IMG/VR virus record: IMGVR_UViG_3300022934_000063
Location: 1-37,741 of that record
Length of the DNA: 37,741 nt
Strand: one strand, 5' to 3'
From: a virus
Both the position numbers and the translations under genes were made by a program. Shown piece after piece: positions 1 to 37,741 of this stretch; the stretch's first letter is position 1; every line of letters begins with the position of its first letter. The notes beneath the pieces are model-generated. The model was given only the letters and a program-made list of their open reading frames with translations. It searched no databases and was not told the origin of the DNA.

Positions 1-25
1 CGGCATCCACGCACTGGTGACTTAA
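1..25 (+). CDS. C-terminal end of small virion-type protein (partial)
   Basis: Only the last seven codons (GIHALVT) and the TAA stop are present. They are identical to the end of the complete 90-residue gene at 34782-35054, which also sits directly upstream of a receptor-binding gene. This fragment is therefore either the same gene seen across a circular junction or the end of a duplicate copy. Its own function cannot be read from so short a piece. Confidence 0.7.
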
Positions 26-124
26 TATGAGTATCGGACTCGGAATCGGGGTGCAGCGCCCCAAGCAATTACGTTCTATTTACAGCGTTAACGGCAAGGT
101 TCCGGGTTTCACCGCGGACTTCAT
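1..124. repeat. Direct repeat copy 1 (124 bp, exact)
   Basis: Bases 1-124 are identical to 35030-35153. The repeat spans the last codons of a small virion-type gene and the first 33 codons of the receptor-binding gene. After base 124 the copies diverge abruptly (a versus t, then many differences), although gene order and protein similarity continue. The window begins exactly where the match begins, which suggests a contig end placed at an assembly branch point or the join of a circular map. Confidence 0.95.
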
Positions 125-3100
125 AAGGAACAAGTACCCTGGTCACTCATCGCTCTCTAGCGCCATAACCCACGCACGTAGTAGCAATGCCACTATGACG
201 GACGGCTATGGGCCTGAGCTTGTTACCAATGGTGGATTCGACAGTGATGTTTCTGGTTGGACTGCTACGGGAGTCATAGAGCGTACTCGCTTAGGGCGTT
301 TGCGCTTGTATGGAGCCTCTCTCACCCCAGATAGATATATACACCAAACACTTACTACCGTATCTGGCAAAACTTATTTAGTCACCGTTGATCTGCGCGA
401 AGAAAGCGGAGGATCTTCCAGAGGTTTAGTGCGCGTTGGTACTTCAGGCGCCAATAGCACCGATCTTCTTAGCTCTTCGTATTTTGGTGAAGGCAGTCAG
501 ACATTCACTTTTATTGCTACAGGGACTTCGTCAACTTTAACGCTATTCTGGGATGACTCAGGTACTAGCGACTATTCTGAATGGGACAACGTAAGCGTTC
601 GAGAGATGCCTGTTCTCAAATGGGCGCCGCATAATCTGCTGACGTACTCTGAGGATTTCTCTAATGCGGCTTGGACTAAGTCTCAAACATCCGTCACAGT
701 CAACCAAACAACCGCTCCAAATGGCACGTTAACTGCCGACTTAGTAACATACACAACAAACTCAGCCGCTTACATTGCAAAAAGTGTTTCGTCGCTTCTT
801 TCAGAACACCCGTATTCAGTAGGGTTTTATGTAAAAAGAAATTCAAAAAGTTTAATTCAATGGCTGTCTACTGGTAATTCTAATTATTACGCTAATTTTG
901 ATATTGAAAACGGAACCTTAGGAAGCAGTGGCTCCCTTGTCTCAAACGAATCTATAACTGACGTTGGAGATAATTGGTATTTTTGTTCTTTTACAGTGAC
1001 GCTAGATTCAAACGATGCTGGTATGAGCTATCGAATTTACGGCATTGACTCATTAACAGATTCTTACGCCGCAGGCTCTACTTCTGGTGGATCTTTATAT
1101 CTCTGGGGCGCACACCTCTACCGCTCTGACTTAGGCGGCATGGTAGACAACCCTGAGCGTGGAGACTCATACGTCCCTACGGCGGTGAGTCTTACAGGAT
1201 CTAACCTAGTTCAGAATGGAGATTTTGCGACGGACTCTGAATGGACTAAGGGTACTGGTTGGACGATCTCTGGTGGTGTTGCTAGTGTTGATTCGGTGGC
1301 AAATTCTAATCCCACACTAAGTCAAGACATAGGCGCAACTAATGATTTCTATGCGGTAACGCTCGACGTTATTTCTACTAATGGAACAGGAGTGCTAGAG
1401 GTTTATCACATAAACTTAGGCGCAAGCATATCGTTTGATATTTCAAGCACTGGTACTAAAACAGTTTATTTAAGTGGAGGAACACACGCATCAAACGGAC
1501 AAATTAGCTTGAGGGCGCGTGGTGGATTTATAGGCTCCATAGATAACGTAAGCGTCCTTAGATCGGCTGTTAAACCTAATGCCGCACGTTTCCTCCCGCG
1601 CGTAGGCCACCACGTTTTCAATGGCGACGCATGGGTTAACGAAGGGGTACTGGCTGAGTCTGAGCAAAGGGTTAATCTTTGGCTATATAGCAACGATCCT
1701 ACCGATGCGGCGTGGAGTTTTGCTAATGACGTAACGCGTCCGACTTCTGCATCTTTAGCAGGCCCCGACGGACAGACTTCGGGATATTCTTTGATTCCAA
1801 CAACGGCTGGTAGCTCTCACTACGTTTCCCAGTCTTTTTCCTTAACGTCAGGCAACGATTATACGCTTTCTTTTTACCTTAAAGAAAATGGTTATCGTTA
1901 TGCTCAGATTATTATTGGCGGTGCGTATTCTGCTGACGATTACGCAAATTTTGATTTACAAGACGGAGTGATTGGAGACGTATCAACAGCGGCGACTGCA
2001 ACAATTCAAGACGTAGGCAATGGCTGGTTTAGATGTTCTTGTACATTTCCAGCGGATGCAACAGCAACAGGACATTCTGGTATTGGGTTTATTGAAAGCT
2101 TAACAGACGGACGAGTGCCTATTTTTGCAGGTGATGGCACATCAGGCATTTACGTCTACGGCGCACAGCTGGAACAAGCATCCACACCGTCAAGCTACAT
2201 TCCAACGTCTACACAACAGGGGACAAGAGAGGCTGAGTCCTTCACTATCCCATCAGCTAACCTACCGTGGCCTACGCCGCAGTACATTGGTGACGAGTTA
2301 GTGACTGACATTTCACCGTCCGCTTGGACAGCAAGTGGTTCGAATACGGTTACGCAAGACGCAAGCGGTAATACGGTTATTACTTATGTTGATTCATCAA
2401 ACGGCGCAGATTTTTTGTTAACCACAGCAAACGGCGGCTTAACGCAAAATTTAGTTAGCGGCAAACTTTATGAGTTTTCTGTAACATTAGACACAGGCGG
2501 AGACACTATAGGGTTGCTTCGTGCTACATCGCTGACTCCGAATTACAATATAAACGTAACAACCAGCGGTTTTGAAACATTTACACATATTTTTATGTCA
2601 GACGGTAGCGAGCTTTTTCGAGTAGACTCAATGGGAGCAGGAGAAGTAGCTACAATTAGCAGTGTCAGCGTCCGCGAGATCAGCCCACTGTCTGTTTCTA
2701 TCGCCATGGAAGGCCGCATGACATATGCTGATACTAGTTCTACTTCGGAAGTTACTTTCGTTGGATGGCCCGGAGCTGGAAGTCAGCCTTATATCCGAAA
2801 CTTTATGAGAACAAATGGAAGCTATAAAGGCGCTCTACTTTTTAAGCAATATGATGGATCAACAGCTGATAACGCTTTTGAATCAGTTCCCGGATCTTAC
2901 TCACCTGACATCCTTGTCCCCTACAACATCGCATCACGCCACGGCTCAACCTTTGTAAACGGCGCAATAGACGGTGTAGCCCTAACGGCTGACACAACCC
3001 CTGTGGCCCTCCCTGATCTCTCTAGCACTGACTTGAATCTAGCCTATGACTACATGGGAACCATCTCAGAGTTCCGTGTATGGGACAAAGACATCGGTGA

Positions 3101-3203
3101 CGCTGGTATTGTAGAGGCAACCAATCCATCGCTAGAGCCATCCCTGAGTCTTGAATTTTCAGGACTTGCTAATTCGTTTGTTGTTAATGATTGGAGTGAG
3201 TAA
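27..3203 (+). CDS. Modular tail fibre / receptor-binding protein A, copy 1
   Basis: A 1058-residue protein, probably a distal tail component that contacts surface glycans. Residues 1-33 form an invariant anchor (MSIGLGIGVQRPKQ...). Several beta-rich modules follow; three open with xLVTNGGF/NLVQNGDF or ELVTD and two close with IDNVSV or VSVRE, a pattern I associate with CBM4/9-like carbohydrate-binding folds. The C-terminal part (about 885-1058), containing YDYMGTISEFRVWD, resembles a LamG/concanavalin-like domain. ATG 27 follows the upstream stop by one base, and the stop overlaps the next start (TAATG). Against the second copy (35056-37689) it carries one extra module at about residues 388-518. 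No enzymatic motif was seen. Tail-fibre role is inferred from domain type and neighbours. Confidence 0.8.
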   Translation: MSIGLGIGVQRPKQLRSIYSVNGKVPGFTADFIRNKYPGHSSLSSAITHARSSNATMTDGYGPELVTNGGFDSDVSGWTATGVIERTRLGRLRLYGASLTPDRYIHQTLTTVSGKTYLVTVDLREESGGSSRGLVRVGTSGANSTDLLSSSYFGEGSQTFTFIATGTSSTLTLFWDDSGTSDYSEWDNVSVREMPVLKWAPHNLLTYSEDFSNAAWTKSQTSVTVNQTTAPNGTLTADLVTYTTNSAAYIAKSVSSLLSEHPYSVGFYVKRNSKSLIQWLSTGNSNYYANFDIENGTLGSSGSLVSNESITDVGDNWYFCSFTVTLDSNDAGMSYRIYGIDSLTDSYAAGSTSGGSLYLWGAHLYRSDLGGMVDNPERGDSYVPTAVSLTGSNLVQNGDFATDSEWTKGTGWTISGGVASVDSVANSNPTLSQDIGATNDFYAVTLDVISTNGTGVLEVYHINLGASISFDISSTGTKTVYLSGGTHASNGQISLRARGGFIGSIDNVSVLRSAVKPNAARFLPRVGHHVFNGDAWVNEGVLAESEQRVNLWLYSNDPTDAAWSFANDVTRPTSASLAGPDGQTSGYSLIPTTAGSSHYVSQSFSLTSGNDYTLSFYLKENGYRYAQIIIGGAYSADDYANFDLQDGVIGDVSTAATATIQDVGNGWFRCSCTFPADATATGHSGIGFIESLTDGRVPIFAGDGTSGIYVYGAQLEQASTPSSYIPTSTQQGTREAESFTIPSANLPWPTPQYIGDELVTDISPSAWTASGSNTVTQDASGNTVITYVDSSNGADFLLTTANGGLTQNLVSGKLYEFSVTLDTGGDTIGLLRATSLTPNYNINVTTSGFETFTHIFMSDGSELFRVDSMGAGEVATISSVSVREISPLSVSIAMEGRMTYADTSSTSEVTFVGWPGAGSQPYIRNFMRTNGSYKGALLFKQYDGSTADNAFESVPGSYSPDILVPYNIASRHGSTFVNGAIDGVALTADTTPVALPDLSSTDLNLAYDYMGTISEFRVWDKDIGDAGIVEATNPSLEPSLSLEFSGLANSFVVNDWSE

Positions 3204-4837
3204 TGGGAACGAAGACGTATAACAACTACGAAGATCTAATTACTTATACCCGCGCATCTAAAGGCCATGCGTTGCGCCCTGTTAGCTATGGGGATGAGCT
3301 TGTAACAAATGGTACCTTTAATACTGATGTTTCTGGGTGGACAGAGACTGACGCTACTACCGTTTCTCTATCTTATGATGCTGGGCGGTTAAGAGTTCTT
3401 AGTACAGCTCCATATGAAGGCGTTTACCAAGACATTACAACAACCGTTGGTCGCATCTACAGCTTTACAAGAACAGTTGAAGGCGGGACAGGTACTTTAC
3501 GCTTTAGGACTTATGCGGGTCCAGCATCAGGCGGTTTGGTAGATTTAGGTGGTATTTCAGCTATAGATAACGGTGCAGGTTCTACTGAAACTTTTATATT
3601 TATAGCAACGTCAACGACAACCAGAATACAAATGCAATCATGGAACACTTTTGCTGATTTTTGGTTAGACAACATCAGCGTCAAAGAAGTCACCTTCGAC
3701 GAATCAGACGGCACCCTAACGTTATTCGAGCATCCCGATAACGTCCCCCGTGTAGAGTGGGATAGCGCAGGTAACAGGCTGGGTTTGCTGGTGGAGGAAG
3801 CTAGGACTAATTTGTTGCCTTACTCTGAAGACTTTACTGTTCAATCAGGTCGTTGGGCTAACGGACAAAAAGGCGACACGTCTCTCACTTCAGGCTTAAC
3901 AGAGTCTCCAAGCATGTCAGATAGCGTTTGGAAACTTTTTGCTACCTCAGGGACAGGAACACAAATTATTCAAGAAGACGCTACTGTTTCTGGAGCAACG
4001 AATGTAGTAGGTTCTGTTTACTTAAAAAAAGCAGAATATAAATACGGCGGCATTAGGCTTTTAGATTCGAGTCCAAGTACGGGATATTCTGTATTTATTG
4101 ATTTAGATGACGGCAGTGTTTTTGATACTTCCACCAGAGGTACACCGACAACTTCTGACTACCGTGTACAAGACGCTGGTAATGGTTGGTGGAGACTTTC
4201 CGTAATTACGTCATCTGACGGCGGGTCGGTAAATTTTACTGTTGGAATTAGCGACGGAACTTCAATAAACAGCTTTGATTGTGTTTCTTTTGCTGGAGAC
4301 GGCACTAGTGGTATCTACATTTGGGGCGCTCAAGTAGAAGAAGGCTCATTCCCCACCAGTTACATGAAAAACGAAGGCACTGCTAGTGGTAAGGATAGAT
4401 CGGCTGACGTAGCGTCTATCCCCGTGGCTGACTTTGGGTTTAACCAGAGTGCTTTTACTTTGCTTTTAAATGCCTCATGGCAACATGGCTCTCTATCCAA
4501 TAAGGCTGTTGATCTTACAAACAGCAATGACTCAGAAAGAGTTTTAATTTACAACAGAGGAGGCACCGTTGGTTCTTATGCCGTTTGGGATGGGAATAAT
4601 GTTCAAGCCGTAAGTGATGGTATTTCATCAACTACAGATTTTATTAAAGTCGGAGTTGGAATTGCTGAAAATAATTTTGCATTAATAAATAACGGCGTTG
4701 TTACTAGTACAGATACACTTGGGACAGTTCCAACGCCAACTGATTTAAAAATGCGAGACTTTAACGGCCACATCAAGTCCATCCAGTATTACCCGCGAAG
4801 ACTCACGAACGCCCAGATCCAAGCGTTAACCTCATAG
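3203..4837 (+). CDS. Modular tail fibre / receptor-binding protein B
   Basis: A 544-residue protein starting at an ATG that overlaps the stop of protein A, so the two are likely translationally coupled. It opens with MGTKTYNNYEDL and contains a CBM4/9-like module beginning DELVTNGTF and ending DNISVKEV at about residue 170. Next comes the segment GLLVEEARTNLLPYSEDF, which I recall from many marine phage tail proteins, then a second beta-rich module ending GIYIWGAQVEEG, and a LamG-like C-terminus ending in HIKSIQYYPRRL. It shares seam motifs with protein A, so the two are probably paralogous parts of one host-recognition apparatus. The start of a diverged homologue lies at 37689-37741. Confidence 0.75.
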   Translation: MGTKTYNNYEDLITYTRASKGHALRPVSYGDELVTNGTFNTDVSGWTETDATTVSLSYDAGRLRVLSTAPYEGVYQDITTTVGRIYSFTRTVEGGTGTLRFRTYAGPASGGLVDLGGISAIDNGAGSTETFIFIATSTTTRIQMQSWNTFADFWLDNISVKEVTFDESDGTLTLFEHPDNVPRVEWDSAGNRLGLLVEEARTNLLPYSEDFTVQSGRWANGQKGDTSLTSGLTESPSMSDSVWKLFATSGTGTQIIQEDATVSGATNVVGSVYLKKAEYKYGGIRLLDSSPSTGYSVFIDLDDGSVFDTSTRGTPTTSDYRVQDAGNGWWRLSVITSSDGGSVNFTVGISDGTSINSFDCVSFAGDGTSGIYIWGAQVEEGSFPTSYMKNEGTASGKDRSADVASIPVADFGFNQSAFTLLLNASWQHGSLSNKAVDLTNSNDSERVLIYNRGGTVGSYAVWDGNNVQAVSDGISSTTDFIKVGVGIAENNFALINNGVVTSTDTLGTVPTPTDLKMRDFNGHIKSIQYYPRRLTNAQIQALTS

Positions 4838-4848
4838 GAAGAAATATC

Positions 4849-5244
4849 ATGACAGAAGAGATTATCGAAGAAGTAGTCAAAACCGATTTTTACCTCAGGC
4901 TGGCTAGTGAGTCGGACATGCCGACTGTGCTGTCTGACTTCTACCGTCAGGACTACGTGACGCAGGTAGACGAGGAGACTGGAGAGTCTAGCCAAGTAGC
5001 AGACGGCGATCCCTACCTTGTCCAGTTTACACACGACTACGCTATTTCAGTCGTAGGCACACTGCACGAGCCAACAGGCACTATGCTGACTGATGAGGAA
5101 GGCAATGAGTACCCTGAGATGCAAGCTATGGCAGGCTGGCATATCAATATCAGACTCGTGGGAGATGCTGTACGTGAGACTGTAGAGGCACTGGACGAGA
5201 CACACGGTGTAAACCCTGAGCAACCTATGAGAGTTTGGCTATGA
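4849..5244 (+). CDS. Hypothetical phage protein (131 aa)
   Basis: A short acidic protein, not recognised. It begins MTEEIIEEVV and has a hydrophilic first half with a YLVQFTHDYAISVVGTLHEP segment; its C-terminus reads GVNPEQPMRVWL. It follows a receptor-binding gene by eleven bases and overlaps the start of the adaptor gene (ATGA), so it belongs to the tail operon. Proteins in this position in phages are often tail-fibre assembly helpers or chaperones. That is only a positional guess, since no motif confirms it. Confidence 0.6.
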   Translation: MTEEIIEEVVKTDFYLRLASESDMPTVLSDFYRQDYVTQVDEETGESSQVADGDPYLVQFTHDYAISVVGTLHEPTGTMLTDEEGNEYPEMQAMAGWHINIRLVGDAVRETVEALDETHGVNPEQPMRVWL

Positions 5245-5858
5245 GCATATCTACCTTTGCAGAGCTAAAGAGCAACATCGCGGACTTCTTGAACCGCGAT
5301 GATCTGACGTCCTCTATCCCGACGTTTATTACGCTCGCAGAGGCCCAGATTAACCGAGACCTTCGACATTGGAAGATGAAGAACCGCACAACCTTCACCA
5401 TCGATCAGGAGTACGAGGACTTGCCCTCGGATTGGCTGGAGACTGTGTCGTTCAATGCCGGTAACAAGTACCCGCTCAAGCTTGCGTCTAGAGAGACCAT
5501 CGCCGACAAGAGAATGGGCAGCGAGGACACGGCCGGAACACCCGAGTATTACGCGCACGTGGCGGACAAGTTCGAGTTCTATCCCACACCTGACGACACC
5601 TACACCGGAGACTTGCTGTACTACCAGCGCGTGCCTGCGTTGTCTGACTCAAACACCACAAACTGGCTGCTGACCGATAGCCCGGACGTTTACCTGTACG
5701 GTGCTTTGATTCACTCGGCCCCGTATCTGCAGGAAGACGGGCGCGCCGCTACATGGGCGCAGCTCTATGGTGCGGCAGTACAAAAGCTTAATCAATCATC
5801 TGACTCAGCAACAATGAGCGGGTCAGGTCTCGTCATGAAAAATAGAGGTCTAGGCTAA
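5241..5858 (+). CDS. Head-to-tail adaptor-like protein
   Basis: A 205-residue protein. The start is ATG 5241, overlapping the upstream TGA; a TTG six bases earlier is possible but less likely. The sequence opens with SISTFAELKSNIADFLNR and has TFITLAEAQINRDLR and DLPSDWLE, then a region with FEFYPTPDD and GDLLYYQRVPAL. This pattern matches the family of phage adaptor/connector proteins (gp6- or gp4-like) that bridge the portal ring and tail. In this genome the gene lies about 9 kb upstream of portal in transcription order, among tail genes. The assignment is by remembered motif pattern and length, not a profile search. Confidence 0.65.
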   Translation: MSISTFAELKSNIADFLNRDDLTSSIPTFITLAEAQINRDLRHWKMKNRTTFTIDQEYEDLPSDWLETVSFNAGNKYPLKLASRETIADKRMGSEDTAGTPEYYAHVADKFEFYPTPDDTYTGDLLYYQRVPALSDSNTTNWLLTDSPDVYLYGALIHSAPYLQEDGRAATWAQLYGAAVQKLNQSSDSATMSGSGLVMKNRGLG

Positions 5859-6517
5859 TGGCTGATACGACAACCACCACATACTCGCTCACAAAGCCCG
5901 AGGTTGGCGCTTCGGAGGATACTTGGGGAACAAAGTTAAACGCCAACTTCGACTCCATCGATGACCTTCTCGACGGGACTACTGCTATACAACCCAACCT
6001 GACTGCAGGATCATGGGAAGTAGGCGGTGTTGCCGTTACATCTACCGCGGCAGAGTTAAATCTCCTGGATGGCGTCACGGCTACCACGGCCGAGCTAAAT
6101 ATTCTGGACGGTGTCACTGCCACAGCCGCGGAGTTAAACATTCTAGACGGTGTGACATCGACTGCTGCCGAGCTAAACATCCTCGATGGTGTCACGGCAA
6201 CGGCGTCAGAATTAAATATCTTGGACGGCGTTACAGCGACAACGGCGGAGCTAAATGCGCTAGATGGTGTGACCTCTACTGCGTCTGAAATAAACTTGCT
6301 AGATGGCTCGACTGCTGGGGCGGTAGTAAACAGCAAGGCTGTAGTTTACAGCAGTGCCGGGCAGGTCAAGGCTACGACTGTCTCCCTTGGCGACTGGACA
6401 ATCAAGGTCGATACAAACGAGCTGGTTTTTGTCTACAACACCACAGAGGTGTTCAAGCTAGGAACGAACGGCGCCGTTACATCAGCTAATGATATCACTG
6501 CATTTGGTAGCATCTAA
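5858..6517 (+). CDS. Repeat-containing tail fibre/tail protein
   Basis: A 219-residue protein starting at a TAATG overlap. Residues 1-50 include YSLTKPEVGASEDTWGTKLN, a common N-terminus of phage tail fibres. Residues 65-155 are seven tandem 13-residue units of the form AELNILDGVTATA, a well-known phage tail-fibre repeat usually forming an elongated trimeric shaft. The last about 60 residues (KVDTNELVFVYN...) look like a small globular tip. The gene stands between the adaptor and further tail proteins, so a fibre or tail-spike shaft is the likely role. The repeat makes this call fairly safe even though the host ligand is unknown. Confidence 0.8.
   Translation: MADTTTTTYSLTKPEVGASEDTWGTKLNANFDSIDDLLDGTTAIQPNLTAGSWEVGGVAVTSTAAELNLLDGVTATTAELNILDGVTATAAELNILDGVTSTAAELNILDGVTATASELNILDGVTATTAELNALDGVTSTASEINLLDGSTAGAVVNSKAVVYSSAGQVKATTVSLGDWTIKVDTNELVFVYNTTEVFKLGTNGAVTSANDITAFGSI
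6050..6322 (+). repeat. Seven tandem 13-codon repeats in tail gene
   Basis: Seven consecutive 39-base units encode near-identical peptides (A/S-E-L/I-N-x-L-D-G-V/S-T). Protein identity is high but the DNA differs at many third positions: the Leu, Asp, Gly and Val codons are varied from unit to unit (ctggac, ctagac, ctcgat, ttggac). This is a coding repeat, not a regulatory array. Confidence 0.9.
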
Positions 6518-7059
6518 TGGCCTTACAAAGTTCTGGCGCAATCAGTCTCAATGATATCCACGTAGAGGCCGGTGGCACTACGGGTACGGCTGTGTCTATT
6601 AACGACGCAGATGTGCGCGATTTGATTAGCGCCGGCGCCGGCTCAGAGATGGACTTCACCGACTGGTACGGTGCCAGTGCGGCTACTGTTGAAATCGATA
6701 ACGGCTCGCTCTCTGATGTGGGTTTCGGCGGCACTTCGCAAGTCACCTTTACTCTGAATACTAACGGCACGATTACTGCAACCGGCAACCTGACATCTTA
6801 TAGCGACACGAACTGGTACGAGCCAACAACCACAGGCATTGGGTCTAGCTATCAAGTGCAGGTAACGGCAACTGGCGATACGTCTTCCCTTTCAGGCCCA
6901 ACAGGCACGTATTTAACAATATCGTCTGCGCGGTCTTGGACATTATCCACATCGAGCATACAGCAATCGGTGACGCTGTCTGTGTCTGTTAGGGATGTTG
7001 CGACAAGCACAGTGCAAGACACAGCAACCATTACCATGACAGTAGAGAGCGGCTCGTGA
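6517..7059 (+). CDS. Phage tail/virion protein with Ig-like C-terminus
   Basis: A 180-residue protein beginning MALQSSGAISLNDIHVEAGG, a start I associate with small structural proteins of marine phages, followed by SINDADVRDLI and MDFTDWYGAS. The second half (about residues 60-180) is Ser/Thr-rich with alternating hydrophobics (GTITATGNL, VTLSVSVRDVA, ATITMTVESGS), as in Ig-like or Big-type surface domains that decorate phage particles. It overlaps genes on both sides by a few bases within the tail operon. The exact virion position is unknown. Confidence 0.65.
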   Translation: MALQSSGAISLNDIHVEAGGTTGTAVSINDADVRDLISAGAGSEMDFTDWYGASAATVEIDNGSLSDVGFGGTSQVTFTLNTNGTITATGNLTSYSDTNWYEPTTTGIGSSYQVQVTATGDTSSLSGPTGTYLTISSARSWTLSTSSIQQSVTLSVSVRDVATSTVQDTATITMTVESGS

Positions 7060-8537
7060 TGGCTATTGAAGCAGTACAAATACAACCTGGTGTATACCGT
7101 CACGGTACAGACCTTGAGGGCGCTGGCCGGTGGCGTGATGTTAATTTGGTCAGGTGGCGCAGCGGATCGCTCGGTCCTATCGGTGGATGGCAAGAGCGCT
7201 CAAAGAGCGGGGCTACACTGGATAAGCCCGCACGCGGCTCGCTAGGCTGGGTAGATAACTCGTTTGATACAAAGATTGCAGCAGGCACATACAACAAGCT
7301 GTTCGCTATATCGCCTTCAGGTGTTGTCAGCGATATTACGCCCGTGTCGTTTACTGCCGGTAATGAAAACGCGGCCCTTAACTTAGGTTTTAGCGGCGGC
7401 TTTTACGGCAACGGATACTACGGAACCCAGCGAGAGTCTAGCGGTGTCTATCAAGAGGCTACAACGTGGTCTTTGGATAACTGGGGTCAATACCTTGTGG
7501 CTTGCTCAGTAGATGACGGCAAGCTGTATGAGTGGCAGTTAAATGCGGCCACACCGGCGGCGGTAATTAGTAACGCGCCGACATCTAATCTCGGCCTTGT
7601 CGTAACCGGCGAGAGATTTTTATTTGCTTTGGGGGCAGGCGGCAATCCAAGGAAGGTCCAGTGGTGCGATAAAGAAGATAACACCGCTTGGACCCCCTCG
7701 GCGACGAACGAGGCCGGTGACTTCGAGTTATCCACAAACGGCGAGATTCTCAGTGGTCACAAGCTGCGCGGTAAGACACTTATTCTGACCACTACAGACG
7801 CGCACACGGCGTCTTACATTGGCCCGCAGCTAGTGTTCCAGTTTGAGCGTGTAGGCACCTCATGCGGCGCTATATCGCGTCATGCGTGTGTTCCAAACAT
7901 GGAGGGCGCTTACTGGATGGGATCTAAGGGGTTCTTCATGTTCAACGGGTCGTCTGTGCAGGAAATGCAGTGCGACGTGCTGGATTATGTCTTTAACGAC
8001 ATCAACACAGCCCAGCGGTCTAAGGTGTTTGCGACTAATAACTCGCAGTTTGGTGAGGCGTGGTGGTTCTACCCTTCAGGTACGTCTAACGAGAACGACC
8101 GTTATGTGATCTATAACTACAAGGAAAACTACTGGAACATCGGACAGTTAAACCGCACCACAGGGTTTGACGCGGGCGTATTTAGAAACCCGATCATGTT
8201 CGGCTCCGACGGCAAGTTTTACGATCACGAGCTTGGCTTCTCACACGACGGTACGGCTCCGCACGCAGAGTCTGGCCCGATACTGTTCGGCTCAAATGTG
8301 GTGAAGGTTAACGAGATCATCCCGGATGAAAAGACGCAGGGCGAGGCAACTTTGACCTTTAAGTCTCGTTTTTACCCTAACGGGGCAGAGTCTACACACG
8401 GCCCGTTTACTATGGCGAACCCTGTTAGCGCGAGATTCTCAGGCCGACAGCTTCGGTTAAGAGTTAACGGTACGGAGTTTAATAACTGGCGTTTTGGTGT
8501 TGCACGCCTGAACCTAATGCCAGGCGGTAAGCGATGA
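7059..8537 (+). CDS. Tail hub / DNA-stabilisation-like structural protein
   Basis: A 492-residue protein. ATG 7059 is preferred over the GTG just before it because it overlaps the upstream TGA. The N-terminus, QIQPGVYRHGTDLEGAGRW then NLVRWRSGSLGPIGGW, is a hallmark of a podovirus structural family whose members resemble P22 gp10 and are predicted to fold as beta-propellers closing the tail tube. Later segments (GNPRKVQWCDKEDNTAW, GKTLILTTTDAH, RYVIYNYKENYWNIG) show the repetitive Trp/Tyr beta pattern expected of propeller blades. The propeller comparison is from memory of the family; the exact tail position is inferred from neighbours. Confidence 0.6.
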   Translation: MAIEAVQIQPGVYRHGTDLEGAGRWRDVNLVRWRSGSLGPIGGWQERSKSGATLDKPARGSLGWVDNSFDTKIAAGTYNKLFAISPSGVVSDITPVSFTAGNENAALNLGFSGGFYGNGYYGTQRESSGVYQEATTWSLDNWGQYLVACSVDDGKLYEWQLNAATPAAVISNAPTSNLGLVVTGERFLFALGAGGNPRKVQWCDKEDNTAWTPSATNEAGDFELSTNGEILSGHKLRGKTLILTTTDAHTASYIGPQLVFQFERVGTSCGAISRHACVPNMEGAYWMGSKGFFMFNGSSVQEMQCDVLDYVFNDINTAQRSKVFATNNSQFGEAWWFYPSGTSNENDRYVIYNYKENYWNIGQLNRTTGFDAGVFRNPIMFGSDGKFYDHELGFSHDGTAPHAESGPILFGSNVVKVNEIIPDEKTQGEATLTFKSRFYPNGAESTHGPFTMANPVSARFSGRQLRLRVNGTEFNNWRFGVARLNLMPGGKR

Positions 8538-9187
8538 GTCTAGCGCCACCACCTCTTGGTCCCGAGTGGAAGAACTGGGGTGAGCGCCTTGTTGAGTACC
8601 TTAACCGTATCCGGTCTAAGCTGGTTTTTAAACAGACAGGCGACAGCGCAACAGAAGACGGAATTATTTTATACGACAATGTGAACCAATACCCCGTGGT
8701 GTCCGTCGGTGGCGAGTACAAGCAGATCGTTTTGGCAGACGGTCACGGTGATTTTATTATTAGCTCTGATTATGCGTATGCAGCTTCTGATACAACGTAT
8801 GAATTAAGCTACACGGCAGATAGCAACAATGTAGGTTTGCCGGTATCGGGTTCAAGAATTACGTTCAGCGAGACAGGTTATTACCTTGTCAGCTTCTCAG
8901 CGCAGATATTTAGCTCGTCGGCTAGTACGGTCGAGTTTGTGTTCTGGCCGAAAATGAACGGGACAAACTTAACAGGAAGCACGATAAGGGCGGCGTTACA
9001 TGGCAACTCTGAAACCACAGTTGTAAGTCGTGCGGTCATTTTGCACGCCAACGCTAACGATTACTTAGAGGTTGCAACGGCGTGTGACAGCACCAGCGGT
9101 TCGTTAAAGGCGTTCGCGGCAAGCGGTATATCGGACGAGCCTGCAACTCCTGCAACGACACTTACGATCATACGCTTCCATAGGTGA
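8534..9187 (+). CDS. Tail protein with C1q/TNF-like C-terminal domain
   Basis: A 217-residue protein overlapping the previous gene by ATGA. Residues 1-65 form a neck (PPPLGPEWKNWGERLVEYL...). Residues about 85-217 alternate beta strands with the pattern SRITFSETGYYLVSFSAQIFS, VEFVFWPKMNG and LTIIRFHR, resembling the jelly-roll of C1q/TNF-like domains found at tips of phage fibres. Such trimeric tips contact the host or stabilise fibres. No catalytic residues were seen. The fold call is by strand pattern and could be wrong; membership in the tail block is secure. Confidence 0.6.
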   Translation: MSLAPPPLGPEWKNWGERLVEYLNRIRSKLVFKQTGDSATEDGIILYDNVNQYPVVSVGGEYKQIVLADGHGDFIISSDYAYAASDTTYELSYTADSNNVGLPVSGSRITFSETGYYLVSFSAQIFSSSASTVEFVFWPKMNGTNLTGSTIRAALHGNSETTVVSRAVILHANANDYLEVATACDSTSGSLKAFAASGISDEPATPATTLTIIRFHR

Positions 9188-9193
9188 TATAAT
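9185..9193 (+). promoter_or_regulatory. Possible extended -10 element
   Basis: TGATATAAT fits the extended -10 pattern TGn-TATAAT, and the same eleven bases TGATATAATTG occur again at 32089-32099 upstream of the 696-residue gene. No good -35 box is visible. Transcription would begin near 9200, inside the next gene as called from TTG 9193, so it would serve the injection/capsid block unless that start is wrong. Confidence 0.3.
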
Positions 9194-9561
9194 TGACGGA
9201 TATTGTTGAAGAATTAAAGCGCTGCCAGCCGTGGATTGAGTCGGCGCTAGAAAGATCAGGCGGCACGCACGTGTTCAATGACATCGTGCAGGCGGTCGTA
9301 GAGGGCAAGATGCAGTTTTGGCCTGCTCCTCGGGGGTGCGCGGTGACAGAGATAGTCTGCTACCCGCAAAAGAAGGTGTTGCACATCTTCCTTGCCGCTG
9401 GAGAGTTAGATCAAATCATAGACATGGACGACTCCGCTGTGGAGTTTGCCAAGATGAACGGATGCACCGGCATGAGCATCGCCGGTCGCAAGGGTTGGGC
9501 AAGGGTTTTAAAGGACAAGGGTTACCAAGAGACCTATACGGTTCTAGGGAAGGATATCTAA
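9193..9561 (+). CDS. Conserved phage protein, acetyltransferase-like (122 aa)
   Basis: Starts at TTG 9193 (MTDIVEELKRCQPWIESALE). No strong ribosome-binding site is visible before it. It contains QFWPAPRGCAVTEI, LHIFLAAGELDQI and GCTGMSIAGRKGWARVLKDKGY. The last segment has the feel of a GNAT-type acyl-CoA fold (an Arg/Gly-x-Gly-Trp loop followed by LKDKGY), and similar small proteins occur in podovirus tail/injection operons. No acetylation target can be named; the GNAT link is a fold-level impression. It begins the block of probable internal virion proteins. Confidence 0.55.
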   Translation: MTDIVEELKRCQPWIESALERSGGTHVFNDIVQAVVEGKMQFWPAPRGCAVTEIVCYPQKKVLHIFLAAGELDQIIDMDDSAVEFAKMNGCTGMSIAGRKGWARVLKDKGYQETYTVLGKDI

Positions 9562-9562
9562 T

Positions 9563-10051
9563 ATGTCAGGTGGAAAAGGCGGTAGCCAAACATCAAAGGT
9601 AGAAATACCATCATGGATTGAACAACCAGCACGACGCAATATCCAGCGTGCCGAGCAACTCGCCCAAGTAGGCTATATGCCCTACTACGGGCCTTCTGTT
9701 GCGGCTTTCTCACCCATGCAGACACAGGCCATGCAAAGCACCGCAGACGCGGCGGCAGCCTTTGGTCTTGCTCCGCAAATGGATGTCACGGCCGGTATGC
9801 CGCAACCCCAAGACTTTGGCGGTATGCAGGGCTACGGAACGGGTCAGATATTTGAGCAGGCGCTTTCTGAGCTTGCGGCACAACAGCCCGCGCAGACACA
9901 GGCATTTAACCGGCTGTTTGTAGGACCGCGCCCTGAAGGGCTTCTGGCACCGACCGGACCTATGGGCGGCTATCTACCTATGCAGTTTGGCAGCCCTGTT
10001 ATGGGCGGCCCTATGAGTTCTACTCCATCGATTAGAGGGGGCGCTCGATAA
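9563..10051 (+). CDS. Probable internal virion-type protein (162 aa)
   Basis: A Gly/Gln/Pro/Met-rich protein opening MSGGKGGSQTSKVEIPSW. It contains the segment MPYYGPSVAAFSPMQTQAMQ and then low-complexity residues. The opening and composition match proteins placed just before long Ala/Gln-rich ejection proteins in marine podoviruses. Its stop overlaps the start of the next gene (ATAATG), suggesting coupled synthesis. A role as a tail-tube or internal-core component is an inference from position and composition. Confidence 0.5.
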   Translation: MSGGKGGSQTSKVEIPSWIEQPARRNIQRAEQLAQVGYMPYYGPSVAAFSPMQTQAMQSTADAAAAFGLAPQMDVTAGMPQPQDFGGMQGYGTGQIFEQALSELAAQQPAQTQAFNRLFVGPRPEGLLAPTGPMGGYLPMQFGSPVMGGPMSSTPSIRGGAR

Positions 10052-10896
10052 TGACACCACCTACTAGCCAATACGGCATTTACTCTGGCGGCATTGTCCC
10101 GCCGGCCATGCCCGACGTCCAAATGGCACAACCGCCCGTATCTAACCAGGCTCCTGCTTCTGGTGGTAAAGGTGGCGGCACGCAAACACCTAGCATTTTC
10201 CAGCAAGCTCAAGCCGGTCAGGCCGGAGCGATGGCAGGCACAGCGGCAGGCATGGGTTACCAGCCCGCGCAAGTTCAAGCCGGTCAGATTGCAGGCACAG
10301 ACCTGTCACCTTACTTCAACCCGTTTGAGCAAACAGTCGTACAGCAGTCGCTTGGAGATATCGAGCAGGCGCGTCAAATGCAGGCAAACCAGCTTGCGGC
10401 TCAGGCACAGCGCGCGGGCGCGTTTGGTGGCTCACGCTCGGCGATCTTAGAGTCGCAGGCTAATGAAGCGGCCATGCAACAGGCGGCACGTACAGCGGCA
10501 AACCTACGACTAGGCGGCTTCCAGCAGGCACAGCAAATGGCTGGTCAGGATATTGGTCGTCAGATGCAGGCGGCTCTAGCCAATCAACAGGCAGGGCTTG
10601 CAGGTGCAGGTCAGCGATTAGGTGCGGCGGCACAAATGGGTGGTTTAGCACAACAAGCGTTTGGCATGGGTCGAGGTCTACAGCAAGACCTTGCACAGCA
10701 GGGCGCGCTACAGCAGATGCTACAACAGCAAATCTTTGATCAAGCGCGACAGCAATTCCAAGGCTATCAGTCGTTCCCAGAGCGCTCTCTTGGCTTCATG
10801 GCTTCTGCGCTTGGTGCTTCCCCTGTGCCGCAGACACAGACCACAACACGACAGCCTGGTCTGTTTGACTACTTGTCATTAGGTTTTGGCGGTTGA
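10051..10896 (+). CDS. Ala/Gln-rich probable internal virion protein (281 aa)
   Basis: After a Pro/Gly-rich N-terminus containing GGKGGGTQTP, the protein becomes a long Ala/Gln helix-forming region. It contains YFNPFEQTVVQQSLGDIEQ and AGAFGGSRSAILESQA; the AFGGSR motif is frequent in phage proteins thought to be ejected with DNA or to line the tail tube. Repeated QQA/QAG stretches suggest an extended coiled coil. It shares the GGKGG motif with the preceding protein, so the two may be diverged partners. The ejection role is inferred. Confidence 0.55.
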   Translation: MTPPTSQYGIYSGGIVPPAMPDVQMAQPPVSNQAPASGGKGGGTQTPSIFQQAQAGQAGAMAGTAAGMGYQPAQVQAGQIAGTDLSPYFNPFEQTVVQQSLGDIEQARQMQANQLAAQAQRAGAFGGSRSAILESQANEAAMQQAARTAANLRLGGFQQAQQMAGQDIGRQMQAALANQQAGLAGAGQRLGAAAQMGGLAQQAFGMGRGLQQDLAQQGALQQMLQQQIFDQARQQFQGYQSFPERSLGFMASALGASPVPQTQTTTRQPGLFDYLSLGFGG

Positions 10897-10897
10897 G

Positions 10898-11179
10898 ATG
10901 GTAGCGACTGATCAGCAAAAAGATTCTGGACTGCTTGATGAGTTGTTGAATCGACTTCAAGACAAAGAGCGACTGGCTGGTGCGGCTACAAACTTGGCTG
11001 GACAACAAATGAGCGCGCAAATTATGCCAGTGCAAATTGGTGGTGGGTTATTGCAACAATTGCCTGTGCCGGAAATGCAATACGGCGTAGGTATCACTGG
11101 AGGTCAGTCAGGCGCTAGTCGAGAAGATAAAATGGCAAAACTCATGCAGATGATGAAATTACTGGGGATGGGCGCATGA
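10898..11179 (+). CDS. Small Gln/Leu-rich virion-block protein (93 aa)
   Basis: The start ATG 10898 lies two bases after the previous stop; a TTG at 10886 in frame would add four residues and overlap the upstream gene. The protein begins MVATDQQKDSGLLDELLNRL, is rich in Gln, Leu and Met, and ends MAKLMQMMKLLGMGA, an amphipathic Met-rich helix. It overlaps the next start by four bases. It is not recognised, but lies between two probable internal virion proteins and probably belongs with them. Confidence 0.5.
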   Translation: MVATDQQKDSGLLDELLNRLQDKERLAGAATNLAGQQMSAQIMPVQIGGGLLQQLPVPEMQYGVGITGGQSGASREDKMAKLMQMMKLLGMGA

Positions 11180-12417
11180 CACCAGAAGAAATGTATTTGT
11201 TAGAGCAAATGCGCAATCAGCAAATGCAGCGCGATTTAATGCCAGCCACATCTGGGGCCGAGCAAAACATGGCAATGCAGGCCGCAATGGCAAAGCAGGG
11301 TGTTGATAGAAAACTTGCAGAGCAAGCTAACTTTATGGCGGCCAGAGAGCGGGCTTTGCAGCCTACGCAAGCCGTAGGGCCAGCGCCTGGCTCAAAACCA
11401 CCAAACCCATTTCTCAGTGGCCTGTCACAATTAGGTCGCAGGACTATGGATTACCTTGGCGACCCAGAAGTGCGAGCTAGACTTGCCGCAGGTCTTCAGT
11501 CGATGACTGTTAACCCAAACCAAGCGTTTATACAGAGCCAAATGGAGCGAGCGTCTGACATACGCGGCAGACGTCAATCGGCGCAACAGGCGAATATTAC
11601 AGCGCAGTATTTTAGGCAGCAGGGTCAACCGGAGCTTGCTCAATTAATAGAAAATGTACCAGGTGTGGGCGCCGAAGCTTTAAAAGCGATGTTCGCAAAG
11701 CCTCCATCAGCGCCTTCAATACTGCAGGAGTATTTGTTTGCCAAAACGCAAAACCCTGAACTAACTTATGAGCAGTTTTTGGATATGAAGAAAAGCGGCG
11801 GCACGACCGTAACTGTTGGAGGCCAGCCAGTGACGCCCGGGTTTGAAGCGCTCGATAAAGCCTACGCAAAAGATCACCTTGAATGGGTAAGGGGTGGCCG
11901 TGCAGATATGCAGTCGCAGATACAAAATGTCGGCGAGGTTATGTCGGCCCTTGAGCAAGGCCAGCCATTGACGGGAACGCTGTTAACCTTAGCTCCAGAC
12001 TTTGTGCGCGCTTTTGCTGACCCAGAATCACTTGACGCTCAGCAGAAAGTTGAAGAGGTGGTTCAAAGAAGTCTGCGTGTAACGCTTGGTGCGCAGTTTA
12101 CCGAGAAGGAAGGAGACAGGTTGATTGCAAGAGCATACAACCCGCAACTTTCTCCACAGATTAATGCGCGGCGTTTACGCAAGCTTTATCAGAAGCTTGG
12201 GGAAACCGCTCAGGCGCGTAATGCAATGGCTGACTATTTCGATAAAAATGGCACGCTACAAGGCTATAAAGGGCCGGAGATATCAATAGCAGACTTGTAC
12301 ACAGCGGTTAGCGATTACACGGTAGGAGAAATCATTACCGATCCTGCTACTGGTGAGAAATACGAATACCTTGGTGGTGACGCGGCTGACGAAAAGAACT
12401 ATCGGAAGATTAACTAA
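11176..12417 (+). CDS. Probable internal virion protein (413 aa)
   Basis: Starts MTPEEMYLLEQMRNQQMQRD. The N-terminal 90 residues are Gln/Ala/Met-rich and helical. The middle has ARLAAGLQSMTVNPNQAFIQ, and the C-terminal half is more globular: VQRSLRVTLGAQFTEKEGDR, LIARAYNPQLSP and ADYFDKNGTLQGY, ending GEKYEYLGGDAAD. The RVTLGAQFTEKEGDRLI region recalls segments of phage DNA-ejection proteins annotated in other podoviruses. It ends in a TAATG overlap with the next long gene. Internal-core or ejection protein is the most likely role. No lytic transglycosylase signature (ES...G) was found. Confidence 0.55.
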   Translation: MTPEEMYLLEQMRNQQMQRDLMPATSGAEQNMAMQAAMAKQGVDRKLAEQANFMAARERALQPTQAVGPAPGSKPPNPFLSGLSQLGRRTMDYLGDPEVRARLAAGLQSMTVNPNQAFIQSQMERASDIRGRRQSAQQANITAQYFRQQGQPELAQLIENVPGVGAEALKAMFAKPPSAPSILQEYLFAKTQNPELTYEQFLDMKKSGGTTVTVGGQPVTPGFEALDKAYAKDHLEWVRGGRADMQSQIQNVGEVMSALEQGQPLTGTLLTLAPDFVRAFADPESLDAQQKVEEVVQRSLRVTLGAQFTEKEGDRLIARAYNPQLSPQINARRLRKLYQKLGETAQARNAMADYFDKNGTLQGYKGPEISIADLYTAVSDYTVGEIITDPATGEKYEYLGGDAADEKNYRKIN

Positions 12418-14549
12418 TGGCTAAACCGTGGGAAACATACAAAGAAAGAAGTGTCGGCTTAGTCCGTCGCCCCCTTGAAGAGCAAGACAAGCTCATCGCA
12501 GAAGTGGGTGGCGGTCGCGTAGTGGAGCGTGGCGGCAGGCAGTTTTTCGTATCCCCCGGTTACAGTACCTCAGACCCTGAGCGAATTCGACAGATCATGC
12601 AAGGGGCAAAACCTGCTCGTGAGATGGTTGAGTCGGAAATGCGCAGGGAAATGGTTGAGTCGCAACCAATAAGCGCGGCGGCGGCAAAGGTGACTCAAGG
12701 CATCCCATATATAGGAGAGTTTATTCCTGAGGCTCTTGGCACTTTCAGCCCTGTGGGTAGAGAGCGTGTAGAGCGCTTGCAAAGGGCTACAGAGGAAGAG
12801 TACCCAATCCTTAGTGCGACAGGTCGTATGGGGGCAGCGGCAGCAACTGGTCTTTTGGCGCCTGGCACAGTGCCAACAACAGTAAGCGGAGCGTTTGCTA
12901 GAGGCGCGCTTTTCGGTGGCTCTGAGGCTGCTGTTAGCGGGTTTGGAGCGGCAGAGGGTGATTTTTCTGAAAGAGCTACAGAAGCCATACCTACAGGCGT
13001 TACTGGGGCAGTTCTTGGCAGTAGTATGGCCGGCCTTATAGGCTTGTTTACAAAAGGCACTACGAGTACCGCCGGATTAAATGCAGCCGCAAGGAAGGTC
13101 GCGAGTGAGCTAGGAATATCTAAAGAGGCGGCTATGGTCATTGGTCAGACGTTGTCACGAGAAGGCTCTTCGTTAGAGGATGCGCTTCAAAATATACGCC
13201 GTGCCGGTGATCAAGGCATGATTGCAGATGCAGATATCGCTACGGCTAAGCTACTTGATGCTGTAATTGCATCAAGTGGAGAAGCGGCTACTGTTGGCCG
13301 CGGCGCTGTTACAGAAAGAGCGGCTGAGCGATCACAAGAGCTAACCGGCGCCATGACCCGCGCTTTAGGTGCTGAGCCTGTCGGTAGGAGAACAGCGGCA
13401 GAGCAAGCGGCGGCTCGATACGCGCCAATGACTCGTCTTTCGTATGCAGAGGCTTACGCTTCTCCTATTAACTACACAAGCCCTGCGGGTCTTGAGATAG
13501 AAAACCTAATTACTCGCGTTCCCGCAGATGAACTCCGCGCGGCATTCAAAGAAGCAAACGACGTCATGCAATTGCAAGGCATTCAAAATCAGCAGATCAG
13601 AGCGACCATCAACGACGATGGCAGTATTGACTACGAGGAGATGCCTAACGTCATACAGCTTGATTACTTGAAGCGAGCTATGCAACGAATTGCATATTCA
13701 GATCAATACACTGACAAGTTTGGCCGTCCTACCGGCAAAGGCGCGGAATTAAACATCGTCGCAGGAAAGCTGCGTGACGCTTTAGGTCGTGCTGTCCCAT
13801 CCTACGACAGGGCTGTGTCAATGGGCGGCAATGCTATACGAGAACGTCAAGCTGGAGAGCTTGGCAATATGCTGCTAAATGACCGTGTAACAAGAGACGA
13901 GCTTACAGAGGCCATAAGAGGCGCATCAAAAACTGAAATGGACGCTCTGCGTTTAGGCGTGCGTAATCAAATCGATGAAATCATGGCAAACGTGAAAACA
14001 TCGATATCAACCGGTGATCAGGGTGCGATCGAAGAGGCTCGTAAGCTACTACGCCAGTTATCTAGCGGAGCTAACCGTCAGAAGTTGCAGATGATCTTAA
14101 CGCCGCAGAGATACGGACAACTTAATACTAAGCTGGGTGAGATTCGTGCAGCGTTAGAACTGCAAGCCAATGTTGCCCCAAACAGCGCAACGGCTATACG
14201 TCAAAAAATCTTGCAAGACATAGAAGAAATTACTGGCTTAGGCATGGTTGGCAGCGCTTTGCGTGGAGAGCCGTTACAGGCAGGTCAGAAAGTAATTCAA
14301 GCTCTTACAGGAATGACTGACGAGGCGCTGGTGGCGCGCAGAAATGAGATACTTACAGAAGTTGCTCAGGCTTTAACGCAGAAGCGCGGAAAGGACGCAG
14401 AGGCAGCATTACGATATGTGTCTGAGGCAATCCAAAAAGGCCGCATTACAGAGGCTAAAGCTAATTTTGTAAACCAGGTGTTACAGCGCACATTAGTGCC
14501 AGCGGGCGTCGAAATGAGCGTGCCAGTAACTGAAGGCATGGGGCTTTAA
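12417..14549 (+). CDS. Large internal virion / DNA-ejection protein (710 aa)
   Basis: One of the longest proteins of the virion block. Residues about 135-225 are strongly Ala/Gly-rich and weakly hydrophobic (MGAAAATGLLAPGTVP; GAVLGSSMAGLIGLFTKG), the type of segment that inserts in membranes in ejection proteins. The rest is largely helical with many Ala/Glu/Arg residues (EAARKLLRQLSSGANRQKL). It sits directly before portal and after three Ala/Gln-rich genes, as expected for the set of proteins delivered into the host before DNA. No peptidoglycan hydrolase motif was seen. The role is inferred from size, composition and place. Confidence 0.6.
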   Translation: MAKPWETYKERSVGLVRRPLEEQDKLIAEVGGGRVVERGGRQFFVSPGYSTSDPERIRQIMQGAKPAREMVESEMRREMVESQPISAAAAKVTQGIPYIGEFIPEALGTFSPVGRERVERLQRATEEEYPILSATGRMGAAAATGLLAPGTVPTTVSGAFARGALFGGSEAAVSGFGAAEGDFSERATEAIPTGVTGAVLGSSMAGLIGLFTKGTTSTAGLNAAARKVASELGISKEAAMVIGQTLSREGSSLEDALQNIRRAGDQGMIADADIATAKLLDAVIASSGEAATVGRGAVTERAAERSQELTGAMTRALGAEPVGRRTAAEQAAARYAPMTRLSYAEAYASPINYTSPAGLEIENLITRVPADELRAAFKEANDVMQLQGIQNQQIRATINDDGSIDYEEMPNVIQLDYLKRAMQRIAYSDQYTDKFGRPTGKGAELNIVAGKLRDALGRAVPSYDRAVSMGGNAIRERQAGELGNMLLNDRVTRDELTEAIRGASKTEMDALRLGVRNQIDEIMANVKTSISTGDQGAIEEARKLLRQLSSGANRQKLQMILTPQRYGQLNTKLGEIRAALELQANVAPNSATAIRQKILQDIEEITGLGMVGSALRGEPLQAGQKVIQALTGMTDEALVARRNEILTEVAQALTQKRGKDAEAALRYVSEAIQKGRITEAKANFVNQVLQRTLVPAGVEMSVPVTEGMGL

Positions 14550-14550
14550 T

Positions 14551-16644
14551 ATGTTAAAACCAATGACAGACCTAGAGATCGAAGGCATCGTCCGTGACGC
14601 GGTAAAGGACGCTGTGGATTTCTGTGAGTCTGAGATAGCCGAAGACCGTATCAAAGCCCAGCGCTACTTCGACGGTGAGGTGGATATTGGCGAGGAAGAT
14701 GGTCGCTCTCAGGTCGTTGCTACCAAGGTTCGGGATACTATCCGCGCTATCAAGCCGTCTCTGATGAGGGTGTTCCTCAATACCGATAAGCCGGTCGAGT
14801 ACGTTCCACGTGGAACAGAAGACGTGGTCATGGCAGAGCAAGCCACAAAGTATATGCACTACCAGTTTAACGAGTTGAACGGGTACAGGGTGCTAAACGA
14901 TGCCTTTCACGATGCGCTGGTTAAAAAAGTGGGTGTGGTTAAAGTTTACTGGGACACCTACCAAGAGCAGGAAATGTATGACTTTCAAGACCTCAACGAT
15001 ATGGAGTTTACGCTTCTTGTTAACGAGGACGACGTTGAGGTGGTTAAGCACACCACTAAGATGGTCATGGAGGTCGATGAGATGGGCATGGAGATCGAAT
15101 CCCCGCGCCACGACCTCAAGCTGGCCCGCACTGTTGATCGAGGCAAAATGTGCATCGAGAGCGTGCCACCAGAAGAGTTTTTTATCGACCGTAACTCTCG
15201 CTCGATTGATGACTACTACTGCGTTGCTCACCGCACTGAGATGCGTGTGGGCGATCTGGTGGCTATGGGTTATGACTACGAAGACGTCAAGGATTTAAGC
15301 GGCTTAGAACACTCTGACACCTTCTCTGAGGTCGAAGAGTACGAGCGTCGTGGTTACGAGTCAGATTACACAGAAGAGGACATCCAAGACCCTTCTATGC
15401 GCCTGGTGGCGGTTACCGAGGCGTACATGAAGATCGACGTTAACGGCACCGGCATCGCGCAGATGCACAAGATATTGATGGGCGGCAACCAGTACAAGCT
15501 GCTGGATTACGAGCCATGCTCTCACCTGCCTTTTGCGGTTTTTGAGGTAGACCCAGAGCCGCACACATTCTATGGCCGGTCTGTTGCTGATCTTATTCTG
15601 AATGACCAAGACGCGGCCACGGCTATGCTTCGCGGTGTATTGGATAACGTCGCATTAACTAACAACCCTAGAATCGAGATTGTGGACGGCGCCGTTAACG
15701 TAGACGACCTGTTAAACAACGAGATCGGCGGTGTTATTCGTGTGAAGCAGGCTGGAGCGATTACTCCGCAGGCTGTCCCGTTCGTCGCCGGTCAGACCCT
15801 TTCTGCCTTGCAATACTTTGACCAGCAGGTAGAAGACAAGACAGGCGTTACCAAGTCGTCTACAGGACTTTCCCCTGACAGCCTACAGTCTACGACTGCA
15901 ACGGCCGTACAGGCGACTGTACAGGCTCAGGCGGCGCAAATTGAGGTCATGGCGCGCAACCTTGCAGAGGGTGGTATGCGTCAGATGTTTAAGCTGATGC
16001 TGAAGTGCATGGTGGAGAACGTCGATGAAGAGCAGATGATGCGCTTCCAAGGTCAGAGCTATGTGCCGGTAGACCCGCGCTCATGGAATGCCACAATGGA
16101 TGTATCTATTAACGTCGGCTTGGGTACAGGACGCGAAGATCAGAAGATCGCGGTATTGAATCAGGCGCTACAGACTCAGATTCAAATATTCCAGACGTAT
16201 GGCCCTGGCAACGGCATGGTGTCTCTGACGAACATTAGAAACACCCTTTCGGACATTCTTGCTATTAACGGCGTCAGAAACTCCGACCGTTACTTTGCAC
16301 CGATGGACCCCATGATCGAGCAACAGATGATGATGCAACAGCAGCAAGCGCAACAAGGACAGCAACAGGCTGATCCCAACGCGGCCTACTTGCAGGCAGA
16401 GCAAATCAAGGCGCAGGCCAAGATGCAAACAGAGCAGCTCAAGCTGCAACTGGCGGCGCAAAAGGCCATCGCCGAAGACGACCGCAAGCGCGACGAGATG
16501 GACCAAGACCTCTTGATTTCTGCGGCAGAGATCATAGGTAAGTACGGTACAGCGGTCGATGTAGAGAGAATCAAACAATTGCAGAACGAGCCACGATACC
16601 CGCAGGAACAACCAGCACAGGCCGCAGTGGGTAGCACGTTTTGA
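14551..16644 (+). CDS. Portal protein
   Basis: A 697-residue protein in the size range of P22-like portals. The N-terminal part has ERIKA-like AEDRIKAQRYFDGE, then SQVVATKVRDTIRAIKPSL and GYRVLNDAFHDALVKKVGV, which together with the later HTFYGRSVADLILNDQDAA are typical of podovirus portals of the head-tail connecting type. The C-terminus (about 585-640) is very Gln-rich (QQMMMQQQQAQQ), then highly charged, as in the portal barrel. It forms the dodecameric ring at one capsid vertex through which the terminase pumps DNA. It lies just before a small gene, scaffold and capsid, which supports the call. Confidence 0.9.
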   Translation: MLKPMTDLEIEGIVRDAVKDAVDFCESEIAEDRIKAQRYFDGEVDIGEEDGRSQVVATKVRDTIRAIKPSLMRVFLNTDKPVEYVPRGTEDVVMAEQATKYMHYQFNELNGYRVLNDAFHDALVKKVGVVKVYWDTYQEQEMYDFQDLNDMEFTLLVNEDDVEVVKHTTKMVMEVDEMGMEIESPRHDLKLARTVDRGKMCIESVPPEEFFIDRNSRSIDDYYCVAHRTEMRVGDLVAMGYDYEDVKDLSGLEHSDTFSEVEEYERRGYESDYTEEDIQDPSMRLVAVTEAYMKIDVNGTGIAQMHKILMGGNQYKLLDYEPCSHLPFAVFEVDPEPHTFYGRSVADLILNDQDAATAMLRGVLDNVALTNNPRIEIVDGAVNVDDLLNNEIGGVIRVKQAGAITPQAVPFVAGQTLSALQYFDQQVEDKTGVTKSSTGLSPDSLQSTTATAVQATVQAQAAQIEVMARNLAEGGMRQMFKLMLKCMVENVDEEQMMRFQGQSYVPVDPRSWNATMDVSINVGLGTGREDQKIAVLNQALQTQIQIFQTYGPGNGMVSLTNIRNTLSDILAINGVRNSDRYFAPMDPMIEQQMMMQQQQAQQGQQQADPNAAYLQAEQIKAQAKMQTEQLKLQLAAQKAIAEDDRKRDEMDQDLLISAAEIIGKYGTAVDVERIKQLQNEPRYPQEQPAQAAVGSTF

Positions 16645-16904
16645 ACATAAAGGATCGAGCGGCGCACGTTAAACGGCTCAAACAGGACGAGGCATTTAAC
16701 ACGCTGATTGGAGAAATTAAGGAAGACGCAGCCAACGTCTTTCTAAACCCGCACTCCTCATACGAGGACCGGGAGGAAGCGCATCACATAGTGAGGGCGT
16801 TAGCGAAGATCGAAGATCGCATGGCAGTCATCCTTACGGAAGAGGCGATGTTCGACAAACAGCAAAAGCGAGGATCAGCACCGTGGAAACGACTGACGAA
16901 GTAA
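16641..16904 (+). CDS. Small protein between portal and scaffold (87 aa)
   Basis: Starts at TTG 16641, overlapping the portal stop (TTGA). The protein, MNIKDRAAHVKRLKQDEAF..., is helical and charged with a basic C-terminus (KQQKRGSAPWKRLTK). It overlaps the scaffold start by 22 bases. Small helical proteins are often found in this slot in podoviruses, but their job is rarely known. It may help portal or scaffold assembly. No motif is recognised. Confidence 0.6.
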   Translation: MNIKDRAAHVKRLKQDEAFNTLIGEIKEDAANVFLNPHSSYEDREEAHHIVRALAKIEDRMAVILTEEAMFDKQQKRGSAPWKRLTK

Positions 16905-17836
16905 CATTTGATGGAAGCATCGAATCGGCAATTGGACAACTGATACAACCCGAGACAGAAGAGCAACCCGAAGAAGTTGAAGAGGACTCTTATGACGAGG
17001 AGCAGGAAGTCGAAGAGCCAGAACAGGATGACGAGGTAGAAGAGGACTACGAAGAGGACGCTGAGGAAGAAGCCGATTCTGAGGAACCCGATACTTTCAC
17101 GGTCAAAGTAGACGGTGTGGAGCAACGGGTCACCCTAGAGGATCTCAAGCGAGGATACAGCGGTCAGCAATATGTCCAGCAGGGAATGCAGCAGGTTGCC
17201 GAAATGCGGAAGCAGTTTGAGCAGATTGCCGGTGATTTCCTGAATGAGCGCGAGCAAGCGAAAGCAATTTTTGCACAAGTGCAGAACTTGCAAATACCGT
17301 CAGCCCCTGTAGCTCCCAGTGAAGAAAAATTTTCGTCTGACCCAGTAGGCTACATGGAAGCGAAAATGAAATACGACAGGGAGACTAATGAATATCAGCA
17401 GAAGTTAGCTGAGATTCAGCAGGCACTAGAAGGCAACTCCCAAGCGGAGCAGCAAGCTAGGAACGCTTATTTACAGAGAGAAATGGAGACGTTGAAGCAG
17501 GCTATTCCTGACTTTGCGGACCCTGAGAAGGCCCAAAACCTTCGCAACAGTATGTTTCAGGTAAGCCAAGAGACCTACGGGTTTGACCCGCAGGAAATCG
17601 CGGCAATTACTGACTCGCGTGTACTCCGTGTGCTGCACGACGCCATCCAGTTCAGGGCGGCACAGGGCGGCAAGGAACAGGCAATCAAGAAAGCCAAGGC
17701 AAAGCCAAAGCGTACTGTTAAACCAGGTGCCAAGAAGACTGCGTCAAACCGTGACTCTCAAAGACAAGCTAGATCGAAACTTAAACGCTCAGGAAGCATC
17801 CAAGATGCAATGAGCTTAATCCTTAATGAGAGGTAA
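16883..17836 (+). CDS. Capsid scaffolding protein
   Basis: A 317-residue protein started by GTG 16883, with AGGA about eight bases upstream. Residues about 20-75 are extremely acidic (runs of Glu/Asp), followed by TFTVKVDGVEQRVTLEDLKRGY, a segment frequent in phage scaffolds, then a long coiled coil rich in Gln/Glu, and a very basic C-terminus (KKAKAKPKRTVKPGAKK) that can bind the capsid shell. The charge layout and the position directly before the major capsid gene are diagnostic. It would fill the procapsid and leave or be cleaved before packaging. No protease domain was seen. Confidence 0.88.
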   Translation: METTDEVTFDGSIESAIGQLIQPETEEQPEEVEEDSYDEEQEVEEPEQDDEVEEDYEEDAEEEADSEEPDTFTVKVDGVEQRVTLEDLKRGYSGQQYVQQGMQQVAEMRKQFEQIAGDFLNEREQAKAIFAQVQNLQIPSAPVAPSEEKFSSDPVGYMEAKMKYDRETNEYQQKLAEIQQALEGNSQAEQQARNAYLQREMETLKQAIPDFADPEKAQNLRNSMFQVSQETYGFDPQEIAAITDSRVLRVLHDAIQFRAAQGGKEQAIKKAKAKPKRTVKPGAKKTASNRDSQRQARSKLKRSGSIQDAMSLILNER

Positions 17837-17841
17837 TTATC

Positions 17842-18813
17842 ATGGCAAAACCAACTGGAACTTTCGACAGCTACGATGCTGTCGGTATTCGTGAGGACTT
17901 GTCCGATGTGATCCATGACGTATCACCGGAAGAGACGCCCTTTTACACTAAGTGTGCTAAAGCGAAAGCGACCAACACTTTCCACGAGTGGCAACAAGAT
18001 TCTCTTCGCTCTTCAGCGGTTAACTACCACATAGAAGGCGATGAGACGACGGCGGATACTCGCACTGCGACTGTTCGCAGAGGAAATTACACGCAAATTT
18101 TCAAAAATGCCGTTATCGTGCCAGACACAGACGAAGGTCTGAAGAAGGCGGGTCGTGCTGCTGAGATTGCGTACCACACCCTCCGTATTGCCAAGGAGCA
18201 AAAGCTAGACATCGAGAAGGCTCTTTTCGATAACCAAGCACGTAGTGCTGGCGCTGGCTCAGGCAACCTTGCTGCTGCTGGACGACGTCTTGCTGGTGCG
18301 CCTGCATGGCTTATCACCAACACTGACTTCGGTGCTAACGAAGGTGCTGACCCTACTGGTGACGGATCTGACGCTCGTACTGATGAAACTACAACGCTGC
18401 GTGCTTTTGATCAGGACCGCTTTGACAGTGTTATGCAGTCAATTTGGGAGCAAGGCGGTAACCCTGACTCTGTCTACTTGTCAGCATTCCAGATGAATAA
18501 AGCGCTTGGGTTTGTTGGTGGAAATAACCAACGCTCAACTATTCGTGCAGAAGACGAGCGTGTGATCAAGCACATGGATGTCTATGTAACTCCCTGGGGT
18601 ACAGTAGAGTTCATTCCATCTCGTGAGAACCGTTCACGTGACGTCTTCATTATGCAAGACGATATGTGGGCAGTTGGTGTCCTACGTCCTACCAAGAACG
18701 TAGCGCTTGCGAAGACTGGTGACTCGACTAAGCGTCAGGTCACTACTGAGCTTACTCTTGTTTGTAAGAACGAGAAGGCGTCAGGCATCATCGCAGACTG
18801 CACAACTTCTTAA
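17842..18813 (+). CDS. Major capsid protein (SU10/DUF5309-like)
   Basis: A 323-residue protein with MAKPTGTFDSYDAVGIREDL, DVIHDVSPEETPFYTKC, HEWQQDSL and RRGNYTQIFKNAVIVPDT. These match my memory of the SU10-type major capsid family (PF17236), an HK97 fold shell protein. Downstream are DIEKALFDNQ and VYVTPWGTVEFIPSR, also typical. RBS-like GAGAGG lies before ATG 17842. Codon use is regular and the gene ends just before a strong terminator, consistent with very high late expression. The family assignment is by memory of the motifs, not a search. Confidence 0.9.
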   Translation: MAKPTGTFDSYDAVGIREDLSDVIHDVSPEETPFYTKCAKAKATNTFHEWQQDSLRSSAVNYHIEGDETTADTRTATVRRGNYTQIFKNAVIVPDTDEGLKKAGRAAEIAYHTLRIAKEQKLDIEKALFDNQARSAGAGSGNLAAAGRRLAGAPAWLITNTDFGANEGADPTGDGSDARTDETTTLRAFDQDRFDSVMQSIWEQGGNPDSVYLSAFQMNKALGFVGGNNQRSTIRAEDERVIKHMDVYVTPWGTVEFIPSRENRSRDVFIMQDDMWAVGVLRPTKNVALAKTGDSTKRQVTTELTLVCKNEKASGIIADCTTS

Positions 18814-18829
18814 TAGAAGTTAGGGCTGT

Positions 18830-18851
18830 GGGGGCTTCGGCCCCCTTTTTT
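18830..18851 (+). terminator. Intrinsic terminator after major capsid gene
   Basis: A GGGGGC stem, a TTCG tetraloop and a GCCCCC stem (18830-18845) are followed by six T (18846-18851). The stem is perfect, and the cUUCGg loop is exceptionally stable. It would stop or attenuate the structural transcript directly behind the capsid gene. Confidence 0.95.
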
Positions 18852-18863
18852 CAAGGAGTAATT

Positions 18864-19043
18864 ATGTACAAGGTAGTAATCGGAAGCCTTTTCCTCAACG
18901 GTAAGAAGCACGTCCGTGGCGATATGTTGGATATCTCTGAGGATACAGCTTGTGCGTTTGGTACAAGAGTGGAGTTTGTTCCTGAGCCGCCAAAACCGAA
19001 GCGCGCACCGCGTAAGAAGAAGGTCGAAGCCAGTGAAAATTAA
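18864..19043 (+). CDS. Small basic-tailed protein (59 aa)
   Basis: ATG 18864 is preceded by AAGGAG at 18853-18858, an excellent ribosome-binding site. The peptide MYKVVIGSLFLNGKKHVRGD ends with a Lys/Arg/Pro-rich tail (KPKRAPRKKK). Small proteins of this form follow capsid genes in several marine phages and may act as capsid or head-completion accessories. It overlaps the next gene by eleven bases. The function is not known. Confidence 0.65.
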   Translation: MYKVVIGSLFLNGKKHVRGDMLDISEDTACAFGTRVEFVPEPPKPKRAPRKKKVEASEN

Positions 19044-19320
19044 AGAGAAGTTCCACGATAATCACGACGGCACGTTTACGGTCGAAAAGCAATTCGACAA
19101 CGACGTGTACCTTAATCGCACGGCTATGTTGAGATCTATGGGCGCCGGCAAGCTTCCCGACTCTTGGTGTGTCGGCTCCATCCCTATGCACCTGCTGGCG
19201 CAGTGGATGAAGGAAGAGAACGTCTCGTGGCAGGACACTGAAGGACGCAAGAAGCTGATAATGCGCAAGCTGAATGACCCAGATTTTAAGAAGCTCCGCA
19301 TTGTTGAGGGCAGAGTCTGA
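19033..19320 (+). CDS. Conserved hypothetical protein (95 aa)
   Basis: The protein from GTG 19033 reads VKIKEKFHDNHDGTFTVEKQ, then DVYLNRTAMLRSMGAGKL and a C-terminal helical part ending KKLRIVEGRV. Longer in-frame starts upstream run through the preceding gene and are less likely. I recall similar proteins in marine podoviruses near lysis or capsid genes, but no function. Its place, after the capsid terminator and before the membrane proteins, makes an accessory role in head completion or lysis possible. Confidence 0.55.
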   Translation: MKIKEKFHDNHDGTFTVEKQFDNDVYLNRTAMLRSMGAGKLPDSWCVGSIPMHLLAQWMKEENVSWQDTEGRKKLIMRKLNDPDFKKLRIVEGRV

Positions 19321-19323
19321 CTC

Positions 19324-19785
19324 GTGATTGACCCGGTCACCGCCGCCGCCGCCTGTGCAAAAACTTACAGTACCGTAAAGGCTATGGTTGCGGCTGGAAA
19401 AGAAGCACACGATGTCCTGTCGCAGATCGGAGTTTGGTGGGGCCATTACAGTGATGCGCTAGAGTGCGACAAAAAAGAGCCTAGCCCATTCCGCAAGGTG
19501 GTATTTTCCAAGAGCGTACAGGCTGAAGCCCTAGAACGCTTTGCAAGACAGCAGAAGCTGAGAGCGCAACGACGCGAGATTGTTATGTTAATTAAGTATA
19601 CGTTTGGCGATGATGGTTTGGAGGAATTTAGGGCGTTGCAAAAAAGCATCAGTGCAGAGCGTGAGCGGACGGTATACAAGCAAAAGCGAATGAAAGAGAA
19701 AATACTGGCAGGATTCCTTGCTATAATCGGAGCCATACCCGTCGTATTTTTGATATGGGTGATTCTTGAGAAGGGCGGTAAATGA
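19324..19785 (+). CDS. Lysis-region membrane protein (153 aa)
   Basis: GTG 19324 starts MIDPVTAAAACAKTYSTVKA, a beginning common to marine phage proteins in lysis cassettes. Residues about 60-125 are charged and helical, suitable for a coiled coil, and residues about 127-148 form one C-terminal membrane segment (AGFLAIIGAIPVVFLIW). A single membrane span with a cytoplasmic or periplasmic coiled coil would suit an inner-membrane spanin or holin regulator. No lipobox is present. The topology is predicted by eye. Confidence 0.55.
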   Translation: MIDPVTAAAACAKTYSTVKAMVAAGKEAHDVLSQIGVWWGHYSDALECDKKEPSPFRKVVFSKSVQAEALERFARQQKLRAQRREIVMLIKYTFGDDGLEEFRALQKSISAERERTVYKQKRMKEKILAGFLAIIGAIPVVFLIWVILEKGGK

Positions 19786-19786
19786 G

Positions 19787-19984
19787 ATGGACTTGGCACA
19801 AGAAGCATTGATCAAACTGGAGGCGCACGAGAGAGAGTGCCTGATCCGATACGAGAACATCCAGCGCCAGCTTGATGAGCATAATACTCGCTTCGATAAA
19901 TTAGACGCCGCAATGAACCGCCAACTCATAGTCATCATGACAATCATCCCGTTAGTTATCGGCATCATTGAGTTCATACGATAA
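19787..19984 (+). CDS. Small membrane protein, XhlA/holin-like (65 aa)
   Basis: Starts at ATG 19787. The N-terminal 42 residues form an amphipathic coiled coil (HERECLIRYENIQRQLDEH), followed by a C-terminal hydrophobic span (LIVIMTIIPLVIGIIEFI). This layout recalls haemolysin XhlA-type proteins that cooperate with holins. It lies next to a GTA-type holin and overlaps it by one base. A role in permeabilising the inner membrane is an inference from form and position. Confidence 0.55.
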   Translation: MDLAQEALIKLEAHERECLIRYENIQRQLDEHNTRFDKLDAAMNRQLIVIMTIIPLVIGIIEFIR

Positions 19985-20358
19985 TGTGGCAAACCCTCAT
20001 TGGCCCTGTTACCGAACTAATCGGAGGCCACTTCAAAAGAAAGGCCGCTGAGAAGCAAGCCGTCCACGAGCGCAAGTTGCAGGTTATTGAGAACGATGCG
20101 GCTTGGGAAAACAAAATGGCTGATGCGTCAATGAATAGCTGGAAAGACGAGTTCTGGACCCTTTGTCTAGCCGCTCCAATCTTCATGATTGGTTACGCCA
20201 TAGCCATGAATGACGTTGATGTTATTGACCGCGTTGACATGGCATTTGCCGCATTAGACACCCTGCCCGAGTGGTATCAATACTTATTGTTTCTTGCCGT
20301 GTCCGCCAGCTTCGGCATTCGTGGTGCAGACAAGCTGATGGCACTTAGAAAAAAATGA
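19984..20358 (+). CDS. Holin, GTA-type 3-TM family
   Basis: A 124-residue protein with the pattern GPVTELIGGHFKRKAAEKQA, then NSWKDEFWTLCLAAPIF, DTLPEWYQYLLFLAVSASFG and IRGADKLM. This matches the family called holin of 3TMs for gene-transfer release (PF11351) as I remember it, including SWKDE and LPEWYQ. Two clear hydrophobic stretches lie at about residues 58-77 and 100-117; the third span would be weaker. It would form inner-membrane holes to let the endolysin reach the wall. The next two genes are a lipoprotein and an endolysin, so the context fits. Confidence 0.85.
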   Translation: MWQTLIGPVTELIGGHFKRKAAEKQAVHERKLQVIENDAAWENKMADASMNSWKDEFWTLCLAAPIFMIGYAIAMNDVDVIDRVDMAFAALDTLPEWYQYLLFLAVSASFGIRGADKLMALRKK

Positions 20359-20531
20359 AGGTTATAGCTCTCTTGCTTGTGCTGTCCGGTTGCGTAGCTC
20401 AAGAAGAAAGAGAGTGCATTGACTACACCACAATCACATACGAGCGAGATAAGTGCATACCCTTTTATGGCTCCCTTATTTGTGCAACAGAAGAAGTAAC
20501 AGAGTTAAGGTGCATACGCTATGACGACTAA
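20355..20531 (+). CDS. Small lipoprotein, candidate outer-membrane spanin (58 aa)
   Basis: A short gene overlapping the holin stop (ATGA) and the endolysin start. It begins MKVIALLLVLSGC, a signal peptide with a lipobox (L-S-G-C) giving a lipid-anchored Cys at residue 13. The mature part is about 46 residues with four further Cys and a charged, Tyr-containing body. Outer-membrane spanins are short lipoproteins encoded beside endolysins, so this is a good candidate; the partner inner-membrane spanin could be the 153-residue or 65-residue protein upstream. Disruption of the outer membrane in a Gram-negative host is the expected role. It is not Pro-rich, unlike many o-spanins. Confidence 0.65.
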   Translation: MKVIALLLVLSGCVAQEERECIDYTTITYERDKCIPFYGSLICATEEVTELRCIRYDD

Positions 20532-20895
20532 TTACTTTTCTGATGACGAGCTGCAGTGCCGATGCTGCGGCGAGCTAGTTTTCGATGACGACTTCCGTCA
20601 AACACTGAACGCCATACGAGAGGACTTCGCCCGGCCGATGGTAATCTCTTCCGGCTACCGCTGCACTAACCACCCCGTGGAGGCTCGTAAAATCGCCTCT
20701 GGGGGCAATGCTGGGACGCATAGTCTTGGTGTGGCAGTAGACGTTGCCGTGTCTTACAGCGATGCCTACGACCTCATGCAGGTGGCACTACGCCACGGTA
20801 TCAAAAGGATAGGTGTAAACCAGAAAGGTGCGGCCCGTTTTATTCACCTCGACGTGTCCACAAAACACCCCTCTCCAACCGTCTGGTCCTACTAA
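20521..20895 (+). CDS. Endolysin, M15 family peptidase
   Basis: A 124-residue single-domain enzyme, the usual size of phage M15A peptidases. It begins with the typical FSDDELQCRCCGE entry, then SSGYRCTNHP and NAGTHSLGVAVDVAV. His67 and Asp74 with His109 (FIHLDV) are the zinc ligands. The enzyme would cleave peptide bridges of peptidoglycan (D-Ala/L-Ala endopeptidase or carboxypeptidase type). It has no signal peptide or SAR domain, so it depends on the holin. It closes the lysis cassette and is followed by a promoter for the early region. Confidence 0.9.
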   Translation: MTTNYFSDDELQCRCCGELVFDDDFRQTLNAIREDFARPMVISSGYRCTNHPVEARKIASGGNAGTHSLGVAVDVAVSYSDAYDLMQVALRHGIKRIGVNQKGAARFIHLDVSTKHPSPTVWSY

Positions 20896-20899
20896 AACC

Positions 20900-20938
20900 A
20901 TAACAGGGGTTGTTAGATCCAACATAGGTTGTTATAGT
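20900..20938 (+). promoter_or_regulatory. Early promoter with two operator dyads
   Basis: TTGTTA (20910-20915) and TATAGT (20933-20938) are separated by exactly 17 bases, fitting a sigma70 promoter. Two dyads of the form ATAACA-N5-TGTTAT overlap it: 20900-20916 (11 of 12 positions) across the -35, and 20919-20935 (10 of 12) across the -10. A repressor bound there would block the polymerase. The promoter serves the early block starting at 20976. Confidence 0.65.
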
Positions 20939-20975
20939 CTCTCATGTGCAATGACGCACATACGGGAGACAACTT

Positions 20976-21269
20976 ATGGACTTATGTATCTGGATAAAGC
21001 AAGACATCCAAGAAGACCAGGACGAGTTACACGGCTGCAAGGTCGATGACTTTGACTCAAGCACTGGCGAGGCTCTTATCGTGGTTCCACACGACGAGCT
21101 TGATCCTAACTTTACCGCTGCTACTGAAACCGTGAAGCACGAGATGTGGGGTTCTATCTTCTATGACAAGGAGACAGAGCTTTGCGTCAAGGGTTGCACG
21201 TGGATGGGCTACGAGGTTTTGAATGCAGACGACGTCTGCGAGAAGTTATTTGAGGAGGGTTTAGCGTGA
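20976..21269 (+). CDS. Early hypothetical protein (97 aa)
   Basis: First gene behind the early promoter; ATG 20976 has GGGAGA about six bases upstream. The protein is acidic, MDLCIWIKQDIQEDQDELHG..., with five Cys spread over the sequence and EKLFEEGLA at the end. First early genes of phages are often small inhibitors or modifiers of host enzymes, but nothing in this sequence says which. It overlaps the next gene by four bases. Confidence 0.6.
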   Translation: MDLCIWIKQDIQEDQDELHGCKVDDFDSSTGEALIVVPHDELDPNFTAATETVKHEMWGSIFYDKETELCVKGCTWMGYEVLNADDVCEKLFEEGLA

Positions 21270-21553
21270 GCGACAAGACTTTTGTGGCGCCAAAGATGAT
21301 CGACGGCGCGTTAATTAACGACCTTGCCAACTCGCTGGAAGAGTTGCGACGTATACGCCGGCCGGCGCCATTTACTGTCCTAGAGGCAGAGATGGACGCG
21401 CGCCTTGCCGATTACGTGGAGCTTTGTGAGCAGGCGTTTATCGAGGGCTGGACTGACTGCGAGGAAAAAATTACCTCAAAAAAATACAAGACCGACGCCT
21501 ACTACGTGGGCTATCACCAGTGCATGAAGGCGCTAGGAGGTAATCATGGCTGA
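21266..21553 (+). CDS. Early hypothetical protein (95 aa)
   Basis: GTG 21266 overlaps the upstream stop. The protein begins MSDKTFVAPKMIDGALINDL and contains FIEGWTDCEEKITSKK and DAYYVGYHQCMKALGG. The F-x-E-G-W-x-D-C and Y-x-G-Y-x-x-C pattern, with spaced aromatic and Cys residues, returns in the next protein, suggesting related small folds. Function not recognised. Confidence 0.55.
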   Translation: MSDKTFVAPKMIDGALINDLANSLEELRRIRRPAPFTVLEAEMDARLADYVELCEQAFIEGWTDCEEKITSKKYKTDAYYVGYHQCMKALGGNHG

Positions 21554-21797
21554 TCACGAGCAGGTTATGAGCGACGGTTGGAAACAACTAATGCCACTGC
21601 TTGCACGAGAGTACCGTCAGGGCTTTGAGTGTGGTTACTACGGTCGTTACATGGAGCTTGAGCCACGTATGAGCGATGCCTACTCGCAAGGCTATGCGTG
21701 TGGCTACGAGCTTGCACAAATGGAGTACGCGGCCTCTGCGGCTCCGCAACAGGGTTACGAGGATGTGACCTACGAAGAAATGGCAAAGGGAGCCTAA
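21546..21797 (+). CDS. Early hypothetical protein (83 aa)
   Basis: ATG 21546 is preceded by AGGAGG and overlaps the upstream gene by eight bases. It is a small acidic protein with repeated Gly/Tyr motifs (REYRQGFECGYYGRYMELE and SQGYACGYELAQMEYA), two similar short units of the form QGxxCGY. This internal duplication could form a helical hairpin. Not recognised. It is followed by the annealing protein with one base between them, so it shares the early operon. Confidence 0.55.
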   Translation: MADHEQVMSDGWKQLMPLLAREYRQGFECGYYGRYMELEPRMSDAYSQGYACGYELAQMEYAASAAPQQGYEDVTYEEMAKGA

Positions 21798-21798
21798 T

Positions 21799-22560
21799 AT
21801 GGATAGCAAATTTAAAGAGCTTTCGGAAATAGATTGCGGCAAGCATATTGAGAAGATACCTCAAGGCAATAAAAAGCTGAGTTATATCTCATGGGCAAGT
21901 GCGTGGCAGTTGTTAAAAACACATTGTCCTGATGCAACCTACGAGCATCACGAGCCGGTGACCTTTCCCAGCGGCGAAATGATGGTTTTTTGTACTGTAA
22001 CGGTAAGCGGTGTATCGCATCGTATGCACTTGCCGGTGCTAGGTAATAAGAACCAACCGCTAAAAAACCCTAATGTCTTTGACATCAACACTGCGATGCA
22101 GAGGTGCTTTGCCAAGGCAATAGGAATGCACGGTCTCGGTTTGTATGTTTATCGAGGTGAGGATTTGCCTCCGGCTGATGATCTGGATGTCACCTTCATG
22201 TATGAAGAATTCATGCGCCGGTATTCAGAGAACAAGCACAACTGCGCTGTGTGGTATAGCCAGCTTAGTCAGGATGAAATGTCCGCAGTAAAAGACGGGT
22301 CGCCTAAGAACAAGAAGACTGCAACGCAGACAACAGTTCGTGAGGTCGTCGCTGAGATGCACGCCAACTTTGACGAGTATGCGGAGAAGCTATCTGAGGC
22401 TGTGTCAAAGGGCGATGCTATGTATATCGAGCAACTTCAAGGCGAGTTAGAAGAGTATGAGCGTAACTGCGTAAAAGAGCGTTTGTCGTCTGAAATAAAA
22501 CAGCAGTATCGAACAGTAATGGAAAACGCGAAAGCGATGAAGGAGCAAAGCAATGGGTAA
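21799..22560 (+). CDS. Single-strand annealing protein, DUF1071/Sak3-like
   Basis: A 253-residue protein with [24 protein letters not shown]-like [31 protein letters not shown]. These motifs match my memory of the DUF1071 family (PF06378), phage recombinases of the Sak3/RecT-like single-strand annealing group. The protein would anneal complementary single strands during phage recombination and replication restart. It overlaps the SSB gene by eight bases, and annealing proteins often depend on their cognate SSB. The last 90 residues are charged and helical. No exonuclease lies next to it, but a PD-(D/E)XK candidate lies 1.2 kb downstream. Confidence 0.85.
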
Positions 22561-22984
22561 GGGAGTAAACAAGGTAATCATTGTCGGTAACGTCGGCGCT
22601 GACCCAGAGGTTAGGGCCACACAAACCGGCGGTCAGGTCGTTAACCTTAGTATAGCTACCAGTGAGTCTTGGAAAGACAAAAACACTGGGCAGATGCAAG
22701 AGCGCACAGAGTGGCACAAAGTTGTTTTCTTTAACAGGCTTGCGGACATTGTCAGTGAGTACACAAAGAAAGGTGACAGGCTGTATGTCGAGGGATCGTT
22801 GCGTACTCGTAAGTGGCAAGATCAGTCAGGTAACGACAGGTATACCACGGAGATTGTGGCGTCAGAGATGCAGATGCTGTCCGACAGGCCCAAGCAAGAG
22901 TACGCGGCGCAACCTGTGGCTGACATGGTTGCAACAGCAGAGCCAACTGAAAAGGGATTCGCAGAAGATGACATACCTTTCTAA
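22553..22984 (+). CDS. ssb: Single-stranded DNA-binding protein
   Basis: A 143-residue SSB with the bacterial-type OB-fold: [17 protein letters not shown], then [10 protein letters not shown] and [31 protein letters not shown] and [11 protein letters not shown]. The disordered tail ends in the acidic tip DDIPF, which recruits partner proteins such as recombination enzymes. It would coat single-stranded DNA in phage replication and work with the annealing protein encoded upstream. The end overlaps the next gene by 17 bases. Confidence 0.95.
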
Positions 22985-23243
22985 ACCACCTGGCAGGGCG
23001 CTGACGGCGCTTTTAGAGTCATGCGGTGACCCAACCGGCACCGCTATGGCTCGGAAGCTACAGGTCACGCCTATGACCATTTACCGATGGAAGAACAGCG
23101 ACGACATGGCGTTGTCGCGTGTTCAGCAGATCGCGCACTACTTCAATCTTACTGTCGATGAGTTTTTAACTTGGGAGGAAAACCATGAGTCAGACAATTC
23201 AGATATTGAACCACTTGTCGAAGGCTCCAATCACGGCACTTGA
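22968..23243 (+). CDS. Cro/C1-type HTH regulator (91 aa)
   Basis: ATG 22968 lies inside the end of ssb. The protein has [37 protein letters not shown] and [20 protein letters not shown], the classical helix-turn-helix of lambda Cro/C1-like regulators (HTH at about residues 24-50). The C-terminus is acidic and short. It is the best candidate for the protein that binds the ATAACA-N5-TGTTAT dyads at the early promoters, since it is encoded in the operon that begins at one of them, which would give feedback. That link is inferred. Confidence 0.75.
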
Positions 23244-23391
23244 AGCTTTACATAAGTACCAGTGCTTTCGGCTTGCAGCGCGTATCAATGACCTTCGTAT
23301 GCAGGGTCACACGATACACACTGAGGTAACAGTAAGAAACGGGAAGCGGTATGCGACCTATCACCTGCTCAATAAAAAGCCCCTCGAGTGA
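23185..23391 (+). CDS. HTH_39-type winged-helix protein (68 aa)
   Basis: ATG 23185 has GGGAGGAAAA upstream. The sequence [40 protein letters not shown] and TEVTVRNGKRYATYHL matches small phage winged-helix domains of the HTH_39 type as I remember it (helices, then a beta wing GKRYATYHL). Such proteins regulate or assist phage recombination/replication. It overlaps the preceding HTH gene by about 59 bases in another frame, an unusually long overlap. Its stop lies inside the stem of a minus-strand terminator. Confidence 0.65.
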   Translation: MSQTIQILNHLSKAPITALEALHKYQCFRLAARINDLRMQGHTIHTEVTVRNGKRYATYHLLNKKPLE

Positions 23392-23397
23392 GGGGCT
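23371..23397 (-). terminator. Intrinsic terminator reading the minus strand
   Basis: An eight-base-pair stem (23378-23385 with 23390-23397) with loop GAGT is preceded on the + strand by AATAAAAA. Read on the minus strand it becomes stem-loop followed by CTTTTTATT, a standard rho-independent terminator. On the + strand no T run follows. This implies transcription entering from the right on the minus strand, although no minus-strand gene was found. Confidence 0.7.
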
Positions 23398-23733
23398 ACG
23401 GGAGTCACTTGAACCGGAGGGGTTCTCGGTGATAGTCTTGTACTCGGCTAAGAAACAAGACACGGTTAGTATACACGTATTACACGTCCTCGGACTACTA
23501 TTTACGACTCTTTACAACTAACTATGTCTCACCTTTCTTAGTCAGAGATTACTGGGCGTTAGGACGAGGAACCTAAGAACCTCGGAGACGACGATACCTG
23601 AGAGTGTATACGCCCCGCCGGCCGAGAGCAGGTCAAGCGGATAGATGTCAAGATTCGATACAGTAATCAACGCTCGTCATTATTAACTAACAATTTTGTC
23701 GCGGCTTGCTGCGACATATAAGGTGAAGTGTGG
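23398..23733. other. Gene-free structured intergenic region (336 bp)
   Basis: No convincing gene on either strand. Several perfect stem-loops stand in line: GAACC/GGTTC at 23411-23425, GTCTTGT/ACAAGAC at 23435-23461, CGAGG/CCTCG at 23565-23584, and TGTCGC/GCGACA at 23697-23716, just ahead of the next ribosome-binding site. With the minus-strand terminator at its left end, the region could encode a small structured RNA on the minus strand. It could also hold a replication start or packaging-related site. No convincing promoter was found on either strand. Confidence 0.5.
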
Positions 23734-24258
23734 ATGATAGTTAAGTTGAATGAGGCAGAGATGGCACTAACTGAGCAGGCTGGTAGATTGCGGTGGCAGT
23801 TAGCTAGGGCATCGGGTGTCGTTGATAAGGTTGTCGATGGCGACCGTGATCCAATGTCGATTGACAGGTTGGGAGTCAGGGCGGAACTTGCTGTTGCTAA
23901 AGTGCTTGATTTAGATTTTTCTGCTTCTACGTTGGGTATCGATTCGGGCGGTGATTTATTCATACCTGTCCGAGACGATCAGTTTATTACATTGCAAATT
24001 AAGGCGACGTTCTACAAACACGGAAATTTGTTATTTCGGCACGATTGCAAGTTTGCATTTATGTTCGCTGTTTTAGTCTGTCAGCAAGACGAGCCAGATG
24101 CGTTCGAAATTACTGGTTGCATCGGACGAGATAGATTGAATAAGAAAAAGTTCAAAGCCAACAAAGGAAAAGGCTACACCGGCTGGCAAATCAACAGGCA
24201 AGACCTTTCTCCGATTTCTGACTTATGGGCCTACATACAAAAAAGGAAGTTCTCATGA
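23734..24258 (+). CDS. Putative PD-(D/E)XK nuclease (174 aa)
   Basis: ATG 23734 is chosen because AAGGTG lies eight bases upstream; a GTG at 23728 is possible. The protein shows a helix with Glu51 (GVRAELAVAKVL), Asp74 (SGGDLFI) and the QxK-type strand TLQIKAT (Gln88, Lys90). That is the layout of the PD-(D/E)XK nuclease core. Together with the annealing protein, SSB and NinG it may form a recombination set, cutting or resecting DNA. The catalytic set is deduced by eye from spacing, so a Holliday-junction resolvase or a restriction-like nuclease are both possible. Confidence 0.6.
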   Translation: MIVKLNEAEMALTEQAGRLRWQLARASGVVDKVVDGDRDPMSIDRLGVRAELAVAKVLDLDFSASTLGIDSGGDLFIPVRDDQFITLQIKATFYKHGNLLFRHDCKFAFMFAVLVCQQDEPDAFEITGCIGRDRLNKKKFKANKGKGYTGWQINRQDLSPISDLWAYIQKRKFS

Positions 24259-24644
24259 TAATTTTAGAAGACGGCACCTACTTCGAGATAGACGACGACT
24301 ACTCTATCTACCTGCAACAGAGTTACCCAGACGTTGATGTCTACCGAGAGCTACTTGCAATGGCGGCCTGGTGTGACTCTAACCCTCGGAAGCGCAAGAA
24401 ACGCACTGGGGTAAAGCGCTTTATAACCTCTTGGCTAAACAAGGCCAGCAAAGAAGAGCGCGGTATTAGCCCTTTTGCAGCTCAGATACCTCATAACCAA
24501 GTTCGTGATAAAATCGGCCTACGATCTTGGACATCGGTGGATTGTTTGACCCACGACTTCATGGATTCTGAGGCATTCCGGCAGCATTGCCTTAAAAAAT
24601 ACGGTCAGTATGTGACGCTGAACGGCGACAGGGTAGAAGCATGA
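24255..24644 (+). CDS. Replication-initiator-like protein fragment family (129 aa)
   Basis: ATG 24255 overlaps the upstream stop. Residues 1-30 are acidic (ILEDGTYFEIDDDYSIYLQQ), followed by YRELLAMAAWCDSNPRKRKK and TGVKRFITSWLNKASKEER. The latter pattern (aa-W-xx-x-N-P-x-K-R...RF-x-x-W-L-x-x-A) is typical of the C-terminal part of phage replisome organisers and DnaT/helicase-loader proteins. Here it stands without the usual N-terminal DNA-binding domain. It may help recruit the host helicase; this is a motif-level inference. Confidence 0.5.
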   Translation: MIILEDGTYFEIDDDYSIYLQQSYPDVDVYRELLAMAAWCDSNPRKRKKRTGVKRFITSWLNKASKEERGISPFAAQIPHNQVRDKIGLRSWTSVDCLTHDFMDSEAFRQHCLKKYGQYVTLNGDRVEA

Positions 24645-25024
24645 GCCAGCGCTGGGTAGTGAATAACAAGTACCAGGCCGAGCAGTTTTGCCAGTACATC
24701 ATGGAGCATCGTGACGCCGGCAAGGTCTACGAGATACTCGAACCCAAGCTGACGTCTCAGCAGATGAAGGCCATCCACGCATACTGCGACCACATCGCGC
24801 GTGTCCTCGCAGCCTCGGGTAACGATATGCAACAGGTTGTTACCTTACCTATCGAGCCAACCGGCACGCTAGTCAAAGAGATAATTTGGCGTCCGGTACA
24901 AAAGGCACTGTTTGCAAGTAAATCAGTAAAAGATTTGGGGATGCATGACGTTGATGACGTGTATCGAGTCATTGCAAAGCACCTAGCCGAAACAAAGGAT
25001 ATCGATGTGAGGTTTGGTCGCTAA
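24641..25024 (+). CDS. Conserved phage recombination-region protein (127 aa)
   Basis: The protein contains SQQMKAIHAYCDHIARVLAA, then GNDMQQVV and TGTLVKEIIWRPVQKALF, ending HDVDDVYRVIAKHLAE. This layout (QxxAxHxYxxxxAxxLxxxGxDM ... VKExxWRPVQKAL ... DVxxVYxxxxxHL) recurs in many phage genomes, often near NinB/NinG and annealing proteins, without a settled function. It follows the previous gene by ATGA overlap. A role in recombination or replication is suggested only by neighbours. Confidence 0.55.
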   Translation: MSQRWVVNNKYQAEQFCQYIMEHRDAGKVYEILEPKLTSQQMKAIHAYCDHIARVLAASGNDMQQVVTLPIEPTGTLVKEIIWRPVQKALFASKSVKDLGMHDVDDVYRVIAKHLAETKDIDVRFGR

Positions 25025-25038
25025 TCGCTCTGGGGGAG

Positions 25039-26259
25039 ATGATGCGCAATCTAGCAAAAGCGTTTACGCCTAATGAAGCAGAACAAGTAATAGAAAAAAT
25101 AGAGCTTACAGAAAAACAAAAAGAAGCCGCAGAGATGTGCTGGATACAAGGCTACTCTCTTCACAAGGCGGCGGAGCTGCTTCATGTAAATCGCGGCACA
25201 ATCAAAGAGCGATTGCAGGTGGTCGTAAAGAAGAGCGCACTGCAGGGCTTCTCGCCACGCCACGATCAAGTAAACCCCGTACCCGAGGGGCAGGTGATCA
25301 AGGGCGAGTCGATTTTATACGACGCCGATAACAAGCCCATTATGACGTGGGTAAAGACGCGGGCAGACACTGAAAAGCAACTGGAGGTCATGCGCGAGAT
25401 AGTTAAGGGTATGGCAGACGAGATAGAGCCAGCAAAACCTGTAAAGGCGCCCAAAATAAACGCAGACCACTTGTGCAACTGCTTTGTGATCACCGATTAC
25501 CACATGGGTATGCTTGCTGATAAGGACGAGGTGAACGCATCCGGCCAAACGCAAAACGATGACTGGGACTTGAAGATAGCGGAGCGGACACTAATTAAAT
25601 GGTTTGCAGAGGCGATCAGGATAAGCCCCGCAGCCGACACCGCCGTGTACGCGCAACTTGGTGACTTCGCGCACTACGACTACGAACCCCTCACCCAGGC
25701 TTCCAAGCATTTACTAGACAGCGACTCGCGTAATTTTAAGATCGTCCGAGCCACGATTCGCGTGACACGCCAGATCATCAAGATGCTTTTAGAGAAGCAC
25801 AAGGCGGTGCATATAAAGTGGTGTGACGCCAACCACGACCCGTTCTCTGCCATCTGGATGAGAGAGCTACTGACTGCCTTGTACGAGAAAGAGCCAAGGG
25901 TGTTTATAGATAACACAGCCGACACCTATTACTGCTACGAGTTTGGGAAGACGGCCCTCTTCTTCCATCACGGCCACAAAAGGAAGGTCGCTAACGTGGA
26001 CACGGTTTTCGCCGCCAAGTATCGGGAGGTATTCGGCAGGACAGAACACGCCTACGCACATATGGGCCACTATCACTCAATCGACAAAAAAGAAACAAAT
26101 TTGATGGTGGTCGAGCAACACCGGACGTTAGCCAGTGCTGATTCTTACAGCAGCCGAGGTGGCTGGCTCAGTGGCCGAGAGGCTAATGTGATCACTTATC
26201 ACAAGGAATACGGTCAGGTAGCGTATAATACAATTTCCTATAAGATGATCGCAGAGTGA
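25039..26259 (+). CDS. HTH-metallophosphoesterase fusion (406 aa)
   Basis: Starts at ATG 25039 behind GGGGGAG. Residues about 23-62 form an HTH (KAAELLHVNRGTIKERLQ). Residues about 145-350 carry calcineurin-like metallophosphoesterase motifs in order: ITDYHMGM (Asp153, His155), GDF (Asp209), ANHD (264-267), HHGH (310-313) and GHYHS (343-347). These make a two-metal phosphodiesterase site. Similar HTH-linked phosphoesterases occur in phage early regions and may act on nucleic acid ends or nucleotides. The substrate is unknown. The enzyme call is firm; the DNA-related role is inferred. Confidence 0.8.
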   Translation: MMRNLAKAFTPNEAEQVIEKIELTEKQKEAAEMCWIQGYSLHKAAELLHVNRGTIKERLQVVVKKSALQGFSPRHDQVNPVPEGQVIKGESILYDADNKPIMTWVKTRADTEKQLEVMREIVKGMADEIEPAKPVKAPKINADHLCNCFVITDYHMGMLADKDEVNASGQTQNDDWDLKIAERTLIKWFAEAIRISPAADTAVYAQLGDFAHYDYEPLTQASKHLLDSDSRNFKIVRATIRVTRQIIKMLLEKHKAVHIKWCDANHDPFSAIWMRELLTALYEKEPRVFIDNTADTYYCYEFGKTALFFHHGHKRKVANVDTVFAAKYREVFGRTEHAYAHMGHYHSIDKKETNLMVVEQHRTLASADSYSSRGGWLSGREANVITYHKEYGQVAYNTISYKMIAE

Positions 26260-26266
26260 GATAGCT

Positions 26267-26521
26267 ATGATTCCAATGATGCGCGCGCCGATGCCTTGTG
26301 GCGGTACAGCAGTTTTTCTAGTCGAGCATATTGGAGGAGCTATCAGTAATAAACAGAACGATGAATGGACCGACGTCTATGTAGAGCCGTACACCGGCCC
26401 TATTACGATTGAGATGGATGTCGATGCCTTTACTGAAATGTGGCTTGCGGCCATCGTAAGCGACGTGGAGGACTTTGATGATCTTGGACACGCCATCACT
26501 GACAAGGCGCGGGTGCATTGA
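26267..26521 (+). CDS. Hypothetical early protein (84 aa)
   Basis: An acidic, single-domain protein starting MIPMMRAPMPCGG, with GPITIEMDVDAFTEMWLAAI in the middle. Only a weak ribosome-binding site (GAGTGAGA) precedes it, eight bases after the phosphoesterase stop. Not recognised. It overlaps the start of the next small gene by 44 bases in a different frame, so one of the two starts could be misplaced. Confidence 0.45.
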   Translation: MIPMMRAPMPCGGTAVFLVEHIGGAISNKQNDEWTDVYVEPYTGPITIEMDVDAFTEMWLAAIVSDVEDFDDLGHAITDKARVH

Positions 26522-26669
26522 TTGCGACCGCACCATGACGCCGGAGTTTAAGCAGGAGCCTCCCTATCAACTGGAGGGCTGGCGCTGTCAGTGCGGATGG
26601 TGGGACAAGGCGATACTCCGAGAGCGCAGGTTTACAAAAGCAGATGCCGAAGCCGAAGACCGTAGGTAA
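26478..26669 (+). CDS. Small zinc-ribbon-like protein (63 aa)
   Basis: ATG 26478 (with a TTG just before) gives MILDTPSLTRRGCIDCDRTM, then LEGWRCQCGWWDKAIL. The CxxC and CxC pairs with Trp between them suggest a zinc-ribbon fold. Its start lies within the previous gene and its end within ninG. Small zinc proteins of this kind are common in lambda-like nin regions. No precise role can be given. Confidence 0.5.
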   Translation: MILDTPSLTRRGCIDCDRTMTPEFKQEPPYQLEGWRCQCGWWDKAILRERRFTKADAEAEDRR

Positions 26670-27057
26670 GTTAAAGCAGGACGCCGCAGCCCTACTGCAA
26701 CGCCTAGTGCGCATGAAGTACGCAGACGATAACGGTATGTGCGAGTGCGTAACCTGTGGAAAAGTAGGCCACTACAAGGACATGGACGGTGGTCACTTTG
26801 TCAGTCGCAGGTGGACCGCAACCCTGTTGGTAGAGGAAAACATACACCCGCAGTGCAAGGGCTGTAATAACTTTCGTAACGGCGCTCCAGACGATTACGC
26901 GCTGTTTATGATCGACACCTACGGCATGGAAGCCATGAGGGAACTGATCGACTCAAAGCACAGGGTGGTCAAGTACACGCGCATAGACCTCGAAGACATG
27001 ATTACCGATATCAAAGCCAGGATCAAAGAGCAAGAGGAACGCCTAGCGGGCGTATAG
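26644..27057 (+). CDS. ninG: NinG-like recombination protein
   Basis: A 137-residue protein with the NinG (Rap) signatures: an N-terminal coiled helix (KLKQDAAALLQRLVRMKYAD), CxxC at Cys35/Cys38, DMDGGHFVSRRWTAT, then NIHPQCKGCNNFRNG with Cys71/Cys74. The H-x-N/N-type core resembles an HNH-like endonuclease fold held by zinc. In lambda the protein resolves recombination intermediates (Rap, Holliday junctions). Here it would act with the DUF1071 annealing protein and SSB. The length is shorter than lambda NinG (about 204 residues); the N-terminal part is trimmed. Confidence 0.85.
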   Translation: MPKPKTVGKLKQDAAALLQRLVRMKYADDNGMCECVTCGKVGHYKDMDGGHFVSRRWTATLLVEENIHPQCKGCNNFRNGAPDDYALFMIDTYGMEAMRELIDSKHRVVKYTRIDLEDMITDIKARIKEQEERLAGV

Positions 27058-27059
27058 TC

Positions 27060-27081
27060 ATAACAGGATATGTAGTATAAT
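27060..27081 (+). promoter_or_regulatory. Promoter -10 with overlapping operator dyad
   Basis: A perfect TATAAT lies at 27076-27081, although no good -35 is seen 16-18 bases upstream. ATAACA-GGATA-TGTAGT at 27060-27076 matches ten of twelve positions of the dyad found at the other two early promoters and abuts the -10. It would control the gene at 27107. The missing -35 leaves this as a moderate call. Confidence 0.5.
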
Positions 27082-27106
27082 AGTCATGCCTATTTTGGAG
27101 GTGACT

Positions 27107-27301
27107 ATGTGTACGACAGTGAAGCGTGCCATGTTCTGTACTCGCAATGGCTACAAGCACATCGAGAACTTAGAGAGAGTCTGTGTTCTTGTTGGGCGAC
27201 TGAAAGGACTGACCGAGTCCGAGTATCTCGATCTCTGTGCTGTTAACAAGCTAGAGAATCAGCGAGCGCTTGAACTGGCTAAACACTTCCCCGCCCGATA
27301 G
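27107..27301 (+). CDS. Small early protein (64 aa)
   Basis: ATG 27107 follows GGAGGT at 27097-27102. A second ATG at 27086 in frame would start upstream of that site. The peptide MCTTVKRAMFCTRNGYKHIE ends ELAKHFPAR; it has four Cys and is mildly basic. Not recognised. It is isolated between two promoter regions, each carrying the same operator type, so it is likely an early regulated gene. Confidence 0.55.
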   Translation: MCTTVKRAMFCTRNGYKHIENLERVCVLVGRLKGLTESEYLDLCAVNKLENQRALELAKHFPAR

Positions 27302-27387
27302 CTGAATCGGGAACCCGCAGGGTGAGCCACCCCAGACTATTGCCCCTAAAAGAAAGTGACAAAACAGTCAAAACACCCCTGAAATAC

Positions 27388-27416
27388 TTGTACACCATAA
27401 CAACCTTTGTTATCTT
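27388..27416 (+). promoter_or_regulatory. Promoter with perfect operator dyad
   Basis: TTGTAC (27388-27393) and TATCTT (27411-27416) are separated by 17 bases. In the spacer and running into the -10 lies a perfect dyad, ATAACA-ACCTT-TGTTAT (27397-27413), all twelve half-site positions matching. This is the classical position for a repressor site. It drives the 27461 gene and the methyltransferase behind it. Confidence 0.65.
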
Positions 27417-27422
27417 AACTGT

Positions 27423-27439
27423 GTCGGGGGCGTCCCGAC
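27423..27439 (+). other. Leader hairpin before 75-aa gene
   Basis: GTCGGG and CCCGAC form a six-base-pair stem with loop GGCGT in the untranslated leader, just downstream of the promoter at 27388-27416. Only TTGT follows, so it is a weak terminator at best and more likely an mRNA-stabilising leader structure. Confidence 0.4.
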
Positions 27440-27460
27440 TTGTCTAACGGGAGAGGCACA

Positions 27461-27688
27461 ATGTATCAAGTAGCAGATATGATTGAAGCGAAGCGAGCCA
27501 AGCTTGGTATCGTTATTTATTTAAACGATGGCTCTAAAGCCTGTTTGTTCACTGACGATATCGAAGACGCAGAGTGGCTGACTTGGGAAATCAATGACGC
27601 TATCGCTGTTCAGTCTCAAAGTCTTTTTGACGCAGGACTCCATGACATTGGCGCGCGCTGGGGCGAACTTAGCAAATTGCGTATGTAA
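27461..27688 (+). CDS. Hypothetical protein upstream of methyltransferase (75 aa)
   Basis: ATG 27461 follows GGGAGAGG. The protein is MYQVADMIEAKRAKLGIVIY, then KACLFTDDIEDAEWLTWEIN, a short alpha/beta acidic protein without recognised motifs. It ends one base before the methyltransferase start, so the two are likely made together from the regulated promoter. It could modulate the methyltransferase or simply be an early gene; no evidence decides. Confidence 0.55.
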   Translation: MYQVADMIEAKRAKLGIVIYLNDGSKACLFTDDIEDAEWLTWEINDAIAVQSQSLFDAGLHDIGARWGELSKLRM

Positions 27689-27689
27689 G

Positions 27690-28481
27690 ATGCGTGTCTT
27701 AGATTTATTCGCTGGCATCGGCGGTTTCACACTTGGCCTTGAAAGGGCTGGGTTTGAGACCGTCGCTTTCTGTGAGATAGAACCTTACGCTCAGAAAGTC
27801 TTACGCAAAAATTGGCCAGAGGTGCCTATTTATGACGACGTCAGAACAATCACAGCAGACCGACTTATTTCCGATGGAATTAGAGTCGATGTCATCACAG
27901 GCGGATTCCCCTGCCAAGACATCTCAGTCGCAGGAAACCAAGCGGGCATCGCAGACGGAACGCGCAGTGGGCTATGGTCAGAGTGCGCCCGTCTTATTGG
28001 GGAGCTTCGACCTCGATACGCCATCTTTGAGAACGTCAGAAACTTGCTTAGTGGAGAGCGGGGAGCTTGGTTTAAACGAGTTCTCTGGGACATTTCCGCG
28101 CTCGGGTATGATGCGGAGTGGCACTGTATACCAGCTTCCGAACTTGGCGCGCACCATCACAGAGATAGGGTCTGGATTATCTGCTACCCAAAACAGAAAG
28201 TGGCCGACTCCCTCTACGAGAGACTACAAAGGGGGATACATCGGCGGCAGGATAAGGAACGGCAAGGTGAGTTGGGACACGCTAGATGTGGCAGTGCAGC
28301 ATACGGACAACCAACAGAAAACGAATGGGACATTGAACCCAACGTGGGTAGAGTGGCTAATGGGGTTCCCGATAGGTCACACAGACTTAAATGCTTAGGT
28401 AATGCAGTCGTTCCGCCAATACCAGAGCTTATCGGCAGAGCAATCATGGAGGCAGAAAATGACGACAATTGTATTCAATAG
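27690..28481 (+). CDS. DNA cytosine-C5 methyltransferase
   Basis: A 263-residue enzyme with C5-methyltransferase motifs in order: I (LDLFAGIGGF, residues 4-13), IV (GGFPCQDIS with catalytic Cys75), VI (ENVRNLL at 114-120), VIII (HRDRVW, residues 157-162) and IX-X (CLGNAVVP at 235-242). The start is ATG 27690, directly after the upstream stop. The target-recognition region between VIII and IX is only about 60 residues, making it shorter than most (about 320-420 residues). It would methylate cytosines in phage DNA to evade restriction or mark DNA; the target site cannot be read off. A second reading frame of 188 codons is nested inside it (27832-28398). Confidence 0.93.
   Translation: MRVLDLFAGIGGFTLGLERAGFETVAFCEIEPYAQKVLRKNWPEVPIYDDVRTITADRLISDGIRVDVITGGFPCQDISVAGNQAGIADGTRSGLWSECARLIGELRPRYAIFENVRNLLSGERGAWFKRVLWDISALGYDAEWHCIPASELGAHHHRDRVWIICYPKQKVADSLYERLQRGIHRRQDKERQGELGHARCGSAAYGQPTENEWDIEPNVGRVANGVPDRSHRLKCLGNAVVPPIPELIGRAIMEAENDDNCIQ
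27832..28398 (+). CDS. Nested overprinted gene within methyltransferase (188 aa)
   Basis: A complete +1-frame reading frame inside the methyltransferase. ATG 27832 has AGAGG at 27818-27822, nine bases upstream. The protein has SLRTSE (65-70), FSGTFPRSGMMRSG (84-97), TEIGSGL (110-116), WPTP (124-127) and LNPTWVEWLMGFP (168-180). I recognise these as a phage protein family usually found beside C5 methyltransferases. In the DNA the family's WVEWLMGFP is the +1 reading of the methyltransferase's GRVANGVP segment, and TEIGSG is that of HHRDRVW. So the two families share DNA in two frames. Translation is inferred from the start signal and the conserved motifs, not shown; a spurious frame is the alternative. 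Confidence 0.55.
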   Translation: MTTSEQSQQTDLFPMELESMSSQADSPAKTSQSQETKRASQTERAVGYGQSAPVLLGSFDLDTPSLRTSETCLVESGELGLNEFSGTFPRSGMMRSGTVYQLPNLARTITEIGSGLSATQNRKWPTPSTRDYKGGYIGGRIRNGKVSWDTLDVAVQHTDNQQKTNGTLNPTWVEWLMGFPIGHTDLNA

Positions 28482-28605
28482 TTTGGAGAGTGCTTTGCGC
28501 TGGTGTAAAGGCCACGACGTTAGCACTAGGTACATCGAGAATGTGCAAGGCACTTGGCTGATGAAGTATCCAAGCATACATGACCCGTATGAGGGAGAGG
28601 AATGA
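28459..28605 (+). CDS. Small protein after methyltransferase (48 aa)
   Basis: ATG 28459 has GGAGG (28448-28452) six bases upstream, a very good site; it overlaps the methyltransferase end by 23 bases. The peptide MTTIVFNSLESALRWCKGHD ends IHDPYEGEE. It is short, acidic, and not recognised. The strong ribosome-binding site and overlap with the following gene (ATGA) support that it is real. Confidence 0.6.
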   Translation: MTTIVFNSLESALRWCKGHDVSTRYIENVQGTWLMKYPSIHDPYEGEE

Positions 28606-28760
28606 ACGCTGACATAGAGCTTCGCATTTTATCTCTACTCCGCGCGCGCTACTTTGATCACGAAGTGGCATCTATTATCGAGGTAGAGTATCCGCAGCTT
28701 AACGAGTACGATGTTGAGGACTTACCTAAACACATCGCCAGAATAAAGGGGAGTTTGTAA
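28602..28760 (+). CDS. Small acidic protein (52 aa)
   Basis: ATG 28602 is preceded by GAGGGAGAGG and overlaps the upstream stop. The peptide MNADIELRILSLLRARYFDH continues VASIIEVEYPQLNEYDVEDL and ends ARIKGSL. It is largely helical and could be a small winged-helix-like or regulatory domain, but no motif is decisive. Its stop overlaps the next start (TAATG). The signals at both ends make it a likely true gene despite its shortness. Confidence 0.55.
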   Translation: MNADIELRILSLLRARYFDHEVASIIEVEYPQLNEYDVEDLPKHIARIKGSL

Positions 28761-29023
28761 TGGGAGAGGTAATACAGTTCAACCAAGCTGTTAGGCCGAC
28801 GATCATTGACGGCATCGATTGGACGCCTGTTTACGAGGCAACCAAGCGGCTTGTTGGTGACATTAACAAGCTTGACGACAGCGGCCAGTTTCCGGTGTTT
28901 GTTAGTGCGGGGTTTGTCATGAGGACGTGCGCCGAGATTATCTACGCAACCGTGGAAGAGGCCGAGGCAGAAGATATTATAGACCTCGCTGTTTACGAGG
29001 GCATGGTTAATGGTAAAGATTAA
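28760..29023 (+). CDS. Hypothetical protein (87 aa)
   Basis: Begins MGEVIQFNQAVRPTIIDGID, then WTPVYEATKRLVGDINKLDD and ends VYEGMVNGKD. Helical and acidic; no recognised motif. Overlap with genes on both sides places it in the regulatory/early-to-late block between the methyltransferase and terminase. Confidence 0.55.
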   Translation: MGEVIQFNQAVRPTIIDGIDWTPVYEATKRLVGDINKLDDSGQFPVFVSAGFVMRTCAEIIYATVEEAEAEDIIDLAVYEGMVNGKD

Positions 29024-29250
29024 TGTCTCACTCAATCGGTAAGATTAAAGATGGTGGCGAGGTGTCGTGGCAAGAGATTGCCGATGAGCTTGGCCTTTCA
29101 CGTCAAGGCGCTAAGTATGTATACGACAGCGCCATCCGCAAACTGCAAAACAATAACAAGTTGAAGGAGTATTGGTATGAACTTGTCAGAGAAGAAGTTG
29201 GCAATCACGCTGCTGGTCGGATTTTTGATAGCAATGGGATTAGTGGGTAA
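29023..29250 (+). CDS. Sigma-70 region 4-like HTH protein (75 aa)
   Basis: A small protein with SWQEIADELGLSRQGAKYVY followed by DSAIRKLQ (residues about 15-42). That is the pattern of sigma factor region 4: an HTH entered by xxxIAxxLGLSRxxxxxxxxxAxRKLR. There is no region 2, so it cannot be a full sigma factor. A small region-4 protein could act as a phage transcription regulator that contacts promoter -35 DNA or the polymerase. It precedes the terminase block, so late-gene control is one idea. It is equally possible that it is only a DNA-binding helper. Confidence 0.6.
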   Translation: MSHSIGKIKDGGEVSWQEIADELGLSRQGAKYVYDSAIRKLQNNNKLKEYWYELVREEVGNHAAGRIFDSNGISG

Positions 29251-29395
29251 CGCCGACTATGCCGACGCGGTAGCAGAGGAGCAGTTTTATAAGCAAATGG
29301 TCTGCGAAGGTAAGTGGCCTGATTACAATAACCTGGGGGTGGATTGTGAAGATATCCAAGAAAGAGTTAGCGGAGGCGAAAGACCTCTACGATAA
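29177..29395 (+). CDS. Small membrane-anchored protein (72 aa)
   Basis: ATG 29177 overlaps the end of the sigma-like gene by 74 bases in another frame; GAAGGAG stands nine bases upstream. Residues 8-25 (ITLLVGFLIAMGLVG) form a signal anchor or signal peptide, followed by a charged exported part with two Cys (MVCEGKWPDY and VDCEDIQ). Inner-membrane or periplasmic location is expected. The function is unknown; superinfection exclusion is a usual role for such proteins but is not shown here. Confidence 0.5.
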   Translation: MNLSEKKLAITLLVGFLIAMGLVGNADYADAVAEEQFYKQMVCEGKWPDYNNLGVDCEDIQERVSGGERPLR

Positions 29396-29534
29396 AGGTG
29401 TAGACGTCTGGTCATTGTCCGAGGCATTTGGCATTCACTACGACACCATGAGGAAGTACCTACGCCAGTGGGAACTATATGGTGAGTCTATCTATACCCC
29501 TAATCCACAATATGTTGAGAAAACAGAGGATTAG
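29346..29534 (+). CDS. HTH protein (62 aa)
   Basis: GTG 29346 lies behind GGGGGTGG, overlapping the previous gene by 50 bases. The sequence MKISKKELAEAKDLYDKGVD then VWSLSEAFGIHYDTMRKYLR is a helix-turn-helix of the short regulator or terminase-small-subunit type (LSEAFGIHYDTMRKYLRQW). The C-terminus is short and acidic. It may be a regulator or a small DNA-recognition subunit, close to the terminase genes. Confidence 0.55.
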   Translation: MKISKKELAEAKDLYDKGVDVWSLSEAFGIHYDTMRKYLRQWELYGESIYTPNPQYVEKTED

Positions 29535-29542
29535 CGTAAAAT
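29515..29542 (+). promoter_or_regulatory. Probable promoter before terminase block
   Basis: TTGAGA (29515-29520), a 16-base spacer and TAAAAT (29537-29542) form a plausible sigma70 promoter. It lies at the end of the small HTH gene and would drive the genes from 29573 on, including both terminase subunits. No ATAACA-N5-TGTTAT dyad overlaps it, so it may be differently regulated. Confidence 0.45.
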
Positions 29543-29572
29543 AAGCCTGTCATTAGCAGTGAGGCGGGGGCA

Positions 29573-29779
29573 ATGCTGCAAGTGGTTTCGATAGAGTGGC
29601 GTGTTATCGAGCAAGGTAATATGCCCGCAGAAGAGAAAACCGTGCTGGTCGCGTTCGACGATATGACTGTCGAGTCGTGGCCTTTGACTGCTACTGACAT
29701 AATGGACGGTGAGATACGAGCAGGACACAGCATGGGGCTGTACTGGGCCGACTCAATACCGCACCCAGACGAGGAATGA
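29573..29779 (+). CDS. DUF551-like small protein (68 aa)
   Basis: Starts MLQVVSIEWRVIEQGNMPAE, then EEKTVLVAFDDMTVESWPLT and ends WADSIPHPDEE. The W-x-V-I-x-x-G-x-M-P layout with KTVLV and a closing W-x-x-x-P-x-P resembles the DUF551 family of small phage proteins. Their role is unknown. The ribosome-binding site is GAGGCGGGGG. It directly precedes the terminase small subunit candidate. Confidence 0.55.
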   Translation: MLQVVSIEWRVIEQGNMPAEEKTVLVAFDDMTVESWPLTATDIMDGEIRAGHSMGLYWADSIPHPDEE

Positions 29780-29782
29780 ACG

Positions 29783-30085
29783 GTGGCAATGACAAGACAG
29801 CAGAAGATCGCTGCAGATGTTAAAAAAGGCACAAGAGATAAAATTGATGCTGGGCGTCTGTTGGCGCAAATCACTGATAACATTGGGAAAATAGGTAAGC
29901 TGGACGCAAAAAGTCCTACCTTCCATAACGACCTGAAAAAGTATGAGGCGATGCAGCGTGATAACTTTCGGTTGTTTAACAAGGTATTGCCCGACCTTAA
30001 ACAAGTAGATGCCGATCTCACGAGTAGCGACGGTTCCATGACTCCACCTATGGTGATTGAACTTGTCGCAAAAGGTCTCGATTGA
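29783..30085 (+). CDS. Probable terminase small subunit (100 aa)
   Basis: GTG 29783 is preferred because AGGA stands about seven bases before it; ATG 29789 is an alternative. The protein is basic and helical (MTRQQKIAADVKKGTRDKID), with a long middle helix and FRLFNKVLPDLKQVDADLTS. It overlaps the terminase large subunit gene by 29 bases, which is the usual place for the small subunit that recognises packaging DNA. No clear HTH is seen, so the call rests on position and size. Confidence 0.55.
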   Translation: MAMTRQQKIAADVKKGTRDKIDAGRLLAQITDNIGKIGKLDAKSPTFHNDLKKYEAMQRDNFRLFNKVLPDLKQVDADLTSSDGSMTPPMVIELVAKGLD

Positions 30086-31343
30086 ACTACCGCCTAAACT
30101 AGCTGACCTGTTTACAGGTGAGGCTAGGTATCGCTGTTCCTACGGTGGTAGAGGCTCTGCTAAGACACGCTCATTCGCATTGATGACCGCGGTATGGGGA
30201 ATGCGCTGGGGTGTTTCTGGCAAGCAGGGCCAGATACTGTGCGCACGTGAACACCTCAACTCTCTTGACGAGTCCTCAATGGAAGAGGTCAAGTCAGCCA
30301 TACGCTCGGTAGACTGTCTTAGTAGTTATTACGAGATAGGCGAGAAGTACATCCGATCTAGAGATGGCAGGATTACCTATGTCTTCTCTGGTCTTCGCAG
30401 GAACCTGGATAGCATTAAGTCTAAGGCTCGCATTCTCTTATGCTGGGTGGACGAGGCAGAGACTGTTACCGAGACAGCATGGCAGAAGCTTATCCCTACA
30501 GTACGAGAGGACGACTCCGAAATATGGGTGACATGGAACCCGGAGTCTAAACAGTCAGCGACTCACAACCGTTTCAGGGTTAATGAGCCAGACCAGTGCA
30601 AGATTGTGGAGATGAATTGGCGGGATAACCCGTGGTTTCCTGATGTACTCGAACAAGAGCGACAGGAAGACTTTAAAAAACGCCCCGACGTTTATGAGCA
30701 TATATGGGAAGGTGACTTCAGGATCTTCTCAGAGGGCGCCTACTACACGCAGGAAATGGCTAATGCGTTACACGAGGGCAGGATAGATCGCGTCCCTTAC
30801 GAGCGCTCAGTCGGCGTGGTGACAGCCTGGGACTTAGGTGTCGGCGATTCCACGGCCATCTGGTTTGCGCAGTTTGTCGGTCCAGAAGTGAGGCTCATTG
30901 ATTACTACGAAAACGCCGGAGTGGGATTAGATCACTACGCGCGCATCCTGCAGGAAAAGGGCTACATTTACGAGCAGCACATCCTGCCGCATGACGTCCG
31001 AGTACGAGAGCTAGGCAGCGGCCGGTCACGGTTAGAGGTGCTGGATAACCTTCGGGTAACGCCTGTTCAAATCGCTCCGCAGTTGAACGTGGACGACGGC
31101 ATCCAGGCCGTTAGGTCTATGCTCGATCTTTGTTGGTTCGACAAGGACAAGTGCGAGAAGGGCATCGACTGCCTGAGACAGTACCGCCGGCAGTACAACG
31201 AGACCATGCAGGTCTGGGCTGAGAGGCCGTTACACGACTGGACATCACACTGCGCGGACGCATTCAGATACCTTGCCATCGGGTATAGAAAGACCTCTGA
31301 TTGGGGCGAGCCTATACGACGTAACCTAAAGGGGATTGTATGA
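30057..31343 (+). CDS. terL: Terminase large subunit (packaging ATPase/nuclease)
   Basis: A 428-residue motor protein. Walker A GGRGSAKT (residues 30-37), Walker B LLCWVDEAE (about 127-135), coupling motif WVTWNP (157-162), then the nuclease domain with AWDLG (Asp259) and a C-terminal HCADAFRYLAIG. This is the PBSX/Terminase_3-like arrangement. It translocates DNA through the portal and cuts the concatemer. The start TTG 30057 is uncertain; a TTG six bases later would also serve. It overlaps the small-subunit candidate and is coupled to the PAPS-reductase-like gene behind it by ATGA. Confidence 0.95.
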   Translation: MNLSQKVSIELPPKLADLFTGEARYRCSYGGRGSAKTRSFALMTAVWGMRWGVSGKQGQILCAREHLNSLDESSMEEVKSAIRSVDCLSSYYEIGEKYIRSRDGRITYVFSGLRRNLDSIKSKARILLCWVDEAETVTETAWQKLIPTVREDDSEIWVTWNPESKQSATHNRFRVNEPDQCKIVEMNWRDNPWFPDVLEQERQEDFKKRPDVYEHIWEGDFRIFSEGAYYTQEMANALHEGRIDRVPYERSVGVVTAWDLGVGDSTAIWFAQFVGPEVRLIDYYENAGVGLDHYARILQEKGYIYEQHILPHDVRVRELGSGRSRLEVLDNLRVTPVQIAPQLNVDDGIQAVRSMLDLCWFDKDKCEKGIDCLRQYRRQYNETMQVWAERPLHDWTSHCADAFRYLAIGYRKTSDWGEPIRRNLKGIV

Positions 31344-32080
31344 CTGTTGTTGCAAGTTTCAGTGGCGGTCGCTCCAGCGCCATGATGGTTAGTCAGATGG
31401 ACTTGGCTGACGCTTTGGTAATCTTCTGTAACACCGGCAAAGAGATGCCTGAGACGCTGGACTTTGTTAGAGACTGTGAGACGCACTGGGGTGTGCCAAT
31501 CATCTGGTTGGAGTATGCCGGTAAGAAGCAATATAGGGTCGTCGATTACGATACTGCCAGTAGGAACGGCGAACCATTTGAGCAACTGATCACTGACAAG
31601 AATTACCTGCCCAACATGGTCGCTAGATTCTGTACCAGTGAGTTAAAGGTGCTAACAATTGAACGCTATTTGAAAGACCAAGGTATAAGCGAGTGGGAAA
31701 CGGCCGTAGGAATACGCGCAGACGAGCCACGCAGGGTAAGCAAGATGCGCCAGAAAGAGGGCTACTTAACGCCACTGGCCGACAAAGGCATCACTTCGCA
31801 AGACGTTATCGAATTCTGGGCTAATCAGGACTTTGACCTACAACTACCAGCCTCTGGGTTTTACTCGAACTGCGACTTATGTTTCCTAAAAGGCTATGGC
31901 ATCAAACAGTCCCTTGTTAACGAAAACGACAAGCTTGCGATTTGGTGGGCAGATCAAGAGCTACGTCTAGGCGCTCGCTTTCGATCTGATCAACCTAGTT
32001 ATACCGATATGATAGCCGTGTCTGGCAGACAGACAGACTTATGGGGATACGACAGCACCCCTTGCTTCTGCGGTGATTAA
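31340..32080 (+). CDS. PAPS-reductase-like PP-loop ATP pyrophosphatase
   Basis: A 246-residue protein with an N-terminal PP-loop SFSGGRSSA (residues 6-14), then FCNTGKEMPETLDF, and FCTSELK (97-103), a signature of PAPS reductase/FAD-synthetase-like enzymes that adenylate a substrate. Cys178, Cys181 (SNCDLC) and Cys242, Cys244 (PCFCGD) could hold a metal or iron-sulfur cluster, as in DndC-like or tRNA-thiolating relatives. It may act in sulfur transfer or in nucleic-acid modification. Translation is coupled to terL. The substrate cannot be told; sulfate assimilation is possible but no partner genes are present. Confidence 0.8.
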   Translation: MTVVASFSGGRSSAMMVSQMDLADALVIFCNTGKEMPETLDFVRDCETHWGVPIIWLEYAGKKQYRVVDYDTASRNGEPFEQLITDKNYLPNMVARFCTSELKVLTIERYLKDQGISEWETAVGIRADEPRRVSKMRQKEGYLTPLADKGITSQDVIEFWANQDFDLQLPASGFYSNCDLCFLKGYGIKQSLVNENDKLAIWWADQELRLGARFRSDQPSYTDMIAVSGRQTDLWGYDSTPCFCGD

Positions 32081-32088
32081 CGATAGTC

Positions 32089-32097
32089 TGATATAAT
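32089..32097 (+). promoter_or_regulatory. Extended -10 promoter
   Basis: TGATATAAT, a perfect TGn-TATAAT extended -10, lies 24 bases before ATG 32121 with GGAGG at 32112-32116 between. Transcription would start near 32104 and give a 17-base leader. No good -35 box is visible, as often with extended -10 promoters. The same TGATATAATTG stands at 9185-9195. Confidence 0.5.
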
Positions 32098-32120
32098 TGG
32101 CTCTTCACACTGGAGGCTTC

Positions 32121-34211
32121 ATGGCTTTAGGCGCGCGCGCAGCAGGCATATTAGACGAGATTGTCCGGCAGATCGGTTTGGGTCGCCCTGAAGAGGTTGC
32201 CGAGCGTATCGCTGAGGGCAGGCTTGATATGCGCCCCGAGGCTGTTTCCGAGCGCCAGCGTGATCTTTTCCCTGAGATTTTTTACTCAGGAACAACAAGT
32301 CCAAACATTTTAGACAATGAGGTGACAAACACTGCGCCTCAATTTATGTATATGTCTAAAAGCCCAGGATTAGCCGCAAGTTATGCCGGCAGGATGAAAG
32401 ACAACTTCCCGACGTATCAAGCGCCGAGTGTTTATCCTTTCGCAGTAAACACGCAAGGCATGGATCGAGTTTTAGGTGAGGGTGCGACATGGAATACCAT
32501 GCAAAGCCCGCTAATGTTGCCCGAAGGTGATGCGTCTAAAGCTTATCGTGTATTAGATCCAGATACTGACGAGCCTTTCATAACAACCACCGACGACATG
32601 GTGGAGTTCCTTTACGAGATGGGTGGCAAAGGGACATTGTTTGAAAATGTGCAGGATGTTGGGCCGTATTACGATCTTTTAAAGGGCAGCATTCCCAGCA
32701 AGACAGGCACCCCAAGCCAGTTCGAAATAGATAATTATATGCGGCAGTTAGAGACTAATCCGCCCACAAATTTGACGGTCCCGGATACATCTCGCGTCCG
32801 CGCGCTTTATGGCGCCGCATTCGACCCCGAGTACAAAGGCTCTAACATACTAGGCGGCACAGCAGCGGCAGCAGCGGGCTTGGGATTATTAGCTTCACCA
32901 GAGGAAGCAGAGGCTGGAATCGTAACAAAGTCTTTTGGTAGAGGCTTAGATCCTCGCTTTGATAGCCGTGTATATGAGCAGCCGAAGCTAATGGGCAACC
33001 AATACATAATCGACGACCGCGGCACTGTAAACCCTAATAGAATAGCTTTAAGCTCATTAGAAGGTCGTCCGATCATTTCGACTATGTCAGACAGGACGCA
33101 AGCTGGCGGCTTATTAATGGGCATCAATGATGTGGCTTTCGATACTCCGATTAATTTACAAGGCGGCCAAGGGTTTATGTTCGAAAATCCTGGTATGGTT
33201 TGGGCGTCTGCGCAAAACCCTGTCAATCAAATTATGGCGGCGGCTGATTTATTTAAAGGCGAGACCCCCTTATTTGCCCCGTGGAGAATGGCTCCTTCTG
33301 GCGGTGACTTCGCCACCATGACCGGCGAGACCATGATCGAGTACGCAAAAGCGGCAATGACAAAAGATCAAAAAGCCGATCTCGACGAGTTTATAAAAGG
33401 CTTCGAAACGAAAGGCACTTGGGACAAGAAGACACAAAAATATAAGAACAAAGGATTAAAGGTTGATGGCTGGAAAGGCATTGATGACCCATCGTCGCGC
33501 GAAGTATTCCGCAACCTCCCTGATTCTGTCCGCAAAGAACTAATGGATAGGATGGATAAGCTGTTCCGTAATAAGGGTGGCATCGGTATCGGTGAGGCTC
33601 GTTCAGCGGTTTTAGACCCAGCACAAGCTACAGCTTTGGATGGTCGCATACAAAACATCGGAGAGATTTTTACGGGATCACCAATCATCACTGAAAGCGG
33701 CCATGCAAGTTATCCGATGGGCGTCCCTGGTCAAGGGCTTGGCTACACCGACCAAGACATAAGCATATTTGAGTTGCTACCCGACGCAAGGCTCGGGGAG
33801 GAGCAAAAGCTTGTCGGAGACCCATTGCGACCAACGGCCAATGAATTACGAGCATTACAGATGAAGCCTTATTATGGCCGCGTTACTGAAGACATATTGC
33901 GGGGGCTAGAGGCGCGCGGCGTTAATGTAAACGCCAATCCAATTGCAACAGCAGCCGCAGTATCTGCCGGCGCAGAGTTAGAAGGCTTGTTAGCGCAATT
34001 ACCGCAGAAGAATGAAGAGGCGTACAGCTATAGCGACATCTTGCCGATTAAGCGAGCATTAGACCCAGAAGAGCGAGAAGGCTTGTTTGGCGGCTTCAGT
34101 CCCGCATATACAGGCATAGTTGAAGATGTAGTAGAGGGATTGCTTAAATTCAAGACTCAGGCAGAACGAGGGCTGTACAACCCGACAGCGGCGACTGAGT
34201 TCTTACTGTAA
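32121..34211 (+). CDS. Large polyvalent-type protein with ART-like N-terminus (696 aa)
   Basis: ATG 32121 has GGAGG five bases upstream. Residues 53-124 read IFYSGTTSPN, APQFMYMSKSPGLAASYAGR and VYPFAVNTQG, the pattern of ADP-ribosyltransferase-like domains known from phage polyvalent proteins (ART-PolyVal type). A membrane-like Ala/Gly stretch follows (GGTAAAAAGLGLLASPEEAE). A second domain (about 275-425) has PIISTMSDRTQAGGLLMGIN, NPGMVWASAQNPVNQIM and PWRMAPSGGDFATMTGE, a segment I recall from other environmental phage polyvalent proteins. The C-terminal part is uncharacterised. The protein is likely packaged and injected, modifying a host target early. The classical R-S-E residues were not confirmed. 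Confidence 0.6.
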   Translation: MALGARAAGILDEIVRQIGLGRPEEVAERIAEGRLDMRPEAVSERQRDLFPEIFYSGTTSPNILDNEVTNTAPQFMYMSKSPGLAASYAGRMKDNFPTYQAPSVYPFAVNTQGMDRVLGEGATWNTMQSPLMLPEGDASKAYRVLDPDTDEPFITTTDDMVEFLYEMGGKGTLFENVQDVGPYYDLLKGSIPSKTGTPSQFEIDNYMRQLETNPPTNLTVPDTSRVRALYGAAFDPEYKGSNILGGTAAAAAGLGLLASPEEAEAGIVTKSFGRGLDPRFDSRVYEQPKLMGNQYIIDDRGTVNPNRIALSSLEGRPIISTMSDRTQAGGLLMGINDVAFDTPINLQGGQGFMFENPGMVWASAQNPVNQIMAAADLFKGETPLFAPWRMAPSGGDFATMTGETMIEYAKAAMTKDQKADLDEFIKGFETKGTWDKKTQKYKNKGLKVDGWKGIDDPSSREVFRNLPDSVRKELMDRMDKLFRNKGGIGIGEARSAVLDPAQATALDGRIQNIGEIFTGSPIITESGHASYPMGVPGQGLGYTDQDISIFELLPDARLGEEQKLVGDPLRPTANELRALQMKPYYGRVTEDILRGLEARGVNVNANPIATAAAVSAGAELEGLLAQLPQKNEEAYSYSDILPIKRALDPEEREGLFGGFSPAYTGIVEDVVEGLLKFKTQAERGLYNPTAATEFLL

Positions 34212-34219
34212 GGTATAAT

Positions 34220-34459
34220 ATGGCTACACCACGCAAAGGAAAGGCGCGAGTAAAGACCACGGCATCCGGCAGGAAGGTCTCATACGGCCAGAAGGGCGCT
34301 AAGGTTAAACCAGGGACAAGCAAGGGCGACTCGTATTGTGCGCGCTCATTGGGCATCAAGAAGCGACTCTCGAAGAGCAAGCAGAACGATCCCAACACCC
34401 CTAACAATCTGTCGAGAAAGCGCTGGAAATGCTCTGGTGCTAAATCAAGGAGAAGCTAA
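34220..34459 (+). CDS. Small basic protein, DUF6321-like (79 aa)
   Basis: A very basic protein (TPRKGKARVKTTASGRKVSY...), with GQKGAKVKPGTSKGDSYCAR, RSLGIKKRL and SRKRWKCSG. It recalls the DUF6321 family of small phage proteins; RVKTTASGRKVSYG and the SYCARS and SRKRWKC boxes are typical. Such proteins may bind DNA inside the head. It starts a run of four tiny overlapping basic genes. The next ATG overlaps its stop. Confidence 0.65.
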   Translation: MATPRKGKARVKTTASGRKVSYGQKGAKVKPGTSKGDSYCARSLGIKKRLSKSKQNDPNTPNNLSRKRWKCSGAKSRRS

Positions 34460-34509
34460 TGGCTTGTGGTTACGGTAAGAAGCGAAAGGGGAAGAAACGT
34501 GGCAAGTAA
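34459..34509 (+). CDS. Tiny basic peptide (16 aa)
   Basis: ATG 34459 overlaps the upstream stop (TAATG) with AAGGAGAAGC just before it, a strong site. The peptide MACGYGKKRKGKKRGK is almost all Lys, Arg and Gly. Similar tiny MACGxGKKxKG peptides appear in marine phage genomes in the same run of basic genes. Its size makes it uncertain; it may be a leader for coupled translation of the following gene, or a DNA-binding peptide. Confidence 0.4.
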   Translation: MACGYGKKRKGKKRGK

Positions 34510-34603
34510 ATTTAAACCCTGTACAGGCTGTCCCACTCCGTCGCTGTGCAAGGCGGCTGGTAAGTGTCGCGCCAAAAAGCGAGGAAAGGGCTATGCCAGC
34601 TAA
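34499..34603 (+). CDS. Small Cys-rich basic protein (34 aa)
   Basis: GTG 34499 overlaps the previous frame and its stop overlaps the next start. The peptide contains FKPCTGCPTPSLCKAAGKC, four Cys in a CxxC...C...C layout, then CRAKKRGKGYAS. It could be a zinc-binding miniature protein. The tight overlaps and the C-rich design support a real gene. It lies between basic genes typical of marine phages. Confidence 0.45.
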   Translation: MASKFKPCTGCPTPSLCKAAGKCRAKKRGKGYAS

Positions 34604-34760
34604 ACGAGGACTCTATGCAAACATTCATGCAAAGCGCAAAAGGATTAAAGCAGGCTCTGGCGAGAAAATGCGAAAGGCTGGCGAGAAAGGCGCGCCTACT
34701 GCTAAAGCGTTTAAAGCAGCGGCTAAAACAGCTAAAAAGCCAGGTCGTAAACGCAAGTAA
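34593..34760 (+). CDS. Small basic protein, DUF5872-like (55 aa)
   Basis: ATG 34593 lies behind GAGGAAAGG. The peptide MPAKRGLYANIHAKRKRIKA, then GSGEKMRKAGEKGAPTAKAF, is a pattern I recognise from the DUF5872-type small phage/host basic proteins (KRGLYANIHAKRKRI...GEKMR). A longer 72-codon frame in another phase (34564-34782) covers the same DNA but has no recognisable sequence. It is probably a DNA-binding, head-packaged or regulatory small protein. Confidence 0.7.
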   Translation: MPAKRGLYANIHAKRKRIKAGSGEKMRKAGEKGAPTAKAFKAAAKTAKKPGRKRK

Positions 34761-34781
34761 TTCACTACTGAGGAAAAACTA

Positions 34782-35054
34782 ATGGCTAACCCATTTCACA
34801 ACCGAGGCCCGAACGAGTTTGGCCTGATACACGACATGATCGAGGTCACTAATAATGACTCGACTGACAACGTAGGCGAAGGCAACATCGCGGTCGGCCT
34901 CTACATCGAGGCAGGCGGGACTGTTGTCTTCTTGAATAAGGACGGCAACGAGCGCACAGTGGTTGTACCTGATAACTTCTACCTGACCTGCTCTGTAAAG
35001 CGAGTAAAGTCTACTGGCACGACAGCAACCGGCATCCACGCACTGGTGACTTAA
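34782..35054 (+). CDS. Small virion-type protein before receptor-binding gene (90 aa)
   Basis: Begins MANPFHNRGPNEFGLIHDMI and continues with beta-rich GEGNIAVGLYIEAGGTVVFL, ending TGTTATGIHALVT. A small all-beta protein, as in base or decoration subunits. It stands immediately before receptor-binding protein A and ends one base before it. The last seven codons are found again at the start of the window, which ties this end to the other. A tail or head-decoration role is inferred from composition and place. Confidence 0.55.
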   Translation: MANPFHNRGPNEFGLIHDMIEVTNNDSTDNVGEGNIAVGLYIEAGGTVVFLNKDGNERTVVVPDNFYLTCSVKRVKSTGTTATGIHALVT

Positions 35055-35153
35055 TATGAGTATCGGACTCGGAATCGGGGTGCAGCGCCCCAAGCAATTA
35101 CGTTCTATTTACAGCGTTAACGGCAAGGTTCCGGGTTTCACCGCGGACTTCAT
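35030..35153. repeat. Direct repeat copy 2 (124 bp, exact)
   Basis: Identical to 1-124, offset 35029. It spans the last codons of the 90-residue gene and the first 33 codons of receptor-binding gene copy 2. Divergence starts at base 35154. The two copies are followed by the same gene order. Confidence 0.95.
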
Positions 35154-37689
35154 TAAGAACAGATATCCGGGCTACACGTCTTTATCGTCTGCCATAACCC
35201 ACGCACGAGCTGGCAATGCCACTATGACGGACGGCTATGGGCCTGAGCTTGTTACCAATGGTGGGTTCGCTAGTGATTCGGATTGGACGTTGACATCAAA
35301 CGCTTCCATTTTAGATGGCAAACTAAAAATTCAGGTGTCTTCAGGTGGGTTTGAAAGAGCGAACCAAACTTTTAGTTATGTAGAAGGCCGCACGTACATA
35401 GCAACTATTGAGCTAAATGGTACTTCAGGATCAGAGTTTAGATTTAGAGACGCCGCTGACGATACTGGGGGTTTAACAACTTCAGCAAGTCGCACCACTA
35501 TGGACGGAAATCCTCAGTTTCTAGAATTTGTTTTTCAGGCTAATTCTAACTCGACTGGATTTTATATAGAAAGACAAACAGGATCGGGAGATTACGTAGC
35601 CACCATAGACAACGTAAGCGTCCGAGAGATGCCTGTTATCAAATGGGGGCCGCATAATCTGCTGACGTACTCTGAGGAGTTTGACAATGCGGCTTGGACT
35701 AAAAACACAAGCGCAACTGTGACGGCCAATCAAATAGTAGCTCCAGATGGGACAACAACTGCCGATGAGATTAATTTTCCTACAGCTGGATCGTCGAACA
35801 TCCAACAGACAGTAAGCGGCTTAAATACTACAAACACTTATGTTTTTGCTGTTTGGCTTAAAGTTGCATCAGGCACGATGGATGTTAATATTGGCAACGT
35901 AAATGCTGGTGTGTATTCTTCGGTTACAATTACAGACGATTGGCAGTTGTTTACTGTAGAGCAAACTCCATCGGCTACATCAAGATTCCCAAGAATAATA
36001 CCTACCTCGGGAGTTACAGGCACGTTTTACGCATGGGGCGCACACTTCTACCGCTCTGACTTAGGCGGCATGGTAGACAACCCTGATCGTGGAGACTCAT
36101 ACGTCCCCACAACGTCAGCGGCTAAGTATCTCCCACGCATAGGCCACCACGTCTACAACGGCTCTGCATGGGCTAACGAGGGCGTACTGGCTGAGTCTGA
36201 GTCTAGGACTAATGATGTCCCCTATAGTAATGACTTTACGCAAAGCTGGTGGAGTGTTACTTCATCAACTAAAACAATGAATGCTGTTGGCCCAGACGGG
36301 CAGGAAAACTCTGCTTGTACTTTAAACGACAGCTCAGGAGGCGGTACTGGTACTGTAAGAACATTTGCGTCTTCTTTAACAGTAAGTACGTCTAGCGAAT
36401 ACACTTGGAGTGTTTACGCAAAAGCAGATCAGCTTGATCAAATGTCGCTGTTTACAAGTAACTTCACTACCCCGTCAAATGGAAATACCTTTTTTGATTT
36501 AAGCAACGGAACCATTGGCGCAGTACATTCTGCACATACAGCAACAATGCAAGACGTAGGTAACGGTTGGTATCGGTGCGCTATTACGTTTACAACGGAC
36601 GCTACGGATACAAGCGGCAATGTTTCAATATATGTTGCTTCTGGAGGCTCAACTACTGTTGATCTCGACGGAACCTCAAGCATTCTTATCTATGGCGCTC
36701 AGTTCGAGGAAGGCTCCACACCTTCATCGCTAATCCCAACGTCTGGCTCGTCTGTGAGCAGAGCGGCTGAGACATTCACTATCCCATCAGCTAACCTACC
36801 GTGGCCTGAGCCGCAGTACATTGGCTCTGAGTTGGTGACTAATGGGACGTTTGATACGGACAGTGATTGGACTAAGGGCTCAAGTGCAACAATATCAGGC
36901 GGAAAGTTAAATTACAGTAGCGGTACCAGCGGTGATACCTATCAAAACATAGGACTAACAAGCGGCCCTGTTTATGCTATTTCTTTTGAGATTAGTAATC
37001 ATGTTAGCGGCTCAGTTAGACTCCGAGGGGGATTGACAACCGTAGGAACAAGCAGGACAGGTAACGGCTCGTTTGTAGAATATTTAAAGCTAGACGGAAC
37101 TAATGCTAATTTAATTATAGATGCAAGCTCCGATTTTGAAGGCTCCATAGACAACGTATCCGTCCGCGAGATTAACCCATTGGCTGTCTGTATCGGCATG
37201 GAGGGGCGTGTTACGTATGCTGATGAGGGCACAACACAAACAAGTAAGTTTTACAGATGGATAAACGGCGGGGAATACATACAGCCTAGTATATTTACGG
37301 ATAGCACAAGAACGGGGCTAATGGCATTTGAGCAAGCTGTCGCAGGTGTTTACGACGCTGTTAGTTCATCGACTACACATTATTCTCCTGATGTTTTAGT
37401 GCCGTTTAATGTGGCTTCTCGTCACGGCTCCACCTTTATCAACGGCGCAGTTGAAGGCGTAGCATTAACAGAAAATACAACACCGACAGCTCTGGCTGAT
37501 CTTGAATCTGCTGACTTGAGCCTAGCTTATGACTACATGGGAACCATCTCAGAATTCCGTGTATGGGACAGAGACATCACCGATGACGGGCTTGTAGAGG
37601 CAACCAATCCATCGCTAGAGCCATCCCTGAGCCTAACCTTCGAGGGCATTGGCACTAACTCATTCGTAGTGAACAACTGGAGCGAATAA
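35056..37689 (+). CDS. Modular tail fibre / receptor-binding protein A, copy 2
   Basis: An 877-residue relative of the protein at 27-3203. The anchor and the seams (VSVREMPVxKW, LLTYSE, YRSDLGGMVDNP, RIGHHV, NEGVLAESE, FTIPSANLPWP, DYMGTISEFRVWD) are almost unchanged. The modules between them differ strongly, and one module is missing relative to copy 1 (between GDSYVPT and LPRIGHHV). Individual modules start ELVTNGGF or ELVTNGTF and end IDNVSVRE, as in CBM4/9-like folds. It is either another allele at the same locus or a real duplicate. It would switch or broaden host recognition. Confidence 0.8.
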   Translation: MSIGLGIGVQRPKQLRSIYSVNGKVPGFTADFIKNRYPGYTSLSSAITHARAGNATMTDGYGPELVTNGGFASDSDWTLTSNASILDGKLKIQVSSGGFERANQTFSYVEGRTYIATIELNGTSGSEFRFRDAADDTGGLTTSASRTTMDGNPQFLEFVFQANSNSTGFYIERQTGSGDYVATIDNVSVREMPVIKWGPHNLLTYSEEFDNAAWTKNTSATVTANQIVAPDGTTTADEINFPTAGSSNIQQTVSGLNTTNTYVFAVWLKVASGTMDVNIGNVNAGVYSSVTITDDWQLFTVEQTPSATSRFPRIIPTSGVTGTFYAWGAHFYRSDLGGMVDNPDRGDSYVPTTSAAKYLPRIGHHVYNGSAWANEGVLAESESRTNDVPYSNDFTQSWWSVTSSTKTMNAVGPDGQENSACTLNDSSGGGTGTVRTFASSLTVSTSSEYTWSVYAKADQLDQMSLFTSNFTTPSNGNTFFDLSNGTIGAVHSAHTATMQDVGNGWYRCAITFTTDATDTSGNVSIYVASGGSTTVDLDGTSSILIYGAQFEEGSTPSSLIPTSGSSVSRAAETFTIPSANLPWPEPQYIGSELVTNGTFDTDSDWTKGSSATISGGKLNYSSGTSGDTYQNIGLTSGPVYAISFEISNHVSGSVRLRGGLTTVGTSRTGNGSFVEYLKLDGTNANLIIDASSDFEGSIDNVSVREINPLAVCIGMEGRVTYADEGTTQTSKFYRWINGGEYIQPSIFTDSTRTGLMAFEQAVAGVYDAVSSSTTHYSPDVLVPFNVASRHGSTFINGAVEGVALTENTTPTALADLESADLSLAYDYMGTISEFRVWDRDITDDGLVEATNPSLEPSLSLTFEGIGTNSFVVNNWSE

Positions 37690-37741
37690 TGGGTACTAAA
37701 CAGTTTAACAACTACGAAGATCTACTAACCTTTACCCGAGC
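37689..37741 (+). CDS. Receptor-binding protein B, copy 2 (5' partial)
   Basis: The window ends 53 bases into this gene. The visible start MGTKQFNNYEDLLTFTRA is close to MGTKTYNNYEDLITYTRA of the gene at 3203, and again the ATG overlaps the previous stop. It shows that the repeated order includes the second receptor-binding gene. Confidence 0.8.
   Translation, partial: MGTKQFNNYEDLLTFTR

Follow-up and report, generated by a model that had tools for sequence, protein, structure and literature searches.

The locus described here, which lies in a viral DNA stretch of 37,741 nucleotides (IMG/VR record IMGVR_UViG_3300022934_000063, the whole of which we call the window), very probably encodes a two-subunit C5-cytosine methyltransferase (MTase) from one and the same stretch of DNA, a catalytic alpha subunit being complemented by a beta subunit that carries motif IX and a predicted recognition module. 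Alpha would fold as the catalytic domain, with AdoMet binding, the PCQ nucleophile and motifs I-VIII, and would pick up again with motif X beyond a read-through linker. Beta, which is probably initiated independently at an internal ATG in the +1 frame with its own Shine-Dalgarno sequence, would contribute the target-recognition module and motif IX, and with them the greater part of the small domain responsible for target selection. The two chains probably form an M.HhaI-like enzyme, presumably as a heterodimer. This enzyme would methylate the phage DNA, most likely protecting it from host restriction, a role that we assign from what is generally known about orphan MTases of phages (e.g., PMC4190342). 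The features of the locus are as follows.

27690..28481, + strand: proposed alpha subunit, a C5-cytosine MTase of 263 aa with motifs I, IV (PCQ), VI (ENV), VIII (RDR) and X, and without motif IX
27818..27822, + strand: Shine-Dalgarno-like AGAGG of beta, 9 nt 5' of the ATG at 27832
27832..28398, + strand: proposed beta subunit, a nested +1-frame gene of 188 aa (PHROG 1008)
27832..27834, + strand: beta start ATG, built from the alpha codons TAT GAC (Tyr48-Asp49)
28081..28122, + strand: beta FSGTFPRSGMMRSG block, the best conserved part of the beta N-terminal region, overlapping alpha immediately upstream of motif VIII
28191..28367, + strand: alpha residues 168-226, a read-through of the module DNA and likely a disordered linker
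28201..28311, + strand: beta recognition module WPTPSTRDYKGGYIGGRIRNGKVSWDTLDVAVQH, the putative target-recognition domain (TRD)
28333..28371, + strand: beta motif IX, LNPTWVEWLMGFP, from sequence conservation and the match to single-chain MTases
28377..28475, + strand: alpha motif X, HRLKCLGNAVVPPIPELIGRAI, from invariant residues and AF2

A sequence-only reading had drawn attention to the 188-codon ORF at 27832-28398, and we found it as described, opening with an ATG, lying in frame +1 with respect to the MTase ORF (27690-28481) and having AGAGG nine bases upstream. The peptide motifs quoted from its product all occur in the beta translation, and WVEWLMGFP is indeed the +1 reading of GRVANGVP in alpha. 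The chance of 1 in 8,000 given for such a run is correct under equal codon use, being (61/64)^188, although 188 codons is the distance from ATG to stop, and the stop-to-stop run at the window is 205 codons. That reading also recognised in beta a separate family of phage proteins that occurs near such MTases. The family exists, as PHROG 1008, whose profile is matched by the window beta (E=5.6e-24) and by all 98 of the 98 aligned beta homologues, but it is not a separate gene elsewhere: the tabulated loci have their relatives in the +1 frame of an MTase, and a stand-alone family near MTases was rejected for that reason. Nor do two different families appear to share the DNA, as alpha and beta make sense as the subunits of a single C5 methyltransferase.

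Alpha carries motifs I, IV, VI, VIII and X, by which a member of PF00145 is recognised. The Pfam match itself (E=4.8e-52) extends only over residues 1-177, and alpha aligns to M.HhaI 12-185 (E=6e-42), i.e., through motif VIII. AF2 gives residues 1-167 as a confident catalytic domain with pLDDT mostly above 85, and Foldseek matches the alpha model to M.HhaI over 167 columns. Invariant in the alpha alignment are PCQ, EN, RxR and the residues of motif X, the last represented by R232, N238 and P242 in A4, and blocks 241-260 reach an AF2 pLDDT of 94-97. A motif IX and a TRD between motifs VIII and X of the same chain are absent from alpha, and motif IX and a module are found in beta instead. Between the two conserved parts of alpha, residues 168-226 have a pLDDT mostly around or below 50, and this linker is open yet poorly conserved until its last ~15 residues. 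Over the part that overlaps beta residues 121-156, the identity of alpha is about that of a beta-preserving null in the window comparison (0.24/0.26, 0.20/0.18 and 0.18/0.15). Stops in the alpha frame across the module region nevertheless number 0 against 271 expected in 108 loci, and 0 against 132 expected at the loci retrieved by searching with beta. Because the linker is kept free of stops though unconserved, alpha must read through the module DNA to reach motif X, and over this part its sequence is of little consequence.

Beta ends in LNPTWVEWLMGFPIGHTDL, its best-conserved segment, with an identity of 0.88 over residues 169-180 (motif IX), and this segment aligns with the motif IX region of single-chain MTases. 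Against the PDB, the beta profile gave only a weak match, to motif IX of the plant DRM MTase 4onj (175-195, E=1.8). Motif IX is preceded in the betas by modules of ~37 aa that begin with (W/L)PTP. Their number per beta ranges from 0 to 6 and is mostly 2 or 3, as counted with a simple pattern that short false matches inflate somewhat; the window beta has one, and most relatives have at least two. In 391 pairs of related modules, the three beta codon positions differ by 0.17/0.11/0.49, which is the pattern of a beta-coding region, and beta identity is 0.82, whereas alpha identity is 0.46 against 0.38 in a beta-preserving null. The module would be the TRD, since it is placed where C5-MTases carry theirs, between motifs VIII and IX. 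As alpha is without motif IX, and beta has motif IX plus a module at the TRD position, we take beta to be part of the same enzyme.

The modules are also mobile between loci. The module of the window (cluster T0) occurs in 17 betas, after first modules as varied as T3, T6, T7+T3, T9, T19 and T23, and is present even where the identity of alpha to that of the window is only 37-43%. Judged by this distribution, the modules are shuffled between betas.

Relatives with other frame layouts tell where the module region belongs. In the single-chain MTases of loci L208, L212, L217 and L218, motifs I-VIII, the PTP module or modules, and motifs IX and X are all in one frame. In the actinophages Zaka and Samy, alpha stops after motif VIII and beta carries motifs IX and X in one frame. 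In L206 (1784-2935 and 1845-2714) and L207 (1703-2968 and 1857-2720), the MTase frame includes motifs IX and X, and the +1 frame has PTP modules only. Taken together, these layouts indicate that the module region is the TRD region of C5-MTases and that the frame boundary has moved repeatedly. L210 was considered as a further single chain and rejected, as its single frame yielded no PTP module. Two of the single chains, L217 (1779-2387) and L218 (1800-2399), keep a +1 ORF with a PTP module, as if they had modules in both frames, and the +1 ORF of L217 also carries a TWPRSGM block.

The C-terminal half of beta is homologous to the VIII-X region of the single-chain MTases. Betas of two-frame enzymes match this region with E=2e-39 (L204), 3e-36 (Samy) and 3e-6 (window), the window beta aligning mainly via motif IX, with its module link strongest through intermediates. 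The beta of Samy matches L212 with E=7e-21, including a module that is 68% identical and lies in the beta frame in one and in the alpha frame in the other. On the strength of these alignments, the C-terminal half of beta is nothing other than the recognition region of the MTase itself, kept in frame +1. The proposal that beta was born by overprinting of MTase DNA does not apply to this half, which has an in-frame homologue, and is plausible only for the N-terminal part; beta residues ~1-115, which lie over alpha motifs III-VIII, are plausibly an overprinted extension. Within this part, the FSGTFPRSGMMRSG block stands out, with a +1 identity of 0.82 against a null of 0.35 at alpha codons 136-150, and our guess is that it contacts alpha.

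The N-terminal region also favours seeing beta as a separate protein, overprinted on the MTase but standing outside the enzyme, that serves regulation or counter-defence, because it is long and has no counterpart in single-chain MTases; moreover, no Pfam match was found for beta, either in the window protein or in any of the 98 members. We nevertheless regard such a separate protein as highly improbable, since motif IX is missing from alpha and present in beta, the C-terminal half of beta is homologous to part of an MTase, and the betas of the actinophages carry motif X as well. The AF2 model of beta alone has a pLDDT of 55, and Foldseek found no PDB match for it. Poor single-chain prediction is expected for an obligate partner protein and is not evidence for one.

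If beta is a subunit of the MTase, it could be made in more than one way, and the start site bears on this point. M1 of beta is conserved in 98% of the locally aligned homologues. The tyrosine codon at the start site is TAT rather than TAC by 54:10, whereas other upstream tyrosines in the same genes give 13:40 (Fisher p=4.5e-11, an optimistic value since the sequences are related). The preference for TAT and the conservation of M1 argue that the ATG of beta is under selection. A GGAG or AGGAG-like sequence lies at the same spacing 5' of the start in most close homologues; distant homologues vary at the exact start position, which is ATG in 66 and ACG in 10 of the 93 loci counted. As an alternative to internal initiation, programmed +1 frameshifting from alpha could give access to the C-terminal part of beta and yield one polypeptide with motifs I-VIII, TRD and motif IX. 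The single-chain relatives, with the identical motif order in one frame, speak for it, and so does an Endozoicomonas copy (L190, 2459-3220), where frameshifts connect pieces of alpha with pieces of beta. Against it stand the conserved internal ATG with its Shine-Dalgarno sequence and TAT codon bias, as well as the constraint on the +1 frame, which starts at the beta ATG, ~120 codons before the module. We therefore give frameshifting even slightly less credence than a separate protein and favour internal initiation. The Endozoicomonas copy, the sole clear exception to an open +1 frame, is probably a decayed gene.

That the +1 frame is under constraint at all was assessed against a null in which the MTase protein and its codon usage are kept and synonymous codons are shuffled, with 400 shuffles per gene. 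At the window alone, the observed 205-codon run was reached in 1 of 400 shuffles, the mean longest shuffled run being 98 codons. For a set of 122 loci (non-redundant at 85%), the longest +1 runs have a median of 231 codons, where the null predicts 97, and at 101 of these loci a run as long as observed occurs in at most 4 of 400 shuffles. The same test gave no excess for the +2 frame (53 against 59 expected). Stops in the +1 frame of homologues had been set beforehand as evidence against a gene, and the homologue set includes loci that were fetched with the MTase as query and hence were not selected for an open +1 frame. All of the viral loci ascertained in this way are open, as are nearly all bacterial and prophage loci, and the frame is open in nearly all of the 122, bacterial ones included. 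The strict motif-IX pattern is present in the longest +1 run at 103 of the 122 loci, and among the remaining 19 there are many whose motif is a variant (e.g., PETAEQVMGFP) or where the script picked an adjacent ORF.

The constraint has sharp boundaries. In 89 pairs with the window, amino acid identity in the +1 frame is 0.52 inside the overlap against 0.29 in an MTase-preserving null, compared with 0.32 against 0.27 before the beta start and 0.27 against 0.24 after the beta stop. The mismatch at alpha third positions in these pairs falls from 0.63 before the overlap to 0.40 inside it and returns to 0.66 after it. With the open frame at the MTase-ascertained viral loci, the conservation above null with sharp edges and the kept start codon, true dual coding, as first proposed from the sequence, is strongly supported, and by these comparisons the +1-frame ORF is a real, conserved second gene. 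The notion that the open frame is a by-product of MTase conservation and composition, and no gene, can call on the long single runs that do arise in the shuffles, yet it is already refuted at the level of sequence by the shuffle nulls across the loci, by the +1 identity far above null and by a module region whose conserved frame is that of beta and not of alpha, and we give it almost no weight.

Two-polypeptide C5-MTases are already known in principle. M.EcoHK31I, a characterised C5-MTase of a restriction-modification system with M.EaeI as a relative, recognises YGGCCR, and its subunits of about 309 and 176 aa are similar in size to the window pair; Lee, Kam and Shaw reportedly described in 1995 that its beta gene is nested in that of alpha in another frame. 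Its larger polypeptide has motifs I-VIII and X, its smaller one has motif IX only, and the predicted TRD was assigned to the larger subunit (PMC3404938). The window has the same partition, with motifs I-VIII and X in the large subunit and motif IX only in the small polypeptide. The gene of the small subunit lies inside that of the large one in another frame, as is said of M.EcoHK31I. In contrast to the published assignment, the TRD-like module of the window is conserved in the beta frame and not in the alpha frame, and the prediction for the larger subunit may be wrong. The window locus also differs in being a phage gene, with no restriction enzyme identified adjoining it, and in having many relatives with tandem modules. 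By motif partition as published, we thus place the window locus with the M.EcoHK31I type, whose mode of working it would share. M.AquI, which recognises CYCGRG, represents another type. It is split into subunits with motifs I-VIII and IX-X (PMC3404938), and Zaka and Samy share this partition, their small subunit having both motif IX and motif X. The window does not, since its motif X is in alpha, and its beta lies wholly inside alpha.

The multispecific C5-MTases of Bacillus phages have TRDs of ~40 aa. Those of SPR, phi3T and H2 are arranged in tandem (PMC8936443), and the beta family is similar in that its recognition modules, placed between motifs VIII and IX, are exchangeable and occur in tandem. 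However, the Bacillus phage enzymes are single chains, whereas here a +1-frame subunit carries the modules, of which the window beta has one rather than a tandem. By analogy, those relatives that do carry tandem modules may be multispecific. PHROG 1008, labelled 'DNA methyltransferase', and gp50 of Paenibacillus phage Diva correspond to beta in kind and in position, and are annotated without a mechanism. Phage methylase genes of the ShiLan type also conceal a second ORF, an out-of-frame HNH insertion (PMC11855218), which, unlike beta, is an inserted mobile endonuclease and no part of the enzyme.

The nested arrangement is widespread. A tblastn search with beta retrieved 174 phage records and at least 595 IMG/VR stretches, and there were also matches in plasmid records and in bacterial genomes. 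A nested beta is present in phage N15 gene 58, Klebsiella phage S9a, Salmonella phage SI7 and Diva. The unannotated 242-codon +1 ORF inside N15 gene 58 (L201, 1087-1812) has TRD-like modules and motif IX. The N15 record annotates alpha (gene 58) only, and Diva gp50 is annotated as 'g49 internal gene'. An orphan MTase of a Bacillus prophage, predicted to be EaeI-like (YGGCCR), has been discussed as possibly inactive (PMC4722110). A literature search, which reached few subscription papers, found no account of widespread nested MTase subunits in phages. Although the two-polypeptide principle is not new, the location of the TRD, the modular arrays and the breadth seem to be; the occurrence in N15, in Klebsiella, Salmonella and Paenibacillus phages and in prophages, a TRD that lies in beta and the tandem shuffled modules all appear to be under-recognised.

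Elsewhere in the window, the adjacent genes at 27-3203 and 3203-4837 both match the tail protein PHROG 5939 over overlapping regions of the profile, which suggests a tandem duplication. The gene at 25039-26259 encodes a DNA repair exonuclease (PHROG 704) with an odd N-terminal segment, residues 16-65 also matching sigma-factor profiles. A phosphoadenosine phosphosulfate reductase-like auxiliary gene at 31340-32080 adjoins the terminase large subunit.

Beyond this one locus, we consider it reasonably likely, with less assurance than we have for the locus itself, that two frames are obligatory for a large share of the C5-MTases of phages and prophages, the specificity subunit being an often unannotated +1 gene made of exchangeable TRD modules. 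Such modules would act as cassettes, bound to be stop-free in two frames, that are gained, lost and shuffled to give multispecific anti-restriction enzymes. The frame boundary would move between lineages, the layouts being a single chain, an alpha with motifs IX and X accompanied by a TRD-only beta, an alpha with motif X, and an alpha that ends at motif VIII. If this is true, what is annotated in this large group as a phage C5 methyltransferase gene encodes half of an enzyme. Alpha alone, when cloned or codon-optimised, would lose the nested subunit and seem inactive, and specificity predicted from alpha would be unreliable, the recognition module being in the other frame. The location of the TRD in the M.EcoHK31I type would be revised. 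Cases in which dual coding has an evident functional reason are rare; the family would be one of them, with natural variants numbering in the hundreds, and would make constraint, cassette exchange and frame moves in overlapping genes directly testable.
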